A stretch of 64,000 bases of DNA from contig JAQRMW010000041.1 in the NCBI GenBank assembly GCA_028599075.1, positions 1 through 64,000 on the forward strand, read 5' to 3'. Numbering within the stretch: the first letter of the stretch is position 1; each line of letters starts with the position of its first letter. The position numbers and the translations under genes are program-made. This document shows, one piece after another, positions 1 through 64,000 of this stretch. This DNA comes from Urechidicola sp. GTDB taxonomy: Bacteria > Bacteroidota > Bacteroidia > Flavobacteriales > Flavobacteriaceae. Under the pieces are notes generated by a model. The model did no database searches, was not told the origin of the DNA, and worked only from the letters and a program-made list of their open reading frames with translations.

Positions 1-177
1 GCACAAGTTCTTTTTACATTTAAAGGAATGTGAATATCGTTATAATTATAGAAATAAAAATTTGTATATTAGCACCCTAAAATTAATCAAAGATAACCCT
101 CTTAAGTTATCTTGAACCTTACTTTTAAATAAAATTTTAATAAAAAATTCTTCCCCATGAGGAAGATTAAGATGTAG

Positions 178-786
178 ATGAAGATTATTTGTATCGGTCG
201 TAATTACGCCAAACATATCGAAGAATTAGCCAATGAAAGACCTACAGAACCTGTGGTTTTTTTAAAACCTGATTCGGCAATATTACCTAAGAAAATGCCA
301 TTTTTTATTCCTCCATTTTCTGATGAGATTCATTATGAGGTTGAGGTGTTGGTGAAAATCAATAAAGTGGGGAAGTATATTGATTCAAAATTCGCTCATA
401 AATATTATGATGAAATCGGGTTGGGAATTGATTTTACTGATCGTGACCTGCAATCTAAATTAAAAGCAAAAGGATTGCCTTGGGAAAAAGCAAAAGGCTT
501 TGACGGTAGCGCTATAGTTGGAGAGTTTTATCCAAAAGAACAATTTGATTTAGAAAATATCAAGTTTCAACTGTTTAAAAATGAAGAACTGATGCAAGAT
601 GGAGAGTCAAAATCTATGCTTTGGAAAATTGATGAATTGATTGCTTATGTATCGCAGTATTTTACTCTAAAAAAAGGAGATTTAATTTTTACTGGGACAC
701 CAGCAGGAGTAGGTGCTGTTAAGCCAGAAGATGTGTTGGTAGGAACTCTAGAGGGTAAAGAGAATTTTAGAGTTAAGATAAAATAG
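178..786 (+). CDS. Fumarylacetoacetate hydrolase (FAH) family protein
   Basis: A 202-residue single-domain member of the FAH superfamily (YcgM/FAHD1 type), which contains C-C bond hydrolases, decarboxylases and isomerases acting on 2-oxo acids. The start MKIICIGRNYAKHIEEL is the usual N-terminus of short family members. Likely Mg/Mn ligands are E54 and E56 in HYEVEV and D85 in GLGIDFTDRD; KAKGFDGSA and the C-terminal GDLIFTGTPAGVG are family signatures. The length is normal for the short form. It stands alone, separated from the next gene by a 7-bp-period repeat tract. The family is certain; the substrate (acylpyruvate or oxaloacetate are possible) is not determined by sequence. Confidence 0.9.
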   Translation: MKIICIGRNYAKHIEELANERPTEPVVFLKPDSAILPKKMPFFIPPFSDEIHYEVEVLVKINKVGKYIDSKFAHKYYDEIGLGIDFTDRDLQSKLKAKGLPWEKAKGFDGSAIVGEFYPKEQFDLENIKFQLFKNEELMQDGESKSMLWKIDELIAYVSQYFTLKKGDLIFTGTPAGVGAVKPEDVLVGTLEGKENFRVKIK

Positions 787-860
787 CTGTTGGTGATTGT
801 TTGTTAGTTGATAGGTTTGTATTTTGGTTATTCAAACAACAAACAACAAACAACTAGAAA
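787..860. repeat. Heptameric repeat tracts (two opposed arms)
   Basis: Just after the stop codon there is a G/T-rich tract in 7-base steps (CTGTTGG, TGATTGT, TTGTTAG, TTGATAG). From 833 a C/A-rich tract follows with units CAAACAA, CAAACAA, CAAACAA, CTAGAAA. The second arm is roughly the complement of the first, so the tract fills the space between the convergent genes as an inverted pair. It belongs to the period-7 family seen at seven other places in the window. Confidence 0.7.
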
Positions 861-1379
861 CTACTTCTTCAACTCAGTTTCAATCACATCAACCATTTTA
901 GCAAATTCTTTTTCATCATAAAGGCGTGTGAGCATAATAATTTTTCCGCTTTTGTCTAATACTATATTTCTAGTTACTCCAGCATTCGGTAGTGTAAAAG
1001 CTTCAAATAAAGAGCCATCTTCATCAATTGTAAAGGGGTAGGTAACTCCAACTGTTTGTATAAATTTTTCTACTTTTTTACGCTCTTCTTTTAGGTCAAT
1101 ACCTATTAAAATAAAATCATCGTTCTTAAAACGTTGCCAGACTTCTTTTTCTAGATGCGGCATTTCTTTAATACAAACGCTACACCAAGATGCAGTAAAT
1201 TGAAGTACTACAACTTTTCCTTTTAAGTTTTCATTGGTGATTTTTGTACCATCTAGTAATGAGAAATCTAATTTAGGAGGTTGTTCTCCTTCACTAACCC
1301 TATAACCACGATTGTCATTATTTTGAGAGTTACATGCTTGTAAAACAGCTATAAATGCAATTAAAATATATTTTTTCAT
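861..1379 (-). CDS. Thioredoxin-like (TlpA/ResA-type) lipoprotein
   Basis: A 172-residue periplasm-facing thiol-disulfide protein. The N-terminus is a lipoprotein signal with lipobox LQAC (Cys16), followed by a thioredoxin-like fold with the redox motif WCSVC at residues 65-69. Such proteins reduce or exchange disulfides on exported proteins or on cytochrome c maturation partners; no such partner is adjacent, so the client is unknown. The position that usually holds the cis-proline before the last strands reads AGVTRNIVLD, with Thr in place of Pro. Convergent with the FAH-family gene. Assignment to the TlpA-like family is firm. Confidence 0.88.
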   Translation of the reverse strand: MKKYILIAFIAVLQACNSQNNDNRGYRVSEGEQPPKLDFSLLDGTKITNENLKGKVVVLQFTASWCSVCIKEMPHLEKEVWQRFKNDDFILIGIDLKEERKKVEKFIQTVGVTYPFTIDEDGSLFEAFTLPNAGVTRNIVLDKSGKIIMLTRLYDEKEFAKMVDVIETELKK

Positions 1380-1551
1380 TCGATGTAATTTTATGGTTTG
1401 TTAATGGTGTAAAAAAACAATCACTACATTAAAGACGTAAATGTAGTGATTGTAAATTCAAAACTAATGGAAAATTTTCAACTCAAAATTTTATTTTTCT
1501 AGGATGTTAATTTATTGTCGAAATTTAATTAGTTAGTTTACAGAGGGTTGC

Positions 1552-2052
1552 TTAATTTTTTAAAATCATTTTTTGTCGGTCCCAAATCTCACTTTCATAG
1601 CTCATAAAATCAGGGTCAATTTCAACGGTTTCAAATCCCAGTTTTTCATACAAAGCAATTGCAGGTTTGTTAAATGTAAAAACGGTTAAGAAGATAGAAG
1701 TATGGTTTAGGTTTTTATGAATATATTTTATAAGTAGTTTTACCATTTGCTCTCCATATCCTTTACCTCGTTGAGTTTTGTCAATTAAAAGCCGAGAAAT
1801 TTTTATATCATTTTCAAAAATATCCAACTCTGCATGACCTACAACTATAGCTTTGTTATTAATAACTTCAAGAACTTTAAAAATGAGTATGTTATTCTTT
1901 TTAGCATCATTTAAATAGCATACTAGCTGATCTTCATCCAATGGGAAAGTAAATTTATCTGAAGCCCATATAATATTTAATCTAGTAGAATCTACCCATT
2001 TAATTAACCGCAAGATATCTTCTTTAGATTCAAACTTTTCTAGTTGTATCAT
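1552..2052 (-). CDS. GNAT family N-acetyltransferase
   Basis: A 166-residue protein with the GNAT fold. The acetyl-CoA pyrophosphate loop (motif A) is visible as KTQRGKGYGEQMVKLL at about residues 93-108, and the C-terminal part has the typical NKPAIALYEKLGFE segment. It transfers an acyl group from acyl-CoA to an amine, but nothing in the sequence or in its neighbours identifies the acceptor. Monocistronic; the next gene is divergent. The start at 2052 follows an AT-rich leader and gives a normal-length product. Confidence 0.85.
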   Translation of the reverse strand: MIQLEKFESKEDILRLIKWVDSTRLNIIWASDKFTFPLDEDQLVCYLNDAKKNNILIFKVLEVINNKAIVVGHAELDIFENDIKISRLLIDKTQRGKGYGEQMVKLLIKYIHKNLNHTSIFLTVFTFNKPAIALYEKLGFETVEIDPDFMSYESEIWDRQKMILKN

Positions 2053-2162
2053 TGTTGTATTTTATTTTGACAGTAAAAAACAAAGCTAAAAAACACTACA
2101 ATAAAAATAGAGAAATAACAACAGGATTTTTTTAAATTCGCAATTATTAATAATTGGAAATC

Positions 2163-2633
2163 ATGTCAAAAGAAATAGAACGAAAATTTTTAATAAAAGG
2201 AAATTTTAAGTCATTGGTAATTAAAAAAAATAGAATTGTACAAGGCTATTTGTCATTAGTTCCAGAAAGAGCAGTTAGGGTTAGGATTAAAGGTGATTTA
2301 GGCTTTATAACGATAAAAGGTATTAGTAATGAATCTGGAGTCTCTCGTTACGAATGGGAAAAAGAAATACCTTTAAATGAAGCTAAAGAATTATTGGCGA
2401 TTTGTGAACCTGGTGTTATTGACAAAACGCGTTTTATTGTAAAAGCTGATGGTAATTTAGTTTTTGAAGTAGATGAATTTTACGGAGATAATGAAGGATT
2501 GATTATTGCCGAAATAGAATTACCGACTGAAGATGCTATTTTTACTAAACCTTCCTGGTTAGGTGAAGAAGTTACAGGAAACGAAAAATATTACAATGCT
2601 AGTTTAATCAAAAAGCCATTTAAAAGCTGGTAA
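2163..2633 (+). CDS. CYTH domain protein (triphosphate tunnel metalloenzyme)
   Basis: A 156-residue CYTH protein. The defining N-terminal ExExK motif is residues 4-8 of MSKEIERKFLI, and charged strand motifs such as RAVRVRIKGD, YEWEKEIP and FEVDEF line the expected triphosphate tunnel. Family members hydrolyse inorganic triphosphate or thiamine triphosphate, or are class IV adenylate cyclases; short stand-alone bacterial forms are mostly phosphatases. The reading frame can be extended to a TTG at 2154, but the ATG at 2163 gives the canonical start and is preferred. No functional partner is adjacent. Confidence 0.88.
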   Translation: MSKEIERKFLIKGNFKSLVIKKNRIVQGYLSLVPERAVRVRIKGDLGFITIKGISNESGVSRYEWEKEIPLNEAKELLAICEPGVIDKTRFIVKADGNLVFEVDEFYGDNEGLIIAEIELPTEDAIFTKPSWLGEEVTGNEKYYNASLIKKPFKSW

Positions 2634-2638
2634 TATTT

Positions 2639-3559
2639 TTACTCAGTATTCTTACTATATTTTAAAAACCAATCATAAATATCTTGTCCTGCATAAATAC
2701 GTTTCCAAGCGTCATGCCCCATATCTTCATGTATCGTAAATCGAATATCTTTATGCCCCAACTCTTCTAGCTTATTCATTCCGGCAAAGAAATATTGAGT
2801 TTCAACAGCGGTATCTCTTCCTCCAGCAAATGCCCAAACAGGTAGATTTTCATCAACAATAGCTTGCATTAAATCTGGATGTCCATATCCAACAATTGGA
2901 TTCATAGCTGCAAATCGATTGGCATGCTTGCTGCCAATAACCCAAGTTCCAAATCCACCATAACTCAAACCACTTAAATAAATCCGCTTTTCATCAGCAT
3001 TGAAATTTGCTAAAGTGTTGTCTAGCATGTTTAATAAATCTTGTTCTTGTCTGTCCCAACCGGCATCTGTAATTATCCAGTTAGGAATGGAGTTAGCAGG
3101 AGTTGCTCCTTTCATTTTTCCAGAAAGAGAAAAATAGCCAGGTCTTTCTGGAACGCCATTTTCTAATCTTACTGGTATATCATCAGGAGTTCTATCGGCA
3201 ATGTATTTAGCTATTTTATCACGTCCAAACATATGCATTTGTGGTACAATCATTATAAAGGGCAAATCTCTTTTTTGTACCCATACTTCATATAAAGGGC
3301 CATGAATCATCACATAATCTAATTCTGTAGTTCCATTTCCGCGCTCACCATCACCATGTAAAAATAAAAGTACAGGCCATTTTTTATCCCTTTGTTCTTC
3401 ATATCCTTTTGGCAGATACACAAAATATTCACGATCTGTTTGGTCAGTTTCACTATGATAAGGAATGCGGAGTAGTTGTTCTTCTGATTTTTGGGGCTCT
3501 TTATGGTTACATGAGCCTAAAATTATGAGGAGTAAAATTAACTGCAGAATATTTTTCAT
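2639..3559 (-). CDS. Alpha/beta hydrolase lipoprotein (esterase/PHB-depolymerase-like)
   Basis: A 306-residue secreted esterase-like hydrolase. With the start at 3559 the protein opens with a clean lipoprotein signal ending in LGSC; a longer frame to 3601 would put 14 extra residues before the signal and is rejected. Catalytic triad candidates are Ser199 in GLSYGG, Asp249 in AGGRDTAVE and His282 in EDMGHDAW, with HGDGERG near residue 70 as the oxyanion loop. The architecture matches the dienelactone hydrolase/LpqC/prolyl oligopeptidase-like esterases used on plant or algal polymers, but the substrate is unknown. It converges on the CYTH gene with 5 bp between stops. Confidence 0.85.
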   Translation of the reverse strand: MKNILQLILLLIILGSCNHKEPQKSEEQLLRIPYHSETDQTDREYFVYLPKGYEEQRDKKWPVLLFLHGDGERGNGTTELDYVMIHGPLYEVWVQKRDLPFIMIVPQMHMFGRDKIAKYIADRTPDDIPVRLENGVPERPGYFSLSGKMKGATPANSIPNWIITDAGWDRQEQDLLNMLDNTLANFNADEKRIYLSGLSYGGFGTWVIGSKHANRFAAMNPIVGYGHPDLMQAIVDENLPVWAFAGGRDTAVETQYFFAGMNKLEELGHKDIRFTIHEDMGHDAWKRIYAGQDIYDWFLKYSKNTE

Positions 3560-3671
3560 TTTTGATATGGTTTGATATAACCCAAATATACAATTATTCA
3601 TTCTTCACTTTTAATTATTCACTTATAAAACTTTGTCCCTTTTAAACTTTGCACCTTTAATTAGCATACAG

Positions 3672-3679
3672 TATTTTTG
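3672..3679 (+). promoter_or_regulatory. Putative -7 box (TATTTTTG) for cinA
   Basis: TATTTTTG matches the Bacteroidota -7 consensus TAnnTTTG and sits 43 bases before the cinA start. The transcript leader would then consist largely of a heptamer repeat tract. There is no convincing TTTG at the -33 position. Confidence 0.4.
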
Positions 3680-3689
3680 TATTTATGTA

Positions 3690-3717
3690 AAACCTGAAAC
3701 GGGAAACTAGAAACAAG
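3690..3717 (+). repeat. Heptamer repeat in the cinA leader
   Basis: Four consecutive 7-mers AAACCTG, AAACGGG, AAACTAG and AAACAAG share AAAC in the same register and end four bases before the cinA ATG. Unit identity is low while the period is exact, as in the other loci of this family. Confidence 0.65.
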
Positions 3718-3721
3718 AACA

Positions 3722-4963
3722 ATGCACGCAGAAATCATCACTATTGGAGACGAAATTTTAATTGGTCAAATAACTGATACCAATTCTAAATGGGTTGCTG
3801 AACAATTGAATAAAATCGGAGTTTCTGTGTATCAAATCACCTCGATACAAGATGATAAGGTTCATATATTAAAAGCAGTCGAAGAAGCACAAGCAAATAC
3901 TGATATTGTGATTCTAACTGGTGGGCTAGGTCCAACTAAAGACGATATCACCAAACATACGTTGGCTACCTATTTTGGCTCAGAGTTGAAATTAAATGAA
4001 GAGGTAGAAGAACATATTAAGGAGTTGTTTGCAAAAATGAACTATCCTTTTACCGAAGTGAATCGCCATCAAGCGTTATTACCCATAAAGTGTACTCCGT
4101 TAAAAAATAATTATGGTACCGCCTCAGGAATGTGGTTTGAAGATAAAAACAAAGTAGTGGTTTCATTACCTGGAGTTCCTAATGAGATGAAAGGATTGAT
4201 GAGGGAACAAGTATTACCTAAACTCCAACAAAAATACACTTTGCCTTTTATTATACATAAAACAGTATTAACCTATGGGATGGGAGAAAGTATGGTGGCA
4301 GCAAAAATTGAAACTTGGGAAGATGCATTACCATCATTTATTAAATTAGCTTATTTACCATCTTATGGAAGGTTGCGTTTACGTTTGAGTGCAAAAGGAA
4401 ATGATAAATTGGTTTTGGAGAATTCATTAGAAGCAGAAATTTCAAAATTATATCCTTTAATAGGTAACATTATTATTGGGATGGATGAAACCGATAGTAT
4501 TGAAGCTTCTATTGGAAAACTATTGACCGAGAAAAAGCAAACCCTTGCAACAGCCGAGAGTTGTACAGGAGGTTCCATAGCAACTCGTATTACATCTGTA
4601 GCAGGAGCATCAGCCTATTTTGTGGGGTCAATTGTTTCTTATACAGCAACGATTAAAACGCAAGAGCTGAATGTACCTAAAGAGTTAATCGAAAAACATT
4701 CAGTAGTAAGTGGCGAAGTGGCTGAGGCTATGGCAGTTGGGATTCAACAAAAATATAAAACGGATTATGCTATTGCCACAACAGGTAATGCAGGACCAAC
4801 TACAGATGAAACAGATAAAACAGTTGGAGTCGTTTTTATTGCTATTGCAACTCCGAATGGAGTTTATTCTAAAGAATTTTTCTACGGTAAACCACGTCAA
4901 AAAGTTATAGAAAGAACTACAAATAAAGCCTTTGAAATGCTGCGAAAAGAGTTGTTGTACTAG
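3722..4963 (+). CDS. cinA: CinA: nicotinamide-nucleotide amidohydrolase with MoaB-like domain
   Basis: A full-length 413-residue two-domain CinA. The N-terminal MoaB/MogA-like domain (about 1-170) shows GDEILIGQITDTNS and TGGLGPTKDD; the C-terminal PncC-type amidase (about 255-413) shows TLATAESCTGG and VVSGEVAEAMA. CinA proteins deamidate nicotinamide mononucleotide in pyridine nucleotide salvage, and the N-domain can be an ADP-ribose pyrophosphatase. The historical competence/damage-inducible name is not evidence of a competence role here. The stop codon is the first three bases of a long heptamer array. Confidence 0.95.
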   Translation: MHAEIITIGDEILIGQITDTNSKWVAEQLNKIGVSVYQITSIQDDKVHILKAVEEAQANTDIVILTGGLGPTKDDITKHTLATYFGSELKLNEEVEEHIKELFAKMNYPFTEVNRHQALLPIKCTPLKNNYGTASGMWFEDKNKVVVSLPGVPNEMKGLMREQVLPKLQQKYTLPFIIHKTVLTYGMGESMVAAKIETWEDALPSFIKLAYLPSYGRLRLRLSAKGNDKLVLENSLEAEISKLYPLIGNIIIGMDETDSIEASIGKLLTEKKQTLATAESCTGGSIATRITSVAGASAYFVGSIVSYTATIKTQELNVPKELIEKHSVVSGEVAEAMAVGIQQKYKTDYAIATTGNAGPTTDETDKTVGVVFIAIATPNGVYSKEFFYGKPRQKVIERTTNKAFEMLRKELLY

Positions 4964-5030
4964 TTGTTTGTTAATAGTTGTTGGTTTCTAGTTTGATGTT
5001 TCTATTTGGAATTTGACATTTGTTTTTTGC
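4961..5030 (+). repeat. Ten-unit degenerate heptamer array after cinA
   Basis: Starting with the cinA TAG stop, ten 7-mers keep TT at unit positions 4-5: TAGTTGT, TTGTTAA, TAGTTGT, TGGTTTC, TAGTTTG, ATGTTTC, TATTTGG, AATTTGA, CATTTGT, TTTTTGC. The register is exact over 70 bases although few units are identical. Confidence 0.7.
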
Positions 5031-5099
5031 AATTTTAGCTCCTTAAAAATCCTCAAAATCAGCAATCAAAAAAAATCATAAAAATTAGTAGAAATACAC

Positions 5100-5130
5100 T
5101 TGTATGTTTCTAAAAATGTTTCTATTTTTG
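5100..5130 (+). promoter_or_regulatory. Putative Bacteroidota promoter for rpmB operon
   Basis: TTG at 5100-5102 and TATTTTTG at 5123-5130 are separated by 20 bases, close to the TTTG-N19-TAnnTTTG consensus of the primary sigma factor in this phylum. The box is 36 bases upstream of the rpmB ATG. Confidence 0.6.
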
Positions 5131-5166
5131 CACCTCGTTTTGAGATAACAATAAAACTGTAGAGAA

Positions 5167-5406
5167 ATGTCAAGAGTTTGTGAACTTACAGGTAAAAAAG
5201 CAATGGTTGGGAACAATGTTTCTCACGCATTGAATAGAACTAAAAGAAAATTTAACGCTAATTTAATTACAAAGCGTTTTTATATTCCTGAAGAAGATAA
5301 GTGGGTTACTTTAAAAGTATCAACTGCTGCTTTAAAGAATATTAACAAGTTAGGAATTTCTGCTGTACTTAAAGAGTCAAGAGAAAAAGGAATTTACACA
5401 AAATAA
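5167..5406 (+). CDS. rpmB: 50S ribosomal protein L28
   Basis: A 79-residue L28, recognisable from [20 protein letters not shown] at the N-terminus and the [15 protein letters not shown] segment. It has a single cysteine, so it is the zinc-free form. First gene of a compact translation cluster with L33 and a DUF4295 protein, an arrangement widespread in Bacteroidota. L28 binds 23S rRNA in the large subunit. Confidence 0.97.
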
Positions 5407-5433
5407 ATTCTGAATCAATAAAAGAATAATAAG

Positions 5434-5619
5434 ATGGCAAAGAGCAAAGGAAATAGAATTCAGGTTATACTAGAATGTACTGAGCATAAAGCTTCAGGAC
5501 AAGCTGGAACTTCAAGATATATTACAACAAAAAATAAAAAGAACACTCCTGATAGATTAGAGGTTAAGAAATTTAACCCAATCTTAAAGAAAATGACTGT
5601 TCATAAAGAGATAAAATAA
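5434..5619 (+). CDS. rpmG: 50S ribosomal protein L33
   Basis: A 61-residue L33 starting [19 protein letters not shown] with the typical [20 protein letters not shown] core and a lysine-rich end. Only one Cys is present, so it is the zinc-independent version without the CxxC pairs. It lies 27 bases after rpmB and 7 bases before the next small gene, and is surely co-transcribed with both. Confidence 0.97.
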
Positions 5620-5626
5620 TTAGGTT

Positions 5627-5779
5627 ATGGCAAAGAAAGCAGTAGCATCGTTACAATCAGGTTCAAAGAGATTATCTAAAGCAATCAAAATGGTTAAGTC
5701 ACCTAAAACAGGAGCTTATATTTTTGTTGAAGCAATTATGGATCCTAAATCGGTAAATGACTTTTTTAGTAAAAAGTAA
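5627..5779 (+). CDS. Small basic DUF4295 family protein
   Basis: A 50-residue lysine-rich protein beginning MAKKAVASLQSGSKRLSKAI and ending DPKSVNDFFSKK. It resembles the DUF4295 family, which in Bacteroidota regularly follows rpmB and rpmG. The size, basic charge and conserved linkage suggest a ribosome-associated protein; no function is established to my knowledge. It starts 7 bases after the rpmG stop and is followed by an intrinsic terminator, so it closes the operon. Confidence 0.88.
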   Translation: MAKKAVASLQSGSKRLSKAIKMVKSPKTGAYIFVEAIMDPKSVNDFFSKK

Positions 5780-5803
5780 GCGTTAACCAATACAATATTT
5801 ACG

Positions 5804-5833
5804 AAGCTACTTTCAATTGAGAGTAGCTTTTTT
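5804..5833 (+). terminator. Intrinsic terminator of the rpmB-rpmG-DUF4295 operon
   Basis: AAGCTACT (5804-5811) pairs with AGTAGCTT (5822-5829) around a 10-base loop, followed by a run of T. It starts 25 bases after the last stop codon. Confidence 0.75.
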
Positions 5834-5985
5834 AGTTTATATTTGTGTCTGATTTTTTTGGCGTTTCCCTAGGGGGTCGTGCTATTCGCTTTATCTTTCT
5901 CGTGCTGAATTAAGTTCAGCATCTCAAAAGGATATCGCTTCTATCACTAACGCAGATTTAATCAAAAGAATAGATAGTAATGTCT

Positions 5986-6044
5986 TTCCCGAGAAATCGG
6001 GAATCCATTTTTGGGTAAGTATAGATTCCTGCCTTCGCAGGAAT
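5986..6044. repeat. Two dispersed palindromic hairpins
   Basis: TTCCCGA-gaaa-TCGGGAA (5986-6003) and ATTCCTGC-cttc-GCAGGAAT (6025-6044). The stems differ in sequence but keep pairing, and flanks such as GTCTTTCC and GGAATGAC recur at the related sites near 13.24 kb and 37.97 kb. They look like REP-type extragenic palindromes rather than terminators, since neither is followed by a T run. Confidence 0.7.
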
Positions 6045-6057
6045 GACAAGACCAAAA

Positions 6058-6085
6058 ACTAGCAACTATCAACTAACAACTAATA
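6058..6085 (+). repeat. Heptamer repeat before ftsY
   Basis: Units ACTAGCA, ACTATCA, ACTAACA and ACTAATA share ACTA in exact 7-base register and end 14 bases before the ftsY ATG. Confidence 0.65.
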
Positions 6086-6099
6086 ACCATTTTTTATAA

Positions 6100-7053
6100 A
6101 TGAGCTTTTTTAAAAAAATATTCTCAAAAGAAAAAAAAGAAACCTTAGATAAAGGTCTCGAAAAAACAAACACTTCGTTTATTTCAAAACTGTCAAAAGC
6201 AATTGCAGGTAAATCTAAAGTTGATGATGATGTTTTAGATAACTTAGAAGAAGTATTAATTTCTTCTGATGTTGGTGTAGATACAACACTAAAAGTTATT
6301 GACCGAATCGAAGCACGTGTTGCAAAAGATAAATATCTTGGGACTGACGAATTAAACGGAATCCTTCGCAAAGAAATCGCAGGATTGTTGTCAGAAACCA
6401 ATGTAGGTAACGAAACTGAATTTACTATCCCTGATGGAAATAAACCACACGTTATAATGGTAGTTGGCGTAAACGGAGTTGGTAAAACTACAACCATTGG
6501 CAAGTTAGCAGCTCAGTTTAAAAAAGCGGGGAAGAAAGTGGTTTTAGGAGCAGCAGATACTTTTAGAGCTGCAGCAATAGACCAATTACAAGTATGGGCA
6601 GATAGAGTAGATGTACCAATGATTCGCCAAGAAATGGGTTCTGATCCAGCATCTGTGGCTTTTGACACATTACAAAGTGGAGTTACTCAAAACGCCGATG
6701 TTATTATTATTGACACTGCTGGTCGTTTGCACAACAAAGTAAATTTAATGAACGAGCTTACCAAAATAAAACGTGTAATGCAAAAAGTGGTGGGAGATGC
6801 TCCACACGATGTGTTATTAGTGTTGGATGGTAGCACCGGACAAAATGCATTTGAACAAGCGAAACAATTTACCAAAGCAACCGAAGTTACTTCGTTAGCT
6901 GTTACCAAATTAGATGGTACTGCAAAAGGTGGAGTGGTGATTGGTATTTCTGACCAATTTCAAATACCTGTAAAATATATTGGTGTTGGTGAAGGAATTG
7001 ATGACCTACAAGTATTTAATAAAGTAGAGTTTGTAGATTCGTTTTTTAAGTAA
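6100..7053 (+). CDS. ftsY: Signal recognition particle receptor FtsY
   Basis: A 317-residue SRP receptor GTPase. It has a short lysine-rich N-terminal region (about 1-35) in place of the long acidic A domain of E. coli, then the NG domain: P-loop GVNGVGKT at 123-130, DTFRAAA, the G3 motif DTAGRLHNK and the G4 motif TKLDGTAKGG. It docks SRP-ribosome complexes at the membrane for co-translational insertion. Location downstream of the L28/L33 cluster is conserved in this phylum. Complete and unremarkable. Confidence 0.97.
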   Translation: MSFFKKIFSKEKKETLDKGLEKTNTSFISKLSKAIAGKSKVDDDVLDNLEEVLISSDVGVDTTLKVIDRIEARVAKDKYLGTDELNGILRKEIAGLLSETNVGNETEFTIPDGNKPHVIMVVGVNGVGKTTTIGKLAAQFKKAGKKVVLGAADTFRAAAIDQLQVWADRVDVPMIRQEMGSDPASVAFDTLQSGVTQNADVIIIDTAGRLHNKVNLMNELTKIKRVMQKVVGDAPHDVLLVLDGSTGQNAFEQAKQFTKATEVTSLAVTKLDGTAKGGVVIGISDQFQIPVKYIGVGEGIDDLQVFNKVEFVDSFFK

Positions 7054-7070
7054 ACTCTTTTTTCAAGATG

Positions 7071-7940
7071 TTATTTTTTATTTAGATTACTCCAAATTTC
7101 AATTTGCACCTTATCGCCTAAATGAAGTTCTTCATATTTCTTTTTTACACCTTCAAACTCATTAGAAATTAGGTTACAAAGCGTTGAAGTCAAAATTGTA
7201 TTTATTGTTAAAACTGTCATTGATTCCTCTAGTGTAGTTTTTTTGTTTTTGTAAATATAATTATACTGTCTATCACTTATATGTTCTCCATGGGCATGAT
7301 TGGAGTATAAATTCCACATGTCATTTATTCTATTAGAATCAATTCCACTAGTTTTTAAAATGCTTTTAGTCGACTCTAATTTAGCACGTTTAGGTTTTAA
7401 AAATTCTCTTTGTATATTCTCTTTTGAGTTTTTGAATTTCGAAAATTCTTTAATCTTCTCAATGAGAATTTTAATATCATCCTCAATTTCTTTCTTTTTC
7501 CATTTGTTTTTTTTAAATTCTACTGGAAAATTATTTTGCTTTTGAAGTCCATGTAGTTTATATATATCATATCGAAAATCTTTTTCAATTACCTCAACTT
7601 TGTCAAAAAATAAATAATACATAATTGCAAATGATTCTATTTGCATTCGGGTTAAGGAGTATATTGAAAATAAGTCAGTTACCTGTATTTGCTTATTGAC
7701 GAGGAAAAATTTATTTCCTTCTAATAATTTTTGGATACTATGGTTTGCCATCCCATACCTGAAATATTTGTTTTCAATTTCAGCATGATGATGCTCAATT
7801 TTAACTTTGTTATCAAAAAGACTTTGTGTCAAAATGAATAGAGAATTTGTAAGAATATCAAAGTGCTTTAACCGAGTTTTAATATCGTCTGTTTTAAATG
7901 CATTGTAAATTTCTAATAAGTAAGGTTTTCTTTCTTCCAT
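7071..7940 (-). CDS. Uncharacterised cytosolic protein (DUF5677-like)
   Basis: A 289-residue protein I do not recognise with confidence. It is predominantly helical and rich in Lys and Glu, with no signal peptide or membrane segment. A conserved-looking motif WNLYSNHAHGEHIS lies about residues 210-223, and a YSLTRMQIESFAIMYYLFF helix lies near residue 100. The combination of an N-terminal helical region and a C-terminal Y-S-x-x-x-H-G motif is reminiscent of DUF5677-type proteins found in variable genomic positions. It sits between ftsY (convergent) and the bestrophin gene, and is the clearest accessory-looking gene in the first 20 kb. Function unknown. Confidence 0.6.
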   Translation of the reverse strand: MEERKPYLLEIYNAFKTDDIKTRLKHFDILTNSLFILTQSLFDNKVKIEHHHAEIENKYFRYGMANHSIQKLLEGNKFFLVNKQIQVTDLFSIYSLTRMQIESFAIMYYLFFDKVEVIEKDFRYDIYKLHGLQKQNNFPVEFKKNKWKKKEIEDDIKILIEKIKEFSKFKNSKENIQREFLKPKRAKLESTKSILKTSGIDSNRINDMWNLYSNHAHGEHISDRQYNYIYKNKKTTLEESMTVLTINTILTSTLCNLISNEFEGVKKKYEELHLGDKVQIEIWSNLNKK

Positions 7941-7957
7941 TTAATTTTTATTATTAA

Positions 7958-8980
7958 CTACAAAACAATCCCATATTCTCCAACAGGCTCCATAGGTTTT
8001 GGTAAATCTGTTTCGTCTAGCATTTGACGTATATCAATCTCTATAGATCTTGCCATAGAAGAAATAGGAACATCGTTATACAAACCTTCAAAAGGATTTT
8101 CAGAATATTCTCCAATCATTTCCATTAAAATAAAAACCCAAGAAACCAACATTGTAAAAGGCAACACCAGCCAACTAGAATACATGTGGCTCGAATCTTT
8201 AAATATATTCAACATACCAAAAGGGAGTAGTACTAAAAATATCCAAACAAAAATAAAATTGACTGTTGCATATTGTCTTGGGAATGGGAAGTTTTTTATA
8301 CGTTCCGATTTTCCTTGAAGGGTGTAAAATTCACCTAACATTTTTTCTAATTCCATATGCCTAAAATCTTCTATTTGTCCGCCTAGTTTTAACTTTAACA
8401 ATTCTTTAGATTGCAAGCTCAATAAATGAGATGCTTTGTTCCCTTTGGTCATTAAATAGGTATATTCCTCAGAAGAGATGTAAGGTTTCAATTTTATAAA
8501 ATGATCATCTTCATAATGAATATCACCTTGTTTTCTTAAGATATCATCTGCTTTAGAAGTATGTTCCCACGGTTTTGGCATTCTCAATTGGTAGGTTAAT
8601 GCTTTTAACCAAGCAACATGTCTATGAACAATAGATTTATGAATTGTACTCAACTCATTTTCTGATAACTTTTCGCTAGTATGCTCATTGGTAATAAAAT
8701 CACGAGCCATGATGGTAAAGGTTCTTGAAGCATTTACAATTCCACCCCAAATTTTACGAGCCTCCCACATTCTGTCGTAAGACGAATTGTTTTTAAAACC
8801 TAAATAAAAGGAAACTGCAATACCAATTAATGCAATTGGTTGCCAAGGGATAGCCAGCCATTGCCAATCTAAAAATTTATAGAGTAATATTGGGATAATA
8901 TCTAAAATTAAAAAGATGATAATATACTTTTTACTCCAAATTACTGTACCCCAAAAAGGAAATCGTTTGCCTATATACAT
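7958..8980 (-). CDS. Bestrophin-like (UPF0187/YneE) anion channel protein
   Basis: A 340-residue membrane protein of the bestrophin/YneE family. The family start MYIGKRFPFWGTVIWSKKY fixes translation at 8980; the frame can be extended to 9031, but this would add 17 untypical residues. Hydrophobic segments lie at about 20-40, 50-70, 235-260 and 270-290. The SFYLGFKNNSSYDRMWEAR segment and C-terminal NPFEGLYNDVPISSMARSIE are strong family signatures. Bacterial relatives form pentameric channels with anion or cation selectivity. No partner gene is evident. Confidence 0.9.
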   Translation of the reverse strand: MYIGKRFPFWGTVIWSKKYIIIFLILDIIPILLYKFLDWQWLAIPWQPIALIGIAVSFYLGFKNNSSYDRMWEARKIWGGIVNASRTFTIMARDFITNEHTSEKLSENELSTIHKSIVHRHVAWLKALTYQLRMPKPWEHTSKADDILRKQGDIHYEDDHFIKLKPYISSEEYTYLMTKGNKASHLLSLQSKELLKLKLGGQIEDFRHMELEKMLGEFYTLQGKSERIKNFPFPRQYATVNFIFVWIFLVLLPFGMLNIFKDSSHMYSSWLVLPFTMLVSWVFILMEMIGEYSENPFEGLYNDVPISSMARSIEIDIRQMLDETDLPKPMEPVGEYGIVL

Positions 8981-9160
8981 TTGTTGTTGTTTTAAGTTTA
9001 GCGTTGTAGAAATTGATATAATTTTATACAACTAATCCAATCAGCACGAATATACAAAGAAAGTATAAATCAGAATGGTTTGTACTTTCGCATCTATTTG
9101 GCATTTGTTCAATCACTTTTAAACCTTTTTTTGTAATTTTAGATTTCAAAATTTTTAATT

Positions 9161-10768
9161 ATGAAGACTAAACTTCTTATTGTAGTTGTACTCATGCTAT
9201 TTTCTTGTCAAAAAGAATGGAATAAAGAGTTATCAGATGACACTAGTGCTATTAGTGTTAAAGATGTAGAATATAAAGTTCTAGATTCTGAGTTTTTAAA
9301 TGTGGACGAACTATGGAAACCCTTCGAAAAATATTGGGAGGATTTTACCGAAGTAGATTATAATCGTTTAAAACCACTCATTTTAGAACAAAACATCCCA
9401 ACATTACAAATTAGAATTTCTAAAGGGAAACTAACGTATGAACAACTCACCCTATTTTATTTATATAGAATCAAAAAGTTTGATAGACTCAATGAATTGT
9501 CTTTAAACTCAGTCATAGCATTAAACCCAAATGTAGTTGAAGAAGCAAAAAAAGCAGATTTAACACAATTTGAAGTTGCGCCACATCCAATTTTCGGAAT
9601 GCCTATTTTATTAAAAGACAATATAAATGCTGCAGGAATGCCAACGACAGCTGGTGCTATTGCTCTGGTAAATAACAATACCGAAGATGCATTTATTGTC
9701 AAACAATTAAAAGCAAACGGTGCATTAATCCTTGGTAAAACAAACCTAAGTGAATGGGCATATTTTTTCTGTGGGGAATGCCCGAGTGGGTATAGTGCTG
9801 TGGGGGGACAAACATTAAATCCATATGGTAGAATGGTTATGGATACAGGAGGTTCTAGTTCTGGAAGTGGAGTAGCAGCAGCAGCTAACTTTGCTGTGGG
9901 TACTGTTGGTTCAGAAACATCAGGATCAATATTATCACCAGCTAGTCAAAATTCTGTTGTAGGCTTAAAACCAACAGTTGGTTTTTTAAGTAGAACTGGT
10001 ATTGTGCCCATTTCTAGCACGCTAGATACTCCAGGGCCAATTACAAGAAATGTTGTTGATAATGCCATACTATTTGATGCGATGAAAGGTTATGATGATC
10101 AAGATACTTTGAGTTTTAATACTGATGATTTTACACTTTTTAATGATGATTTTACAACAAATAAACTAGAGCGTGTAGGAGTTTTTAAAGAATTACTAAA
10201 AGACAGCCTTTATCGAAATGCAGTTGAAATATTAAAACAGAACGGTACAACGATTGTTGAAATCGATGAAGTTGAAGTGAAATTAAATGGGTTTATGACG
10301 TTGTTGAATCTAGATATGCGAAATGATTTACCAATTTATTTAAAAAATAATGCTGATAAAACAGTTGCTATTTCTTCGGTTCAAGAAGTGATTGAATTTA
10401 ATAAAAAAGATTCAGTGTTGACAATGCCCTATGGACAAGCGTTGTTTTATGGAATTGTAAATGATAAAACTTCAGATGCAGATTTTGAACAAATCAAAGA
10501 TTCATTGCATATAAAAGGAAAGCAATTTTTTGATATCCCAATGAATCAACAAAATCTAGATGCTATTCTTTCTATTAATAATTACCATGCGGGTAGAGCT
10601 GCTGTGGCAAAATACCCAGCAATAACTGTCCCAATGGGATATACTAAAGAAGGTAAACCAAAAGGGTTGACATTTATTTCTAATAAAGGTGAAAAAAACC
10701 TATTAAATTGGGCAGATGGTTATGAACATTTATCGAAGGAACGTAAAAGGCCGGAAAATTATAACTAA
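9161..10768 (+). CDS. Amidase-signature family lipoprotein
   Basis: A 535-residue exported amidase. A lipoprotein signal ends in LFSC (Cys16) and the amidase-signature core follows. The Ser-cisSer-Lys triad is Lys152 in LLKDN, the cis-Ser within GGSSSGSG (about 231-237) and nucleophile Ser256 in SETSGSI. GatA has the same fold, but the lipobox and the absence of gatB/gatC nearby indicate a secreted amide hydrolase rather than a Glu-tRNA amidotransferase. The C-terminal KYPAITVPMGYTKEGKPKGLTFI is typical. It overlaps the convergent serine hydrolase gene by 4 bp at the stop codons. Confidence 0.9.
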   Translation: MKTKLLIVVVLMLFSCQKEWNKELSDDTSAISVKDVEYKVLDSEFLNVDELWKPFEKYWEDFTEVDYNRLKPLILEQNIPTLQIRISKGKLTYEQLTLFYLYRIKKFDRLNELSLNSVIALNPNVVEEAKKADLTQFEVAPHPIFGMPILLKDNINAAGMPTTAGAIALVNNNTEDAFIVKQLKANGALILGKTNLSEWAYFFCGECPSGYSAVGGQTLNPYGRMVMDTGGSSSGSGVAAAANFAVGTVGSETSGSILSPASQNSVVGLKPTVGFLSRTGIVPISSTLDTPGPITRNVVDNAILFDAMKGYDDQDTLSFNTDDFTLFNDDFTTNKLERVGVFKELLKDSLYRNAVEILKQNGTTIVEIDEVEVKLNGFMTLLNLDMRNDLPIYLKNNADKTVAISSVQEVIEFNKKDSVLTMPYGQALFYGIVNDKTSDADFEQIKDSLHIKGKQFFDIPMNQQNLDAILSINNYHAGRAAVAKYPAITVPMGYTKEGKPKGLTFISNKGEKNLLNWADGYEHLSKERKRPENYN

Positions 10769-11847
10769 TTAATCACAGCATTAATCTTTTCCCAAAGCTC
10801 ATTATCAAATGTAATAGGTACGAGCGCATCATCGCTAGCAACATCACCCATTCTAATAATGACAAGATCTTGACTCGGAACTACATATAATTTTTGATCA
10901 TTCTTACCCAAACCTGCGATTAAATCAGAAGGAGCATTAGGTATCAATGTTCCATTAAAAACTTCCTGACTCCCTGGCAACATAAAACTTTGCTTTCCGT
11001 TGAGCCACCACAAATACCCATATGATTTATTAATACTTTGTGATGGATTAGTCATTGCCGAATAATAGGCTTGGTTTAATATTTCGTCACTTTCCCAAGT
11101 GCCTTTATTCATCATTAAGATACCAAAACGAGCCATTGATCTTGCTGTGCTAAAATATACATTGTTGTAATTGTTAGTGCCAAACCAAGCACCATCCATT
11201 CCAATTTTATCTCTTAAAACGGAATTGAAATAATTCTCAAAAGTTTCTCCAGTTCCATTTCCTATTACATCTTGTAGAAGAGTATAAGGTGCATTGTGAT
11301 ACGCCCATCGTGTAGAAGCATCAGCTTTGTAAAACAAGCAAATAGGGTCGGTACAATCAAAAATGAGATCATTTAAACCACTAGTCATTGATAACTGATT
11401 TAACACCGTAACCGCGTTTTCTCTTTCTTGAGTCATGTTCGTCCACCCATCACCTAAATAAGAATTTGTTCGATTGTTAAGTTCAAGATGACCTTCTTGT
11501 TCTGCTATGCCAACAGTAACCGATGTCAATGTTTTCCCTGCTGATGCCCAATACCAATTTTGAGTTTCCGAAAAGTCATCAGCATACCACTCTATTGCAA
11601 TGCGTCCATTTTTTAAAATAATAAATGCTTTTGAGTCTTTTTCTTCTACAAAATTAAGTAATGGTTGTAAACTGTTTTCATTCCACCCTAAATCAGTTAA
11701 AGAAATAGTTTCCCAAGTTGAATTGTCAATAGGCGGAAAATAAATTGTATCAGGATTTATTGGTGGTGTAGGATTTTCAATATCATCAGAAGATGCACAC
11801 GATATTAGCATCGTTAAAAATACGAAGAAGAATAGTTTTGTTTTCAT
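10765..11847 (-). CDS. Beta-lactamase-fold serine hydrolase lipoprotein
   Basis: A 360-residue class C beta-lactamase/EstB-type hydrolase. The lipoprotein signal ends in LISC. Active-site motifs are SAGK at 102-105 (Ser nucleophile and Lys) and YHN at 183-185 (the YxN motif). The C-terminal region has MLPGSQEVFNG and IIRMGDVASDD as in esterase-type members. Likely a periplasmic or outer-membrane-anchored esterase or peptidase; antibiotic hydrolysis is not implied. Divergent from rimO with a 70-base spacer. Confidence 0.88.
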   Translation of the reverse strand: MKTKLFFFVFLTMLISCASSDDIENPTPPINPDTIYFPPIDNSTWETISLTDLGWNENSLQPLLNFVEEKDSKAFIILKNGRIAIEWYADDFSETQNWYWASAGKTLTSVTVGIAEQEGHLELNNRTNSYLGDGWTNMTQERENAVTVLNQLSMTSGLNDLIFDCTDPICLFYKADASTRWAYHNAPYTLLQDVIGNGTGETFENYFNSVLRDKIGMDGAWFGTNNYNNVYFSTARSMARFGILMMNKGTWESDEILNQAYYSAMTNPSQSINKSYGYLWWLNGKQSFMLPGSQEVFNGTLIPNAPSDLIAGLGKNDQKLYVVPSQDLVIIRMGDVASDDALVPITFDNELWEKINAVIN

Positions 11848-11893
11848 TGGTTGATTATTGCTATTAGACTAAACGAATCTTAAATGGTTTAAG

Positions 11894-11901
11894 TATTTTT
11901 G
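11894..11901 (+). promoter_or_regulatory. Putative -7 box (TATTTTTG) for rimO
   Basis: TATTTTTG followed by CACCC, 18 bases before the rimO start, matches the Bacteroidota TAnnTTTG element. The -33 element is not clear. Confidence 0.5.
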
Positions 11902-11918
11902 CACCCTAAATAAAAAAC

Positions 11919-13223
11919 ATGCGTACAAAGTCTATCAAAAAAAATAAAATCAATGTGGTAACTCTAGGATGTTCTAAAAACGTCTATGACTCTGAAGTGT
12001 TGATGGGGCAATTACAAGCCAACGGAAAAGAAGTTGTGCACGAAGATAAAGGCAATATTGTAGTGATTAATACCTGTGGATTTATTGACAATGCTAAAGA
12101 AGAGTCTGTAAATACCATTTTAGATTTTGTACAAAAAAAAGAAGAAGGAGCAGTTGATAAAGTTTTTGTTACAGGATGTTTAAGTGAACGCTATAAACCA
12201 GATTTACAAAAGGAAATTCCATCAGTAGATCAATATTTTGGTACTACCGAATTACCCGGTTTGCTTAAAGTATTGGGAGCAGATTACAAACACGAATTGA
12301 TAGGTGAGCGATTGACTACAACACCAAAAAATTATGCATACTTAAAAATTGCTGAAGGATGCGACAGACCTTGTAGTTTTTGTGCAATTCCTTTAATGCG
12401 AGGAAAACACAAAAGTACTCCAATTGAAGAAATTATTATTGAGGCTCAAAAATTAGCTGCGAAAGGGGTGAAAGAATTAATTCTTATTGCACAAGATTTA
12501 ACCTACTATGGACTGGATATCTATAAGAAAAGAAACTTAGCAGAATTGCTTAGGGCTTTGGTAAAAGTTGAAGGCGTAGAATGGATTCGTTTGCATTATG
12601 CCTTCCCAACAGGTTTCCCGATGGATGTATTAGAGGTGATGCGAAATGAGCCAAAGGTTTGTAATTATTTAGACATTCCTTTACAACATATTTCTGATTC
12701 CATTTTAAAAAGTATGAAGCGTGGTACTACACAGGTAAAAACCACCAAGTTGATTCACGATTTTAGAGCAGCAGTTCCTGATATGGCAATTAGAACTACG
12801 CTGATTGTTGGTTATCCTGGAGAGACTGAAGAAGATTATCAAAATTTAAAATCTTGGGTTGAGGAAATGCGTTTTGAACGCTTGGGTTGTTTTGCCTATT
12901 CACATGAAGAAAATACAACAGCGTACGAATTGGATGATGATGTGCCACAAGAGGTAAAGCAGCAACGTGCCAATGAAATTATGGAATTGCAATCTCAAAT
13001 TTCTTGGGAATTAAATCAAGAGAAAATAGGTAGAGAATATAAAGTAGTTATTGATAGAAAGGAAGGAGAACATTTTGTGGGGCGTACTGAGTTTGATTCG
13101 CCAGACGTTGATAATGAGGTATTGATTGATGCTTCAAAATTCTATTTAAAAACAGGAGATTTTACCAGGGTAAAAGTGATTTCTGCCGAAGATTATGATT
13201 TATATGCAGAGCCGATAAAATAG
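11919..13223 (+). CDS. rimO: Ribosomal protein S12 methylthiotransferase RimO
   Basis: A complete 434-residue radical-SAM methylthiotransferase. The UPF0004 domain holds the auxiliary-cluster cysteines C18 (LGCSKN), C53 (NTCGFI) and C87 (TGCLSE). The radical SAM CxxxCxxC is C148, C152 and C155 in CDRPCSFC, and a TRAM domain closes the protein after about residue 370. The LGCSKN start and EGCDRPCSFCAIP separate RimO from MiaB. It adds a methylthio group to an aspartate of ribosomal protein S12. Monocistronic. Confidence 0.96.
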   Translation: MRTKSIKKNKINVVTLGCSKNVYDSEVLMGQLQANGKEVVHEDKGNIVVINTCGFIDNAKEESVNTILDFVQKKEEGAVDKVFVTGCLSERYKPDLQKEIPSVDQYFGTTELPGLLKVLGADYKHELIGERLTTTPKNYAYLKIAEGCDRPCSFCAIPLMRGKHKSTPIEEIIIEAQKLAAKGVKELILIAQDLTYYGLDIYKKRNLAELLRALVKVEGVEWIRLHYAFPTGFPMDVLEVMRNEPKVCNYLDIPLQHISDSILKSMKRGTTQVKTTKLIHDFRAAVPDMAIRTTLIVGYPGETEEDYQNLKSWVEEMRFERLGCFAYSHEENTTAYELDDDVPQEVKQQRANEIMELQSQISWELNQEKIGREYKVVIDRKEGEHFVGRTEFDSPDVDNEVLIDASKFYLKTGDFTRVKVISAEDYDLYAEPIK

Positions 13224-13236
13224 AGTTGTATTGTCT

Positions 13237-13254
13237 TTCCCGCGTACGCGGGAA
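13237..13254. repeat. Dispersed palindrome TTCCCGCG/CGCGGGAA
   Basis: TTCCCGCG-ta-CGCGGGAA, preceded by TTGTCT and followed by TCC, lies 14 bases after rimO. It belongs to the same family as the sites near 5.99 and 37.97 kb and lacks a T run. Confidence 0.7.
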
Positions 13255-13289
13255 TCCTGGTAAGAATAAATTAAATGAATTAACACGAA

Positions 13290-13376
13290 GGTATTTCCTG
13301 CAAGGTTTCAAAAACCTTGTAGGTATAAAAAGTTAAAGACAAATACCTACAAGGTCTACAAGACCTTGCAGGAGAA
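13290..13376. repeat. Inverted CAAGGT/ACCTTG repeat element
   Basis: TCCTGCAAGGTTTC, AACCTTGTAGGTAT, then after a 17-base spacer ATACCTACAAGGTC and GACCTTGCAGGA. The two halves are inverted copies, so the whole can fold into one long stem or two short ones. Similar CCTACAAGGT...ACCTTGTAGG elements are familiar from Bacteroidota intergenic regions. Confidence 0.7.
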
Positions 13377-13387
13377 ATAAACCAACT

Positions 13388-13603
13388 ATGAACCAAGACC
13401 AATCTAACAATCCACTTCACGGAGTTAAACTCGCTGATATGCTACAATTGTTAGTGTCAGAATATGGTTGGGAAGAATTGAGTTTACGAATTAATATCAA
13501 CTGCTTTAAGAGTAACCCTTCCATAAAATCTAGTTTAAAGTTTTTGCGTCGCACTCCATGGGCAAGAGCAAAAGTTGAGAAGTTGTATTTGAGAACTATT
13601 TGA
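13388..13603 (+). CDS. VF530-type small DNA-binding protein
   Basis: A 71-residue protein matching the VF530 (DUF2132) family, a small helical fold named after a Vibrio fischeri protein with proposed DNA-binding ability. The core is [37 protein letters not shown] and KVEKLYL, at full family length. It is basic. Its role in the cell is not established. Its stop overlaps the stop of the convergent GDYXXLXY gene by 8 bases. Confidence 0.87.
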
Positions 13604-14087
13604 TCAAATTCAGATTCTCGTCATACAATCCAACCAAAAGACTGTTGTCTTTAATGTCTATTTTGACACCACCATATTCGGCATTTTCAAATTTTTTTCC
13701 TTCACCTTCTTGAAAGAAATAAGACTCTGCACCAATATTGATATTCCAATCGCTTTGGGTGTAATTGATCAAAAATTCATCATCATTTAAAGGAGTAATA
13801 TTTTCTTGAAACCGAACTTTTTTGGCAATATTGATAGAATCAAATTTGACAACACAAAAGCCTCGCTTTGGGATACTATCTAGTTTTATATCATCAGTAA
13901 TCTCATAATTCAATCGCATATAATCGCCTTGCATTAATGATCTTGGATCTACAGGAGCTAATTTTAAAAGCACGAATTCCCCTTCTTCTAGTAAGGCTTC
14001 TTTTTTAAAAACTGACTTATTAAATAAGAAAAGTAAAATGACTAAGTTAATAAGAATGATTGTCCATTTATATTTTTTCATCAACAT
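13596..14087 (-). CDS. GDYXXLXY domain protein
   Basis: A 163-residue membrane-anchored protein with a single N-terminal hydrophobic segment (about 6-22) and the diagnostic motif [10 protein letters not shown] at about residues 53-62. This family nearly always sits beside DUF2157 and DUF4401 membrane proteins, as here. The soluble part should face the periplasm. It is the last gene of a three-gene operon and overlaps the upstream gene by 20 bases; an ATG at 14081 is an equally good start. Biochemical function unknown. Confidence 0.85.
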
Positions 14088-15144
14088 GTAATTTTTTTCG
14101 GGTGATTAAATAAAACAATAGAAATACGATTCCTGAGGAAAAGAGAATGATTGATTTTGTGAGTAAAGTAAAACTCAAATCATAATAAAACTGTGAAATA
14201 AAATAAGCTAAATAAACGATTCCGAGGGCAAATCCAGTTTTGTAATTGACCAGGTAACTAAGTAGTAAAATCATGATTGCTCCCGTAACTGCAGGAGAAA
14301 ATACGGTAGAAGCTAAAATGAGAATACTCAAAGAAAATGCATAAACCCGTTGATTTAAGGAATCAACATTTAGAACATCTAAAATTTTATTGACCAAATA
14401 GATTACGGCAATCATTTGAATAATAGAAGAAATCCAACGGTAGTCTTGTAACTCTGGGACGATATGTTTATTGCCAAGAATGATGAATCCGAATAATAGA
14501 GAAACCATCAAACCAATTCTGACCGGATTATATAGCTTCGAAACCTTCTTTCCCATAGTTATTATTTTTGCTTCATTCAACATCCAATACAACAGTAGAA
14601 ATGTGTTGAATGCAATATAAATGTGTGCTGTATTATAAATATCATTAAGGTTTATCAATGTCAATAACCCACCATTAATAACGAGTACAGAAATAAACGA
14701 AATAATATAATTTTGGGTGATAAAAAGCGTGGTAGCTGCAATCAAAATAAATAGTAGTGAGATGATGTTTTCATCAAAATCAAATCTGTTGAAAGCAATT
14801 CCTAGCATAACAAACCCAATTGCATACATAGAAATACTGAAGGTGTCTAAAATTAATTTGTCATATTCTTTGTTCATCCAAATAGATGAAATAATAAGGA
14901 GTAACCCTAGAATGAGTATTCCAATTTCAGAATCATATACTCCTAAAGTAAAAATGAAACCTGTAAAAAAGAGTGTTCCTAAAAAGCCTCCAAAAATAGA
15001 AAGAACTTTAATTACAAGACTCGATTGATTATCTTTTTTATGTGCATATTCTTCGAGAATAGCTTCTTTGTCAAAGCTAAAATCATTCTTTGAATTATTT
15101 TTTAACTGCTCTAAAAGCGCAGATATATTTTTTTCTTTATGCAT
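14068..15144 (-). CDS. DUF4401 multi-span membrane protein
   Basis: A 358-residue protein with about ten hydrophobic segments after a charged N-terminal tail (MHKEKNISALLEQLKNNSK...). It matches the DUF4401 architecture. The ATG at 15144 is preferred over 15168 because the product then begins with the usual charged tail and the overlap with the upstream gene falls to 8 bases. Second gene of the DUF2157-DUF4401-GDYXXLXY operon, whose conservation suggests one membrane complex. No transport or catalytic motif is visible. Confidence 0.82.
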   Translation of the reverse strand: MHKEKNISALLEQLKNNSKNDFSFDKEAILEEYAHKKDNQSSLVIKVLSIFGGFLGTLFFTGFIFTLGVYDSEIGILILGLLLIISSIWMNKEYDKLILDTFSISMYAIGFVMLGIAFNRFDFDENIISLLFILIAATTLFITQNYIISFISVLVINGGLLTLINLNDIYNTAHIYIAFNTFLLLYWMLNEAKIITMGKKVSKLYNPVRIGLMVSLLFGFIILGNKHIVPELQDYRWISSIIQMIAVIYLVNKILDVLNVDSLNQRVYAFSLSILILASTVFSPAVTGAIMILLLSYLVNYKTGFALGIVYLAYFISQFYYDLSFTLLTKSIILFSSGIVFLLFYLITRKKLHVDEKI

Positions 15145-16087
15145 TGTTCCACTTTTTTTGAAGGTCAACTAAAAGCTTAATTGTTCCGGTAACACTTGTA
15201 ATAATAAACAGGCTGATTAAAAATATCATTGCTTCTTCAGATGAGACCTGAATCAATAATGAAGTAATCATTATGATACCGCTAAAAGCAATAATTGCAA
15301 AATAAAATATATTTTTTGATTGATGCCCATACCAAATCCCTAAAGAATAACTCAGCAATACAATTAATAATAAGGAAATAAATGATGCGTCGGTATCTTC
15401 AAAAATACCAGCACTTATTCCTATAGTTGCGATAAAACAAGCTGCCAGCGCAATCAGATTTGTAAACCAAGTTTGATGTGTAGTTTGTCTAATTTTTGAG
15501 ATATAAATTGACGAAATTAAAAATAATGTGTTCACAATAAAGAGGAGAAGTAAGGGAAATAAATCTTGCCAATCACTCGCAACTTGTTGCGAATATAATA
15601 TGATAGTCGTATTTATTAAGGTTAAAAAAAACAACCACAGCGGAGCAAAATTAGAAATGACTACCCAGAGTGTAATTGCCATTGTCCATCCTAAAAAGAA
15701 ATCATAGGCGTTGGCACCAGTTTGGTAAATTTGTCCAAAAACTGCAAATAAGACTCCAACCAAAATCGATGCCCCAGTTAGAATAATATTTTTAAATAGC
15801 TCTTTGATTTTGGAGAATAACACAATTAAAGTGGTAATTATTATAAGCCCTTCAATAATTCCTATTTTATAAAATTTGTGTAGTTTTTCCCAATTATAAG
15901 CAAAAAAGAAAAGGATTCCTGCAGTTGTAAAACAGATTCCAAGACTGATAAAAAAAAGTTGAAGAAATTTTTTCCATGAATTGACATCACTGTAGATATT
16001 GTTTTTTAAAACTTCTTGAATTTCAGTAGATGTACAATTGCTATGTCTGCTGATTATATGTATATCTTCTCGATTTATTTTCTGCAT
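15137..16087 (-). CDS. DUF2157 domain membrane protein
   Basis: A 316-residue protein with a short soluble N-terminal domain (about 1-40, containing ISRHSNCTSTEIQEVLKN) followed by about eight to nine transmembrane helices, the DUF2157 arrangement. First gene of the minus-strand operon. The N-terminal part resembles a small helical cytosolic domain, so it may be the regulatory or docking subunit; that is inference. No enzymatic residues are recognisable. Confidence 0.82.
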   Translation of the reverse strand: MQKINREDIHIISRHSNCTSTEIQEVLKNNIYSDVNSWKKFLQLFFISLGICFTTAGILFFFAYNWEKLHKFYKIGIIEGLIIITTLIVLFSKIKELFKNIILTGASILVGVLFAVFGQIYQTGANAYDFFLGWTMAITLWVVISNFAPLWLFFLTLINTTIILYSQQVASDWQDLFPLLLLFIVNTLFLISSIYISKIRQTTHQTWFTNLIALAACFIATIGISAGIFEDTDASFISLLLIVLLSYSLGIWYGHQSKNIFYFAIIAFSGIIMITSLLIQVSSEEAMIFLISLFIITSVTGTIKLLVDLQKKWNNA

Positions 16088-16235
16088 TTTGGTAGTTGTA
16101 GTTTCTTAATAACGAAAATAGTTAAATATATTGAAAAATGATCATCCTAATTATTAAGTTAAAAAATTGTTAGATGTTTAATCGAATCACGACAACAAAT
16201 ATTAATTTTAGTAACTTTATCAAAAATTATTATTT

Positions 16236-17831
16236 GTGTACAACGTATCAACTATTCCGTTTTCTAAAACAGGTTATTTCTCAAAAACTATTTGCGATTA
16301 TTTAAATCAAGTTGAAAAGCTATCCGCTTTTTATGGTGAGTATTCTGACTTAGAAGGATTTAAAAATCAAATAGAAACAAAGCGATTATCATTTAAAAGA
16401 GAGTCGAGAACTATCCTGATAAATGCCCTAAAGACGCAATACAAAAACACAAAACCTTCTGATAAAACCCTAGTAAATATTGATTCGCTTAAAAAAGAAA
16501 ATACATTTACAATTACTACTGGTCACCAATTAAACTTGTTTACGGGCCCTTTGTATTTCTTATATAAAATCATTTCTACTATCAATTTAACCGAGGAGTT
16601 AAAGAAAGAAAAACCAGATTCTAATTTTGTTCCAGTTTACTGGATGGCGACAGAAGATCACGATTTTGAAGAAATACAATATTTCAATTTTAAAGGGAAG
16701 AAGGTTAGCTGGAATAGAGAATCGAGTGGAGGTGTAGGTAGACTATCAACCGAAGGGTTGGAATTTGTCTTAGATGAATTTTCAAAACTGATTGGAGATT
16801 CAAACAGCGCAAAACAACTAAAGAAATTATTTTCTGATGCTTATTTAGGTCACACAAATTTAACCACTGCAACTCGTTATTTGGCAAATAAATTATTTTC
16901 AGAATATGGATTGGTAATTGTTGATGGTGATGATATTGAATTAAAAAGAATGTTCTTGCCATATGTTGAACAAGAGTTATTTAAACAAACGGCATTTACA
17001 GAAGTTTCTAAAACGATTAAAGATTTAGAAAAAAATTATAAGGTTCAAGTAAATCCTAGAGAAATAAATTTATTTTATTTGATTGATGGATTACGAGAGC
17101 GAATTATTTTAGAAAATGATTTGTATAAAATCAACAATACTGACATTGAATTTTCTTTAGATGAATTACAATATGAATTGAAATTACATCCAGAACGGTT
17201 TAGCCCAAATGTAATCATGCGTCCTTTGTATCAAGAAGTGATTTTACCTAATCTATGTTATATCGGTGGAGGTGGAGAACTTGCTTATTGGTTCGAACTA
17301 AAACCTTATTTTGAATCAGTTGATGTGCCATTTCCAATTTTATTATTGCGAAATTCAGCAGTAGTGATTACTGAAAAGCAATCGAAGACTTTGAAGAAAT
17401 TAAATATTTCACAAGATGAATTGTTTTTAAAACAACAAGATTTAGTCAATAAAAAAATAACAGAACATTCTGATTTAATCATCGATTTTTCTGAGCAACG
17501 ACAACAAATAGATTCGCATTTTGAAAAATTAGAAGAGATTGCAACTCAAACGGACAAGTCATTTATTGGTGCTGTAAAAGCCCAAAAACAAAAGCAATTG
17601 AACGGATTAGATAATCTAGAAAAGCGTTTGTTAAAAGCTGAGCGCAGAAAATACAAAGACTTAACTGCAAGAATTAAAGAAGTTCAAGATGCTATATTCC
17701 CAAAACAAAGTTTGCAAGAGAGAAATACAAATTTTTCTGAGCTGTATTTAGAATATGGAGAGGAATTAATTCCAAAATTAAAAGAAGCATTAAAACCATT
17801 GGATTTAGAATTTACAATAATTGAGATGTAA
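16236..17831 (+). CDS. bshC: Bacillithiol synthase BshC (cysteine-adding enzyme)
   Basis: A 531-residue BshC, the enzyme that joins cysteine to GlcN-malate in the last step of bacillithiol synthesis. Visible signatures are TITTGHQLNLFTGPLYFLYK near residue 88, PVYWMATEDHDFEEI near 130, YIGGGGELAYW and a C-terminal coiled coil (about 420-500). No ATG is in frame near the conserved N-terminus; GTG at 16236 gives the expected start YNVSTIPFSKTGYFS, so translation begins at GTG. bshA and bshB are not in the window, which is common in this phylum. Confidence 0.94.
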   Translation: MYNVSTIPFSKTGYFSKTICDYLNQVEKLSAFYGEYSDLEGFKNQIETKRLSFKRESRTILINALKTQYKNTKPSDKTLVNIDSLKKENTFTITTGHQLNLFTGPLYFLYKIISTINLTEELKKEKPDSNFVPVYWMATEDHDFEEIQYFNFKGKKVSWNRESSGGVGRLSTEGLEFVLDEFSKLIGDSNSAKQLKKLFSDAYLGHTNLTTATRYLANKLFSEYGLVIVDGDDIELKRMFLPYVEQELFKQTAFTEVSKTIKDLEKNYKVQVNPREINLFYLIDGLRERIILENDLYKINNTDIEFSLDELQYELKLHPERFSPNVIMRPLYQEVILPNLCYIGGGGELAYWFELKPYFESVDVPFPILLLRNSAVVITEKQSKTLKKLNISQDELFLKQQDLVNKKITEHSDLIIDFSEQRQQIDSHFEKLEEIATQTDKSFIGAVKAQKQKQLNGLDNLEKRLLKAERRKYKDLTARIKEVQDAIFPKQSLQERNTNFSELYLEYGEELIPKLKEALKPLDLEFTIIEM

Positions 17832-17832
17832 T

Positions 17833-17958
17833 ATGAGAGGAGAATCAAACTTAGGAATATATATAGTTGCAGGAATAGTCGTCCTACATTTCATAGTTGG
17901 GTTTGCTTTCCTTATTTATAAAATGAATAAGAAACCAAAAAATAAGAAAGAAGAATAA
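17833..17958 (+). CDS. Small single-pass membrane protein (41 aa)
   Basis: A 41-residue ORF one base after the bshC stop: MRGESNLGIYIV, a hydrophobic helix of about 20 residues, and the charged tail KMNKKPKNKKEE. The positive-inside rule predicts a cytosolic C-terminus. The tight spacing to bshC suggests co-translation. I know of no function. Confidence 0.6.
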   Translation: MRGESNLGIYIVAGIVVLHFIVGFAFLIYKMNKKPKNKKEE

Positions 17959-18012
17959 CTTGTTTTAGATTCCCCCTACTCGGGAAAGATAACATCAATA
18001 AACACCAACAAA

Positions 18013-18040
18013 AAAGCCAAATCAATTAAGATTCGGCTTT
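18013..18040. terminator. Bidirectional terminator between bshC and lpdA
   Basis: AAAGCCAAATC (18013-18023) faces GATTCGGCTTT (18030-18040) with one mismatch. A-rich sequence on the left and T-rich on the right fit termination from either side between convergent genes. Confidence 0.65.
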
Positions 18041-18073
18041 ATCTATTGTTTTAAAGTCTAACGACTATTAATC

Positions 18074-19462
18074 TTATAAATGTATTACTTCATCATAAGC
18101 AGCAGCAACTGCTTCCATCACTGCCTCACTCATTGTTGGGTGTGGGTGAATTGATTTTAAAATTTCATGACCTGTAGTTTCTAATTTACGAGCAACAACT
18201 GCCTCGGCAATCATATCTGTAACTCCGGCACCAATCATATGGCATCCTAACCATTCACCATATTTAGCATCAAAAATTACTTTTACAAAACCATCTGGTG
18301 TTCCAGCTGTTTTTGCTTTTCCAGATGCTGAGAACGGAAATTTCCCAACCTTTAATTCGTAACCTGCTTCTTTAGCTTTTGCTTCTGTCATTCCTACACT
18401 TGCAATTTCTGGTGTTGCATACGTACAACCCGGAACGTTGCCATAATCAATAGAATCAACATGTAATCCAGCTAGTTTTTCTACACAAGTAATTCCTTCA
18501 GCAGAAGCAACATGTGCTAAAGCTTGACCTGGAACTACATCGCCAATAGCATAATATCCTGGTATATTTGTTTGGTAGAAATCGTTTACCAAAATTTTAT
18601 CACGGTCCACAACAATACCAACATCTTCCAATCCAATATTTTCGATATTCGATTTTATTCCAACAGCAGATAACAAAATATCTGCTTCTATTTTCTCTTC
18701 TCCTTTTTTGGTCTTTACAGTTGCAACAACTCCTTTTTTAGAAGTGTCAACTGACTCCACAGAAGAATTAGTCATCACTTTGATTCCAGATTTTTTTAAT
18801 GATCGTTGAAATTGTTTTGAGATATCAATATCTTCTACTGGAACCACATTAGGCATAAATTCAACAATAGTTACATCAGTTCCCATCGAATTGTAGAAAT
18901 GAGCAAACTCAACACCAATAGCTCCAGAACCAACAACAATCATCTTTTTTGGTTGCTCAGGAAGTGTCATTGCTTCACGATATCCAATTACTTTTTTACC
19001 ATCTTGTGGTAAACTTGGTAATTCTCTACTTCTAGCACCAGTTGCAATAATAATATTGTCTGCGCTGTATTCAGTTGTCTTTCCATCAGCATCCGTAACA
19101 TCAACTTTTTTACCAGTTTTAATTTTTCCGAAACCGTTAATCACATCAATTTTATTTTTTTTCATTAAAAATTGAACACCTTTACTCATACCATCTGCAA
19201 CACCACGACTTCGTTTTATGATAGCATCAAAATCTTTGTCAATAGCTTCTGCTTTTAATCCATACTCATCTACATGTTTTAAATAATCATATACCTGAGC
19301 ACTTTTAAGCAAAGCTTTAGTTGGGATACAACCCCAGTTTAAGCAGATGCCTCCAAGGTTTTCCTTTTCAACAATTGCAACTTTAAATCCGAGTTGTGAA
19401 GCTCTAATTCCGGTTACATATCCTCCAGGGCCAGATCCAATTATGATAATGTCGTAGTTCAT
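18074..19462 (-). CDS. lpdA: Dihydrolipoyl dehydrogenase
   Basis: A 462-residue E3 flavoprotein. FAD-binding GSGPGGY is at 10-16, the redox disulfide C40/C45 is in GGICLNWGCIPTK, the NAD-binding GSGAIGVEFAHFY follows, and the C-terminal His-Glu pair is in HPHPTMSEAV. It reoxidises dihydrolipoamide in 2-oxo acid dehydrogenase complexes and the glycine cleavage system. No E1 or E2 gene is adjacent. Lipoyl synthase LipA is encoded about 8 kb away on the same strand. Full-length and intact. Confidence 0.96.
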   Translation of the reverse strand: MNYDIIIIGSGPGGYVTGIRASQLGFKVAIVEKENLGGICLNWGCIPTKALLKSAQVYDYLKHVDEYGLKAEAIDKDFDAIIKRSRGVADGMSKGVQFLMKKNKIDVINGFGKIKTGKKVDVTDADGKTTEYSADNIIIATGARSRELPSLPQDGKKVIGYREAMTLPEQPKKMIVVGSGAIGVEFAHFYNSMGTDVTIVEFMPNVVPVEDIDISKQFQRSLKKSGIKVMTNSSVESVDTSKKGVVATVKTKKGEEKIEADILLSAVGIKSNIENIGLEDVGIVVDRDKILVNDFYQTNIPGYYAIGDVVPGQALAHVASAEGITCVEKLAGLHVDSIDYGNVPGCTYATPEIASVGMTEAKAKEAGYELKVGKFPFSASGKAKTAGTPDGFVKVIFDAKYGEWLGCHMIGAGVTDMIAEAVVARKLETTGHEILKSIHPHPTMSEAVMEAVAAAYDEVIHL

Positions 19463-19505
19463 TTTGTGTATTTTTTGTTGATTGTAAATCTTATTTTTTC
19501 GATTG

Positions 19506-19513
19506 CAAATTTA
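19506..19513 (-). promoter_or_regulatory. Putative -7 box (TAAATTTG) for lpdA
   Basis: On the minus strand TAAATTTG followed by CAATC, 43 bases upstream of the lpdA ATG, fits TAnnTTTG. There is no clear -33 element. Confidence 0.45.
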
Positions 19514-19619
19514 GTGAATAAATCTGAAAATAATTTAAAACATCTTTGCGAAGTAAATTTAAATTTACTGTGGCAATCTCAAGTTTTTATATTGATATGA
19601 CTATGTCTAATATTCCAAT

Positions 19620-19733
19620 GTCAGTTCGAGTGATTTTCGATTTAAGGAGAAAATAGTATTGAGAACTTTTCTATAACTTCTCGATACATTTTGATTTCGA
19701 TTTTCATCTCAATCAAAACACTCGAAGTGACGA
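19620..19733. repeat. Long inverted TTCGAGT/TATCGAGAA repeat element
   Basis: It starts GTCAGTTCGAGTGATTTTCG, contains TTGAGAACTT and CTTCTCGATACATTTTG in the middle, and ends AAACACTCGAAGTGACG, the inverse of its start. Related copies are near 21.79, 53.48, 61.76 and 62.12 kb. It occupies the gap between argS and lpdA. Confidence 0.7.
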
Positions 19734-19741
19734 AATTTGTG

Positions 19742-21517
19742 CTACATTCTTTCAGGAACCTCAATTCCTAATAAATTAAAAGCCGATTTAATAGTATCTC
19801 CTACTTTTTTAGACAAGCGTGTTCTAAACACTTTTTCTTCGAGATTTGTACTCCCTAGAATTGGCACTGATTGATAAAATGAATTGTATGCTTTTACCAA
19901 TTCATAAGTATAATTAGCTATTAATGCAGGACTGTGATTTTTAGCTCCAGCTTGAATCACTTCAGGAAACAACTGTAATTGTTTAATCACTTCTTTTTCC
20001 TTTGGATGAAGATTAACTCCTGAAGTTTCTTGATTAAAATCAAATTCAGCTTTTCTTAAGATTGACTGAATTCGAGCATAGGTGTATTGTATAAAAGGCC
20101 CTGTGTTTCCGTTAAAATCGATCGACTCTTTAGGATCGAATAAAATTCTCTTTTTAGGATCTACTTTTAATATATAATACTTTAATGCTCCTAAGCCGAT
20201 GGTTTTATATAGGCTTTCTTTCTCTTCGTTTGAATAGCCTTCTAGTTTTCCTAATTCTTCAGAAATATCTCTTGCGGTGTTTACCATTTCAATCATTAAA
20301 TCATCTGCATCTACTACTGTGCCTTCTCTTGATTTCATTTTACCTGAAGGTAAATCTACCATTCCATAAGACAAATGAAAAAGGTTGTCTGCCCAATCAA
20401 ACCCTAATTTTTTAAGAATTAGAAAGAGTACTTTAAAGTGATAATCTTGTTCGTTACCAACGGTATATGTCAATCCTTTTAAATCATAATCTTTAAAACG
20501 TTCAATCGCAGTTCCGATATCTTGGGTCATATAAACGGCTGTGCCGTCAGAACGTAAAACAATTTTTTCGTCCAAGCCTTCATCTGTCAAATCAATCCAA
20601 ACAGAACCATCGTCTTTTCTGTAAAATACTTCAGATGCTAATCCGTTTGTTACGACATCTTTCCCTAAAAGATAAGTGTTACTTTCGTAATAATTCTTGT
20701 CAAAATCAACGCCCAATTCTTTGTATGTTACATCAAAACCATCATATACCCATTGGTTCATCATTTTCCAGAGGTCAACAGTTTCTTTATCACCAGCTTC
20801 CCATTGAAGCAACATCTTTTGTGCTTCGAGTAGGAGTGGAGCTTGTTTTTTTGCTTCTTCCTCTGTAGCGCCAGAAGCAATTAAATCAGCTATTTCTTTT
20901 TTATATTCTTGATCAAATTTTACATAATAATTACCTACCAACTTATCACCTTTTAATCCGGTACTTTCTGGAGTTTCATTATTTCCGAAAAGTTTCCACG
21001 CCAACATGCTCTTACAAATATGGATTCCACGGTCATTGATAATCTGAGTTTTGTAAACGGTGTTACCTGCAGCAGCAATAATCTCAGCAACAGCATATCC
21101 TAAGAGGTTATTTCTAATATGCCCTAAATGCAGAGGTTTGTTTGTGTTGGGTGAAGAATACTCAACCATTACTGATTTATCTGAAGGGTTTGGGTTTGTA
21201 ATACCAAAATTATCAGAGGTAAATATTTTATTGAAATCATTGATAAAAGTAGTGTTAGCAATTACCAAATTAAGGAACCCTTTAACCACATTAAAGTCAG
21301 ATACTTCTATAACATTTTCTTTTAAATACTCACCAATCTTGGTTCCTATTTCAACAGGATTACCTTTTACAAAACGTAAAAAAGCAAATACAACAATAGT
21401 AATATCTCCTTCAAAATCTTTACGAGTTGCTTGGAACTCTACCGAATTAATTTCAGTATTATAAATAGATTTGAATGCTTCTTTTACGGCAGTTTCAATG
21501 GTATTTTGAATATTCAT
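19742..21517 (-). CDS. argS: Arginyl-tRNA synthetase
   Basis: A 591-residue class I synthetase with the start at 21517 (MNIQNTIETAVKEAF); the frame can be extended by 8 residues to 21541 but that start is untypical. The N-terminal ArgRS tRNA-binding domain (about 1-100), the HIGH motif as HLGH in NTNKPLHLGHIRNN, the KMSKS equivalent GKMKSREGT and the C-terminal DALR anticodon-binding domain ending GIEVPERM are all present. It charges tRNA-Arg. Monocistronic. Confidence 0.96.
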   Translation of the reverse strand: MNIQNTIETAVKEAFKSIYNTEINSVEFQATRKDFEGDITIVVFAFLRFVKGNPVEIGTKIGEYLKENVIEVSDFNVVKGFLNLVIANTTFINDFNKIFTSDNFGITNPNPSDKSVMVEYSSPNTNKPLHLGHIRNNLLGYAVAEIIAAAGNTVYKTQIINDRGIHICKSMLAWKLFGNNETPESTGLKGDKLVGNYYVKFDQEYKKEIADLIASGATEEEAKKQAPLLLEAQKMLLQWEAGDKETVDLWKMMNQWVYDGFDVTYKELGVDFDKNYYESNTYLLGKDVVTNGLASEVFYRKDDGSVWIDLTDEGLDEKIVLRSDGTAVYMTQDIGTAIERFKDYDLKGLTYTVGNEQDYHFKVLFLILKKLGFDWADNLFHLSYGMVDLPSGKMKSREGTVVDADDLMIEMVNTARDISEELGKLEGYSNEEKESLYKTIGLGALKYYILKVDPKKRILFDPKESIDFNGNTGPFIQYTYARIQSILRKAEFDFNQETSGVNLHPKEKEVIKQLQLFPEVIQAGAKNHSPALIANYTYELVKAYNSFYQSVPILGSTNLEEKVFRTRLSKKVGDTIKSAFNLLGIEVPERM

Positions 21518-21538
21518 CTTGATAAAAAAATTGAAATG

Positions 21539-21546
21539 CAAATTTA
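21539..21546 (-). promoter_or_regulatory. Putative -7 box (TAAATTTG) for argS
   Basis: TAAATTTG on the minus strand, 21 bases upstream of the argS ATG, matches TAnnTTTG. Confidence 0.5.
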
Positions 21547-21767
21547 CAATAAAAAAAACACGTCTTTGCGAGGCAATGTTATTATTTTTCAGGTTGAAAT
21601 ACCTTTTTAAATTGCCGAAGCAATCTCTTCATGAAATGAGACTGCCACAAAAACTGCATTTAATTTTGTTTTTTCGCAGAGACCTAAGAGTATTATCTTT
21701 CACGAGATTCCGATAGCTATCGTTTCGGGAACCCATCTTTTTATTAATTTAAATTTTTATAAAAAAT

Positions 21768-21813
21768 GTTCTCGATACAAAATTCTTTATCAAGAATTTC
21801 ACTCGAACTGACG
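21768..21813. repeat. Inverted-repeat arm (TTCTCGATAC...CACTCGAACTGACG)
   Basis: TGTTCTCGATACAAAATTC then AATTTCACTCGAACTGACG: the same elements as the right half of the copies near 53.5 and 62.1 kb, placed just before the YkgJ promoter. Confidence 0.7.
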
Positions 21814-21821
21814 CTTATAAG

Positions 21822-21829
21822 TATATTTG
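21822..21829 (+). promoter_or_regulatory. Putative -7 box (TATATTTG) for the YkgJ gene
   Basis: TATATTTG ends only 4 bases before the ATG at 21834. If the usual 5-7 base distance to the start site holds, the transcript would be nearly leaderless. Confidence 0.45.
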
Positions 21830-21833
21830 CAGT

Positions 21834-22331
21834 ATGCTAAAACCGACACCAGAAGAATTATCGATACTCGCCAAAGAAACTTTTGTCGAAACAAAAAAAT
21901 ATTTTCAAAAGTTAAAAAAGCGTCAACAAAAAAGATTGGACCCTTTGATGCAAGATTTGCATGAAAAGGAATTTGAAAAAACAGATTGCTTGGAGTGTGG
22001 TAATTGTTGTAAGACTTCTAGTCCGATTGTGACAGAAAAAGATATTCAAAGGATTGCAAAACATTTGCGTATCAAAGAAGTAAAGTTTGTTGAGCAATAT
22101 TTAGAACGAGATGGGGACGATTATTACGTAATGCAAGAGGTGCCTTGTGTGTTTTTAGACACCGATAATTCTTGTTTTATTTATGACGTTCGCCCAAAGG
22201 CATGTAAAGAATATCCGCATACTAATCGACGTAAATTTATTCAACTAACAGATTTGACACTTAAAAATATTGAAATTTGTCCTGCGACTTATAATATTAT
22301 TGAGGAATTGAAAAAGAAATTGCCATTGTAG
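21834..22331 (+). CDS. YkgJ family cysteine-cluster protein
   Basis: A 165-residue cytosolic protein with the YkgJ/UPF0153 Zn- or Fe-chelating pattern: CLECGNCCKT at about 55-64, then CVFLDTDNSCFIYDVRPKAC and a late IEICPAT cysteine. The family probably binds a metal or an iron-sulfur cluster; its function is not known. The N-terminal third is a helical, charged region. Convergent with the NamZ-like gene, with 2 bases between stops. Confidence 0.88.
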   Translation: MLKPTPEELSILAKETFVETKKYFQKLKKRQQKRLDPLMQDLHEKEFEKTDCLECGNCCKTSSPIVTEKDIQRIAKHLRIKEVKFVEQYLERDGDDYYVMQEVPCVFLDTDNSCFIYDVRPKACKEYPHTNRRKFIQLTDLTLKNIEICPATYNIIEELKKKLPL

Positions 22332-22333
22332 AT

Positions 22334-23545
22334 TTATTTATAAAGAAGATATTTTTCTTTAATTTTTTTAAATTTCTCCAAATCTTTTTGCCAAGAGGCT
22401 CTAATTTCTTTTGAATTCAAACCAGATTCTAATTGCTGTTGTAGTTTTAAAGTACCTGCATGTACGGTAAACGTTTTTCCAAAAAAGGCTTTATCTTTTG
22501 GTGTCTTCTGATAAGCATCCACTAAAAATGAAATATCAACTTTACTTAGTTTTTTAGTTTGGGTTAAATCAACACCATAACATTTTTCTCCATCAAACTT
22601 TGGGTACTTAGAACCAAAATTTGGTTTTGGAGTATAGTAAAAATCACTCTCAGGAAAGAAAGGAGCACCGTATCGTTGGAATTGAAATTCTGTTCCGCGC
22701 CCTGCATTTATGATGGTGCCTTCAAAAAATCCTAAACTTGGGTATAGATTGATAGATGTATCATTTGGTAAATTCGGTGAAGGACGAATCGGTAAATGGT
22801 ATTCGCTTTGATGGTCATAATTCTCTAGGGTAATAATGTCAATTTCACATTGCATCCCATCTTTCAGCCATTTTTCTCCGTTCACCATTTGGGCATACTC
22901 ACCGATGGTCATTCCATAAACTAATGGAATAGGATATAAACCAACAAAAGAAGAATGTTCGGGCTCTAAAGTTGGTCCGTCAATATAATGCCCATTTGGG
23001 TTAGGTCTATCTAGAATCAGCATCGGAATCCCTTTTTCAGCACAAGCTTCCATCATATTACTCATGGTAGATATGTAGGTATAAAAACGAACACCCACGT
23101 CTTGAATATCAAAAATTACAATATCAATATCTTCTAGCAGCTCTAATTTTGGTTTTCTATTTTTTCCAAAAAGAGAAAAAACGGGTAAGTTGGTTTTAGT
23201 GTCAATTCCGTCAGCAACATGTTCGCCGGCATCTGCTTTACCTCTAAAACCATGTTCTGGAGCAAATACTTTTACGATGTTTATTTTTTGGCTGATTAGA
23301 GAGTCAACTAGATGTACGTAAGTTGCATCATCTTTAAAAATAACACTGGTTTGATTTGCAACTACAGCAACATTCTTCCCTTTTAGTAGGGCTAAGTATT
23401 TTGTTGTTTGATTCGCAGCAACTACAATTTTGTTTTGAGGAGCAATATCAGTACTTGAATTACAAGAATATCCATAAAAAATGAACAATGAAAGCATCAA
23501 AATAACTAAAAAGAAATATGTATTTTTGAAACGAAAACCTAGCAT
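22334..23545 (-). CDS. DUF1343 / NamZ-type exo-beta-N-acetylmuramidase
   Basis: About 403 residues with an N-terminal hydrophobic signal (FFLVILMLSLFIFYGYSC, possibly lipidated at the Cys). It matches DUF1343, whose founding member NamZ releases terminal MurNAc from peptidoglycan fragments. Family segments VVANQTSV, FAPEHGFRGKADAGEHV, DIVIFDIQDVGVRFYTYIS and GRGTEFQFQRYGAPFFP are visible. It likely acts in the periplasm in cell-wall recycling. Start choice: ATG at 23545 avoids overlap with the divergent permease gene; ATG at 23578 is possible. No other muropeptide-recycling gene is adjacent. Confidence 0.87.
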   Translation of the reverse strand: MLGFRFKNTYFFLVILMLSLFIFYGYSCNSSTDIAPQNKIVVAANQTTKYLALLKGKNVAVVANQTSVIFKDDATYVHLVDSLISQKINIVKVFAPEHGFRGKADAGEHVADGIDTKTNLPVFSLFGKNRKPKLELLEDIDIVIFDIQDVGVRFYTYISTMSNMMEACAEKGIPMLILDRPNPNGHYIDGPTLEPEHSSFVGLYPIPLVYGMTIGEYAQMVNGEKWLKDGMQCEIDIITLENYDHQSEYHLPIRPSPNLPNDTSINLYPSLGFFEGTIINAGRGTEFQFQRYGAPFFPESDFYYTPKPNFGSKYPKFDGEKCYGVDLTQTKKLSKVDISFLVDAYQKTPKDKAFFGKTFTVHAGTLKLQQQLESGLNSKEIRASWQKDLEKFKKIKEKYLLYK

Positions 23546-23553
23546 ACCTAAAA

Positions 23554-24792
23554 TTGAATTACGAATTATTTTTAGCAAAACGACTCATTGCCGCAAAGCA
23601 GCATAAAAGTAGTATATCGTCGCCAATAATAAAAATTGCCATCATAGCAATTTCATTGGGTATTGTAATTATGATGATTGCAATTGCTACTGGGGTTGGA
23701 CTTCAAGAAAAAATTAGAGAGAAAATTTCGGGGTTTAATGGCCATGTTCAAATCACAAATTTTGACAATAACAATTCACAAATTACGCTAATCCCAATAG
23801 ATAAGCAGCAAGATTTTTATCCTGAATTTAAATCAGTTAAAGATGTTGAAAGAGTTCAGGTGTATGCAACCAAAGCAGGAATCATAAGAACAAAAACTGA
23901 ATTTGAAGGTGTTGTTGTAAAAGGTGTTGGAGCAGATTATGACTGGAGCTTTTTTAAAGAATATTTGATAGACGGTGAGTTGCCTAATTATAAAGGAGAA
24001 AAAAGGTCTCAAGATGTTTTATTATCACAATATGTGGTAGATAGATTGGGTTTTAATGTAGGTGATGAATTCAATACTTTTTTTCTAAAAGAAGATACCA
24101 ATCGCCCACCAAGTGTGAGAGTTTACACTTTGGTTGGGATTTACAATTCGGGGTTTCAAGAGTTTGATGAAACCATTATGATGGCAGATATTAGACAAGT
24201 GCAGCACCTTAATAATTGGAAAGAAAATCAAGTTGGAGGCTTTGAAGTTTTTGTCGATAATTTTGATGATATCAGCAAAAAAGGAAATGAGATTTATAGA
24301 GAAATTCCACCCAATTTAAACACACAAACTATCACAAATAAATTTGCAGGGGTTTTTGAATGGATAAAACTTTTTGATAATAATATCATACTCATCATAA
24401 TTATTATGGTATTGGTTGCAGGTATCAATATGATTACAGCTTTACTAGTATTGATTTTAGAGAGGACTCAAATGATCGGTATTTTAAAAGCTTTGGGAAG
24501 TAATAATTGGAGCATTAGAAAAATATTTTTATACAATGCGTTTCACTTAATCATTAGAGGTTTGTTTTGGGGGAATCTCATCGGATTATCTATCTTATTA
24601 GCACAACACTATTTTGGGTTTGTGACTTTAGATCCAGAAACTTATTATGTAAAAGAAGCCCCTGTATATATCAATATTGGATATATTCTCCTGCTAAATG
24701 TAAGCACCTTGATTTTGTGTCTAGTGATGTTATTACTACCCTCATGGATTATCACTAAGATAAGTCCTGTAAAGGCAATAAAGTTTGATTAG
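23554..24792 (+). CDS. LolC/LolE-type ABC transporter permease
   Basis: A 412-residue FtsX/MacB-fold permease with one N-terminal membrane helix (about 25-50), a large periplasmic domain (about 50-270) and three C-terminal helices. The LERTQMIGILKALG coupling motif and NGHVQITNF after the first helix resemble LolC/LolE, which extract lipoproteins for transport to the outer membrane. No ATG fits; TTG at 23554 gives MNYELFLAKRLIAAK, the family-typical start. It lacks an adjacent LolD ATPase gene. It is divergent from the NamZ-like gene with an 8-base gap, so promoters must overlap the coding starts. Confidence 0.87.
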   Translation: MNYELFLAKRLIAAKQHKSSISSPIIKIAIIAISLGIVIMMIAIATGVGLQEKIREKISGFNGHVQITNFDNNNSQITLIPIDKQQDFYPEFKSVKDVERVQVYATKAGIIRTKTEFEGVVVKGVGADYDWSFFKEYLIDGELPNYKGEKRSQDVLLSQYVVDRLGFNVGDEFNTFFLKEDTNRPPSVRVYTLVGIYNSGFQEFDETIMMADIRQVQHLNNWKENQVGGFEVFVDNFDDISKKGNEIYREIPPNLNTQTITNKFAGVFEWIKLFDNNIILIIIIMVLVAGINMITALLVLILERTQMIGILKALGSNNWSIRKIFLYNAFHLIIRGLFWGNLIGLSILLAQHYFGFVTLDPETYYVKEAPVYINIGYILLLNVSTLILCLVMLLLPSWIITKISPVKAIKFD

Positions 24793-24794
24793 TA

Positions 24795-25439
24795 TTATTT
24801 TTTAAAACTATATTTCACTCCGATATTTATAAAATTATTGTCTGTAGAATTTGGGGCTATAAACGTAGGTGAGTCATTGCGGTCTTTTCCTAAGCCTTTG
24901 TATTCAAATTCACTATAAACAGCAATTTGAGGATTGAAATAATAGCTAAAACCAATTCCAAAATTATAATCAATAAAGAAAGTTGGATAATCTGTTCTTT
25001 CATCAGGTAGATAATAATATTCACTAACAGTTTCTTGATTGAAGGCTAAGCCAATTTTTAAATTCCCTCTAAAATTTTGAAAAATTCTGTATTCCCATTT
25101 TATATTTAATGGCAGTGATATTGCTTCTCCATTAAACCTTCGATAATAAGTAAGGTCAACTGTTGAGTTATATTCATTATAAATTATTCCGTGAGATTCT
25201 CCAATTTTAAAATATTTTAACCTTGCAGTAACACTCCATTTTTTTGCAAAATAGTATTCGGCTATAAATCCTCCTTGAAAAGATTTTTTGGATTCATTAT
25301 AATTATAGGAAGTAATTGTATTTAAGCCTAATTCTACACCAAACAACCATTTTTTATTTAGATCAATAATATTATTTTCCTGTGAAAATATTCCTATGGT
25401 CGAGAAAGTAAATAAAATTAAAGGTAGAACTTTTTTCAT
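24795..25439 (-). CDS. Outer-membrane beta-barrel protein
   Basis: A 214-residue protein with a cleavable signal peptide (MKKVLPLILFTFSTIGIFS-Q), then alternating amphipathic strands rich in Tyr, Phe and Asn ending in FINIGVKYSFKK, the terminal aromatic signature of outer-membrane barrels. It resembles small 8-stranded barrels of the PorT/OmpW-like type. No binding motif is seen. Convergent with the permease gene. Confidence 0.75.
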   Translation of the reverse strand: MKKVLPLILFTFSTIGIFSQENNIIDLNKKWLFGVELGLNTITSYNYNESKKSFQGGFIAEYYFAKKWSVTARLKYFKIGESHGIIYNEYNSTVDLTYYRRFNGEAISLPLNIKWEYRIFQNFRGNLKIGLAFNQETVSEYYYLPDERTDYPTFFIDYNFGIGFSYYFNPQIAVYSEFEYKGLGKDRNDSPTFIAPNSTDNNFINIGVKYSFKK

Positions 25440-25577
25440 TTTTGTTTAGTTTGTAAAAAGAACAACGATTTTTTGAAAGACATAGTATTAGGTATAAGTA
25501 ACAAATTTAGAAAAGAGAACTGAATGGGAAACTGAAAGCATCTTATTAAATAGGCAGGTTTAAAAAGCTAATTATTT

Positions 25578-25931
25578 TCAATCTTCTTTTTTAATAACCT
25601 CAATTTCATTTGCCATATCTTTCAATTTTTGAAAAGCATACGGAATCGTTTCTTTCAAAATGGTATAGCCAATAAAATATTTTCTGATGACTTTGTTAGA
25701 AAGTAAATAGGTACTCAGCAAACTCCCGAGAGGACTTGTAATAATATCTTTAAATCCAACCGAAGTAAGTGTTTCAAAAACAGATCCTTTTAAAGATTCT
25801 CCTTTATCCAAAGAACTTGCAAATTTTATGAGTTTGTTGTTTTGAAAATCGGCTTCTTGTAAAGAAATTTCTTCTTTCAATTCTTTTTTCGCATTGAGCA
25901 AATCTTGGTATGTATTAATCTTATTGGTCAT
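25578..25931 (-). CDS. Hypothetical helical protein of the YtxH/holin-like operon
   Basis: A 117-residue protein with a charged coiled-coil N-terminus (DLLNAKKELKEEISLQ) and a weakly hydrophobic centre (ITSPLGSLLSTYLLSNKVIRKYFIGYTIL). It is the third gene of a three-gene operon with a holin-like and a YtxH protein, spaced 9 bases from the previous gene. Such trios are common in Flavobacteriaceae; function unknown, probably membrane-associated. Confidence 0.65.
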   Translation of the reverse strand: MTNKINTYQDLLNAKKELKEEISLQEADFQNNKLIKFASSLDKGESLKGSVFETLTSVGFKDIITSPLGSLLSTYLLSNKVIRKYFIGYTILKETIPYAFQKLKDMANEIEVIKKED

Positions 25932-25940
25932 AGCTAGCCT

Positions 25941-26276
25941 TTATTCGTTTTCTGTTTTTTCTTCTTGATTCAATGCGGATTGTACAATAGCATCTTTGAT
26001 GTTTTTATCGATTTTTGATTTTCCGAAGAAGAAATACAATAGAAACATAAGAAGGTATATGCCAGCTACTACAACAAACCCTAAGCTAAAACTATTGAGT
26101 ATTTCTGAAAACCAATAAGCCAGAGAAAAACTCAACATCATTAAAATAAAAAGTATAAAAACAAGGATGATAAATGAGCTAACTAAGCCAGAAGCCATAT
26201 TAGCAAATACGCCAACCAATTCTAGTTTTATCAATTGAAAACGTTTTTCGATATAATTTTTTAGTGAATCTATCAT
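25941..26276 (-). CDS. Phage-holin-like (DUF1469/Holin-X type) membrane protein
   Basis: A 111-residue protein with an amphipathic N-terminus (DSLKNYIEKRFQLIKLELVG) and two transmembrane helices (about 33-57 and 70-92), followed by a charged tail. This is the layout of the holin-X/DUF1469 family, which despite the name is chromosomal and often accompanies stress or envelope genes. There is no lysin gene nearby, so a phage lysis role is unlikely. Middle gene of the operon. Confidence 0.75.
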   Translation of the reverse strand: MIDSLKNYIEKRFQLIKLELVGVFANMASGLVSSFIILVFILFILMMLSFSLAYWFSEILNSFSLGFVVVAGIYLLMFLLYFFFGKSKIDKNIKDAIVQSALNQEEKTENE

Positions 26277-26284
26277 AACAATGT

Positions 26285-26632
26285 TTAGGTTTTTTCAGAA
26301 TTTAAATTTGCAGCTTGCTTTTTTAAGTCTTTGATCTTAGCTTCAATTTCATGTTCTAAATCTTTCACTTTTTTAGCAACAGCATCGTACTCTTCTTTTG
26401 CTTTTCCTTTTAAGTTTCGAAATTGATTTTTAATATCATCGATGGTTTCTTTATCTAACTTTGAGGAGAGTTTATTTAGCTTCTTATCTAAATCCTCTTT
26501 GAAATCTGTAGCAGTTTCTTTTATTTTTTCTCTAGTTTCTTTTCCTGATGTTGGTGCAATCATCAGTCCTGCAACAGCTCCAGCAGCAACTCCAACAATT
26601 AATCCCAGTAATAATTTTGAATCGTTCGACAT
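26285..26632 (-). CDS. YtxH domain protein
   Basis: A 115-residue protein with an N-terminal glycine- and alanine-rich membrane helix (LLLGLIVGVAAGAVAGLMIAP) followed by TSGKETREKIKETA, the YtxH signature, and a long charged coiled coil to the end. YtxH proteins are general-stress-linked, membrane-anchored helical proteins. First gene of the operon, 8 bases before the holin-like gene. Confidence 0.82.
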   Translation of the reverse strand: MSNDSKLLLGLIVGVAAGAVAGLMIAPTSGKETREKIKETATDFKEDLDKKLNKLSSKLDKETIDDIKNQFRNLKGKAKEEYDAVAKKVKDLEHEIEAKIKDLKKQAANLNSEKT

Positions 26633-26681
26633 TTCTTTTTCATTTTAAGATAAAGTAAAGATACTCATTTTAGCATAAAAA

Positions 26682-26707
26682 AAGCATCCGCTAAAAAACG
26701 GATGCTT
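26682..26707 (-). terminator. Intrinsic terminator after lipA
   Basis: AAGCATCCG (26682-26690) pairs with CGGATGCTT (26699-26707). On the minus strand the hairpin is followed by a T-rich run (complement of the A run just left of it). It lies 120 bases after the lipA stop and separates it from the YtxH operon. Confidence 0.75.
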
Positions 26708-26826
26708 CAACTAACTAAACTTATTCAAATTACTTTATTATGAAACAAGGTCTACTAACCCCTTGTCGAAATATAAATTGCAATTTATATGCCAAAGCAT
26801 ATTGTTAAAAGTTAATAATTTGTTAA

Positions 26827-27690
26827 TTACAAAATGTGTTTTTGAGCTTTGTATGATGATCTAACTAAAGCACCACTTTCTACGTGTCTAAAGCCCATTT
26901 TCTTTCCAATATCTTCGTATTTTTTAAACTGCTCTGGAGTAATATACTCCATCACTGGTAAGTGTTTTTTACTAGGTTGTAAGTATTGACCAATGGTAAT
27001 GATATCTACATTTACATCGGCTAAATCTTGCATAGACTGTATCACTTCTTCTTCAGTTTCTCCAAGTCCTAACATAATACCAGACTTTGTTCTTCTGATA
27101 CCTTGGTCTTTTAAGTATTTTAGTACGCCTAAACTACGATCGTATTTTGCTTGAATTCTAACTTCGCGAGTCAGCCTTCTAACTGTTTCAAGATTATGCG
27201 AAACTACTTCAGGAGCAACTTCAATAATTCTATCAATATTTTTATGGTCTAATTGAAAATCAGGAATCAACGTTTCTAAAGTCGTTTCAGGATTTGCTCT
27301 TCGAATAGCTTTCACTGTTTCTGCCCAAATAATCGACCCGCCATCTTTTAAATCGTCTCTATCTACTGATGTGATTACAGCATGCTTAATTTTCATCAAC
27401 TTAATAGAACGCGCTACTTTTTCTGGCTCTTCCCATTCAACCGTTTCTGGTCTTCCAGTTTTAACACCACAAAATCCACAAGAACGCGTACAAATATTTC
27501 CTAAAATCATAAAGGTTGCAGTGCCTTCTCCCCAGCATTCACCCATGTTTGGGCAGCTTCCGCTAGTGCAAATGGTATTTAACCCGTAGTTGCTTACAAT
27601 TTCTCTAAGCTCGGTATATTTTTTACCAGTAGGTAATTTTACCCGTAACCATTTGGGTTTTTGTTTTCTGATTGTTGTTGACTCAGCCAT
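26827..27690 (-). CDS. lipA: Lipoyl synthase
   Basis: A 287-residue radical-SAM enzyme. The auxiliary cluster cysteines are C41, C46 and C52 (CTSGSCPNMGECW) and the SAM-cluster cysteines C67, C71 and C74 (CTRSCGFC). The C-terminal RSSYKAQKH contains the Arg-Ser-Ser motif that ligates the sacrificial cluster. It inserts two sulfur atoms into octanoyl-protein and so supplies the cofactor used with LpdA. No lipB is adjacent. Complete. Confidence 0.97.
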   Translation of the reverse strand: MAESTTIRKQKPKWLRVKLPTGKKYTELREIVSNYGLNTICTSGSCPNMGECWGEGTATFMILGNICTRSCGFCGVKTGRPETVEWEEPEKVARSIKLMKIKHAVITSVDRDDLKDGGSIIWAETVKAIRRANPETTLETLIPDFQLDHKNIDRIIEVAPEVVSHNLETVRRLTREVRIQAKYDRSLGVLKYLKDQGIRRTKSGIMLGLGETEEEVIQSMQDLADVNVDIITIGQYLQPSKKHLPVMEYITPEQFKKYEDIGKKMGFRHVESGALVRSSYKAQKHIL

Positions 27691-27712
27691 CTATTATTTA
27701 TTTAATGATAAG

Positions 27713-27735
27713 GTCTCGACTGCGCTCGACCAGAC
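27713..27735. repeat. CTCGACTGCGCTCGA repeat (single arm)
   Basis: GTCTCGACTGCGCTCGACCAGAC, one arm of the element whose complete inverted form is at 41456-41520; another arm is at 47837-47860. It lies in the lipA leader. Confidence 0.7.
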
Positions 27736-27785
27736 AAATAATTTTTTGTTTAAAGAATAAAATCAAAAAGAATTTATTCAGGCTG

Positions 27786-27793
27786 CAAATTTA
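27786..27793 (-). promoter_or_regulatory. Putative -7 box (TAAATTTG) for lipA
   Basis: The box overlaps the stop codon TAA of the upstream Nramp-like gene, giving TAAATTTG then CAGCC on the minus strand, 96 bases before the lipA start. It would allow lipA transcription independent of the upstream operon. Confidence 0.4.
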
Positions 27794-29005
27794 CAAATTC
27801 ATAAGATACCACACACTAAATCCGATTAAGAATAAAATTCCAAAATAACTAAGTATTTTCATTGATAGTGAAGGTCGCCATTCTTTAGGCGTATGTTTTC
27901 CAGAAATCAAAACAAAATTACTGATAGCAAAGAATGGAGCTGATAAAAAGGATAGTATAGTTGCGATTTTAACGATTGTTCCCATTTCTGATTTTAAATA
28001 ATTAAGTATAAAAATAGTGCCAATTGATAAAAGAGAAATCCAAAACCAATACGATTTTTTTATGGTGTTTTTTGAAAGCAAAGATACCACAGAACTCAAG
28101 GCTCTTGGCGATGCGTCCATGGTTGTTAGGGTAGTGCTAAACATTGTTGTAAAAGCTGCAATAGCAATTATTAGATACATCCAATCTCCAATAGCATTTG
28201 TATATAAGGCAATGAGTTGTTGAGCAAATCCTCCTGCGCTTGAACTAAAACTTTCTCCTGTGCCATACATTACCAATACACCTAGTGATAAGAAACATAG
28301 TCCTAAAATTATTGTAAAGACATAACCAATATTAAAATCAGAAATACTTTTTTCTGTACTAAATTCTGGGCTGTCTTTCTTTTTTTCTAATGCCCAAAGA
28401 GAATGAATTACTGATAGATCTAGAGGTGAAGGCATCCAACCTAAAAAAGCAATTAAAAAACCAATTTCTAAACTTCCTTCTGGTAGTATCTGCATAAAAC
28501 TATAAGTAGTTTCACTTCCAAGCAACGCTGCTATGACAGATGTAATAGTCGTAATTGTTAAGATTACAATAATCACTTTCATTAAATTGTCTAATAATTT
28601 ATAACGCCCAATGAGTAATATAAGCACAATAACTATGGTGATGACTAAACTCCATGTTACCGGATTTTCAGTAAGACCAAAGAGGTTTATTGCCAATCCT
28701 GCTGTTACGATTGTTACTGCAGACTGAATTGTAAACATCGTGCAAATTGCCAATATAAAGTAAGTTATTAAAACACCTTTTCCGAGCTTTTTATATCCAT
28801 CAACTAGACTCTCACCTGTAGCCATTGCGTACCGTGGGCCATATTGAAAAAACGGGTATTTAAATAAATGTACTAAAAGTAATGCCCAAACTAATCCAAA
28901 GCCATATTCTGCACCTGCTCTTGTTGACATCACTAAATGAGAGACTCCAATAGAAGCTCCTGCAAACAGGAGTCCAGGACCAAGAGATTTTAATTTTTGA
29001 ATCAT
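27791..29005 (-). CDS. Nramp-related membrane transporter lacking the canonical metal site
   Basis: A 404-residue protein with about eleven membrane helices and the Nramp (LeuT-type) layout. The helix-1 unwound motif, normally DPGN, reads GVSH (residues 20-23 in GASIGVSHLVMSTRAG). The helix-6 motif, normally MPH, reads MPS (191-193 in LGWMPSPLDLS). These residues bind Mn or Fe in canonical Nramp proteins, so the substrate here may differ. It overlaps the ECF sigma gene by 4 bases (ATGA) and is the last gene of the operon. Family membership is firm; manganese or iron transport is not supported by the motifs. Confidence 0.8.
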   Translation of the reverse strand: MIQKLKSLGPGLLFAGASIGVSHLVMSTRAGAEYGFGLVWALLLVHLFKYPFFQYGPRYAMATGESLVDGYKKLGKGVLITYFILAICTMFTIQSAVTIVTAGLAINLFGLTENPVTWSLVITIVIVLILLIGRYKLLDNLMKVIIVILTITTITSVIAALLGSETTYSFMQILPEGSLEIGFLIAFLGWMPSPLDLSVIHSLWALEKKKDSPEFSTEKSISDFNIGYVFTIILGLCFLSLGVLVMYGTGESFSSSAGGFAQQLIALYTNAIGDWMYLIIAIAAFTTMFSTTLTTMDASPRALSSVVSLLSKNTIKKSYWFWISLLSIGTIFILNYLKSEMGTIVKIATILSFLSAPFFAISNFVLISGKHTPKEWRPSLSMKILSYFGILFLIGFSVWYLMNL

Positions 29006-29559
29006 TTCTTAGACTCGATGATTTCAGATAATAATTTTTTAGCACGCATCAAGTTTACTTTTACCGAACTCATAGATTCGTTTAAAGTTGCAGCAATTTC
29101 TTTATAACTCAACTCTTGAAAATAACGCAACTGAATAATTTTTTGCTGCTTGCTATTTAGTTTCTTAATGTGATTTAACAACTCCGCTAAATTCTGTTCA
29201 ATGATAATTTTATCTTCTGGTGATGGTGAGTTATCAGAGATATAAAATGCTTCAGAATTTTCTTTACTAATAGATAAAGTTTCTTTCTTTTGACCACGTA
29301 TCGAATCGATAAAAATATTTTTAGAAATGGTAATTAACCAAGATTTAAATGGATAATTGTCGCTATACAAATCAATTTTATCAAAGGCTTTAGAAAAAGT
29401 TTTGATGGTTATATCTTCAGCTTCATTTTCATTATTGGTTTTGGCAAACTGAAAACGATAGACATCACTCCAATAGGTATTCAACAATTTTTTAAAAGCA
29501 CTTTCTTTACCCAAGCGGGCATTCTCAACAATTTCTTGAATTTCGGGTGTGTTGGTCAT
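29002..29559 (-). CDS. ECF-type RNA polymerase sigma factor
   Basis: A 185-residue sigma-70 family factor of group 4. Region 2 is about residues 20-90 (YRFQFAKTNNENEAEDITIKT, then FKSWLITISKNIFID), and region 4 about 125-180 with the helix-turn-helix LRYFQELSYKEIAATLN. No anti-sigma gene is adjacent: downstream it overlaps the Nramp-like gene and upstream, 7 bases away, is a glycosyltransferase. The translational coupling suggests the transporter or the glycosyltransferase is linked to what it senses, but this is inference. Confidence 0.9.
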   Translation of the reverse strand: MTNTPEIQEIVENARLGKESAFKKLLNTYWSDVYRFQFAKTNNENEAEDITIKTFSKAFDKIDLYSDNYPFKSWLITISKNIFIDSIRGQKKETLSISKENSEAFYISDNSPSPEDKIIIEQNLAELLNHIKKLNSKQQKIIQLRYFQELSYKEIAATLNESMSSVKVNLMRAKKLLSEIIESKK

Positions 29560-29566
29560 AAAAAAC

Positions 29567-30670
29567 TTACCAATGTGTAGGTTTTGAAACTAGATTTTTG
29601 ATAAAGATAAACATTTGAGTCAGAACTAAAAATATTTCCAAAAATGGTGTCCAAAGGACAAGTCCTTTTTCGTTGAGTTTTTTTGATGTTTTTGAAAGAA
29701 TGATATATTGAATAGCAATTCTGACTAAAAATAATCCTAAAACAATTTTCCATTGAAATCCAAAAGAGACTAGGAGTAAGGCTAGAATCCAAAATAATAA
29801 TTGTGAACCATAATACAATCCCAATAAAAATTGATGAATCGGTTTGTAATAATTCGCAGTTGAGACATGCCTTCTTTTTTGATTGCCCCAATCTTTAAAA
29901 GTTGTTTTAGGCTTGGATATTGTAAAACTATTAGGATGTAAAGAAAGCGCACAATTTTCTTTTGTGGCATTTTGATTTACAAACAAATCATCATCACCAG
30001 ATTTTAAGTGTAGGTGATTTTCAAAACCATTGGTGTCAAAAAAAAGTGATTTGGTATAGGCTAAATTCCGACCGACTCCCATATAAGGTAATCCAATGTT
30101 TGCATACGAAAAGTATTGCAATGCAGTCATCAAGGTTTCAAAACGAATGAGTTTGTTGAGCCATGAATTTTTGATACTTCGGTAGGCACCATATCCCAAA
30201 ACAATAGATTTATTAGCTGTAAATTGTTGGCTCATTCCTCTAATCCAGTTATCAGAATTGGGTGTGCAATCAGCATCTGTAAAAAGCAAATGTTCTTGAG
30301 TTGAAGCTTTAATTCCTAAGGAAAGTGCGTATTTCTTAGAGCCTCCGCTTTTGGTTTCTACAACATTTACAATTTTAATTTTTGAAGGATATTTTTCTTT
30401 AAATGATTCCATCACTTCTAGACTATCATCATACGAACAATCATTGATTAATACAATTTCAAAATCAGGATAATTTTGTTGTATGATTTTAGGTAAAAAT
30501 TGTTTAAGATTTTCGGACTCATTACGAGCACAAATCAACACTGAAATAGGAATATCAGAATATTCTTTCTTTGTAGTTTTAAAAGAAGAGAATCGAGAAA
30601 AAATAAAAAGGTAATAGCAAAGTTGAATAATGGTACTTGCAATAAAGAAAGCAAAAACCAGCTGCATCAA
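29567..30670 (-). CDS. Family 2 glycosyltransferase (membrane-bound)
   Basis: A 367-residue GT2 enzyme with an N-terminal membrane helix (about 3-24) and two to three C-terminal helices (about 285-355). The GT-A catalytic core shows SVLICARNE, LINDCSYDDS, the DxD motif as FTDADCTPNS, SGDDDLFVNQ, and a terminal NQKRRHVS in the position of the QxxRW-type motif. It probably extends a lipid-linked or surface glycan at the inner membrane. Its start directly abuts the stop of the small Cys-rich gene. Confidence 0.88.
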   Translation of the reverse strand: MMQLVFAFFIASTIIQLCYYLFIFSRFSSFKTTKKEYSDIPISVLICARNESENLKQFLPKIIQQNYPDFEIVLINDCSYDDSLEVMESFKEKYPSKIKIVNVVETKSGGSKKYALSLGIKASTQEHLLFTDADCTPNSDNWIRGMSQQFTANKSIVLGYGAYRSIKNSWLNKLIRFETLMTALQYFSYANIGLPYMGVGRNLAYTKSLFFDTNGFENHLHLKSGDDDLFVNQNATKENCALSLHPNSFTISKPKTTFKDWGNQKRRHVSTANYYKPIHQFLLGLYYGSQLLFWILALLLVSFGFQWKIVLGLFLVRIAIQYIILSKTSKKLNEKGLVLWTPFLEIFLVLTQMFIFIKNLVSKPTHW

Positions 30671-30856
30671 TTATCTGTTTTCACAAAGATCAGCAGCTTT
30701 ACCACAATAGCCACAAGACTCTCCTTCTTTGTTTAAGTGCGGGTTTTGACTTGCGCAAGTACCTGCAAATTTTCCATCCTTTTTAGTCCATAATTTAATG
30801 GCCAATCCTGCAACTCCTAAGAGTAATAATCCGATAGTGATAAATACTAATTTCAT
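30671..30856 (-). CDS. Small membrane or secreted Cys-rich protein
   Basis: A 61-residue protein with one N-terminal membrane helix (about 3-23) and a short exported or cytosolic tail with four cysteines in the pattern C(A)SQNP, C-GYC, C. CASQNPHLNKEGESCGYCG could form a small metal-binding or redox site. Homologues with the same motif are recurrent in Flavobacteriia, usually annotated only as membrane or secreted protein. It starts the operon glycosyltransferase - ECF sigma - Nramp-like; a TATCTTTG box lies 18 bases upstream. Confidence 0.72.
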   Translation of the reverse strand: MKLVFITIGLLLLGVAGLAIKLWTKKDGKFAGTCASQNPHLNKEGESCGYCGKAADLCENR

Positions 30857-30873
30857 ACTTAAATATTAGAGTG

Positions 30874-30881
30874 CAAAGATA
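30874..30881 (-). promoter_or_regulatory. Putative -7 box (TATCTTTG) of the small protein-GT2-sigma-Nramp operon
   Basis: TATCTTTG followed by CACTC on the minus strand fits TAnnTTTG and lies 18 bases before the first gene. There is no clear -33 element. Confidence 0.5.
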
Positions 30882-30923
30882 CAGATTTATGAATATAAAA
30901 TAGTTAAAAGATGCTTTAATCTT

Positions 30924-31958
30924 TTAAACCACATTTACCTCAATAGCAAGCTCAATTCCGAAACTGTCTAAAACTGTTTGTTGAATTTTTTGTGCCAAAG
31001 CATAAATTTCTTGTCCTGTGGCATTGTCATAATTTACCAATACTAAGGCCTGTTTTTCATGGACTCCTGCATCACCAAAACGTTTGCCTTTAAAACCGCA
31101 TTGTTCTATTAACCAACCAGCAGGAATCTTAAAAGAGTTGTGAGTTGTGAGTTTTGAGTTTTGAGTTGCCTTTATTTCGTAAAATGGAATTTGTGGATTT
31201 TTTTTTTGTAACTGTAAAAACTGCTCTTTTGAAATAACAGGGTTTTTAAAAAAACTACCACTATTACCAATTTCTTTTGGATTTGGTAGTTTGCTATTTC
31301 TGATGTCGATTACAACATCTGAAATATCTTTGATGGTTGGCTCTTTAATTTCTCTTTTTTCTAATTCCGTTTGTATCGCACCATAAGTAGTATTGAGTTT
31401 GTGATGCTGTTTGGTCAGTTTAAAAATGACAGAAGTAATAATATATTTTCCTTTTAACTCATTTTTAAAAACAGAATTTCGATACCCAAACTCACATTCA
31501 TCTTTGGTAAAAACTCGTCTGTTTCCAGTTACAATTTCTATGGCTTTTAATTTGTAAAAACAGTCTTTTATTTCTACGCCATACGCCCCAATATTTTGAA
31601 TTGGACTCGTACCAACATTACCAGGAATAAGTGATAGGTTTTCTAAGCCTCCAAAATCATTTTCTATAGCCCATAGTACAAAGTCATGCCAATTTTCACC
31701 TGCTTGAACCTTGATAAAAACTTCATTTTCAGTTTCTTTAATGGTATCTATTCCCTTTAAATCAATGTGTAAAACAAGCTTGTTTAAGTCATTAGTCAAT
31801 AACAAATTGCTGCCTCCTCCCAAAATAAATATATTTTGTTCTACTGCAAGAATATCTATTAAATCATCAATTGAATTTACACTCACAAACCTAGATGCTA
31901 TGGCGTCAATGCCAAAAGTATTGTAGTTTTTTAGTGATATGTTTTGTTGAATTTTCAA
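30924..31958 (-). CDS. murB: UDP-N-acetylmuramate dehydrogenase MurB
   Basis: About 344 residues of the type I (E. coli-like) MurB, which reduces UDP-GlcNAc-enolpyruvate to UDP-MurNAc. FAD-binding FILGGGSNLLLTND, NVGTSPIQNIGAYGVEI, SGSFFKNPV and PAGWLIEQCGFKGKR are clear. No ATG is available; TTG at 31958 (LKIQQNISLKNYNTFG) follows the upstream stop by 1 base and matches the usual start, while TTG at 31988 would overlap the aminotransferase. Residues about 264-275 (ATQNSKLTTHNS) are encoded by five heptamer repeats and sit between YEI and FKIPAGW, where I recall ordinary MurB proteins having only a short link. Confidence 0.94.
   Translation of the reverse strand: MKIQQNISLKNYNTFGIDAIASRFVSVNSIDDLIDILAVEQNIFILGGGSNLLLTNDLNKLVLHIDLKGIDTIKETENEVFIKVQAGENWHDFVLWAIENDFGGLENLSLIPGNVGTSPIQNIGAYGVEIKDCFYKLKAIEIVTGNRRVFTKDECEFGYRNSVFKNELKGKYIITSVIFKLTKQHHKLNTTYGAIQTELEKREIKEPTIKDISDVVIDIRNSKLPNPKEIGNSGSFFKNPVISKEQFLQLQKKNPQIPFYEIKATQNSKLTTHNSFKIPAGWLIEQCGFKGKRFGDAGVHEKQALVLVNYDNATGQEIYALAQKIQQTVLDSFGIELAIEVNVV
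31135..31169 (-). repeat. Five heptamers inside the murB coding sequence
   Basis: Plus-strand units GAGTTGT, GAGTTGT, GAGTTTT, GAGTTTT, GAGTTGC in exact 7-base register. This is the same family as the tract after cinA (TAGTTGT). It is read in frame in murB as ATQNSKLTTHNS. Confidence 0.85.
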
Positions 31959-31959
31959 A

Positions 31960-33156
31960 TTAGAGATTCGTGTATTTTGAAAGTGCAATTTTTAATATCT
32001 CAACAGAGCGAATCAAATCTTCTTTTTTCAATACATATGCAATTCTAATTTGATTTTTACCTTGTCCCTTTGTAGAATAAAATCCACTTGCAGGTGCAAC
32101 CATCACTGTTTCATTATTATCTTCAAAACTCTCAAGTATCCATTGTGCAAAATCATCAGCGTCTTCTATCGGTAATTGTGCTACACAATAAAATGCCCCT
32201 TTTGGTTTCGATACAATAACGCCGTCAATTTTTTGCAATTCGGCAATCAAAGTATCACGTCTCTCTTTGTATTCAACAATCACTTCATCAAAATAGTTTT
32301 GTGTAGTTTCTAGTGCAGCCTCACTTGCAATTTGTGCATAGGTTGGTGGGCTCAATCTTGCTTGAGCAAATTTCATAGCAGTTTGTATTACTGCTGTGTT
32401 TTTAGAAACCATGCATCCAATTCTAGCTCCACACATACTATAACGCTTAGAAACCGAGTCTATGATAATTGCATAATCTTCTAATCCAAAATTGTTTAAA
32501 ACAGAATGATGTTTATCTGACTGATCATATACAAATTCACGATACACTTCATCAGCAATTAAAAACAAATCATGCTTTTTTACGATTACAGCCAGTTTTT
32601 CAATTTCTTCTTCTGAGTATAAATATCCAGTCGGATTCCCGGGATTACAAATTAATATAGCTTTAGTCTTAGGAGTAATCAGTTTTTCAAATTCCGAAAT
32701 ATCAGGTAAAGCAAATCCATCTTCAATACTAGAATTTACCGGAACTACTTTTACACCGCTCGCTGTTGAAAATCCATTGTAGTTTGCATAAAATGGTTCT
32801 GGAATAATAATTTCATCCCCATAATCTGCTATCGTTCCCATTGCAAAAAGTAAGGCTTCAGAACCACCAGTTGTAACAATGATGTCATCTTTAGTTACAG
32901 CAATATTATTTTGTTGGTAATAATTTGCAAGCTTAGTTCTGTATTCATCCGAACCCTCAGACCGACTATATGCCAATACTTCAACTGCATTATTTTTGAT
33001 AGCATCTAAAGCTACTTGTGGTGTTTTAATATCGGGTTGACCAATGTTGAGATGAAAGACTTTTACGCCATTTTTCTTTGCGTTTTCGGCATACGGAACT
33101 AACTTTCTAATTGGAGATGCTGGCATTGCATTTCCTTTGGATGATATTTTTGGCAT
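31960..33156 (-). CDS. PLP-dependent aminotransferase (AspC/class I)
   Basis: A 398-residue fold-type I aminotransferase starting MPKISSKGNAMPASPIRKL (33156); the ORF can be extended to 33174. The PLP lysine is in DSVSKRYSMCGARIG, with NPGNPTGYLYS and the C-terminal substrate Arg in KNQIRIAYVL. It resembles the aspartate/aromatic/alanine group, and the amino acid cannot be fixed from sequence. murB follows after 1 base, so the two are co-transcribed. Confidence 0.9.
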   Translation of the reverse strand: MPKISSKGNAMPASPIRKLVPYAENAKKNGVKVFHLNIGQPDIKTPQVALDAIKNNAVEVLAYSRSEGSDEYRTKLANYYQQNNIAVTKDDIIVTTGGSEALLFAMGTIADYGDEIIIPEPFYANYNGFSTASGVKVVPVNSSIEDGFALPDISEFEKLITPKTKAILICNPGNPTGYLYSEEEIEKLAVIVKKHDLFLIADEVYREFVYDQSDKHHSVLNNFGLEDYAIIIDSVSKRYSMCGARIGCMVSKNTAVIQTAMKFAQARLSPPTYAQIASEAALETTQNYFDEVIVEYKERRDTLIAELQKIDGVIVSKPKGAFYCVAQLPIEDADDFAQWILESFEDNNETVMVAPASGFYSTKGQGKNQIRIAYVLKKEDLIRSVEILKIALSKYTNL

Positions 33157-33299
33157 CGTATTATTTTTAAGCAAAATTGCAAATAAATTCTGAATGATTC
33201 GTAATAATCAGCATGAATTTTTAAAGGTTAAATATTTCACAAAAATCATTATAATGCTGTGCGATGTTGTATTTTTATTGTTTAAATCTGACTAATTTG

Positions 33300-34631
33300 A
33301 TGTTTGTAAAAAGACCCTATATTTTAATTCTTGTTTTCTTGTTTTGCACAAATTTAGCAAATGCGCAGGATTTTAGATTTATAGGAAAAAATACTGCACA
33401 AACATTTAGCTTTAAGCTTATCAATAATTTAATCATTATTCCTGTTGAGGTTAATGGTAGTAAATTATCATTTATTTTAGATTCTGGTGTAAGTGCACCT
33501 GTGGTGTTTAACTTAACTTCATCAGACACATTAGAACTTAAAAATGTTGAAAAAATTCAAATTCGTGGTTTAGGAACTGGAGACCCAATTGAGGCATTGC
33601 ACTCTAAGAATAATCGATTTAGGATTGGAAACTTGTTTGCGATGAATAAGAGTTTATTCATCATTTATAAAGAACAATTTGATTTATCTGCAAAACTTGG
33701 AATTACCGTTCATGGCATGATAGGATACGATTTGCTTAAAGATTTTGTAGTGACGATAAATTATGTAACTAAAAAAATCACCTTTACAAAACCAGAAGAT
33801 TATAGGTATCGAAGGTGCTCTAAATGCGAAACTTTTGATTTAGAATTTTATAAAAAGAAGCCCTATATAAATGGTGAGGTTGTTGTTATGAATTCATATC
33901 AAAAATTACCTGTAAAGCTGCTGATCGATTCTGGTGGTTCAGATGCTCTTTGGTTGTTTGAAGATGAAACTTTTACTGTTCCCGAAAAGGCTTTTGAAGA
34001 TTTTATTGGTGAAGGAATAACCGGTAGTATCCATGGCATGCGTAGTAAACTTAAGTCATTTTCTCTAAAAAGCTTTGTTTTTAAAAACCCAAACGTGGCT
34101 TATTTAGATTCTCTTTCAACATATCACGCAAAACGATTTAAAGAGCGTAATGGTAGTTTAGGTGGTGGAATATTAAAACGATTTAAAGTGGTGTTTGATT
34201 ATCCAAATAAAAAAATCACCTTAAAAAAGAACAGTATGTTCAATAATGAATTTGGGTATAATATGAGCGGGATAGAGTTGATGCATAATGGAAAGGAGCT
34301 TGTGAGAACAAAAGGAAAAGCAGCCTTTATTGTTTCTAGGGATGATGAAGCAAAAGCGACAAATACTGTATATTTAGATGTTAACTATGACTATGAATTT
34401 CAGCCAATATACAAAGTTGCCAATGTAAGAATAGATTCTCCAGCAGTAAATGTTGGAATTTTAAAAGGGGATGTTTTAGTTAAGGTTAACGGTACTTTTG
34501 CTTACAATTATAGTCTAGAAGGTATTTTAGAAAAATTTTATGGAGATAGTGGTAGAAGAGTGAGACTGAAAATTAATAGAAACGGAGAGGTGATTGATTT
34601 TGAATTCCATCTCAAAGATTTATTAGAATAA
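33300..34631 (+). CDS. Exported retropepsin-like aspartyl protease with PDZ domain
   Basis: About 443 residues. ATG at 33300 gives a classic signal peptide (MFVKRPYILILVFLFCTNLANA-Q); the frame extends to 33264 but with no signal logic. Two aspartyl protease lobes follow, with catalytic DSG motifs at about D61 (FILDSGVSAPV) and D210 (LIDSGGSDALW), and a PDZ domain at about 340-440 (VGILKGDVLVKVNG). Single-chain, two-lobe exported proteases with PDZ are common in Bacteroidota; substrates are unknown. Convergent with the DUF1573 gene. Confidence 0.87.
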   Translation: MFVKRPYILILVFLFCTNLANAQDFRFIGKNTAQTFSFKLINNLIIIPVEVNGSKLSFILDSGVSAPVVFNLTSSDTLELKNVEKIQIRGLGTGDPIEALHSKNNRFRIGNLFAMNKSLFIIYKEQFDLSAKLGITVHGMIGYDLLKDFVVTINYVTKKITFTKPEDYRYRRCSKCETFDLEFYKKKPYINGEVVVMNSYQKLPVKLLIDSGGSDALWLFEDETFTVPEKAFEDFIGEGITGSIHGMRSKLKSFSLKSFVFKNPNVAYLDSLSTYHAKRFKERNGSLGGGILKRFKVVFDYPNKKITLKKNSMFNNEFGYNMSGIELMHNGKELVRTKGKAAFIVSRDDEAKATNTVYLDVNYDYEFQPIYKVANVRIDSPAVNVGILKGDVLVKVNGTFAYNYSLEGILEKFYGDSGRRVRLKINRNGEVIDFEFHLKDLLE

Positions 34632-34635
34632 AAAA

Positions 34636-34655
34636 GGCTACCTGTGAAGGTAGCC
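34636..34655 (-). terminator. Intrinsic terminator of the DUF1573 gene
   Basis: GGCTACCT-gtga-AGGTAGCC, an 8-bp perfect stem, followed on the minus strand by TTTTTT. It is placed between two convergent genes and may serve both. Confidence 0.8.
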
Positions 34656-34682
34656 TCAACTATTAATTATTTGAAAAGCAGT

Positions 34683-35129
34683 TTAGTTAGAAATCAAAGA
34701 TTTTTCTTTTTCTACTGCTGAACTTGTTTCTGGCTTTAAAACAATACCTTTTACTTTTAAACGCTTAACTGGTTCAGAAGCATTCGATGTAATGGTGATA
34801 GTTTTAGAAAAACCACCAACACGATTGGTATCATACTTAACTTTAATTTCTCCAGTTTCACCTGGCATAATTGGTGCTTCTGGCTTTGTTGGTACCGTAC
34901 AACCACAACTTCCTTTTACTTTTTCTACAATCAATGGAGAATTACCCGTATTTGTAAATGTAAATACGCGAAGTCCATCCGTTCCTTTTTCAATTTTACC
35001 ATAATCTATGGTTTCTACTTCAAACTTAAAAACCGGTGCATCTAAGTCAACTTTTTCTTCTGTTTTTTCTTGAGCATTCATCGAAATTGATAACACACTT
35101 AAAAATAAAATTGTTGCTAATTTTTTCAT
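34683..35129 (-). CDS. DUF1573 secreted Ig-like protein
   Basis: A 148-residue exported protein with signal MKKLATILFLSVLSISMNA-Q and one DUF1573/ASH-like beta-sandwich: FKFEVETIDYGKIEKG, FTFTNTGNSPLIVEKVKGSCGCTVP, PGETGEIKVKYDT. The GSCGCT motif is typical. The family is abundant in Bacteroidota and of unknown role. Divergent from valS. Confidence 0.9.
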   Translation of the reverse strand: MKKLATILFLSVLSISMNAQEKTEEKVDLDAPVFKFEVETIDYGKIEKGTDGLRVFTFTNTGNSPLIVEKVKGSCGCTVPTKPEAPIMPGETGEIKVKYDTNRVGGFSKTITITSNASEPVKRLKVKGIVLKPETSSAVEKEKSLISN

Positions 35130-35207
35130 AATTTATATCCTTTGGGATTGTAAAATTACTACTTTTTTTTTGTTTTCAAAATGTTTTACAATCAATTGGT
35201 ATAATCG

Positions 35208-35215
35208 TACATTTG
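35208..35215 (+). promoter_or_regulatory. Putative -7 box (TACATTTG) for valS
   Basis: TACATTTG followed by CCT, 28 bases before the valS ATG, fits TAnnTTTG. Confidence 0.5.
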
Positions 35216-35243
35216 CCTACTGAAAAAAGAAAATTTGTAACTG

Positions 35244-37907
35244 ATGAATATTCCTGATAAATACAATCCTTTAGAGATAGAACAAAAGTGGTATGACTAC
35301 TGGATGGAACATAATTATTTCCATTCTGAGCCTAACGAAAAAGAAGCATATACCATTGTTATTCCACCTCCAAATGTTACAGGAGTGCTGCACATGGGGC
35401 ATATGTTAAATAACACTATTCAGGATGTGTTAATTCGTCGTGCACGTTTAAAAGGATACAACGCTTGTTGGGTTCCGGGGACTGATCACGCATCAATTGC
35501 TACTGAAGCGAAAGTGGTAGCTAAGTTAAAAGATGAAGGAATTGACAAGTCAGTTTTGTCTCGTAAAGAATTTTTAAACCACGCTTGGGATTGGACTCAT
35601 AAGCATGGAGGAATCATTTTAGAGCAACTCAAAAAGTTAGGTGCTTCTTGTGATTGGGAACGTACAAGTTTTACGATGGATGAAATGCGTTCAGAATCTG
35701 TAATTGAGGTGTTTTTAGATTTGTATAAAAAAGGATTGATTTACCGCGGATATCGTATGGTAAATTGGGATCCTGAGGCTCAAACAACCTTGTCTGATGA
35801 AGAAGTAATCTTTGAAGAAAAACCAGGAAACCTTTATTACGTTAATTACAAGATTGAAGGAAGTAATGATGTGCTAACAATAGCAACAACAAGACCAGAA
35901 ACAATCTTAGGGGATTCCGCAATTTGTATCAATCCTAATGATGAACGTTTTTCACATTTAAAAGGAAAGAAAGCAATTGTACCAATAGCCAATAGAGTTA
36001 TCCCAATAATTGAGGATGAATATGTAGATGTGGAGTTTGGTACGGGTTGTTTAAAAGTGACTCCAGCACATGATCAAAATGATAAAGTGTTGGGTGAGAA
36101 GCATCAATTAGAAGTTGTAGATATTTTTAATGATGATGCTACGTTGAATTCCTTCGGATTGCATTATCAAGGAAAAGATCGTTTTGTAGTTCGTAAAGAA
36201 ATTACGAAAGAGTTAGAAGAATTAGGTTGTTTGGTAAAAATTGAACAGCACATGCATAAAGTAGGGACATCAGAAAGAACCAAAGCTGTTATTGAACCAA
36301 AAATTTCAGCGCAGTGGTTTTTAAAGATGGAAGATATTGTTAAACCTGCATTAAAAGCAGTTTTAGAAGATGAAGAAATCAAGTTCTTCCCTAGGCATTA
36401 TAATAATACTTATAGACATTGGTTAGAGAATATCCGCGATTGGAATATCTCACGTCAATTGTGGTGGGGGCATCAAATTCCTGCATATTTCTACGGAGAT
36501 GGAGTAGAGGATTTTGTCGTAGCAAACTCTAAAGAAGAGGCTCTTGTATTGGCTAATGAAAAACGAAATGTCATTTCGACAGAGCGAGGAACGAGCGACG
36601 AGAAATCTCTAACTTTAGATGACCTAAAACAAGATGATGATGTTTTAGATACATGGTTCTCAGCTTGGTTATGGCCAATATCTTTGTTCGATGGCATCAA
36701 AAATCCAAACAACGAAGAAATTAATTATTACTATCCAACCAACGATTTGGTTACTGGACCTGATATTATTTTCTTTTGGGTAGCGCGTATGGTTTTTGCT
36801 GGATATGAATTCATGGATAAGAAACCGTTTAACAATGTTTACTTCACAGGAATTGTTCGTGATAAGCAACGAAGAAAAATGTCTAAGTCTCTAGGGAATT
36901 CTCCTGACCCAATTGAATTGATTGAGAAATATGGGGCTGATGGAGTGAGAGTAGGGATGCTCTTATGTTCTGCAGCAGGAAATGATTTATTGTTCGAAGA
37001 AGAATTATGTGAACAAGGACAAAAATTTTCTAATAAAATTTGGAACTCTTTCCGTTTGGTAAAAGGTTGGGAAGTATCTGAAGAAATTGAGCAACCACAA
37101 TCGTCTAAAATTGCAATTGAATGGTATCAATCTAAATTTAATCAAACCTTAAAAGAAATTGACAAGTCATTTGAGCAATACAGAATCAGTGAAGCATTGA
37201 TGAGTATTTATAGATTAGTTTGGGATGATTTTTCTTCATGGTTCTTAGAAATGGTGAAACCAGCATACCAACAACCAATTGATGCTGAAACTTATAAAAA
37301 TGTGATTTTATTTTTCGAAAATAACTTAAAAGTGCTGCATCCATACATGCCCTTTATTACTGAAGAGCTTTGGCATTATATTGCTGATAGAACTCCAGAG
37401 GAGGCGCTTATTGTTGCTGAATACCCAGAAATGGGAGAAGTAAATCAATCAATTATCGATGAGTTTAAAGTTGCTACAGAAGTTGTTTCTGGAATAAGAA
37501 CCATCAGAAAAGACAAGAATATCGCTTTTAAAAATAAGCTGGAATTTTCGATACTGAATAATGAGAAACTAAATTCTAATTTTGATTCAGTTATAGCCAA
37601 GTTGGGTAATTTGTCAAAAGTAAATTATGTTGATGCTAAGGTTGATGGAGCATTGAGCTTTAGAGTAAAATCGAATGAATATTTTATTCCGTTTGGTGAG
37701 GATATTGATGTTGAGGCTGAAAAAGAAAAACTTCAAGAAGAGTTAAATTACAATGAAGGATTTCTAAAATCAGTTCAGAAAAAATTGAGCAATGAACGAT
37801 TTGTAAACAATGCACCAGATAAAGTTATTGAAATTGAACGCAAAAAAGAAGCGGATGCTTTAGCTAAAATTGAAACACTAAAAGCTAGTTTAGCATCTTT
37901 AGGGTAG
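35244..37907 (+). CDS. valS: Valyl-tRNA synthetase
   Basis: An 887-residue class I synthetase. The HIGH motif is HMGH in [14 protein letters not shown], the editing (CP1) domain spans about 190-340, KMSKS is in [14 protein letters not shown], and an anticodon-binding domain and C-terminal coiled coil (about 815-887) are present. Between [10 protein letters not shown] and [11 protein letters not shown], residues about 441-454 ([14 protein letters not shown]) are encoded by sequence resembling a dispersed intergenic repeat. The rest looks normal, and the gene should be functional because the frame is preserved. Confidence 0.96.
36564..36610 (+). repeat. Repeat-like insert within valS
   Basis: CGAAATG-t-CATTTCG (36564-36578) is a small palindrome, followed by ACAGAGCGAGGAACGAGC and GACGAGAAATCTC. 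The TCATTTCGA...CGAGAAATCTC architecture is that of Bacteroidota intergenic repeats. It is locally more GC-rich than the flanking codons and is read in frame. Confidence 0.65.
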
Positions 37908-37961
37908 AATAAGTTGTGCGATTTGGCAACTCAAATATAAGGCTGAAATTTTTAAATTGTC

Positions 37962-38024
37962 ATTCCCGCGAAAGCGGGAATCTATTTTTCTGAGGGGTAT
38001 GGATTTCCGTTTTTACGGGAAAGA
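37962..38024. repeat. Two dispersed palindromes after valS
   Basis: ATTCCCGC-gaaa-GCGGGAAT (37962-37981) preceded by TTGTC, and a second, degenerate TTTCCGT-tttt-ACGGGAAA (about 38004-38022) followed by GACAAAC. They are oriented as an inverted pair. Confidence 0.7.
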
Positions 38025-38042
38025 CAAACAATAAAACGTTTC

Positions 38043-38198
38043 TTAAGCTACAAAAACTTCAAAAGAATTTTGAGTATCTGATTGTTGAATATGCAAAGAA
38101 TCTACAGACCCAGTCAATCCACAGCCTTTTTGCGTTTTACAAGAGCTAATAGAAGTTAGGGCAAATATAAAAAGTATTAGAATAGCTATTTTTTTCAT
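38043..38198 (-). CDS. Small lipoprotein (51 aa)
   Basis: A 51-residue ORF with a clear lipoprotein signal: MKKIAILILFIFALTSISSC (lipobox ISSC, Cys20), then a 31-residue polar tail containing KTQKGCGLTG and one further Cys. The mature peptide would be very short and surface- or periplasm-anchored. No family is recognised. It is isolated between valS (convergent) and the sulfotransferase. Confidence 0.6.
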   Translation of the reverse strand: MKKIAILILFIFALTSISSCKTQKGCGLTGSVDSLHIQQSDTQNSFEVFVA

Positions 38199-38277
38199 AA
38201 TATGAGGGTTTTAAAAAATCAAAGATATATTAATTTATTTAAATTTTTGATTTAATATAATAATAACGTGCACTTAG

Positions 38278-39255
38278 CTATTTTAGTATAGGTAATGATT
38301 GTTTAGTATTATAAATTGTAATATTAAAGGTGTCAAGTATTAATTGACAATTTGAAAGCTGAGTACTACTAACTTCACTCTGCCAACGGTCTATTAAATA
38401 CACTTTGTTTTTTGAAAGAATTTGTTTTTGTGTTTCTTTAGAGCTATGAATAATCCCTTTAGAAGGTTTATCTACTATTTCAAATACAGCTTTATTAGGT
38501 TTTGTTTGTATAAAGCTATACAGTTCATTTATAGTCTTTTTGGTATTCACAATTATCTCTTCATAATAAACAGGAATTACATTAGTGCTTAATGTATTGT
38601 TTCCTTGCGCATTCAAAAAAATAAAATTTTCTAAACACCAACTTAAAACAAATTTTGAAAGAATGTCATTAGAATTAAGAGTATCCTTTATTAATTTATT
38701 TTGATTATCTGTAAGTTGGTCAATAATTTTATCTGAATTTGAGAATTCTTTAATGTAATGTGACCAATTATTTCTAATTCTTGATAAACTGTGAGAAATA
38801 GGATGCCTTAATAAATAAAGACCATAGTCTGAAGTAAAATGATTCATTATATCATCAAAATAATAACTTATTTTATGAATCTTAAAAATAGAATTTTTAG
38901 TTTTATAATTGTGATATGGCGTGTTAATATCAGACCATGAGTAAGCATTAAATAATTTCCCTGCAGATAAATCTTCGAGGTATATTTTTATATTATCTAA
39001 TTGATGATTGGTTAATTGAAAATAGCGTTCACTAATTGCCTTATCATCAATATATTTAGCAATTATAGGCCTAGTTTGTCTATTCATGTTAAAAGGTTCT
39101 AGAACAGACTTAGAATGTTTAGAGGTATTTAATATTTCTGCTAGAAGTGTAGAACCAGTTCTAGGTAAGGTAAAAATAAAAATATCAGGTTGCGTTTTTT
39201 TGTGAATATGAACATATTTTAAAAGTTGCTTTAATATAACCTTTAATGTATCCAT
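38278..39255 (-). CDS. Sulfotransferase family protein
   Basis: A 325-residue cytosolic protein with the PAPS 5'-phosphosulfate loop FTLPRTGSTLLAEIL at about 28-42 and a 3'-phosphate-like segment LLRHPISHSLSRIRNNW at about 148-165. This is the sulfotransferase P-loop fold (Sulfotransfer_3 type) seen in enzymes that sulfate carbohydrates, lipids or Nod-factor-like molecules. The acceptor is unknown and no APS/PAPS synthesis genes are in the window. It starts 1 base after the substrate-binding protein gene and is probably co-transcribed with it. Possibly accessory. Confidence 0.8.
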   Translation of the reverse strand: MDTLKVILKQLLKYVHIHKKTQPDIFIFTLPRTGSTLLAEILNTSKHSKSVLEPFNMNRQTRPIIAKYIDDKAISERYFQLTNHQLDNIKIYLEDLSAGKLFNAYSWSDINTPYHNYKTKNSIFKIHKISYYFDDIMNHFTSDYGLYLLRHPISHSLSRIRNNWSHYIKEFSNSDKIIDQLTDNQNKLIKDTLNSNDILSKFVLSWCLENFIFLNAQGNNTLSTNVIPVYYEEIIVNTKKTINELYSFIQTKPNKAVFEIVDKPSKGIIHSSKETQKQILSKNKVYLIDRWQSEVSSTQLSNCQLILDTFNITIYNTKQSLPILK

Positions 39256-39256
39256 A

Positions 39257-40129
39257 TCAAGACAAGCGAATTTTATGAATTAATTGATTTGTATCTATCT
39301 TTTTTGATATTATATTTAAATTTAAAAGTTCATTTTGAACTTTGTCAATTAATGTTCTAGAAATTGATTTTCCTTGGTTCCATTCTGTTATTATCAACCA
39401 GTTTTTTACGTCTTCTTTTTCTAGGTTATATAGTTGTGCAAAAGTATCTATATAGCGTTCCTTTTTTGCAAGTGTCGAAAACTGACTCAACCTATTATTT
39501 ATAATTCGCAGTGTATTTTTAATTTCTTCTGGCTGGTTTGCTAAAACTTCATCACGAACAGCAATCACAAAACATGGCCATGGTGATGGTATATCTGCCA
39601 ACCTTCTAAAAGTACCATTATCAACCAAAGGTTTGGCAGTAAAATGCTCCCATAAAAAGTAATCTGCAGATTCGTTTGTTAAGGCATCAATGGCACCTAC
39701 CAAATTATTAACAACTTGATATTCTATTTTATCAATATCCCAACCATTATTTTTTGCATTGACAATAGAAAATAATTGAGAACCAGAACCTACGCGACTG
39801 ATTGCGGAAACTTTATTTTCCAATTCTTCAACCGAATTGTATTTTGATTCTGCCCCTACGTGCAATCCCCAAAGTAGGGGTGAATTAATGTATGTCTGCA
39901 CAATTTTTGAAGGATTACCATCTATAATATCTTTGATAATTCCCTCAGTTAATAATACAGCAATATCAAGTTCGCCATTTCGCAACGCTTTAGACATAGC
40001 ACCTGTGCCACCAGGAAAATCTTTCCAAACTAAATCAATATTCTCTTTTTTGAATTCGTTGTTTTCGATTGCTAAATGCCACGGCATATTAAAATGTTCT
40101 GCAACACCACCAATTTTTAAAGTTGTCAT
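39257..40129 (-). CDS. NMT1/SsuA-like substrate-binding domain protein without signal peptide
   Basis: A 290-residue type II periplasmic-binding-fold protein. MTTLKIGGVAEHFNMPWHLAIEN opens directly with the first strand of the fold, so there is no signal peptide or lipobox. FPGGTGAMSKALRNGELDIAVLLTEG and SRVGSGSQLFSIVNAKNNGW are the ligand-cleft loops. Relatives bind sulfonates, nitrate or thiamine precursors for ABC uptake, but no permease or ATPase gene is nearby. It may be a cytosolic binding protein or a precursor-consuming enzyme of the THI5 type; undecided. Confidence 0.78.
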   Translation of the reverse strand: MTTLKIGGVAEHFNMPWHLAIENNEFKKENIDLVWKDFPGGTGAMSKALRNGELDIAVLLTEGIIKDIIDGNPSKIVQTYINSPLLWGLHVGAESKYNSVEELENKVSAISRVGSGSQLFSIVNAKNNGWDIDKIEYQVVNNLVGAIDALTNESADYFLWEHFTAKPLVDNGTFRRLADIPSPWPCFVIAVRDEVLANQPEEIKNTLRIINNRLSQFSTLAKKERYIDTFAQLYNLEKEDVKNWLIITEWNQGKSISRTLIDKVQNELLNLNIISKKIDTNQLIHKIRLS

Positions 40130-40162
40130 ATTGTATTTGTTTGAATTAATATATTATTTTCA

Positions 40163-40210
40163 ATCAACCATCAACCATCAACCATCAACCATCAACCATC
40201 AACCATCAAC
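40163..40210 (+). repeat. ATCAACC heptamer tandem array
   Basis: Six perfect ATCAACC units and a final ATCAAC. It lies between the stop of the nucleoside phosphorylase gene and the start of the substrate-binding protein gene, touching the phosphorylase stop codon. A seven-unit copy of the same array is at 63682-63730. Confidence 0.9.
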
Positions 40211-41082
40211 TAGCTCACCAACTTATCTAAAGTATATTTTATCAAAGCTTCAACTGGTTTGTATGGGTCTGCACTAAATGTACCATTTGCTCTGTTTGCG
40301 ATAATCGCATTCATTGATAGTGCATTGTGACCTAATAGTTGTGATAAACCATAAATTGCTGAGGTTTCCATTTCTAAGTTGGTAACGCTTGTCCCATTAA
40401 AATCAAAACTATCAATCTTATTGTTTAAGCTAGGGTCTTGAATTGCTAAACGCAACACGCGACCCTGTGGGCCATAAAACCCAGGAGCAGTAGCAGTAAA
40501 CCCTTGAAATACTTCAGGGCCACTTAATTTATCAATCAATACTTGGCTACCCTTAATAATATAGGGTCTCGCTTTATTGTTGCTCCAATTTGTTTGCTTG
40601 ATGAATGCATCTTCAATTTCGGTTTCAAAAATTGACTCAGCTACATAAGAATGTAGTAAACCATCCAATCCTAATCCGTATTTACCCATCACAAAACTAT
40701 CGACAGGAATATCATTTTGAAGCGAACCAGAAGTACCAATACGTACAATATTTAATTGGGTAAAATCTTTTTTGATTGTTCTAGTTTCTAAATCGATATT
40801 TACCAAAGCATCCAATTCGTTGATTACAATATCAATATTATCTGGGCCAATTCCGGTAGAAATTACCGTCAGTCTTTTTCCTTTATAGGTACCTGTAATC
40901 GTTCTAAATTCTCTTTTTTGTATATCGAATTCAACCGAATCAAAATGTTTGGTAATTTTTGGAACTCTATTTTGATCACCAACAAAAATGACGTCGTTAG
41001 CGATATGCTCTGGTTTTAAATTTAGGTGATAAATACTTCCATCGGGGTTCAGAATTAATTCTGATGCTGCTATTTTACTCAT
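40210..41082 (-). CDS. Nucleoside phosphorylase
   Basis: A 290-residue member of the NP-I (PNP/UDP phosphorylase) family. VIFVGDQNRVPKITKHF, VISTGIGPDNIDIVINEL, IVRIGTSGSLQ and the base-proximal TNLEMETSAIYGLSQLLGH are family motifs; the TNLEMET segment resembles uridine phosphorylases. It cleaves nucleosides with phosphate in salvage. It probably heads the unit with the two downstream genes, although a heptamer array lies between them. Confidence 0.9.
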   Translation of the reverse strand: MSKIAASELILNPDGSIYHLNLKPEHIANDVIFVGDQNRVPKITKHFDSVEFDIQKREFRTITGTYKGKRLTVISTGIGPDNIDIVINELDALVNIDLETRTIKKDFTQLNIVRIGTSGSLQNDIPVDSFVMGKYGLGLDGLLHSYVAESIFETEIEDAFIKQTNWSNNKARPYIIKGSQVLIDKLSGPEVFQGFTATAPGFYGPQGRVLRLAIQDPSLNNKIDSFDFNGTSVTNLEMETSAIYGLSQLLGHNALSMNAIIANRANGTFSADPYKPVEALIKYTLDKLVS

Positions 41083-41098
41083 ATTCTATATATTTTAG

Positions 41099-41428
41099 TT
41101 ATCCTCCAACACGTTTTACTTTAAAACCCTTTTGTTGTAAGATTTCCATTATTTTATTTCTATAATCTCCTTGAATGATGATTTGCTCGTTTTTAAAACT
41201 ACCACCAACACTCAAAGTTGTTTTTATTTCTTTAGCTAATTTTTTAAAGTCTTCTGTTGCTCCTGTATAGCCTTCTAAAATTGTAATTGGTTTTCCTTTT
41301 CGCTTTTCGTATTTGCAAATTATGGGGTCATCTTGTATCCATAATTCATGCTCGTTGTCTACGGAATCAGTAATTTTTTCCTCGACATGATCAGGAAATA
41401 AATTTTTTAATTGATCTGATAAATCCAT
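41099..41428 (-). CDS. SUI1/eIF1-like translation initiation factor (YciH type)
   Basis: A 109-residue protein with the SUI1 fold: KRKGKPITILEGYTG, FKKLAKEIKTTLSVGGSFK, IIIQGDYRNKIMEILQQKGFKVKRVGG. Bacterial YciH homologues bind the ribosomal P-site region and affect start-site fidelity or stress translation. Length and the terminal VKRVGG are typical. 16 bases separate it from the phosphorylase start. Confidence 0.92.
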   Translation of the reverse strand: MDLSDQLKNLFPDHVEEKITDSVDNEHELWIQDDPIICKYEKRKGKPITILEGYTGATEDFKKLAKEIKTTLSVGGSFKNEQIIIQGDYRNKIMEILQQKGFKVKRVGG

Positions 41429-41455
41429 TTTGTTTTAGCGAATTACTTTTTTTAT

Positions 41456-41520
41456 GTCAGGGCGAGCTCAGTCGAGACCTTATTAATTTTTGTTTTGTTC
41501 TCGACTGCGCTCGAACAGAC
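41456..41520. repeat. Complete inverted CTCGACTGCGCTCGA element
   Basis: Left arm GTCAGGGCGAGCTCAGTCGAGACC and right arm GTTCTCGACTGCGCTCGAAC...AGAC are inverted imperfect copies separated by an AT-rich spacer. This is the only full element of the family here; single arms are at 27713 and 47837. Confidence 0.75.
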
Positions 41521-41559
41521 AATATTATATTTTAGTTATGAATTATAAATGTTCAAAGC

Positions 41560-42510
41560 TTACTTTTTAATCAATCCCAATTCAACTAGCCTTTCATTCA
41601 AATAATCTCCAGCTGTAATATCATCAAATAATTTTGGATGCTCTTCATCAAAACAACTTTCAAGCACATCTAGTTTAGTATCGCTCTTAGGATGCATAAA
41701 AAACGGAATAGAATAACGAGATGTTTTCCATAATTCTTTCGGTGGATTTGTTACACGGTGAATGGTCGATTTTAATTTATTATTGGTATGCCTAGAAAGC
41801 ATATCGCCAACATTTATCATTAACTCATCGGGTTGTGCCACCGCATCAATCCAACTGCCTTCATGATTTTGAACTTGTAATCCTTTTCCTTGCGCCCCCA
41901 TTAATAAGGTGATTAAATTGATATCGCCATGGGCAGCAGCTCTTTCAGCATTTTTAGGTTCATTCTCGATAGGCGGATAATGGATAGGTCGTAAAATTGA
42001 GTTTCCGTTTTTGATAGGAAAATCAAAATAAGTTTCTTCTAAATCAAGGTATAATGCCAATGCACGCAGTACATATTTGGCAGTTTTTTCTAGCATTTTA
42101 AAAGTTTCTTTACCTATTTCGTTAAACTTTGCTAATTCTTCGACAATTACATTTGGAGGATATTCGGCTTCTAATATTGGATTATCTTCTACATATTGAC
42201 CAAAATGCCAAAATTCTTTTAGGTCTCCTTCTTTACGCCCTTTAGCGCGTTCTTTTCCAAATGATGTATATCCACGTTGCCCGCCTATGCCTTCAATTTC
42301 ATACTTGTTTTTGGTATCGATTGGTAGGTCAAAGAAGTTTTTTACTTCTGCGTATAAATTTTCAATCAACTCGTCACTTAAAAAATGTCCGCTCAAAGCA
42401 ACAAATCCAATTTCTTCATACGCAGCACCAATTTGATTAACGAATTGTTGCTTTCTGTCTGCATCTCCTGAAATAAAATCAGCGAGATTTACGCTTGGTA
42501 TTTTATCCAT
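41560..42510 (-). CDS. Isopenicillin N synthase family 2OG-Fe(II) dioxygenase
   Basis: A 316-residue non-heme iron enzyme with the start at 42510 (MDKIPSVNLADFISGD); the longer frame to 42600 is rejected because it overlaps the upstream gene. The DIOX_N domain has QIGAAYEEIGFVALSGH; the iron facial triad is H and D in AAHGDINLIT and H in STIHRVTN, with the 2OG Arg in RYSIPFF. Relatives oxidise small molecules, such as in antibiotic or ethylene synthesis, but bacterial members are mostly uncharacterised. It follows DUF6048 after 4 bases. Confidence 0.9.
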   Translation of the reverse strand: MDKIPSVNLADFISGDADRKQQFVNQIGAAYEEIGFVALSGHFLSDELIENLYAEVKNFFDLPIDTKNKYEIEGIGGQRGYTSFGKERAKGRKEGDLKEFWHFGQYVEDNPILEAEYPPNVIVEELAKFNEIGKETFKMLEKTAKYVLRALALYLDLEETYFDFPIKNGNSILRPIHYPPIENEPKNAERAAAHGDINLITLLMGAQGKGLQVQNHEGSWIDAVAQPDELMINVGDMLSRHTNNKLKSTIHRVTNPPKELWKTSRYSIPFFMHPKSDTKLDVLESCFDEEHPKLFDDITAGDYLNERLVELGLIKK

Positions 42511-42514
42511 AATT

Positions 42515-43246
42515 TTATATATCCTTTTTAAAAATTGGGATGTTATATGTAAGTGTATAATTAAAACTAAAGCCAGTTTCGTTGAGGTAAACTCGCTCAA
42601 AGCCTGGAATATACATGTTTAAGAAATTATAGGGTTGAGTTTGACTTACCATTTTCTTTAGGCTAAAACTCATTCCCATATATAAATTTGTAAATATTTC
42701 GGCTTTTAATCCCATCACAAATTCGCCCCAATGTGCTGTTAATCCATCAAACTCTTCTTCTAAAATAACCGTTTCTTCTGGAAAGTAGGTTCCATAAAAA
42801 TTTGGATTGTATTCATGAATTGTTTGTGTAAAGCTGCTAAATCCATAGCGTACCCCAACAAAAATTTCATTTGTCATACCCAACCAGTTTTTATATAAAT
42901 TATAATTTGTCCCAATTTTAATATACGATCCGTTGGTGCTAAATTTTATATAATCTTCTTCCTCATAACGGTCATAGTAACCCAATTCGGCAGCAGCATA
43001 TATTCTTTTAGTAACTCTAAAATCAGCAACAGCTTCAAAACCTGTTAGGTCTGAATTAATCAAAGAACGGATAGGTAACGATAGGTCTAAACCAACACGT
43101 AAGCCATATTTATCTTTAAATTTAATACTATCACTAACCTCTTCACTAGTTTCAGAAGGAGATGTGTCTTGTGACATTGCCGATAATGAAACAGCAATGA
43201 GTAAGATGCTAATATAATATCTTAATATGCTCAGTTTCATCTTCAA
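42515..43246 (-). CDS. DUF6048-like outer-membrane barrel protein
   Basis: A 243-residue protein with a signal peptide (MKMKLSILRYYISILLIAVSLSAMS-Q) and a barrel-like body of repeated strands such as VADFRVTKRIYAAAELGYYDR and NEIFVGVRYGFSSFTQ, ending TYNIPIFKKDI. It resembles DUF6048, which in Flavobacteriaceae is encoded after DUF6452 and rlmD. It overlaps the DUF6452 gene by 38 bases. Likely an outer-membrane protein of unknown role. Confidence 0.78.
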   Translation of the reverse strand: MKMKLSILRYYISILLIAVSLSAMSQDTSPSETSEEVSDSIKFKDKYGLRVGLDLSLPIRSLINSDLTGFEAVADFRVTKRIYAAAELGYYDRYEEEDYIKFSTNGSYIKIGTNYNLYKNWLGMTNEIFVGVRYGFSSFTQTIHEYNPNFYGTYFPEETVILEEEFDGLTAHWGEFVMGLKAEIFTNLYMGMSFSLKKMVSQTQPYNFLNMYIPGFERVYLNETGFSFNYTLTYNIPIFKKDI

Positions 43247-43658
43247 CAGTTTGATTGGTAATTTGGGTGTTTAAAATCCAGTTATTAGAATTATCAGGTA
43301 TTTCTAAATTTTCAAAATTATATTTATATCCACAAGATCTCGACACAAAAACTTCTTTTCTTGTGTAAGTGATGGTGATTTCATCTTCTACATCATCCAA
43401 TTTTAAGTGATAAACAGTTATGTCATTTCCTGGGTCTAAGGGAACTAAAATAGAATCTACATCGACATTGGTATATAACTCTTCTAATCCTTCTGCCCAA
43501 ACCGTTAGGTCGGTAGTGGTTTTTAAATTATCAGGATTGTCATTATCATAAAAGGAAATGACCAAATTTGGAGTAATAGGGTCAACACAAAAATCATCTT
43601 TTATGCAGCTTGTAAAAAGCGTAAAGATTATAAAAATTGCGAGAAAATATTTTTTCAT
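43209..43658 (-). CDS. DUF6452-like lipoprotein
   Basis: A 149-residue lipoprotein: MKKYFLAIFIIFTLFTSC (Cys18), then KDDFCVDPITPNLVISFYDNDN, a motif typical of the DUF6452 family, and a later CGYKYNFENLEI. Probably anchored in the outer membrane and working with the DUF6048 barrel, given the overlapping genes; this is inference. 2 bases after the rlmD stop. Confidence 0.78.
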   Translation of the reverse strand: MKKYFLAIFIIFTLFTSCIKDDFCVDPITPNLVISFYDNDNPDNLKTTTDLTVWAEGLEELYTNVDVDSILVPLDPGNDITVYHLKLDDVEDEITITYTRKEVFVSRSCGYKYNFENLEIPDNSNNWILNTQITNQTVEDETEHIKILY

Positions 43659-43660
43659 TA

Positions 43661-45070
43661 TTAAATTTTTTCTAAAAGCACAACGTTCTCTACATGATGT
43701 GTTTGCGGAAACATATCTACAGCTTGTGATTTTGTAATTTTATATTGATTTTTCATTAATGACAAATCTCGTGCTTGTGTAGCAGAATTGCAACTTACAT
43801 ACACAATTTTTTCAGGAGCGATTTCTAAAATTTTTGCGACTACATTTTTGTGCATACCATCTCTCGGTGGGTCAGTTATAATCACATCTGGTTGGCCATG
43901 TTTAGCAATAAAATTATTGTTGAAAACATCTTTCATATCTCCTGCTAAAAACTCAACGTTTTCAATTTGGTTTAATTGTGCATTGTAATTAGCGTCAGTA
44001 ATTGCATCAGGAACTGATTCAACACCAATTACTTTCTTTGCATTTTTAGCCACAAACTGGGCAATGGTTCCTGTACCTGTATATAAATCGAATACCAATT
44101 CATTTCCTGATAATCCCGCAAAATCTCTTGTGATTTTATACAATTCATATGCCTGTTCAGAGTTGGTTTGATAAAATGATTTAGGTCCGATTTTAAATTT
44201 CAACCCTTCCATTTCTTCAAAAATATGATCTCTCCCTTTGTACAAAATAATGTCTTGGTCATACAAGGTATCGTTTGCCTTTGAGTTGATGACGTATTGT
44301 AATGAAGTTATTTGAGGAAACTCTTTTGCCATGGCATTGAGCAATAATTCTCGTTTTTCTTTTTGCTCTTCGTAAAACTGAATTACCACCATAATTTCGC
44401 CAGTAGATGCTATCCTAAGCATTAAGGTACGCATCATACCACTTTGTTCTCTTGGGTTAAAAAAAGGCAATCCATTTTTGATAGAAAAATCTTTTACAAA
44501 ATTTCGGATGTCGTTAGATGGGTCTTCTTGTAAATGGCATTTATCAATATCTAATATTTTGTCCCACATACCAGCAATATGAAATCCACAGGCATCTTTG
44601 TTGTCAATTTCTTCTTTAGATTCTATTTCTTCATACGTTAACCAACGGCTACTAGAAAATGAAAACTCCATTTTATTGCGATAAAAATACTGTTGTTTGC
44701 ATCCTAAAATAGGAGTGACCTCAGGTAATTCTAAATGACCAATTCTTACTAGGTTATTTGTAACTTCTTTTTGCTTGTAAAACAATTGATGTTCATAGCC
44801 CATATCTTGCCATTTACAACCACCACAATGTTCAAAATAATCACAAACAGGTTCAACTCTTTTGTCAGACCTTTTATGAAATTTGATTGCAGTTCCTTCA
44901 AAATAGGCTTTCCTTTTCTTTCCGGTTCTTATATCTACAACATCACCAGGAACTGTATTTGTTAAAAATATAACACGTCCATCTGGAGCCTTTGCAACTG
45001 TTTTTCCTCTTGCACCTGCATCAATTACTTCAACATTTTCGAAAATGTAATTTTTCTTTTTTCTTGCCAT
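43661..45070 (-). CDS. rlmD: 23S rRNA (uracil-1939-C5)-methyltransferase RlmD
   Basis: A 469-residue class I methyltransferase with the start at 45070 (MARKKKNYIF); an upstream in-frame codon at 45085 is rejected. An N-terminal TRAM domain (about 5-65) is followed by the 4Fe-4S cysteines C-x-C-GGC in CDYFEHCGGCKW plus a later Cys, SAM-binding FDLYTGTGTIAQF, the DPPRDGMH motif and nucleophile Cys in YVSCNSATQARDL. It methylates U1939 (or U747) of 23S rRNA, and which one cannot be fixed by sequence alone. First gene of an operon with DUF6452, DUF6048 and the dioxygenase. Confidence 0.93.
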   Translation of the reverse strand: MARKKKNYIFENVEVIDAGARGKTVAKAPDGRVIFLTNTVPGDVVDIRTGKKRKAYFEGTAIKFHKRSDKRVEPVCDYFEHCGGCKWQDMGYEHQLFYKQKEVTNNLVRIGHLELPEVTPILGCKQQYFYRNKMEFSFSSSRWLTYEEIESKEEIDNKDACGFHIAGMWDKILDIDKCHLQEDPSNDIRNFVKDFSIKNGLPFFNPREQSGMMRTLMLRIASTGEIMVVIQFYEEQKEKRELLLNAMAKEFPQITSLQYVINSKANDTLYDQDIILYKGRDHIFEEMEGLKFKIGPKSFYQTNSEQAYELYKITRDFAGLSGNELVFDLYTGTGTIAQFVAKNAKKVIGVESVPDAITDANYNAQLNQIENVEFLAGDMKDVFNNNFIAKHGQPDVIITDPPRDGMHKNVVAKILEIAPEKIVYVSCNSATQARDLSLMKNQYKITKSQAVDMFPQTHHVENVVLLEKI

Positions 45071-45074
45071 GGCG

Positions 45075-45082
45075 CAAATGTA
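45075..45082 (-). promoter_or_regulatory. Putative -7 box (TACATTTG) for rlmD
   Basis: TACATTTG followed by CGCC and then the ATG at 45070. The box ends only 4 bases before the start codon, so transcription would start at or next to the ATG (leaderless) if the box is used. Confidence 0.45.
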
Positions 45083-45100
45083 CATCTTTAAATGAAAAAA

Positions 45101-45122
45101 ACATCTCGATTTTACGAGATGT
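45101..45122 (-). terminator. Terminator-like hairpin upstream of rlmD
   Basis: ACATCTCG-atttta-CGAGATGT is an 8-bp perfect stem followed on the minus strand by seven T. It looks like a strong intrinsic terminator pointing toward rlmD, yet no minus-strand gene is seen upstream of it within this intergenic region. Confidence 0.6.
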
Positions 45123-45447
45123 CTTTTAAGATTACTTATTTGAAAAACGGTTATTTTGAGCTTTTCATATCAGTAATATTAGTCTTGAGGTCTATGTTTA
45201 ATTTTCTATTATTAGAATTTGAATTCCTTAGTGAGGACGAATATACAAAAAAAGATAAATTAATCTTTTATTTTTTGTATTTATTTTTTTTCATTCAAAA
45301 ACAAATCAAAAGAAATAGCGTAAATTGCGAGCCCTATAGGGGTGATTTCTCTCCCACGCTGCTTTTTCCCCCCGATGATTATCGGGATTTCGAAAGAATA
45401 AAGGTACAGAAGGAATGGATTTTTATTCATTATTAAACTTTATTACA

Positions 45448-46689
45448 ATGGCTGTATTAGACCAATTAACATCATCTCAGGAAGCAATTGACTTAGAAAA
45501 TAAGTACGGTGCTCACAATTATCATCCACTACCAGTAGTATTAAACAAGGGCGAAGGTGTTTTTGTTTGGGATGTAGAAGGGAAAAAGTATTACGATTTT
45601 TTGTCGGCATATTCTGCCGTAAACCAAGGGCACTGTCATCCGAAAATTGTAAATGCTATGACAGAGCAAGCACAAACATTAGCATTAACATCACGTGCAT
45701 TTTATAATGATGTTTTAGGGAGATATGAAAAATATGTCACTCAGTATTTTGGTTTTGACAAAGTGTTGCCAATGAATACTGGAGCAGAAGCTGTAGAAAC
45801 TGCAATTAAATTATGTCGAAAATGGGCGTATGAAGTAAAAGGAATTGAAGAGAATAAAGCTAATATTATTGTATGCGAAAATAATTTCCATGGTAGAACT
45901 ACCACCATTATTTCATTTTCTAATGACGAAGTTGCTCGTAAAAACTTTGGACCATTCACTGCAGGATTTGTAAAAATAGAATATGACAATTTAGCAGCTT
46001 TAGAAGAAACTTTAGAAAACACTAAAAATGTTGCAGGATTTTTAGTTGAACCAATTCAAGGAGAAGCTGGAGTTTATGTGCCAAGTGAAGGGTATTTGAA
46101 AAAAGCAAAAGCGTTATGCGAAAAATACAAAGTGTTATTCATTGCCGACGAGGTTCAAACAGGTATAGCTAGAACAGGGCAGTTATTAGCAGTTAACCAT
46201 GAAAATGTACATCCGGATGTTTTGATTTTAGGAAAAGCAATTTCTGGAGGAGTTTATCCTGTGAGCGCTGTTTTAGCAAATGATGCTATTATGAATGTGA
46301 TTAAGCCAGGGCAACACGGATCGACTTTTGGAGGTAATCCAATTGCAGCTGCTGTGGCAATCGCTGCACTAGAAGTTGTAAAAGATGAAAAGCTTGCTGA
46401 GAATGCAGAATACTTAGGGCAATTATTTAGAAAAGAAATTTCAACTTTTGCTGAAACAAATGATTTGGTAAAATTGGTAAGAGGTAAAGGGTTGTTAAAT
46501 GCAATTTTGATTAACGATACTGAAGATAGCTCTACTGCTTGGGATATTTGTATTAAGTTAAGTGATAATGGATTACTTGCTAAACCAACACATGGTAATA
46601 TTATTCGTTTTGCACCACCATTGGTGATGAATGAAGAGCAATTGATGGATTGTGTTGCTATTATAAAAAAGACGATAAACGAATTTTAG
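45448..46689 (+). CDS. rocD: Ornithine aminotransferase
   Basis: A 413-residue class III aminotransferase starting [32 protein letters not shown] (45448), which matches ornithine delta-aminotransferase closely. Visible motifs are [55 protein letters not shown] and the PLP lysine in [14 protein letters not shown]. It interconverts ornithine and glutamate semialdehyde, linking arginine and proline metabolism. The frame could be extended to 45415 but the extra residues are atypical. Monocistronic, with a terminator after it. Confidence 0.93.
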
Positions 46690-46707
46690 TACCGTTTGTA
46701 TTTATGT

Positions 46708-46745
46708 AAAAACTCCTGTTTTATAGACTTAAAACAGGAGTTTTT
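46708..46745. terminator. Bidirectional intrinsic terminator after rocD
   Basis: AAAACTCCTGTTTTA faces TAAAACAGGAGTTTT (46731-46745 region) with an A run before and a T run after, placed between convergent genes. Confidence 0.85.
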
Positions 46746-46758
46746 TATTGGATATAAT

Positions 46759-47319
46759 TTAAGAATTTTCTGTAAAATGTTTTGTTGATTTATCTTCAGA
46801 GAATTTTTGATTATTAAACGATGAAGATTTGTTTTTTGCAATTGATAGGGTTTTCCAATGATTGCTCTTAATCATTTTAGCAACATATACTAGTTGACCA
46901 ACATGATAAGCATAATGTGATAGTTGTCTATTGATAGCTTCTATATATGTATGTCCTTCATTTCTGATATAAGCCAATTCTAATAACTCATCTTCTTTAA
47001 TAGAATTGATTGCATCAAAAAGACATTTCCAACCCTTTTCCCAAGCAGTTATCATCGCGGTTTTAGAAGCATACTCACCTTCAAACTCAGTATCTCTATT
47101 TCTCCATTCTTTTTCGCCATCTTCTATTTTAAAGTTGGTCCATCTAGAGAGTTGATTACCAACAATATGTTTAACGATTATAGAAATGCTATTAGAATCT
47201 TCATTAAAATTCCAATGAATGTCTTGATTAGTTAATTGGACAAAAGTATCATCACCTAATTTTTTGTAATAGTGAAACTGACGTTTTATACTCTTTAAAT
47301 AGTTCTTATTCATTTCCAT
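46759..47319 (-). CDS. DinB-like / DUF1572 family protein
   Basis: A 186-residue four-helix-bundle protein of the DUF1572 branch of the DinB/YfiT superfamily. Metal-ligand histidines are expected in SISIIVKHIVGNQLSRWTNF and in NRQLSHYAYHVGQLVYVAK, both visible. Superfamily members are metal-dependent thiol transferases (for example bacillithiol-S-transferases), which is of interest because bshC is present in this genome, but the assignment of a thiol substrate is inference. Its start overlaps the msrB stop by 14 bases. Confidence 0.83.
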   Translation of the reverse strand: MEMNKNYLKSIKRQFHYYKKLGDDTFVQLTNQDIHWNFNEDSNSISIIVKHIVGNQLSRWTNFKIEDGEKEWRNRDTEFEGEYASKTAMITAWEKGWKCLFDAINSIKEDELLELAYIRNEGHTYIEAINRQLSHYAYHVGQLVYVAKMIKSNHWKTLSIAKNKSSSFNNQKFSEDKSTKHFTENS

Positions 47320-47809
47320 TAGCTTCTTTATCTTTTACAAATTTTATAGATGTTGTATTAACGCAATAACGCTGACCAGTAGTTTCTCTTGGTCCATCAT
47401 CAAAGATATGACCTAGATGTCCGTCGCAGTTTTTACAGGTAATTTCTGTTCTTATCATTCCTGCAGATGTATCTCTGGTGAATTTAACTGTACCTTCAAT
47501 GGCATCATCAAATGAAGGCCATCCGCAGTGACTTTCATATTTACTGCCCGATTCAAATAATTGTGTGCCACATGCAGCACATTCGTAAGTTCCTTTTTCA
47601 AAATGTTGCGTGTAGCCTCCATTACTTGGGTGATCAGTACCCTTTTGTCTGAGTATGTAATATTGTCCTGGAGTCAGAATTTCTTTCCATTCTTTATCAG
47701 TTTTTTTCATAGTAGATTCTTTTGTAGTAGTGTTTGTTTTTTCTTGTTGAGCATTTGTAGTGCAACTTAATGTTGCTAAAGTTACGAATAGGAATATTAT
47801 TTTTTTCAT
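47306..47809 (-). CDS. msrB: Peptide-methionine (R)-S-oxide reductase, lipoprotein form
   Basis: A 167-residue MsrB with a lipoprotein-type N-terminus (MKKIIFLFVTLATLSC, Cys16). Zinc ligands are C77/C80 (CAAC) and C125/C128 (CKNC), and the catalytic Cys149 is in RYCVNTTSIKF. It reduces the R-epimer of methionine sulfoxide in proteins; the signal implies periplasmic or membrane-anchored repair. Co-transcribed with the DinB-like gene. Confidence 0.94.
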   Translation of the reverse strand: MKKIIFLFVTLATLSCTTNAQQEKTNTTTKESTMKKTDKEWKEILTPGQYYILRQKGTDHPSNGGYTQHFEKGTYECAACGTQLFESGSKYESHCGWPSFDDAIEGTVKFTRDTSAGMIRTEITCKNCDGHLGHIFDDGPRETTGQRYCVNTTSIKFVKDKEANGNE

Positions 47810-47836
47810 TTTCTAGTTTTTTGTCAGGTTAAAATT

Positions 47837-47860
47837 GTCTGTTCGAGCGTAGTCGAGAAC
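47837..47860. repeat. CTCGACT/AGTCGAG repeat (single arm)
   Basis: GTCTGTTCGAGCGTAGTCGAGAAC, the inverse orientation of the 41497-41520 arm. It is in the divergent gap before the UMF1-type transporter gene. Confidence 0.65.
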
Positions 47861-48016
47861 TTTTTAATGCTAACTGGATCTTGATTGCGTTCTGCCTGAT
47901 GTTGCTTTAATCAATTCTTATTTCGTTGACGTATTAGTTTATTAAATCTTACAATTGACATCTAAATATAATCTTAAAAATAACTATATTGAGCCTTCTT
48001 AAAATCAAACTTATTT

Positions 48017-49348
48017 ATGTTACAAAAAGGCAATAAAAAATTGATAGGTGCATGGGCATTTTATGATTGGGCAAATTCAGTTTATCCATTGGTTATTACT
48101 ACAGCAGTATTTCCATTATTTTATGGAATGATTACAGGAGGTAAAGATGCAACTGTACAGTTTTTAGGTACTGATTGGAATAATACGGTATTGTATTCAT
48201 ATACATTATCATTCTCTTTTCTAATCGTTGCGATTTTTTCTCCAATGCTTTCTAGTATAGCAGATTATATGGGGAATAAAAAGCGGTTTATGCAATTCTT
48301 CTGTTTTCTTGGTTCTTTTTCAGTGATGTCTCTTTACTTTTTTGATGGTATTGATAGACTTTGGGTTGGTATTGTATTTTCAATATTTGCAAGTATTGGT
48401 TTTTGGGGAAGTTTAGTTTTTTACAATGCATATTTGACTGAAGTTGCTCATCCAGAACAGCATGATAAAGTAAGTGCAAAAGGATTTATTCACGGATACA
48501 TCGGTTCAGTTTTTTTACTGCTATTTATTTTAACTATGATTATGAAACCAGAGTGGTATGGTTTTATAGACCATCCTCTTAAAAGCGATGAAAGACCACC
48601 TATAAAAGTATTTCAGTATGCATTCGTTTTGGTTGGTGTTTGGTGGATAGGGTTTGCACAGTACACATTTTATCATTTACCAAATAATACATTTAAAAGA
48701 AAACCAAAGAAGGATTACATATTTAAGGGTTTTAGAGAACTAAGGAAAGTATTTAATGAAGTTGTAAAAAAACCAGTTATTTTTATTTTCTTACTTACGT
48801 TCTTTTTGATTAGTGCAGGGATACAAACTATAATTGTTTTGGCTGCCAAGTTTGGTGACGAAGAGCTAGGACTTCCTACAACTAATTTAATTATCACAAT
48901 TTTATTGATACAACTTGTAGCAATTGTTGGTGCATATATGTTCGCAAGAATTTCCGGGAAATTAGGAAATATTATGACATTAAAAATAACAATATTCATT
49001 TGGGTGTTAGTGTGTTTTGCAGCGTATCTTCTTCCTGGAGAAAGCCCAAATGTAGACAACTATTTTTATGCTTTAGGCGGTGTTTTAGGTTTAGTACTTG
49101 GAGCTACACAAACACTAGCCCGCTCGACATATTCAAAATTAATACCTGAAGATACTTTTGATAATGCAACCTATTTTAGTTTTTTTGATGTTACAGAAAA
49201 AATAGCCATTGTTATTGGAACTCTTTCTTTTGGATTGGCATTGTCAATAACAGGTTCAATGCGAACCTCTGTATTAGTATTGATGTTTTTCTTTATTGCC
49301 GGATTTATCGTTTTAAGCTTTATGAAAAAGACTAAGCATGTCAAATAA
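48017..49348 (+). CDS. MFS transporter of the UMF1/Atg22 family
   Basis: A 443-residue protein with 12 predicted membrane helices. The N-terminal KLIGAWAFYDWANSVYPLVI is the UMF1/Atg22 signature, and GATQTLARSTYSKLIPE lies in the second half. Yeast Atg22 exports amino acids from the vacuole; bacterial members are probably effluxers or exporters of unknown substrate. It overlaps lhgO by 11 bases, so the pair is translated together. Confidence 0.88.
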   Translation: MLQKGNKKLIGAWAFYDWANSVYPLVITTAVFPLFYGMITGGKDATVQFLGTDWNNTVLYSYTLSFSFLIVAIFSPMLSSIADYMGNKKRFMQFFCFLGSFSVMSLYFFDGIDRLWVGIVFSIFASIGFWGSLVFYNAYLTEVAHPEQHDKVSAKGFIHGYIGSVFLLLFILTMIMKPEWYGFIDHPLKSDERPPIKVFQYAFVLVGVWWIGFAQYTFYHLPNNTFKRKPKKDYIFKGFRELRKVFNEVVKKPVIFIFLLTFFLISAGIQTIIVLAAKFGDEELGLPTTNLIITILLIQLVAIVGAYMFARISGKLGNIMTLKITIFIWVLVCFAAYLLPGESPNVDNYFYALGGVLGLVLGATQTLARSTYSKLIPEDTFDNATYFSFFDVTEKIAIVIGTLSFGLALSITGSMRTSVLVLMFFFIAGFIVLSFMKKTKHVK

Positions 49349-50522
49349 ATTTGATTTCATCATAGTTGGTGGTGGTATAGTAGGATTGGCGACAGCCTAT
49401 AAATTACAATTAAAACACCCCAACAAGTCAATTGCAATTCTCGAAAAAGAGGATGCCATTGGCAAACATCAAACAGGGAGGAATTCTGGTGTGATTCATT
49501 CTGGTATATACTATGCACCAAATTCTTACAAAGCTGAAAATTGTAGAAATGGAAGAGAACAATTGGTTGCTTTTGCCGAAAAACATCAAGTAAGATATGA
49601 TGCCTGTGGAAAAATTATAGTGGCAGTTACTAAAGATGATGTTACTGTATTAGAATCCATCTATCAAAAAGGAATTGAAAATAAAACTCCCGGAATTAAA
49701 TTCTTAACGGCAAAAGAAATCAAAGAGAAAGAACCTTTTATTGAAGGACTCAAAGCTATTTTTGTTCCATCAGCAGGAATTATAGATTATGTAGAAGTTG
49801 GGCAAAAGTTTGTTGAGTTGATAGAACAGATACAACCGAAAAGCAAGTTGATTACTTCGTGTAAAGTCACCAAAGTTTATGATGATGTATTGGAAACAAC
49901 AAAGGGTGAATTTACATCGAACCAATTTATTTTTTGTACAGGGCTATTTGCAGATAGAATAGCCAAAAAAGATGCTATTAAAGTTGATTTGCAAATTGTA
50001 GGCTTTAGAGGTGATTATTACAAACTGAAAGAAAATGCAAAACACAAGATTAACAATTTAGTATATCCAACTCCTGATATCAACTTTCCGTTTTTAGGAG
50101 TTCATTTTACCCCCATGATTAATGGCGATGTGGAATGCGGCCCAAATGCAGTATTTTCTTTTAAACGCGAAGGTTATAAAAATACAAGTTTTAGTTTAAG
50201 AGATACAATACAAGCATTGACATTTATAGGAACACTAAAATTATTTAGTAGGAATTGGCGCAAAGGTTTGGATGAGTACAAACGCGCTTTTTCAAAACAT
50301 TTGTTTGTAAAAGAGTTACAAAAAATGATGCCATCCATAACAAAAGACGATGTAGAATATGCAAGAGCAGGTGTTAGAGCACAAGCTTTAGACAGTCAAG
50401 GTAATTTAATTGATGATTTTAAAATTGAAACTCATAATGGGCATGTTCATGTGTTAAATGCGCCATCTCCAGCAGCCACATCTTGTATGGCAATTGCAGA
50501 TGAAATTGTCAGTACTATTTAA
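49338..50522 (+). CDS. lhgO: L-2-hydroxyglutarate oxidase
   Basis: A 394-residue FAD-dependent oxidoreductase of the DAO family, LhgO type: GGGIVGLATAYKL binds FAD, GKHQTGRNSGVIHSGIYY and GFRGDYYKL are specific to LhgO, and the end ARAGVRAQALDSQGNLIDDF is diagnostic. It oxidises L-2-hydroxyglutarate to 2-oxoglutarate and feeds electrons to the membrane quinone pool. Translationally coupled to the UMF1 transporter, which could move a related metabolite; this is inference. Confidence 0.93.
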   Translation: MSNKFDFIIVGGGIVGLATAYKLQLKHPNKSIAILEKEDAIGKHQTGRNSGVIHSGIYYAPNSYKAENCRNGREQLVAFAEKHQVRYDACGKIIVAVTKDDVTVLESIYQKGIENKTPGIKFLTAKEIKEKEPFIEGLKAIFVPSAGIIDYVEVGQKFVELIEQIQPKSKLITSCKVTKVYDDVLETTKGEFTSNQFIFCTGLFADRIAKKDAIKVDLQIVGFRGDYYKLKENAKHKINNLVYPTPDINFPFLGVHFTPMINGDVECGPNAVFSFKREGYKNTSFSLRDTIQALTFIGTLKLFSRNWRKGLDEYKRAFSKHLFVKELQKMMPSITKDDVEYARAGVRAQALDSQGNLIDDFKIETHNGHVHVLNAPSPAATSCMAIADEIVSTI

Positions 50523-50555
50523 AAAAAACTTTATATTTATATCAAATTTTAAAAG

Positions 50556-51152
50556 ATGAAAAATTTAAAAATTACACTAGCAATTATATTATTTGGAGCT
50601 TGTATTAGTTTATCAGCTCAAACAGAAACATTGTATTTTGATGTTATACATAGCGGAGAATCTATTGGAACATTAAAGGCTGAAAAGACTGTTGAAGGAA
50701 ATAAAACACATTATAAAAGTTATACTGATATTGAGTTTCATATGTTCATGACAATTAAGATAGAATATACTTATAATGTTACTTATATTGATGATAATTT
50801 GAATCATGCTAAGGTGCACATCATGTTAAAAGGACATGAAAAAACCAATGTTAGAACAGAGAAAATGCCAAAAGGTTATGCTTATTTTTCTGATGAGAAG
50901 TTGGATAAAGAATTTGTTGAAGAGATAAAGCACAGCATTGAAAAAATGTTTTTTTATGAGCCTACGGATGTGACAAAAGTATACGCCGAAGAGCATGGAG
51001 AGTTTCATGAACTTAAAAAAAATGGTCCACATACTTATTTAAAAACTACACCGAATGGGCATAAAAGCACCTATTATTATAAAGATGGTAAATTACAAAA
51101 ATCTGATATTGATGCCGGTGTAATTAAGTTTTCGATCATTAGAAAAAATTAA
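50556..51152 (+). CDS. Exported DUF6134-like protein
   Basis: A 198-residue protein with signal MKNLKITLAIILFGACISLSA-Q. The mature part starts TETLYFDVIHSGESIGTLKAEK and is a beta-rich single domain ending LQKSDIDAGVIKFSIIRKN. It resembles DUF6134-like exported proteins. No cofactor motif is seen. It follows lhgO by 33 bases and converges on the DUF4421 gene with a 4-base overlap. Confidence 0.65.
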   Translation: MKNLKITLAIILFGACISLSAQTETLYFDVIHSGESIGTLKAEKTVEGNKTHYKSYTDIEFHMFMTIKIEYTYNVTYIDDNLNHAKVHIMLKGHEKTNVRTEKMPKGYAYFSDEKLDKEFVEEIKHSIEKMFFYEPTDVTKVYAEEHGEFHELKKNGPHTYLKTTPNGHKSTYYYKDGKLQKSDIDAGVIKFSIIRKN

Positions 51153-52213
51153 TCGTTTTTCAGTATTGGTATTCTCTCTTCTAAACCATCTATTGGTTTT
51201 GTAATCTGTTTAGGTGCTCTAAACCGGTAACCGAAAAACACAAAGAAAGAGTCTTTAGAAGAGTCAAATTGAATTTTATCTTCATTTGCTTTTTCATTGG
51301 TATTTCTTTTAGAGAGAGATACACCAAAAAAGAACTTTTCAGAATTGTATCCTATTCCAACTCCTCCATGTCCTGATAACACTAAATTTTGTGATTTAGA
51401 ATTTGTAGAGTTAGCATCAGAATATTGTGTAGAATTATTAAAATCCATTCCAATCCCTGGAATTATAAAGGCATTTGCATACCATTTTTTATAAACAAAA
51501 GTATAGTAATACCCTAAGTTTAAGGCAAGGGCAACTCCAGAAGATTTTAAATAATTTGATCTTGTAACTTCATCACCATCTTTATTAATGTACTTGTCTA
51601 AACCATCAAAACTATAATACCAATAGCTAATTTCTGGTATAAAACTTCCAGCACTTTTTAACTGTATTTCTGTTTGCGAAATGGTTGATCGCACAGAATA
51701 GTTATCGTTAAATTTGTAGGCAGAACTTCCTGAAAAAACATTGGTTGTTAAATCTGGAAACTGAATGTGATTTGAATTAGCCGCTATATCTTCACCAATA
51801 CTTTGATTACTTATATAATATCCTTTAATGCGATTGTACTCAAAACGATGTGACCATTTATCAAATAATAAATTAAATTTTATTCTAAATGATTTAGGGT
51901 CGCCTTTTTCTTCTTTACTTTTTCCACTAACCTTGGGTCTAATGCCTATTCTTACCGAAGCGAATTTATAACTCAAAACAACTCCGTATCTGAATCCTAA
52001 ATTGGGTTCAATTTCAACGGATTGAATGTTAAAGGGGATTTTAAAACTTTGAATATCATTACTAAACTCTGCCTTTACATTAAATTGATTGGTATAATCC
52101 TTTATATATAAATCACTTTTGCTTTTAGCGATTGTATCATTTTTTGATTTTTTTTCTTGGGTAAATACAATAGAAGGAATCAAAAATAGCAAAAGAAAAT
52201 AGCAACGATTCAT
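51149..52213 (-). CDS. DUF4421-like outer-membrane protein
   Basis: A 354-residue protein with signal MNRCYFLLLFLIPSIVFT-Q and an all-beta barrel-like body (LYIKDYTNQFNVKAEFSND, FGYRFRAPK near the end). The KDYTNQFNVK start of the mature region resembles DUF4421. Probably an outer-membrane barrel; ligand unknown. Convergent overlap of 4 bases with the previous gene. Confidence 0.72.
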   Translation of the reverse strand: MNRCYFLLLFLIPSIVFTQEKKSKNDTIAKSKSDLYIKDYTNQFNVKAEFSNDIQSFKIPFNIQSVEIEPNLGFRYGVVLSYKFASVRIGIRPKVSGKSKEEKGDPKSFRIKFNLLFDKWSHRFEYNRIKGYYISNQSIGEDIAANSNHIQFPDLTTNVFSGSSAYKFNDNYSVRSTISQTEIQLKSAGSFIPEISYWYYSFDGLDKYINKDGDEVTRSNYLKSSGVALALNLGYYYTFVYKKWYANAFIIPGIGMDFNNSTQYSDANSTNSKSQNLVLSGHGGVGIGYNSEKFFFGVSLSKRNTNEKANEDKIQFDSSKDSFFVFFGYRFRAPKQITKPIDGLEERIPILKND

Positions 52214-52311
52214 AAAATGTTTTTTGTAATGTAAAAATACACAATCAATTAAAATTTAAAGAATATTGTTAGCCTATAATTTAAATTTTTAATTGTTTGA
52301 AGAATTTGATT

Positions 52312-52458
52312 TTAATCCATTTTTAAAACCTCACCATCCATTGGAATTTCAACTTTTTCTGACAAGTCATTTTTTTTTCTAACTCTTTTCGTAATTCAAT
52401 TCTAGTAGCTGGGCAATGATTAACAGCTTCTAAATGATTAGCTTAACCATTACTGATT
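52312..52458 (-). pseudogene. C-terminal remnant of a metallo-beta-lactamase-fold hydrolase
   Basis: On the minus strand the conceptual product ANHLEAVNHCPATR-IELRKELEKK, then after a one-base slip in a run of nine A (52370-52378) NDLSEKVEIPMDGEVLKMD and a stop. This resembles the C-terminal end of UlaG-like MBL-fold hydrolases (xHxEAxNH...TRxxL... PxDGE). An in-frame TAA (GGT TAA GCT) just before ANHL, the A9 frameshift and the missing N-terminal domains show the gene is dead. The rest has been lost, and the next gene starts immediately upstream. Confidence 0.6.
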
Positions 52459-53346
52459 TTAATTTAAACATCTCCCTTCGGTATATCTATCAGGGAATAT
52501 AGCTTTCAATGTTGCATTCAGTTTTTTCCAATCCATATGCATTCTTTCTGCCTGCTCTTCAGTCAAAATCTCACCGTCATTATCAATTTTTCTATCTTCT
52601 ATTACTTTGGTGTAGTGAAAAATTGTCATGTCAATCCCACTATTTTTAAACTGTTGCTCTAGATTATATACGTTCTTTTCTGAGTCGTCCACAAAAATAA
52701 TTGATTCAAAATTTTGACCTGTTTTTTGTAATATATGCTGCAACATTTCGCCTTTATTCATACCCGAAGTCATCATTATACCTTGCATATAACTCATTTC
52801 ATTTTTTAGATAATACCTATAGTTAGGAAGGTTTTCACCATCAGGTCTAAGTGCTGTTTTAGTAAAATCAATTTCTCTTCTGCTTAGTTCTCTTTCAGTT
52901 GCAGCTCTATATTTAGGGCTTCGAGATGTTAATGCAAAAACAGGAATTTCTTTTTCTTGCCAGTTATTAATTAAAGTTGGGAGAATACTATCAGTTAGTT
53001 CTGTTGTTCCCAACTCATAAAGTAGCCCAATAGAATCTTCAAATAGGCAATCAACTATTTGCTCATCGGTTGGTTTTACATTTAATTTTCCGCGTTGCCA
53101 CTGATACCAAATATCGCCACCTAAATCGGTTGAACTGGTTAAAATTGTATTGTCTATATCTAAAACGACAAGAATGTTTGAGCTGTTTTTTTGATTTAAT
53201 AATTCATTAACTAGACTATCAACTTTTTGAAAGTTGGTTGTCGTAACAACTTTAACTTCTCCATTATTACTATTAATGAAAGCAAAATTTAATGCAATTG
53301 CTAGAATTAAGATTGGGAGTAGTTTAATGATTTTATATTTTTTCAT
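52459..53346 (-). CDS. DUF2608 HAD-superfamily phosphatase
   Basis: A 295-residue exported protein with an N-terminal hydrophobic signal (IIKLLPILILAIALNFAF). The HAD nucleophile motif is LDIDNTIL at about residues 62-69, motif II is FALTSRSPKY, and motif IV is IIFVDDSEKNVYNL. This is the DUF2608 arrangement, a family related to acid phosphatases found in diverse bacteria. Substrate unknown. It stands next to an MBL-fold pseudogene, with no functional partner. Confidence 0.85.
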   Translation of the reverse strand: MKKYKIIKLLPILILAIALNFAFINSNNGEVKVVTTTNFQKVDSLVNELLNQKNSSNILVVLDIDNTILTSSTDLGGDIWYQWQRGKLNVKPTDEQIVDCLFEDSIGLLYELGTTELTDSILPTLINNWQEKEIPVFALTSRSPKYRAATERELSRREIDFTKTALRPDGENLPNYRYYLKNEMSYMQGIMMTSGMNKGEMLQHILQKTGQNFESIIFVDDSEKNVYNLEQQFKNSGIDMTIFHYTKVIEDRKIDNDGEILTEEQAERMHMDWKKLNATLKAIFPDRYTEGRCLN

Positions 53347-53423
53347 GCTTTTGGGTTTTGTACTTAAGTAATAATAATTGTTATTAATGCGTTGTGAATT
53401 TTGGAGTGAAATAAATTATTGTT

Positions 53424-53543
53424 CGTCAGTTCGAGTGATTTTTCTTAATAAAATAAAGAAAAATTGTATCGAGAGCAGATAAAACACGATTCTCGATATA
53501 AATTTCACTTACTATCGTCGTGAAATTCACTCAAATTAACGAT
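53424..53543. repeat. Long inverted TTCGAGT/TATCGAGAA repeat element
   Basis: GTCAGTTCGAGTGATTTTTC then TTGTATCGAGAGCAG and, inverted, GATTCTCGATATAAATTTCAC and TGAAATTCACTCAAATTAACG. It is the same design as the 19620-19733 element and fills the gap between the phosphatase and a GNAT gene. Confidence 0.7.
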
Positions 53544-53622
53544 TTTTATCAGAATGCATAACGGGTGTATTTAGTTTTTGTTTATTGATTTTAACTTTTT
53601 CAAAATCCTCTTTTGTCAATTC

Positions 53623-54132
53623 CTATCTATTTACCTCTTGTTCAAAATTAAGCGAACCAGGAATTGTTTTGTGTTTTTTAATAAATTTAAATCCAACCTT
53701 TTCTAAGGTCTTGTTTGGAGCTGGGTTTAAAGCATAGGGTTCGCAAATTAATCGTTTAAGTTTTAAATTTTCAAAAAATAGTGGTAACGATTTCTTAACT
53801 AATTCGGTGCCGATTCCTTTTTTTCTGTTTACCGAGTTCCATAAATGTAAATGCATTGTAGCTTGTTTGCCGTATTCAATTCCGTTTACATTTGTATGCC
53901 CTATTTGCTTTTTGTTAAGCTCCCAAATAAGTGCATAAGATTTTTTATCAGTAATTGAATTGTTTATCTGTTGAGTTAGCATTTTTTTCAACTCATTTCT
54001 AGTAGGCAACTTATTTAAGTCAACACCCATTTGCACTAAAAAGTCAGGGTCAGACTTAAGCCAATAATCTGCAATTAAATCAACATCACATAATTGAGCC
54101 TCTCTAACTGATATGTCAAATTTATCTTTCAT
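53623..54132 (-). CDS. GNAT family N-acetyltransferase
   Basis: A 169-residue GNAT with NRKKGIGTELVKKSLPLFF as the acetyl-CoA loop and NPAPNKTLEKVGFKFIKKH near the end. It resembles ribosomal-protein or small-molecule acetyltransferases of the RimJ/RimL branch. It overlaps the start of the adjacent GNAT gene (ATGA type, 4 bases), so the two paralogous-type enzymes are made together. Acceptor unknown. Confidence 0.83.
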   Translation of the reverse strand: MKDKFDISVREAQLCDVDLIADYWLKSDPDFLVQMGVDLNKLPTRNELKKMLTQQINNSITDKKSYALIWELNKKQIGHTNVNGIEYGKQATMHLHLWNSVNRKKGIGTELVKKSLPLFFENLKLKRLICEPYALNPAPNKTLEKVGFKFIKKHKTIPGSLNFEQEVNR

Positions 54133-54644
54133 TTATTTAGTGAATATAATTTTGCTAATTGTTTATCTTCTAGAATGTCTTTTTCATATTTAAAATTGAG
54201 TTTTTCTAGAACCCGAATCGAACTACTATTTTCTGGAAGTACCATGGCAATTATTTTAGTTAATTCTAAAGTATTAAACCCAAAATTTACACAAGCTCTT
54301 GCAGCTTCAGTTGCAATTCCTTTTCCCCAATGTTCTTTTATAAATCGGTATCCAAGGTCAACCTCACCCATATCCTCTAGGTATTTTAAACCCACAAACC
54401 CAATGAATTTATTTTCGCCTTTCAATTCAACCACAAGTCTTCCAAAACCATACTTTTTGTAACCTCCAAGTACATCTTGAGTTATTCTTCTTTCAATTTC
54501 TTTTTTAGATACAGCACCGCCATCACCAGTGTATTTACTTACTTCAGTATCTAAATTCATAGCATAAGCAGGTGCAATATCATTCATAGTAAATGGACGA
54601 ATTAAAAGTCTTTCGGTTTCTATGATTAAATTTGAGTTTTGCAT
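54129..54644 (-). CDS. GNAT family N-acetyltransferase (RimJ/RimL type)
   Basis: A 171-residue GNAT starting MQNSNLIIETERLLIRPFTMND (54644), the usual start of this subgroup; the longer frame to 54722 would run far into the TPR gene. The acetyl-CoA loop is KEHWGKGIATEAARAC and the NSSSIRVLEKLNF segment follows. It still overlaps the annotated end of the TPR gene by 65 bases, which suggests the TPR end is abnormal. Confidence 0.86.
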   Translation of the reverse strand: MQNSNLIIETERLLIRPFTMNDIAPAYAMNLDTEVSKYTGDGGAVSKKEIERRITQDVLGGYKKYGFGRLVVELKGENKFIGFVGLKYLEDMGEVDLGYRFIKEHWGKGIATEAARACVNFGFNTLELTKIIAMVLPENSSSIRVLEKLNFKYEKDILEDKQLAKLYSLNK

Positions 54645-55326
54645 CTGTCCCGCCAGTTCTGATTTTTTCTTTAGCTGTTGAAATACCGTTTTCCAATGAT
54701 AATTTAAAGTATCGACAAGCATTCAAACTGTCATTCATTTTTAAGTAGGATTCACCAATATAAAAATATGCATCTCCAACCATTTGGCCTGTTTCAATTA
54801 ATTTTTTTAAATCTAAAATTGCTTTTTCAAATTCATTATTATGAATAAACGCTGTCCCTCTTTCAAATAACACTTCATATTCTTCAACACGATATTGGTA
54901 ATCTTTATCAAAATCTTCTATTAATTCTATTCTTGTATTAATTTTTCCAGATTTAATTAATTCTTTTGAATTAAGTGCTTTTGAATAGTATGAAATTGAT
55001 GAATTGAAATCATTTAAATTTTCATAATTATTTCCAATATTCATTAATGCTAGTAAATTATCAGAATCGAATTTTAAAATTTTTTTATAATCCTCAATTG
55101 CACCCTTAAAATCTCCAAGTGTTGATTTGTCAGCTCCTCGATTTATTAATGAAGGTCTAAAGTGAGGATTTCTAGCTAATATTTTGTTGTGTATTGCTAT
55201 TGCTTTCTTATATTCTCCTTTTTCTTCTAGTTCATATGCTTGAGAATATAGCTCTTCATAAGAATTGAAATTACAACTTACTAAAGCGAGAAAAAGAATT
55301 GATATGATTGTTTTAGTTTTTACCAA
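54580..55326 (-). CDS. TPR-repeat lipoprotein
   Basis: A 248-residue lipoprotein (MVKTKTIISILFLALVSC, Cys18) with about five tetratricopeptide repeats, for example YSQAYELEEKGEYKKAIAIHNK, LINRGADKSTLGDFKGAIEDYKK and FYIGESYLKMNDSLNACRYFKLS. TPRs mediate protein-protein contact. The last roughly 25 residues (TGGTDAKLKFNHRN...) are unlike TPR sequence and are read out of frame over the start of the GNAT gene, so the natural C-terminus may have been lost by a frameshift or a deletion. Confidence 0.8.
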   Translation of the reverse strand: MVKTKTIISILFLALVSCNFNSYEELYSQAYELEEKGEYKKAIAIHNKILARNPHFRPSLINRGADKSTLGDFKGAIEDYKKILKFDSDNLLALMNIGNNYENLNDFNSSISYYSKALNSKELIKSGKINTRIELIEDFDKDYQYRVEEYEVLFERGTAFIHNNEFEKAILDLKKLIETGQMVGDAYFYIGESYLKMNDSLNACRYFKLSLENGISTAKEKIRTGGTDAKLKFNHRNRKTFNSSIYYE

Positions 55327-55369
55327 TATTAATTACATTTTAACGCATACAATTTACATCATTCTTAGT

Positions 55370-57625
55370 TTACAACTCAAAGTGCAAACCCAAAATAAAA
55401 TTACGTCCTATATTTGGGATACCCTCACTTTTTAAGCGAGATAGATGAGCAGTATAGCTTGTATCAAACGCATTGTTGAGGTTTGCAGATAAATCAAATT
55501 CTAAGTTACCAACCTGTAGTGACCCACCAAGACCTAAATTTACAATACTATATGCTTCGGTCGGAGTCTCAAACATACTCACATTATTCTGAGTAAAACT
55601 ACTTGCAACATTAACTGTTGCAAACCCCTTTTGCCACCAATCTTTAATTTCAAACTCCCCGCGTAGTGTATTGTTCCATTGGTTTGCTGGTATCAATGGT
55701 AAATAATCTCCATTGGTTTGTTTGCCAATTACGAGTTCAAAAGAGCTTTCTAAATGTAACCAATCAAATGGGTGTGGGTGAAAGTGAAATCCAGCTTCAC
55801 CACCATATAATTTGGCATCACCTTGTATATACTCATACACATCTGCGCCATCTTCTACAGTGCCAGTTGGTGATAAAAAGATATAATCTTGTAAGCCATT
55901 GAAAAATCCGTTTAAGAAAAATTCTAAGTGTTTATTATTATATTCAAGCGCTATATCGAGTTGAAAGTTTTGTTCGTTTAATAAATTAGGATTACCAATT
56001 TCGAACCTGTTGGTACCATGATGTACCCCATTAGAAGATAGTTCTGATAAGTTGGGGGCTCTATAGCCCGAAGCTAGATTAACGCGAGCAGTGATGCTTT
56101 CTATAAAATCTCTTTTTACTCCTAATGAACCTGTAAAATTGTTATAAGTTTTATCTAGTGCTTCAAATACGTGTATTTCACCTTCATGATTTACCTCATG
56201 ATATTCTGTAGTTAATTTACGATTATCAAAACGCAGCCCACCTTGTATTGCACCCCAATCAAAATCGGCAATGGCAGTAGCAAAAATTCCGATATCGTTT
56301 ATTTTAGCATTTGGAATGAGTAACTCTTCACCTAAATTTTCATTGGTTTGATACATACCTTGTAGCCCAGTAATTAACTGAACTGTCTTGATTTTTGGCA
56401 GATTGTATTGTACATCATAACTCAATGTTTTTAGTTTCATTCTTAGCGCAGCATCATCTTCGGCATGTGATTCTGTATGTGGCTCATGGTTATGTTCATC
56501 TTCAAACTCTGACCGGTCATTAAAAATATAACCGAAATTAAAATCTAATTTTGAAGTGTCAAAATACAAGTGATTGTGTAGACTTACGATATGGTTTTTT
56601 ATTTTTTGATACGGCAATTCTGTAGAACGATGTGTTGATTGATCTCCTATCCCTTCTGTCATACCTAATTCTGTACTGTTTAAATTGTAGCGTAATTCAC
56701 TTGCAAATCGTTCTCGGCTAATTGAAAGTCCTGTATTAAAATTAAACTCGTTATACCTAGTATTGGTAACCCTATTTCCATTCGGAATTTTATAATCGGC
56801 ATGCGTATTATAAGATCCTCTTACCAAAAATTTAAAGCTTTCGTGTGAATTTTTAAATCCAACAGAACTGTTAGAACCAATAGTATTGCTAAAATATTGC
56901 TGATTAAAATCGGCACTTGTAGAATTGTTTGGAGCAAATTTTTCTGGATTAAAATAAATGACACCTCCCAAAGCATCAGAACCGTAAAGCAAAGATGAGG
57001 GACCTTTGATAACTTCAACACTTTCAATACCCGCTTCATTTAACCCCAAACCATGTTCATCTCCAAATTGTTGATTTTCTAAACGCACCCCTTGTGCATA
57101 AACTAAAACACGGTTGCCGCTTAAACCTCTAATTACTGGTTTTCCGATGGATGTTCCGGTAGATATTTGTGAAACTCCGGGGATGGTTTCTATCCCTTCA
57201 ATTAAAGTAGCAGCTCCCATTTGTTTGAGTTTGCTAATTTTTGCTGCCTCAACTTTCATTACATTTTTTGATTGCAATCTGTTAAACGGAGTAGAGATGA
57301 TGACTTCGTCTATACTAAATACAGCCTTTTTTAAAATAACATTAAAATTTTTGTAGGATTTATGAATGTCAAGAGATTCGAAATAGGTTTCATATCCAAC
57401 ATGAGCAAACACGAGTGAAATATATCCGTGTGGAATGTTTTTGAGTTTGAATTTTCCGATGCTGTCAGTAACGGTTCCTACATGGAATTCTGGAGCATAC
57501 ACTTCTGCTCCAAATATTGGTTCTCCTTTCTCATCGGTAATTTTACCAGAAATACTGATTTGGCTATGAGCAATAAGATAAAGGCTACAGAAAATGAGGG
57601 TTAATAGGATTCTTTTTATTTTCAT
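55370..57625 (-). CDS. TonB-dependent receptor (His/Asp/Glu-rich, probable metal receptor)
   Basis: A 751-residue outer-membrane receptor: signal peptide, a CarboxypepD_reg-like domain (ISGKITDEKGEPIFGAEV, about 23-110), a plug (EVIISTPFNRLQSKNVMKVE...GVSQISTGTSIGKPVIRGLSGNRVLVYAQGVRLE) and a 22-strand barrel ending ILGLHFEL with a terminal aromatic residue. An extracellular loop near residues 371-385 reads EFEDEHNHEPHTESHAEDD, rich in His and acids as in zinc receptors of the ZnuD type. It is paralogous to the next receptor and separated from it by 268 bases containing that gene's terminator. Confidence 0.88.
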   Translation of the reverse strand: MKIKRILLTLIFCSLYLIAHSQISISGKITDEKGEPIFGAEVYAPEFHVGTVTDSIGKFKLKNIPHGYISLVFAHVGYETYFESLDIHKSYKNFNVILKKAVFSIDEVIISTPFNRLQSKNVMKVEAAKISKLKQMGAATLIEGIETIPGVSQISTGTSIGKPVIRGLSGNRVLVYAQGVRLENQQFGDEHGLGLNEAGIESVEVIKGPSSLLYGSDALGGVIYFNPEKFAPNNSTSADFNQQYFSNTIGSNSSVGFKNSHESFKFLVRGSYNTHADYKIPNGNRVTNTRYNEFNFNTGLSISRERFASELRYNLNSTELGMTEGIGDQSTHRSTELPYQKIKNHIVSLHNHLYFDTSKLDFNFGYIFNDRSEFEDEHNHEPHTESHAEDDAALRMKLKTLSYDVQYNLPKIKTVQLITGLQGMYQTNENLGEELLIPNAKINDIGIFATAIADFDWGAIQGGLRFDNRKLTTEYHEVNHEGEIHVFEALDKTYNNFTGSLGVKRDFIESITARVNLASGYRAPNLSELSSNGVHHGTNRFEIGNPNLLNEQNFQLDIALEYNNKHLEFFLNGFFNGLQDYIFLSPTGTVEDGADVYEYIQGDAKLYGGEAGFHFHPHPFDWLHLESSFELVIGKQTNGDYLPLIPANQWNNTLRGEFEIKDWWQKGFATVNVASSFTQNNVSMFETPTEAYSIVNLGLGGSLQVGNLEFDLSANLNNAFDTSYTAHLSRLKSEGIPNIGRNFILGLHFEL

Positions 57626-57862
57626 TTTAGAAAACGATTTAAATGACTAAGACTTTTTAATGATAACTTTTAAAAGCTTTATGTCAAGTTTAAATGATGT
57701 TGCAAAATACAAATAAATATACTTTTGGAAATGCATAAATATGTTGACTAAACAGGTCTGCCAAAATAAGCTTACTCCTTACAGATTTATCATTGACTTT
57801 TTGATTCGTCATATTTTTTAAGGTAATATCCAATAAACCTTTTCTATAAGTTTGTTTTAAAA
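57626..57862. other. Intergenic region between the two TonB receptors
   Basis: An AT-rich region with no called gene. A short minus-strand frame beginning ATG ACG AAT CAA near 57813 reads MTNQKVNDKSVRSK... but shows no family; it may be a degraded leftover of a small gene or chance. Confidence 0.4.
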
Positions 57863-57889
57863 AACAAGGCAGCTCATAGCTGCCTTGTT
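57863..57889 (-). terminator. Intrinsic terminator after the upstream TonB receptor
   Basis: AACAAGGCAGCT-cat-AGCTGCCTTGTT, a 12-bp perfect stem directly after the receptor stop, followed by TTTTAAAAC on the minus strand. It should separate the two receptor genes into different transcripts. Confidence 0.8.
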
Positions 57890-57893
57890 AATC

Positions 57894-60185
57894 TTATATA
57901 TTAAAACTAAATCCAAGAACAAAGTTAGTACCTATATTTGGTATTCCATCGTTTTTAAATCTCGATAAATGAGAAATGTACTCTTGGTTAAAAGCGTTAT
58001 TTAAGCTAGCTTGAACATCGAATTTTAGATTTGCTAAGTCAAACGAACCGCCTAGTGCAAAATTTACAAGTGTATTTGCACCAGTAGCTGTTTCAAAACC
58101 ACTCACATTATTTTGTTCTAAATAACTCTGTGTTATTATACTTGCATAACCATTATTCCACCAATCTTTAATATCAAACTCTGCTCTAAATGTATTTGTC
58201 CATTTATTTGCAGGGATTAATGTTAAATAATCACCATTATCCTGTTTGCCGATTACCATTTCAAAACCTGACTCTATATGTAGCCAATGAAGTGGGTGTG
58301 GATGTAGATGTAAGCCAAATTCTCCACCATATAATTTTGAATCATCTTGTGTATATTCAAATACAGGCGCTCCATCTTCTTCTTCACCTGTAGGTGCTAA
58401 ATAGATATAGTTGCTAATTTGATTGTAAAACCCATTTATAAAAAATTCAAAATGCTTGCTTGTATATTCAAATGCTAAGTCTGCTTGAAAATTTTGCTCA
58501 TTTTCTAAATTTGGATTCCCAATTTCGAATCTATTTACACCGTGGTGTACTCCATTAGAGGTTAATTCTGCTAAATTTGGAGCTCTATAACCGGTTGCTA
58601 AATTTATTCTTGTAGTAATACTTTCAATAATATTGAATTTATATCCTATAGAACCATTAAAGCTATTAAAGGTTTTGTTTAGTGCTTCAATATGATGCTC
58701 TTCATCTTCTTCATGCTCGTTATGATCATGCTCTAATTCATGTTCTTCGGACTCTAAATTTCTATTGTCATAACGCATACCGATTAATAATGAGCTGTTT
58801 TCAAAATCAATAGTTGCTGTACTGTAAACTCCAAAATCATTAATAGTAGCATTAGGAATCAAAATCTCTTCACCATAATTAGCATTTGTTTGATGCATGC
58901 CTTGTGCGCCAAGAATTATTGAAGTGTTCCCAAACTTTGGAGCGTGATATTTAGCATTATAGCTAAATGTTTTTAGCTTCATTCTAAGTGCAGGCTCCAT
59001 CAATTCATGTTCATCTTCTTCGTGCTCATCCTCTTCGTGTTCGTCCTCTTCGTGACCATGTTCATCTTCAAATTCATTTCTGTCGTCATAGATATAGCCT
59101 AAATCGATATCTAATTTTGAATTATCAAAAAAGATATGATTGTGCCATCCAATAATATGATTATTAACCTTTTGATAAGGTAACTCTAGCGATCTGCTTT
59201 TAGTCTGTTCATGAATTTCTTCTGTAATACCAATATTATTTTGGTTATAGTTATAACGCAATTCACTCGATACATTGTCATCTACAAAAGCAATTCCGGC
59301 ATTAAAGTTTAATTCATTAAATCTTGAGTTTGTAACTCTATTTCCGTCAGGTGTTTTATAATCTATATGGCTATTATAAGCACCTCTTAATAGGTATTTC
59401 CATTGCTCTCCAGACTGTTTCATGCCAAAAGTAGTTTGCATACCTTGAGTGTTAGAATACATGGTTTCTCCTAGGTTTGCAACAAATTCATTTTTATGTG
59501 CAAATTTTTCTGGCGTAATATAAATAACACCACCCAATGCATCTGAACCATAGAGTAGAGAAGCAGGGCCTTTGATAACTTCTACACTTTCTACACCTGC
59601 TTGTGCAACTCCTAAACCATGTTCGCCACCAAACTGTTGATTTTCTAAACGTACACCTTGAGAGTACACTAAAACACGATTACCACTTAAACCTCTAATT
59701 ACAGGTTTTCCGATAGATACACCTGTAGAAATTTGCGATACGCCAGCAATACTAGTTATGCCTTCTATTAGATTTACACTTCCATTTTGTTTTATTTGCT
59801 TTGCTTTTAGTACTTCAATCTTCATTACATTTTCAGATTGCAAGCGATTAAATGGTGTAGAAACTATGACTTCGTCCATATTAAAAATAGACTCTACGAG
59901 AACTATATTTACATCAGTTTGATTTTGATGTAATTCTAATTCTTTTTGTATAGTTTTAAATCCTATATAAGAATATGTAACCGTAAAAGTTCCGTGTGGA
60001 ATTTTATTTAATATATAGTTTCCTTCTATATCTGTTGTGGTACCTGTGTGTAGTGTTTCGATATATATATCTACACCCAACAATGGATTGTTATTTTCAT
60101 CTGTAACAGATCCACTAATACTAACCTGACCATAGGTCATAAAAGCAATGCTCGTAAATACGAGACTGCATATAATTTTTTTCAT
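57894..60185 (-). CDS. TonB-dependent receptor (His/Asp/Glu-rich, probable metal receptor)
   Basis: A 763-residue receptor with the same architecture as its downstream paralogue: signal peptide, carboxypeptidase-regulatory-like domain, plug (FNRLQSENVMKIEVLKAK...GLSGNRVLVYSQGVRLENQQFGG) and barrel. It has two expanded His/Asp/Glu loops: residues about 373-397 (repeats of EEDEH) and about 478-500 (EEHELEHDHNEHEEDEE). Both are typical of metal capture, suggesting zinc or another transition metal. It sits 44 bases after the small His/Cys-rich gene. The ligand is inferred, not shown. Confidence 0.88.
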   Translation of the reverse strand: MKKIICSLVFTSIAFMTYGQVSISGSVTDENNNPLLGVDIYIETLHTGTTTDIEGNYILNKIPHGTFTVTYSYIGFKTIQKELELHQNQTDVNIVLVESIFNMDEVIVSTPFNRLQSENVMKIEVLKAKQIKQNGSVNLIEGITSIAGVSQISTGVSIGKPVIRGLSGNRVLVYSQGVRLENQQFGGEHGLGVAQAGVESVEVIKGPASLLYGSDALGGVIYITPEKFAHKNEFVANLGETMYSNTQGMQTTFGMKQSGEQWKYLLRGAYNSHIDYKTPDGNRVTNSRFNELNFNAGIAFVDDNVSSELRYNYNQNNIGITEEIHEQTKSRSLELPYQKVNNHIIGWHNHIFFDNSKLDIDLGYIYDDRNEFEDEHGHEEDEHEEDEHEEDEHELMEPALRMKLKTFSYNAKYHAPKFGNTSIILGAQGMHQTNANYGEEILIPNATINDFGVYSTATIDFENSSLLIGMRYDNRNLESEEHELEHDHNEHEEDEEHHIEALNKTFNSFNGSIGYKFNIIESITTRINLATGYRAPNLAELTSNGVHHGVNRFEIGNPNLENEQNFQADLAFEYTSKHFEFFINGFYNQISNYIYLAPTGEEEDGAPVFEYTQDDSKLYGGEFGLHLHPHPLHWLHIESGFEMVIGKQDNGDYLTLIPANKWTNTFRAEFDIKDWWNNGYASIITQSYLEQNNVSGFETATGANTLVNFALGGSFDLANLKFDVQASLNNAFNQEYISHLSRFKNDGIPNIGTNFVLGFSFNI
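59007..59058 (-). repeat. 15-bp tandem repeat encoding EEDEH units
   Basis: On the plus strand about three near-identical 15-base units (TCATCTTCTTCGTGC, TCATCCTCTTCGTGT, TCGTCCTCTTCGTGA) encode successive EEDEH-type units of the receptor loop. The downstream paralogue lacks the repeat, so the loop grew by slippage. Confidence 0.7.
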
Positions 60186-60229
60186 GATAATAATTTAATT
60201 GTTAAAAGATAATCTAATTTGGTTGTTGA

Positions 60230-60559
60230 TTAACTTAAAACAATTGGAGGGCCTCTGCTAAGGTGTTGAAGTATTTGTTCGTAATACCATGTATCATTAA
60301 ATGATATTGGAGAACTATTTATTGATTTAGTTGGTGTAAAATCAAACGTAGATAAATTGAATGTTGTTATTACATGTTGTTGAAAATGATAAACAGAACA
60401 ATCTATTTCTACTTTATGTATATGTTGAATATTTTCTGATTCACAAACAATATGTTCATGCTCTTCTTCTAAGACATGCACAAACTGAACAGCAATCGGC
60501 AACAATAACATTACCGAAGTTAAAACTGAAATTATAGTATGTAAAACTTTTTTATTCAC
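60230..60559 (-). CDS. Small His/Cys-rich exported protein next to a metal-type TonB receptor
   Basis: A 109-residue protein with an N-terminal hydrophobic segment (about 5-27) and a His/Cys-rich centre HVLEEEHEHIVCESENIQHIHKVEIDCSVYHF (shown here by its spaced ligands H29, the EHEHIVC run, HIH, and DCSVYHF). These residues could bind a transition metal in the periplasm. The rest is unremarkable. It lies between terC and the receptor gene with 2-base and 44-base spacing. Homologues of this small type are often beside TonB receptors in Flavobacteriia; function unproven. Confidence 0.7.
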   Translation of the reverse strand: MNKKVLHTIISVLTSVMLLLPIAVQFVHVLEEEHEHIVCESENIQHIHKVEIDCSVYHFQQHVITTFNLSTFDFTPTKSINSSPISFNDTWYYEQILQHLSRGPPIVLS

Positions 60560-60561
60560 TA

Positions 60562-61335
60562 CTAATTTTTAACTTTTTTACGAAGGCGCATATTTAATGC
60601 TTCTACTCCAAGTGAAAAAGCGATCGCAAAATACAAATATCCTTTAGGAATTGCACCAACATGTTGCCCAAAAATTTCGGCCTTAGCTAAATGAGCACCT
60701 TCTGTAATTAGCATGAATCCAATTAATATTAAAAACGATAGTGCTAACATTTGTACTGTTGGGTGCTTGTTTACAAAATTACCGATAGGTGTTGCGAATA
60801 GCATCATTATTATAATTGAAATTACAACTGCAATAATCATAATAGTTAATGCGCCTTCAACTCCGTTTGTCATTCCAACTGCTGTTAAAACAGAATCAAA
60901 TGAAAAAACAATATCTATCAGCACAATTTGCAAAATTACAGCATTTAGAGATGATGCTAATTTTTTCTTAGTTGTTTTTTCTACAGGGATATCCTCAATT
61001 TTGTGATGTATTTCTTTGGTGCTTTTATACAAGAGAAAAATTCCACCTAACACCAAGATTAAACTTTGCCCCGTTATGCCAACATGAATCCAAGATAAGT
61101 GTATTGTATAAAATGGATCTTGCATTGCAATGAGTAATGTAACACCCAGTAACAATAATATTCTGAATAGCATTGCTAACAGTAAGCCTATTCTAGTAGC
61201 TTTTTTAATTTGATTTTTAGGTAACTTTCCTGCGGCAATAGAAATAAATACAATATTGTCTATCCCTAAAACAATTTCTAAAAGCGTTAATGTTAATAGT
61301 GCAACCCATGTTCCACCTTGTAAAAATATTTCCAT
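60562..61335 (-). CDS. TerC family membrane protein
   Basis: A 257-residue protein with about seven transmembrane helices and the TerC signature: LTLLEIVLGIDNIVFISI near the N-terminus and IVLIDIVFSFDSVLTAVGMT in the middle, each with conserved Asp residues. TerC/Alx/MeeF proteins move manganese or support metal loading of exported enzymes. Its place in one operon with a His-rich protein and a His-rich TonB receptor supports a metal role. 2 bases from both neighbours. Confidence 0.92.
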   Translation of the reverse strand: MEIFLQGGTWVALLTLTLLEIVLGIDNIVFISIAAGKLPKNQIKKATRIGLLLAMLFRILLLLGVTLLIAMQDPFYTIHLSWIHVGITGQSLILVLGGIFLLYKSTKEIHHKIEDIPVEKTTKKKLASSLNAVILQIVLIDIVFSFDSVLTAVGMTNGVEGALTIMIIAVVISIIIMMLFATPIGNFVNKHPTVQMLALSFLILIGFMLITEGAHLAKAEIFGQHVGAIPKGYLYFAIAFSLGVEALNMRLRKKVKN

Positions 61336-61337
61336 AG

Positions 61338-61709
61338 TTAATCAGCAGTTTTAATAACGGTTCCTTTAATCACAAAATTAGAATGTCCAATAACCGCTTC
61401 AAAATCATAAGAATTTGCAGTCACACTTTTTAGCTTAACATTGATGGGTTCATTGTCTAGTTCCGTTTTCGGATGCAACATTTGTAAGGTGTAGTTAAAA
61501 TTATTTTTCCAATGAATAGATAAGGTATCTATTTTATCATCATAATATTCTATTTGCAAATCACAGATGCGTTTAAAAACTGTTTTATCATATTTTTCAT
61601 CAGCAAGAATTTCAAATGTACCTTGTTTAAAAGTATCAAGGTCTAGTTGCTCTCTTTTTTTACAAGAGAAAAGGGTTAAGAAACAGCAAAAAAGAAATAT
61701 GTTTTTCAT
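61338..61709 (-). CDS. Hypothetical lipoprotein
   Basis: A 123-residue lipoprotein (MKNIFLFCCFLTLFSC, Cys16) with a compact beta-rich mature part: GTFEILADEKYDKTVFKR, CDLQIEYYDDKIDTLSIHWKNNF, YDFEAVIGHSNFVIKGTVIK. No known domain is recognised. First gene of the operon with terC, the His-rich protein and the receptor; a periplasmic accessory of the system is possible. Confidence 0.65.
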   Translation of the reverse strand: MKNIFLFCCFLTLFSCKKREQLDLDTFKQGTFEILADEKYDKTVFKRICDLQIEYYDDKIDTLSIHWKNNFNYTLQMLHPKTELDNEPINVKLKSVTANSYDFEAVIGHSNFVIKGTVIKTAD

Positions 61710-61730
61710 TTAAATTATTTTTTTAGGTTT

Positions 61731-61785
61731 TCGTCACTTCGAGTATTTTGGCACACAAAGTGATGCCAAAATGTATCGAGAAGTT
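61731..61785. repeat. TTCGAGT/TATCGAGAA repeat arm, left flank of the GIY-YIG pseudogene
   Basis: CGTCACTTCGAGTATTTTGG then GCCAAAATGTATCGAGAAGTT. The arm overlaps the stop codon of the GIY-YIG frame and is the inverse of the copy at 62092-62139 on the other side of it. Confidence 0.7.
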
Positions 61786-62074
61786 ATTTGAACTTCTTCT
61801 TTGCTAAATTAGGTAATCGATTGAATTCATCATTTATCAATGTTTCCTTTTTGGATTTTGACCATTTTTTTAATTGCTTTTCTTTTTCGATTGCCATATT
61901 AATATCTGTAAATTCTGCATAGAATTTTAATTATATAGGTCTTCTATAATATGTATAACTTCCTTTATATGACCCGTTTTGATGTGAACGAACTCTACTT
62001 GTTAAATCTGATGTAACCCCTGTATAGTATGTTCCATCAGAACATAATAAGATATATACATAAGAAACTTTCAT
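61784..62074 (-). pseudogene. GIY-YIG nuclease-like gene with an internal stop
   Basis: 97 codons on the minus strand: MKVSYVYILLCSDGTYYTGV (GIY-YIG strand-strand motif, here YVY...YYTGV), the conserved Arg in TSRVRSHQNG, then RRPI, an in-frame TAA at 61931-61933 (codon 48), and an otherwise intact continuation LKFYAEFTDINMAIEKEKQ-LKKWSKSKKE to a stop at 61784. Intact homologues have Lys at the stop site, so a single A-to-T change (AAA to TAA) broke it. Small GIY-YIG (UPF0213-like) proteins are predicted endonucleases. It is flanked by inverted repeats. Confidence 0.85.
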
Positions 62075-62091
62075 TTTTCATAGTTAACAAT

Positions 62092-62139
62092 GTTCTCGAT
62101 ACAATTTTCTCCCTGTGTCGAAAACCACTCGAACTGACG
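62092..62139. repeat. TATCGAGAA/TTCGAGT repeat arm, right flank of the GIY-YIG pseudogene
   Basis: GTTCTCGATACAATTTTCTC then AAAACCACTCGAACTGACG. It lies 18 bases upstream of the GIY-YIG start and is inverted relative to the left-flank copy. Confidence 0.7.
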
Positions 62140-62148
62140 ATACCGTAA

Positions 62149-63495
62149 TTAAATCCCCGTAAAATTACTAGGAGTTATTACTCTTAATTCTGATTTAATT
62201 GCCTCACTGACTTCTAAGGTATCAATAAAATTAGCAATAGATTGTTGTGTTATTTTTTCATTGGTACGTGTCAAGCCTTTCAAAGCTTCATACGGATTTG
62301 GATAGGCTTCGCGTCTTAAAATTGTTTGTATTGCTTCTGCAACTACTGCCCAATTATTTTCTAAATCTCTTTCAAAAGCTTCTTTGTTTAACAACAATTT
62401 ATTCAAGCCTTTTAAGGTAGATGAAAATGCAATGGTTGTATGTGCTAAAGGCACTCCAATATTTCTCAATACTGTTGAATCGGTTAAATCTCGTTGTAAT
62501 CTAGAGATTGGTAATTTAGCTGAAAGAAATTCAAAAATTGCATTAGCCATTCCTAAGTTCCCTTCAGAATTTTCAAAATCAATTGGGTTTACTTTATGTG
62601 GCATTGCCGAAGATCCTATTTCGCCAGCTTTTATTTTTTGTTTAAAATAATCATTAGAAACATAGGTCCAGATATCACGGTTTAAATCAATCAAAATAGT
62701 GTTGATTCTTTTTAATCCATCAAACAGAGACGCCATGTGGTCATAATGTTCAATCTGAGTTGTTGGAAAAGAATGGTGTAATCCCAAACTGTTTTCTACA
62801 AAATTGGTTCCGAATGCCTTCCAATCATTTTGTGGATATGCAACCTTGTGTGCATTGTAATTCCCAGTAGCACCACCAAATTTTGCGGCATGTGGAATCG
62901 CTTTTAATCCTATCAGTTGCTGATTGATACGCTCTACAAAAACATAAATTTCTTTTCCTAATCGGGTAGGAGAGGCAGGTTGCCCGTGAGTACGCGCTAA
63001 CATAGGAATGTCTTTCCAATCGTTAGATAAACTTTCTAGTTTTGCTTTTAACTCTTCTAACATTGGATAATACACATCTATCAATGCTTCTTTTAAAGAT
63101 AGTGGAATTGCAGTATTGTTGATGTCTTGTGAGGTCAATCCAAAATGGATAAACTCTTTAGATGCTTCTAAGCCACCAATCAAATCAAACTGTTCTTTTA
63201 TAAAATACTCAACAGCTTTTACATCGTGGTTGGTTACTTTTTCGATGTCTTTAATTTTTTGTGCATCGGCATCAGAAAAATCAGCATATATTTTCCGCAA
63301 TACTGGAAACAAGCTGTTGTCAAAATTTGCCAGTTGTGGAAGTGGTAATTCACAAAGCGAAATAAAATATTCTATCTCTACTTGTACTCGGTATTTGATC
63401 AATGCTTTTTCTGAAAAATAAGGAGCAAAATTTTCTACTTTATTGCGGTAACGTCCATCAATAGGAGAAATGGCGTTGAGAGTATTTAAGGTCAT
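62149..63495 (-). CDS. purB: Adenylosuccinate lyase
   Basis: A 448-residue lyase with the start at 63495 (MTLNTLNAISPIDGRYRNKVENF); the frame can be extended by 28 residues to 63579, but those are encoded across the promoter. Motifs: HGQPASPTRLGKE with the catalytic His, and the signature loop SSAMPHKVNPIDFENSEGN. It catalyses two steps of purine synthesis (SAICAR to AICAR, and adenylosuccinate to AMP) and belongs to the E. coli-type PurB subgroup. A canonical promoter precedes it. Confidence 0.95.
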   Translation of the reverse strand: MTLNTLNAISPIDGRYRNKVENFAPYFSEKALIKYRVQVEIEYFISLCELPLPQLANFDNSLFPVLRKIYADFSDADAQKIKDIEKVTNHDVKAVEYFIKEQFDLIGGLEASKEFIHFGLTSQDINNTAIPLSLKEALIDVYYPMLEELKAKLESLSNDWKDIPMLARTHGQPASPTRLGKEIYVFVERINQQLIGLKAIPHAAKFGGATGNYNAHKVAYPQNDWKAFGTNFVENSLGLHHSFPTTQIEHYDHMASLFDGLKRINTILIDLNRDIWTYVSNDYFKQKIKAGEIGSSAMPHKVNPIDFENSEGNLGMANAIFEFLSAKLPISRLQRDLTDSTVLRNIGVPLAHTTIAFSSTLKGLNKLLLNKEAFERDLENNWAVVAEAIQTILRREAYPNPYEALKGLTRTNEKITQQSIANFIDTLEVSEAIKSELRVITPSNFTGI

Positions 63496-63514
63496 AGTGT
63501 GTTGTGTTGATGTG

Positions 63515-63545
63515 CAAAAATACGACAAGGAAATGAAATCCCAAA
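63515..63545 (-). promoter_or_regulatory. Canonical Bacteroidota promoter of purB
   Basis: On the minus strand TTTG (63545-63542), 19 bases, then TATTTTTG (63522-63515), an exact match to TTTG-N19-TAnnTTTG. The box is 20 bases before the ATG at 63495. The -33 TTTG lies within a heptamer array. Confidence 0.75.
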
Positions 63546-63602
63546 TAGTAAATATCAAATAGTAAGCACCAAATGACAAATAAGAAATTCCAAATAATTA
63601 AA
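63540..63602 (+). repeat. NNNAAAT heptamer array upstream of purB
   Basis: Nine units CCCAAAT, AGTAAAT, ATCAAAT, AGTAAGC, ACCAAAT, GACAAAT, AAGAAAT, TCCAAAT, AATTAAA with AAAT at unit positions 4-7 in almost all, register exact over 63 bases. Confidence 0.75.
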
Positions 63603-63681
63603 TTCTCAAATGCTAATTTATGAATGGATTCCCGTTTGCACGGAAAAGACAGTTTTATTTAATTAGTTACTTTTTATTTAC

Positions 63682-63762
63682 ATCAACCATCAACCATCAA
63701 CCATCAACCATCAACCATCAACCATCAACCATCGGTCTTCTGTCTCCCGTCTATCGTCTCTT
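63682..63762 (+). repeat. ATCAACC array followed by GTCT heptamers
   Basis: Seven perfect ATCAACC units (63682-63730), then ATCG and four GTCT-led units GTCTTCT, GTCTCCC, GTCTATC, GTCTCTT (63735-63762). The last two units overlap the stop codon and final codons of the minus-strand gene that ends at 63751. Confidence 0.85.
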
Positions 63763-64000
63763 TTCATACTTCTCAATCCACTTCAAAATTTTTTTCCCTC
63801 TTGCTTTATAGGCAGGACTACCCCCTGAGGTTTCTTGTGCCAAAATCAATTTTAATTCCTTATGTACCCAATCCACATTTTTGCCAAAAAGAAAAAGTGT
63901 TTCCATGGTATACGCTTTTACTGCCACTTTTTGGTCGGATATCATCCAATCGAAACCAGTTTCTATTATTTTATCAATATGGTTTGGCATTAAAAAATTT
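63751..64000 (-). CDS. C-terminal part of an uncharacterised HEAT-like helical protein (runs off the window)
   Basis: The frame is open to the window edge; a Met at 63990 reads MPNHIDKIIETGFDWMISDQKVAVKAYTMETLFLFG but the preceding codons (NFL) are also open, so this Met is probably internal. The segment contains two HEAT-like helical hairpins (FDWMISDQKVAVKAYTMETL and WVHKELKLILAQE), typical of the C-terminal end of longer Bacteroidota proteins of this kind, usually beside purB. The last codons lie in a heptamer tract. The function cannot be assigned from this part. Confidence 0.6.
   Translation of the reverse strand, partial: NFLMPNHIDKIIETGFDWMISDQKVAVKAYTMETLFLFGKNVDWVHKELKLILAQETSGGSPAYKARGKKILKWIEKYEKRR

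Follow-up and report, generated by a model that had tools for sequence, protein, structure and literature searches.

A widespread clade of Nramp-related proteins with an invariant Gly-x-Ser-His motif at the position of the canonical DPGN metal-binding motif

As summarized in Table 1, the window analyzed herein, a stretch of 64,000 nucleotides from the genome of a marine bacterium, Urechidicola sp., carries an intact open reading frame with an ATG start, the product of which matched the Pfam Nramp family PF01566 (E = 6.7e-14; 52.1 bits, with a gathering cut-off of 29.8). The sequence-only reading of this DNA, which had assigned the gene to the Nramp family, was thus borne out, and no other PF01566 gene was found in the host genome. 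The protein also scored above the cut-off of the NCBIfam model NF037982, named "Nramp family divalent metal transporter", whereas it reached 29.3 bits with TIGR01197, the model of canonical Slc11/Nramp proteins, far under the curated cut-off of 272.5. The clade to which it belongs, described below, behaved likewise, as 76 of the 78 members searched matched PF01566 and all 78 matched NF037982 at E<1e-3.

Table 1. Features at the locus (positions in the window)
Feature	Coordinates	Strand	Evidence or remark
Multi-helix Nramp-related carrier (PF01566; GxSH/GWMP clade; 404 aa)	27791..29005	-	ORF, Pfam, AF2, Foldseek
GVSH codons (residues 20-23), at the DPGN position of canonical Nramps	28937..28948	-	Gapless alignments
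GWMPSPLD codons (residues 189-196), pairing with GATVMPHN	28418..28441	-	HMM, MAFFT, hhalign, predicted helix break
ECF-type sigma-70 factor	29002..29559	-	Pfam; shares 4 bases with the start of the carrier gene
lipA (lipoyl synthase), downstream of the carrier	26827..27690	-	Pfam: Radical_SAM exceeds its cut-off, LIAS_N does not
Family 2 glycosyltransferase, within the same conserved gene order	29567..30670	-	

The order glycosyltransferase > ECF-type sigma factor > carrier > lipA is that of the class I loci, in which the sigma factor lies upstream of the carrier in 59, and lipA downstream of it in 62, of the 64 loci with full flanks. Among 17 carrier-free genomes, nine keep the glycosyltransferase-sigma-lipA arrangement and a tenth retains sigma-lipA, the distance from sigma to lipA being 110-285 bp. 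The carrier gene is therefore present or absent inside an otherwise stable block, and since the sigma-lipA block persists without it, these neighbors give no functional evidence; other subclades of the carrier have different neighbors. Lipoate transport, considered because of lipA and of an lplA-like neighbor at locus L025, was rejected as the sigma-lipA order is kept without the carrier and as the lplA-like gene occurs in only one of the five members of the L025 subclade. In that subclade, an acyl-CoA carboxylase-like gene adjoins the carrier in four of the five members (L026, L203-L206), the lplA-like gene being found in the fifth (L025/L202). Serine dehydratase genes adjacent to the carrier at four loci, three of them in one synteny block with dnaK, were dropped as too few. 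A search for riboswitches near the gene, covering the window and 30 homologous loci, found none, M-box included; one SAM riboswitch was located about 4 kb from the gene at locus L037. Elsewhere in the window, a Flavo-1 RNA (Rfam RF01705) was recognized at 5871-5961 on the minus strand, barely above the gathering score.

The first transmembrane helix of the protein reads GPGLLFAGASIGVSHLVMSTRAGAEYGF, and its GVSH segment occupied exactly the columns of the canonical DPGN motif in a phmmer alignment with DraNramp. The same gapless placement was obtained upon aligning the clade HMM with human DMT1 and EleNRMT and in a MAFFT alignment with the canonical Nramps of Flavobacteriaceae, and in hhalign the IGVSH segment paired without gaps with the IGPGT of the PxpT profile. 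The ligand Asp is accordingly replaced by G20 and the ligand Asn by H23, as the sequence-only reading had noticed. That reading had also considered that DPGN might simply lie displaced but intact at another place in helix 1; this objection fails, because no Asp or Asn was found anywhere in the helix (LGPGLLFAGASIGVSHLVMSTRAGAEYGF).

The other half of the site required a correction of register. With G189-W-M-P-S-P-L-D196 anchored on the preceding Gly, the helix-6 segment paired with GATVMPHN, GTTVVPYN and GTTIAPWM in MAFFT, in HMMER against EleNRMT (PDB ID: 7qia), and in hhalign against the canonical and PxpT profiles, and the break of helix 6 at residues 191-196 in the AF2 model fits the GWMPSPLD/GATVMPHN pairing. 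The Ala three positions before the Met, the Met, the His and the following Asn thereby correspond to W190, S193, L195 and D196, respectively, the Met column being occupied by A, I, T or G in other clade members. The MPH ligands are hence missing as first proposed, but the MPS (residues 191-193) taken as their counterpart, though present in the sequence, lies two columns off, and according to both the alignments and the predicted helix break its M is no retained metal-binding Met. Neither was the TM3 Glu (E134 of DraNramp) found, its position being A96 by MAFFT or T98 by phmmer and acidic in neither register, nor the TM10 Gln, the column of which holds T349; both residues assist in canonical Nramps and EleNRMT. 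In total, all seven positions of the canonical site that were compared have changed, namely the Asp and Asn of helix 1, the Ala, Met and His of helix 6, the Glu of TM3 and the Gln of TM10, and every known Nramp metal ligand is absent from the protein. As a control of the alignment, D55, G58, E133, T224, A227 and Q379 of EleNRMT (PMC8806188) were recovered by MAFFT at the right numbers.

The structure prediction proposed in the sequence-only reading returned an Nramp-type LeuT fold, predicted to be intact with high confidence (AF2 with 78 clade sequences, three rows from a plasmid collection being omitted; pLDDT 92.1, pTM 0.91). The best PDB matches in Foldseek were DraNramp entries (6d91, TM-score 0.82/0.83), followed by DMT1, EleNRMT (0.77), a YcsG model (0.74) and then APC amino-acid carriers (AdiC, 0.62-0.71). 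Helix 1 appeared unbroken in the model; as the canonical Flavobacteriaceae Nramp used as control was weakly predicted (7 sequences, pLDDT 47), this is not taken as a genuine departure from canonical Nramps.

Profile searches among the fetched loci identified 179 sequences besides the window protein that carry the motif, a figure that counts sequences rather than species and includes genes fetched repeatedly (80 were left at 76% identity, plus the window protein). Their helix-1 variants were GVSH (155), GTSH (19), GGSH (4) and GASH (1), so that G-x-S-H, in which only x varies, was found in 180/180 sequences, a conservation of G, S and H far beyond chance. In the helix-6 motif GWMPxxΦ(D/E), G, W and P are invariant, M is present in 179/180 (one M-to-L replacement) and the last position is D or E in all 180. 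Residues 21 and 196 covary, the pairs being V-D (155), T-E (19), G-E (4) and A-E (1) with a single V-E exception; because the tree places only two independent events behind it, this covariation is suggestive at most.

The gene occurs in about 110 of the 151 sampled Flavobacteriaceae genomes, by a hand count of matches at ≥37% identity, and a canonical Nramp in 7 of the 151. Members were also found in other Bacteroidota families and, at 34-37% identity, in records of Neisseria gonorrhoeae, Photobacterium and Pseudoalteromonas. The N. gonorrhoeae member (L172), of the GGSH type, adjoins an apparent lysS; its record, NZ_CP119140.1, was deposited as a plasmid, yet at 2.17 Mb is of chromosome size. 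In a tree of 55 rows, the GxSH sequences (support 100/100), the PxpT group (99/97) and the canonical Nramps (100/100) formed separate clades, EleNRMT being placed next to the last of these (94/81). The GxSH proteins thus represent a monophyletic clade rather than a one-off, apart from canonical Nramp, EleNRMT and PxpT/YcsG; on the tree its unity is well supported, while the relations between the groups are uncertain, several branches being long.

Compared with canonical Slc11/Nramp proteins (MntH, DMT1; DraNramp, PDB ID: 6d91 and 8e60), the window protein shares the predicted fold, the helix layout, the GPG start of helix 1 and the register of helices 1 and 6, but lacks DPGN, MPH, the A/CxxM element, the TM3 Glu and the TM10 Gln, and in the structural alignment its identity is about 14%. 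The canonical Nramps of Flavobacteriaceae (L195-L201) are about 630 aa long, and the C-terminal part of L195 resembles, by eye, a universal-stress-protein domain. Proteins of this kind have already been published: PF01566 members in which diverse residues replace DPGN and MPH have been described as "Nramp-related", most of their groups being uncharacterized (PMC12873925), and such Nramp-related or orphan proteins have been called outgroups (PMC10606218, PMC9606685). The GxSH clade shares their replaced motifs and may coincide with one of the published subgroups. New here are the precise pair of motifs, the correction of the helix-6 register, the distribution of the clade, the empty-site comparison, and the over-annotation by NF037982.

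A further relative is PxpT/YcsG (MntG; "G-motif 3", PMC12873925), which likewise has Gly for the helix-1 Asp and no Met, and which gave the stronger hit of the two profiles tested in hhalign (probability 99.2, E = 7.8e-20), the canonical profile being shallow. The two groups differ in that PxpT has IGPGT/GTTVVPYN and the GxSH clade IGVSH/GWMPxxLD, and in their gene linkage. All 14 sampled IGPGT-type genes of Flavobacteriaceae (L044-L050, L052, L054, L055, L057, L059-L061) directly precede pxpA- and pxpC-like genes, with pxpB recognized in 13, whereas no pxpABC linkage was found beside the compared GxSH genes or within the window, and no PxpA in the host genome. In Corynebacterium glutamicum, growth on 5-oxoproline requires PxpT, which was proposed as the 5-oxoproline carrier (PMC13274462), and the conserved linkage supports 5-oxoproline as the probable cargo of the PxpT group. 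On the other hand, YcsG of Bacillus subtilis, a member of the same group, has been reported and argued to be a Mn2+ importer (PMC10448178).

Considering these observations together, we favor, at somewhat less than an even chance, a small-organic-solute carrier with a rebuilt central site in the Nramp-type LeuT fold. That the protein transports, in which direction, with which coupling ion and that the substrate is organic are matters we infer, while the fold, the clade, the invariant residues and the loss of all known Nramp metal ligands are computed results. The protein would be a secondary carrier working by rocking-bundle alternating access, as fold homology suggests, and its cargo, amino-acid- or organic-acid-like, would bind at the site between helix 1 and helix 6, where backbone groups of G20 would hold it together with the invariant residues S22, H23 and W190; the H23 and D/E196 side chains would probably be the pair that binds a proton or the substrate. 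An organic solute is favored because the helix-1 Gly is common to PxpT, the loss of which blocks growth on 5-oxoproline, and because the helix-1 acid, which holds the cation in all characterized Nramps and NRMTs, is missing. The intact predicted fold and the strict conservation of the site residues (G20, S22, H23, W190 and the acidic residue 196) from Bacteroidota to Neisseria point the same way, and the host genome already encodes MgtE, two ZIPs and FeoB to handle metals. The broader claim that a widespread clade with an invariant Gly-Ser-His/Trp/Asp-or-Glu site carries a non-metal solute, as a second instance, besides PxpT, of the Nramp fold serving organic substrates, is put forward more tentatively still.

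Against the organic-solute reading stand the lack of a substrate-specific gene neighbor and the YcsG report, by which a Gly motif appears compatible with metals. The conserved His and Asp/Glu could moreover form a new metal site, and in this respect a relocated site, in which H23, D/E196 and S22 hold Mn2+, Fe2+ or Zn2+ with a different coordination, is nearly as good an explanation and, though below even, has an appreciable probability. It draws on the invariance of H23 in the position of the Asn ligand, on the unfailing acidity of residue 196, and on the 21/196 covariation, which would fit an acid directed toward helix 1. It would also account for the supply of Mn, since neither a canonical Nramp nor a ZnuA-type binding protein was found in the host genome, leaving the bacterium, in a family with few canonical Nramps, without assigned Mn import. 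However, the Asn following MPH in canonical Nramps, whose column is that of D196, is not known to be a metal ligand; the covariation comprises two events only; and the riboswitch search found no metal riboswitch in the window or the 30 loci.

A magnesium carrier of the NRMT type, a kinship which the sequence-only reading had raised, appears quite improbable. EleNRMT belongs to the same Pfam family, similarly lacks the Asn and Met ligands while keeping the fold, and has an Ala at the Met position as many clade members do. Nevertheless, the NRMT signature DxxG-TxxA/T (PMC8806188) was not found, the window protein having GxxH and W-M-P-S with Gly for the Asp and W190 for Thr224, and the TM3 Glu and Gln379 retained by NRMTs are absent as well. 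In the phylogeny that the same reading had called for, EleNRMT grouped with the canonical Nramps and not with the GxSH clade, albeit on long branches, and the host genome encodes MgtE. The M-box riboswitch is typical, though not universal, of NRMT genes, and none was detected in the window or the 30 loci.

A carrier-like protein that does not transport, acting as a sensor or scaffold, for instance as partner of the overlapping sigma factor, is comparably unlikely: the 4-base overlap and the adjacency kept at 59 of the 64 class I loci would suit it, but no sigma factor was recognized beside the other subclades, on which ground such a partnership was rejected, the sigma factor persists without the carrier, and the full fold with its strictly conserved center speaks against it. 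Least probable is an ordinary Mn/Fe Nramp with a merely misaligned motif, for which only the above-cut-off NCBIfam label argues, against a helix 1 devoid of Asp and Asn, concordant independent gapless alignments, the low TIGR01197 score, and a motif invariant over 180 sequences.

With all ligands replaced, the label of divalent-metal transporter conferred by NF037982 is unsupported, which sustains the earlier objection to a Mn/Fe annotation in part; the label becomes misleading if metal binding has indeed been lost. The further suggestion of the sequence-only reading, that another ion or a solute is transported, may hold. In that case, it would affect a large set of bacterial proteins, spanning the Flavobacteriaceae genomes counted above, other Bacteroidota, Neisseria and marine gammaproteobacteria. 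With few replacement residues, all of them invariant and easily mutated, the clade would also offer a good system for studying how the Nramp fold shifted among transition metals, magnesium and organic solutes; recent Nramp phylogenies have raised this question of substrate change.

Two genomes of the sampled family showed disrupted copies of the gene. At G052:C49:14371-15538, a further GxSH copy has decayed to a pseudogene with several stops, and at G030:C4:78630-88509 the gene is in two halves separated by about 8.7 kb, an arrangement that an insertion could have produced.
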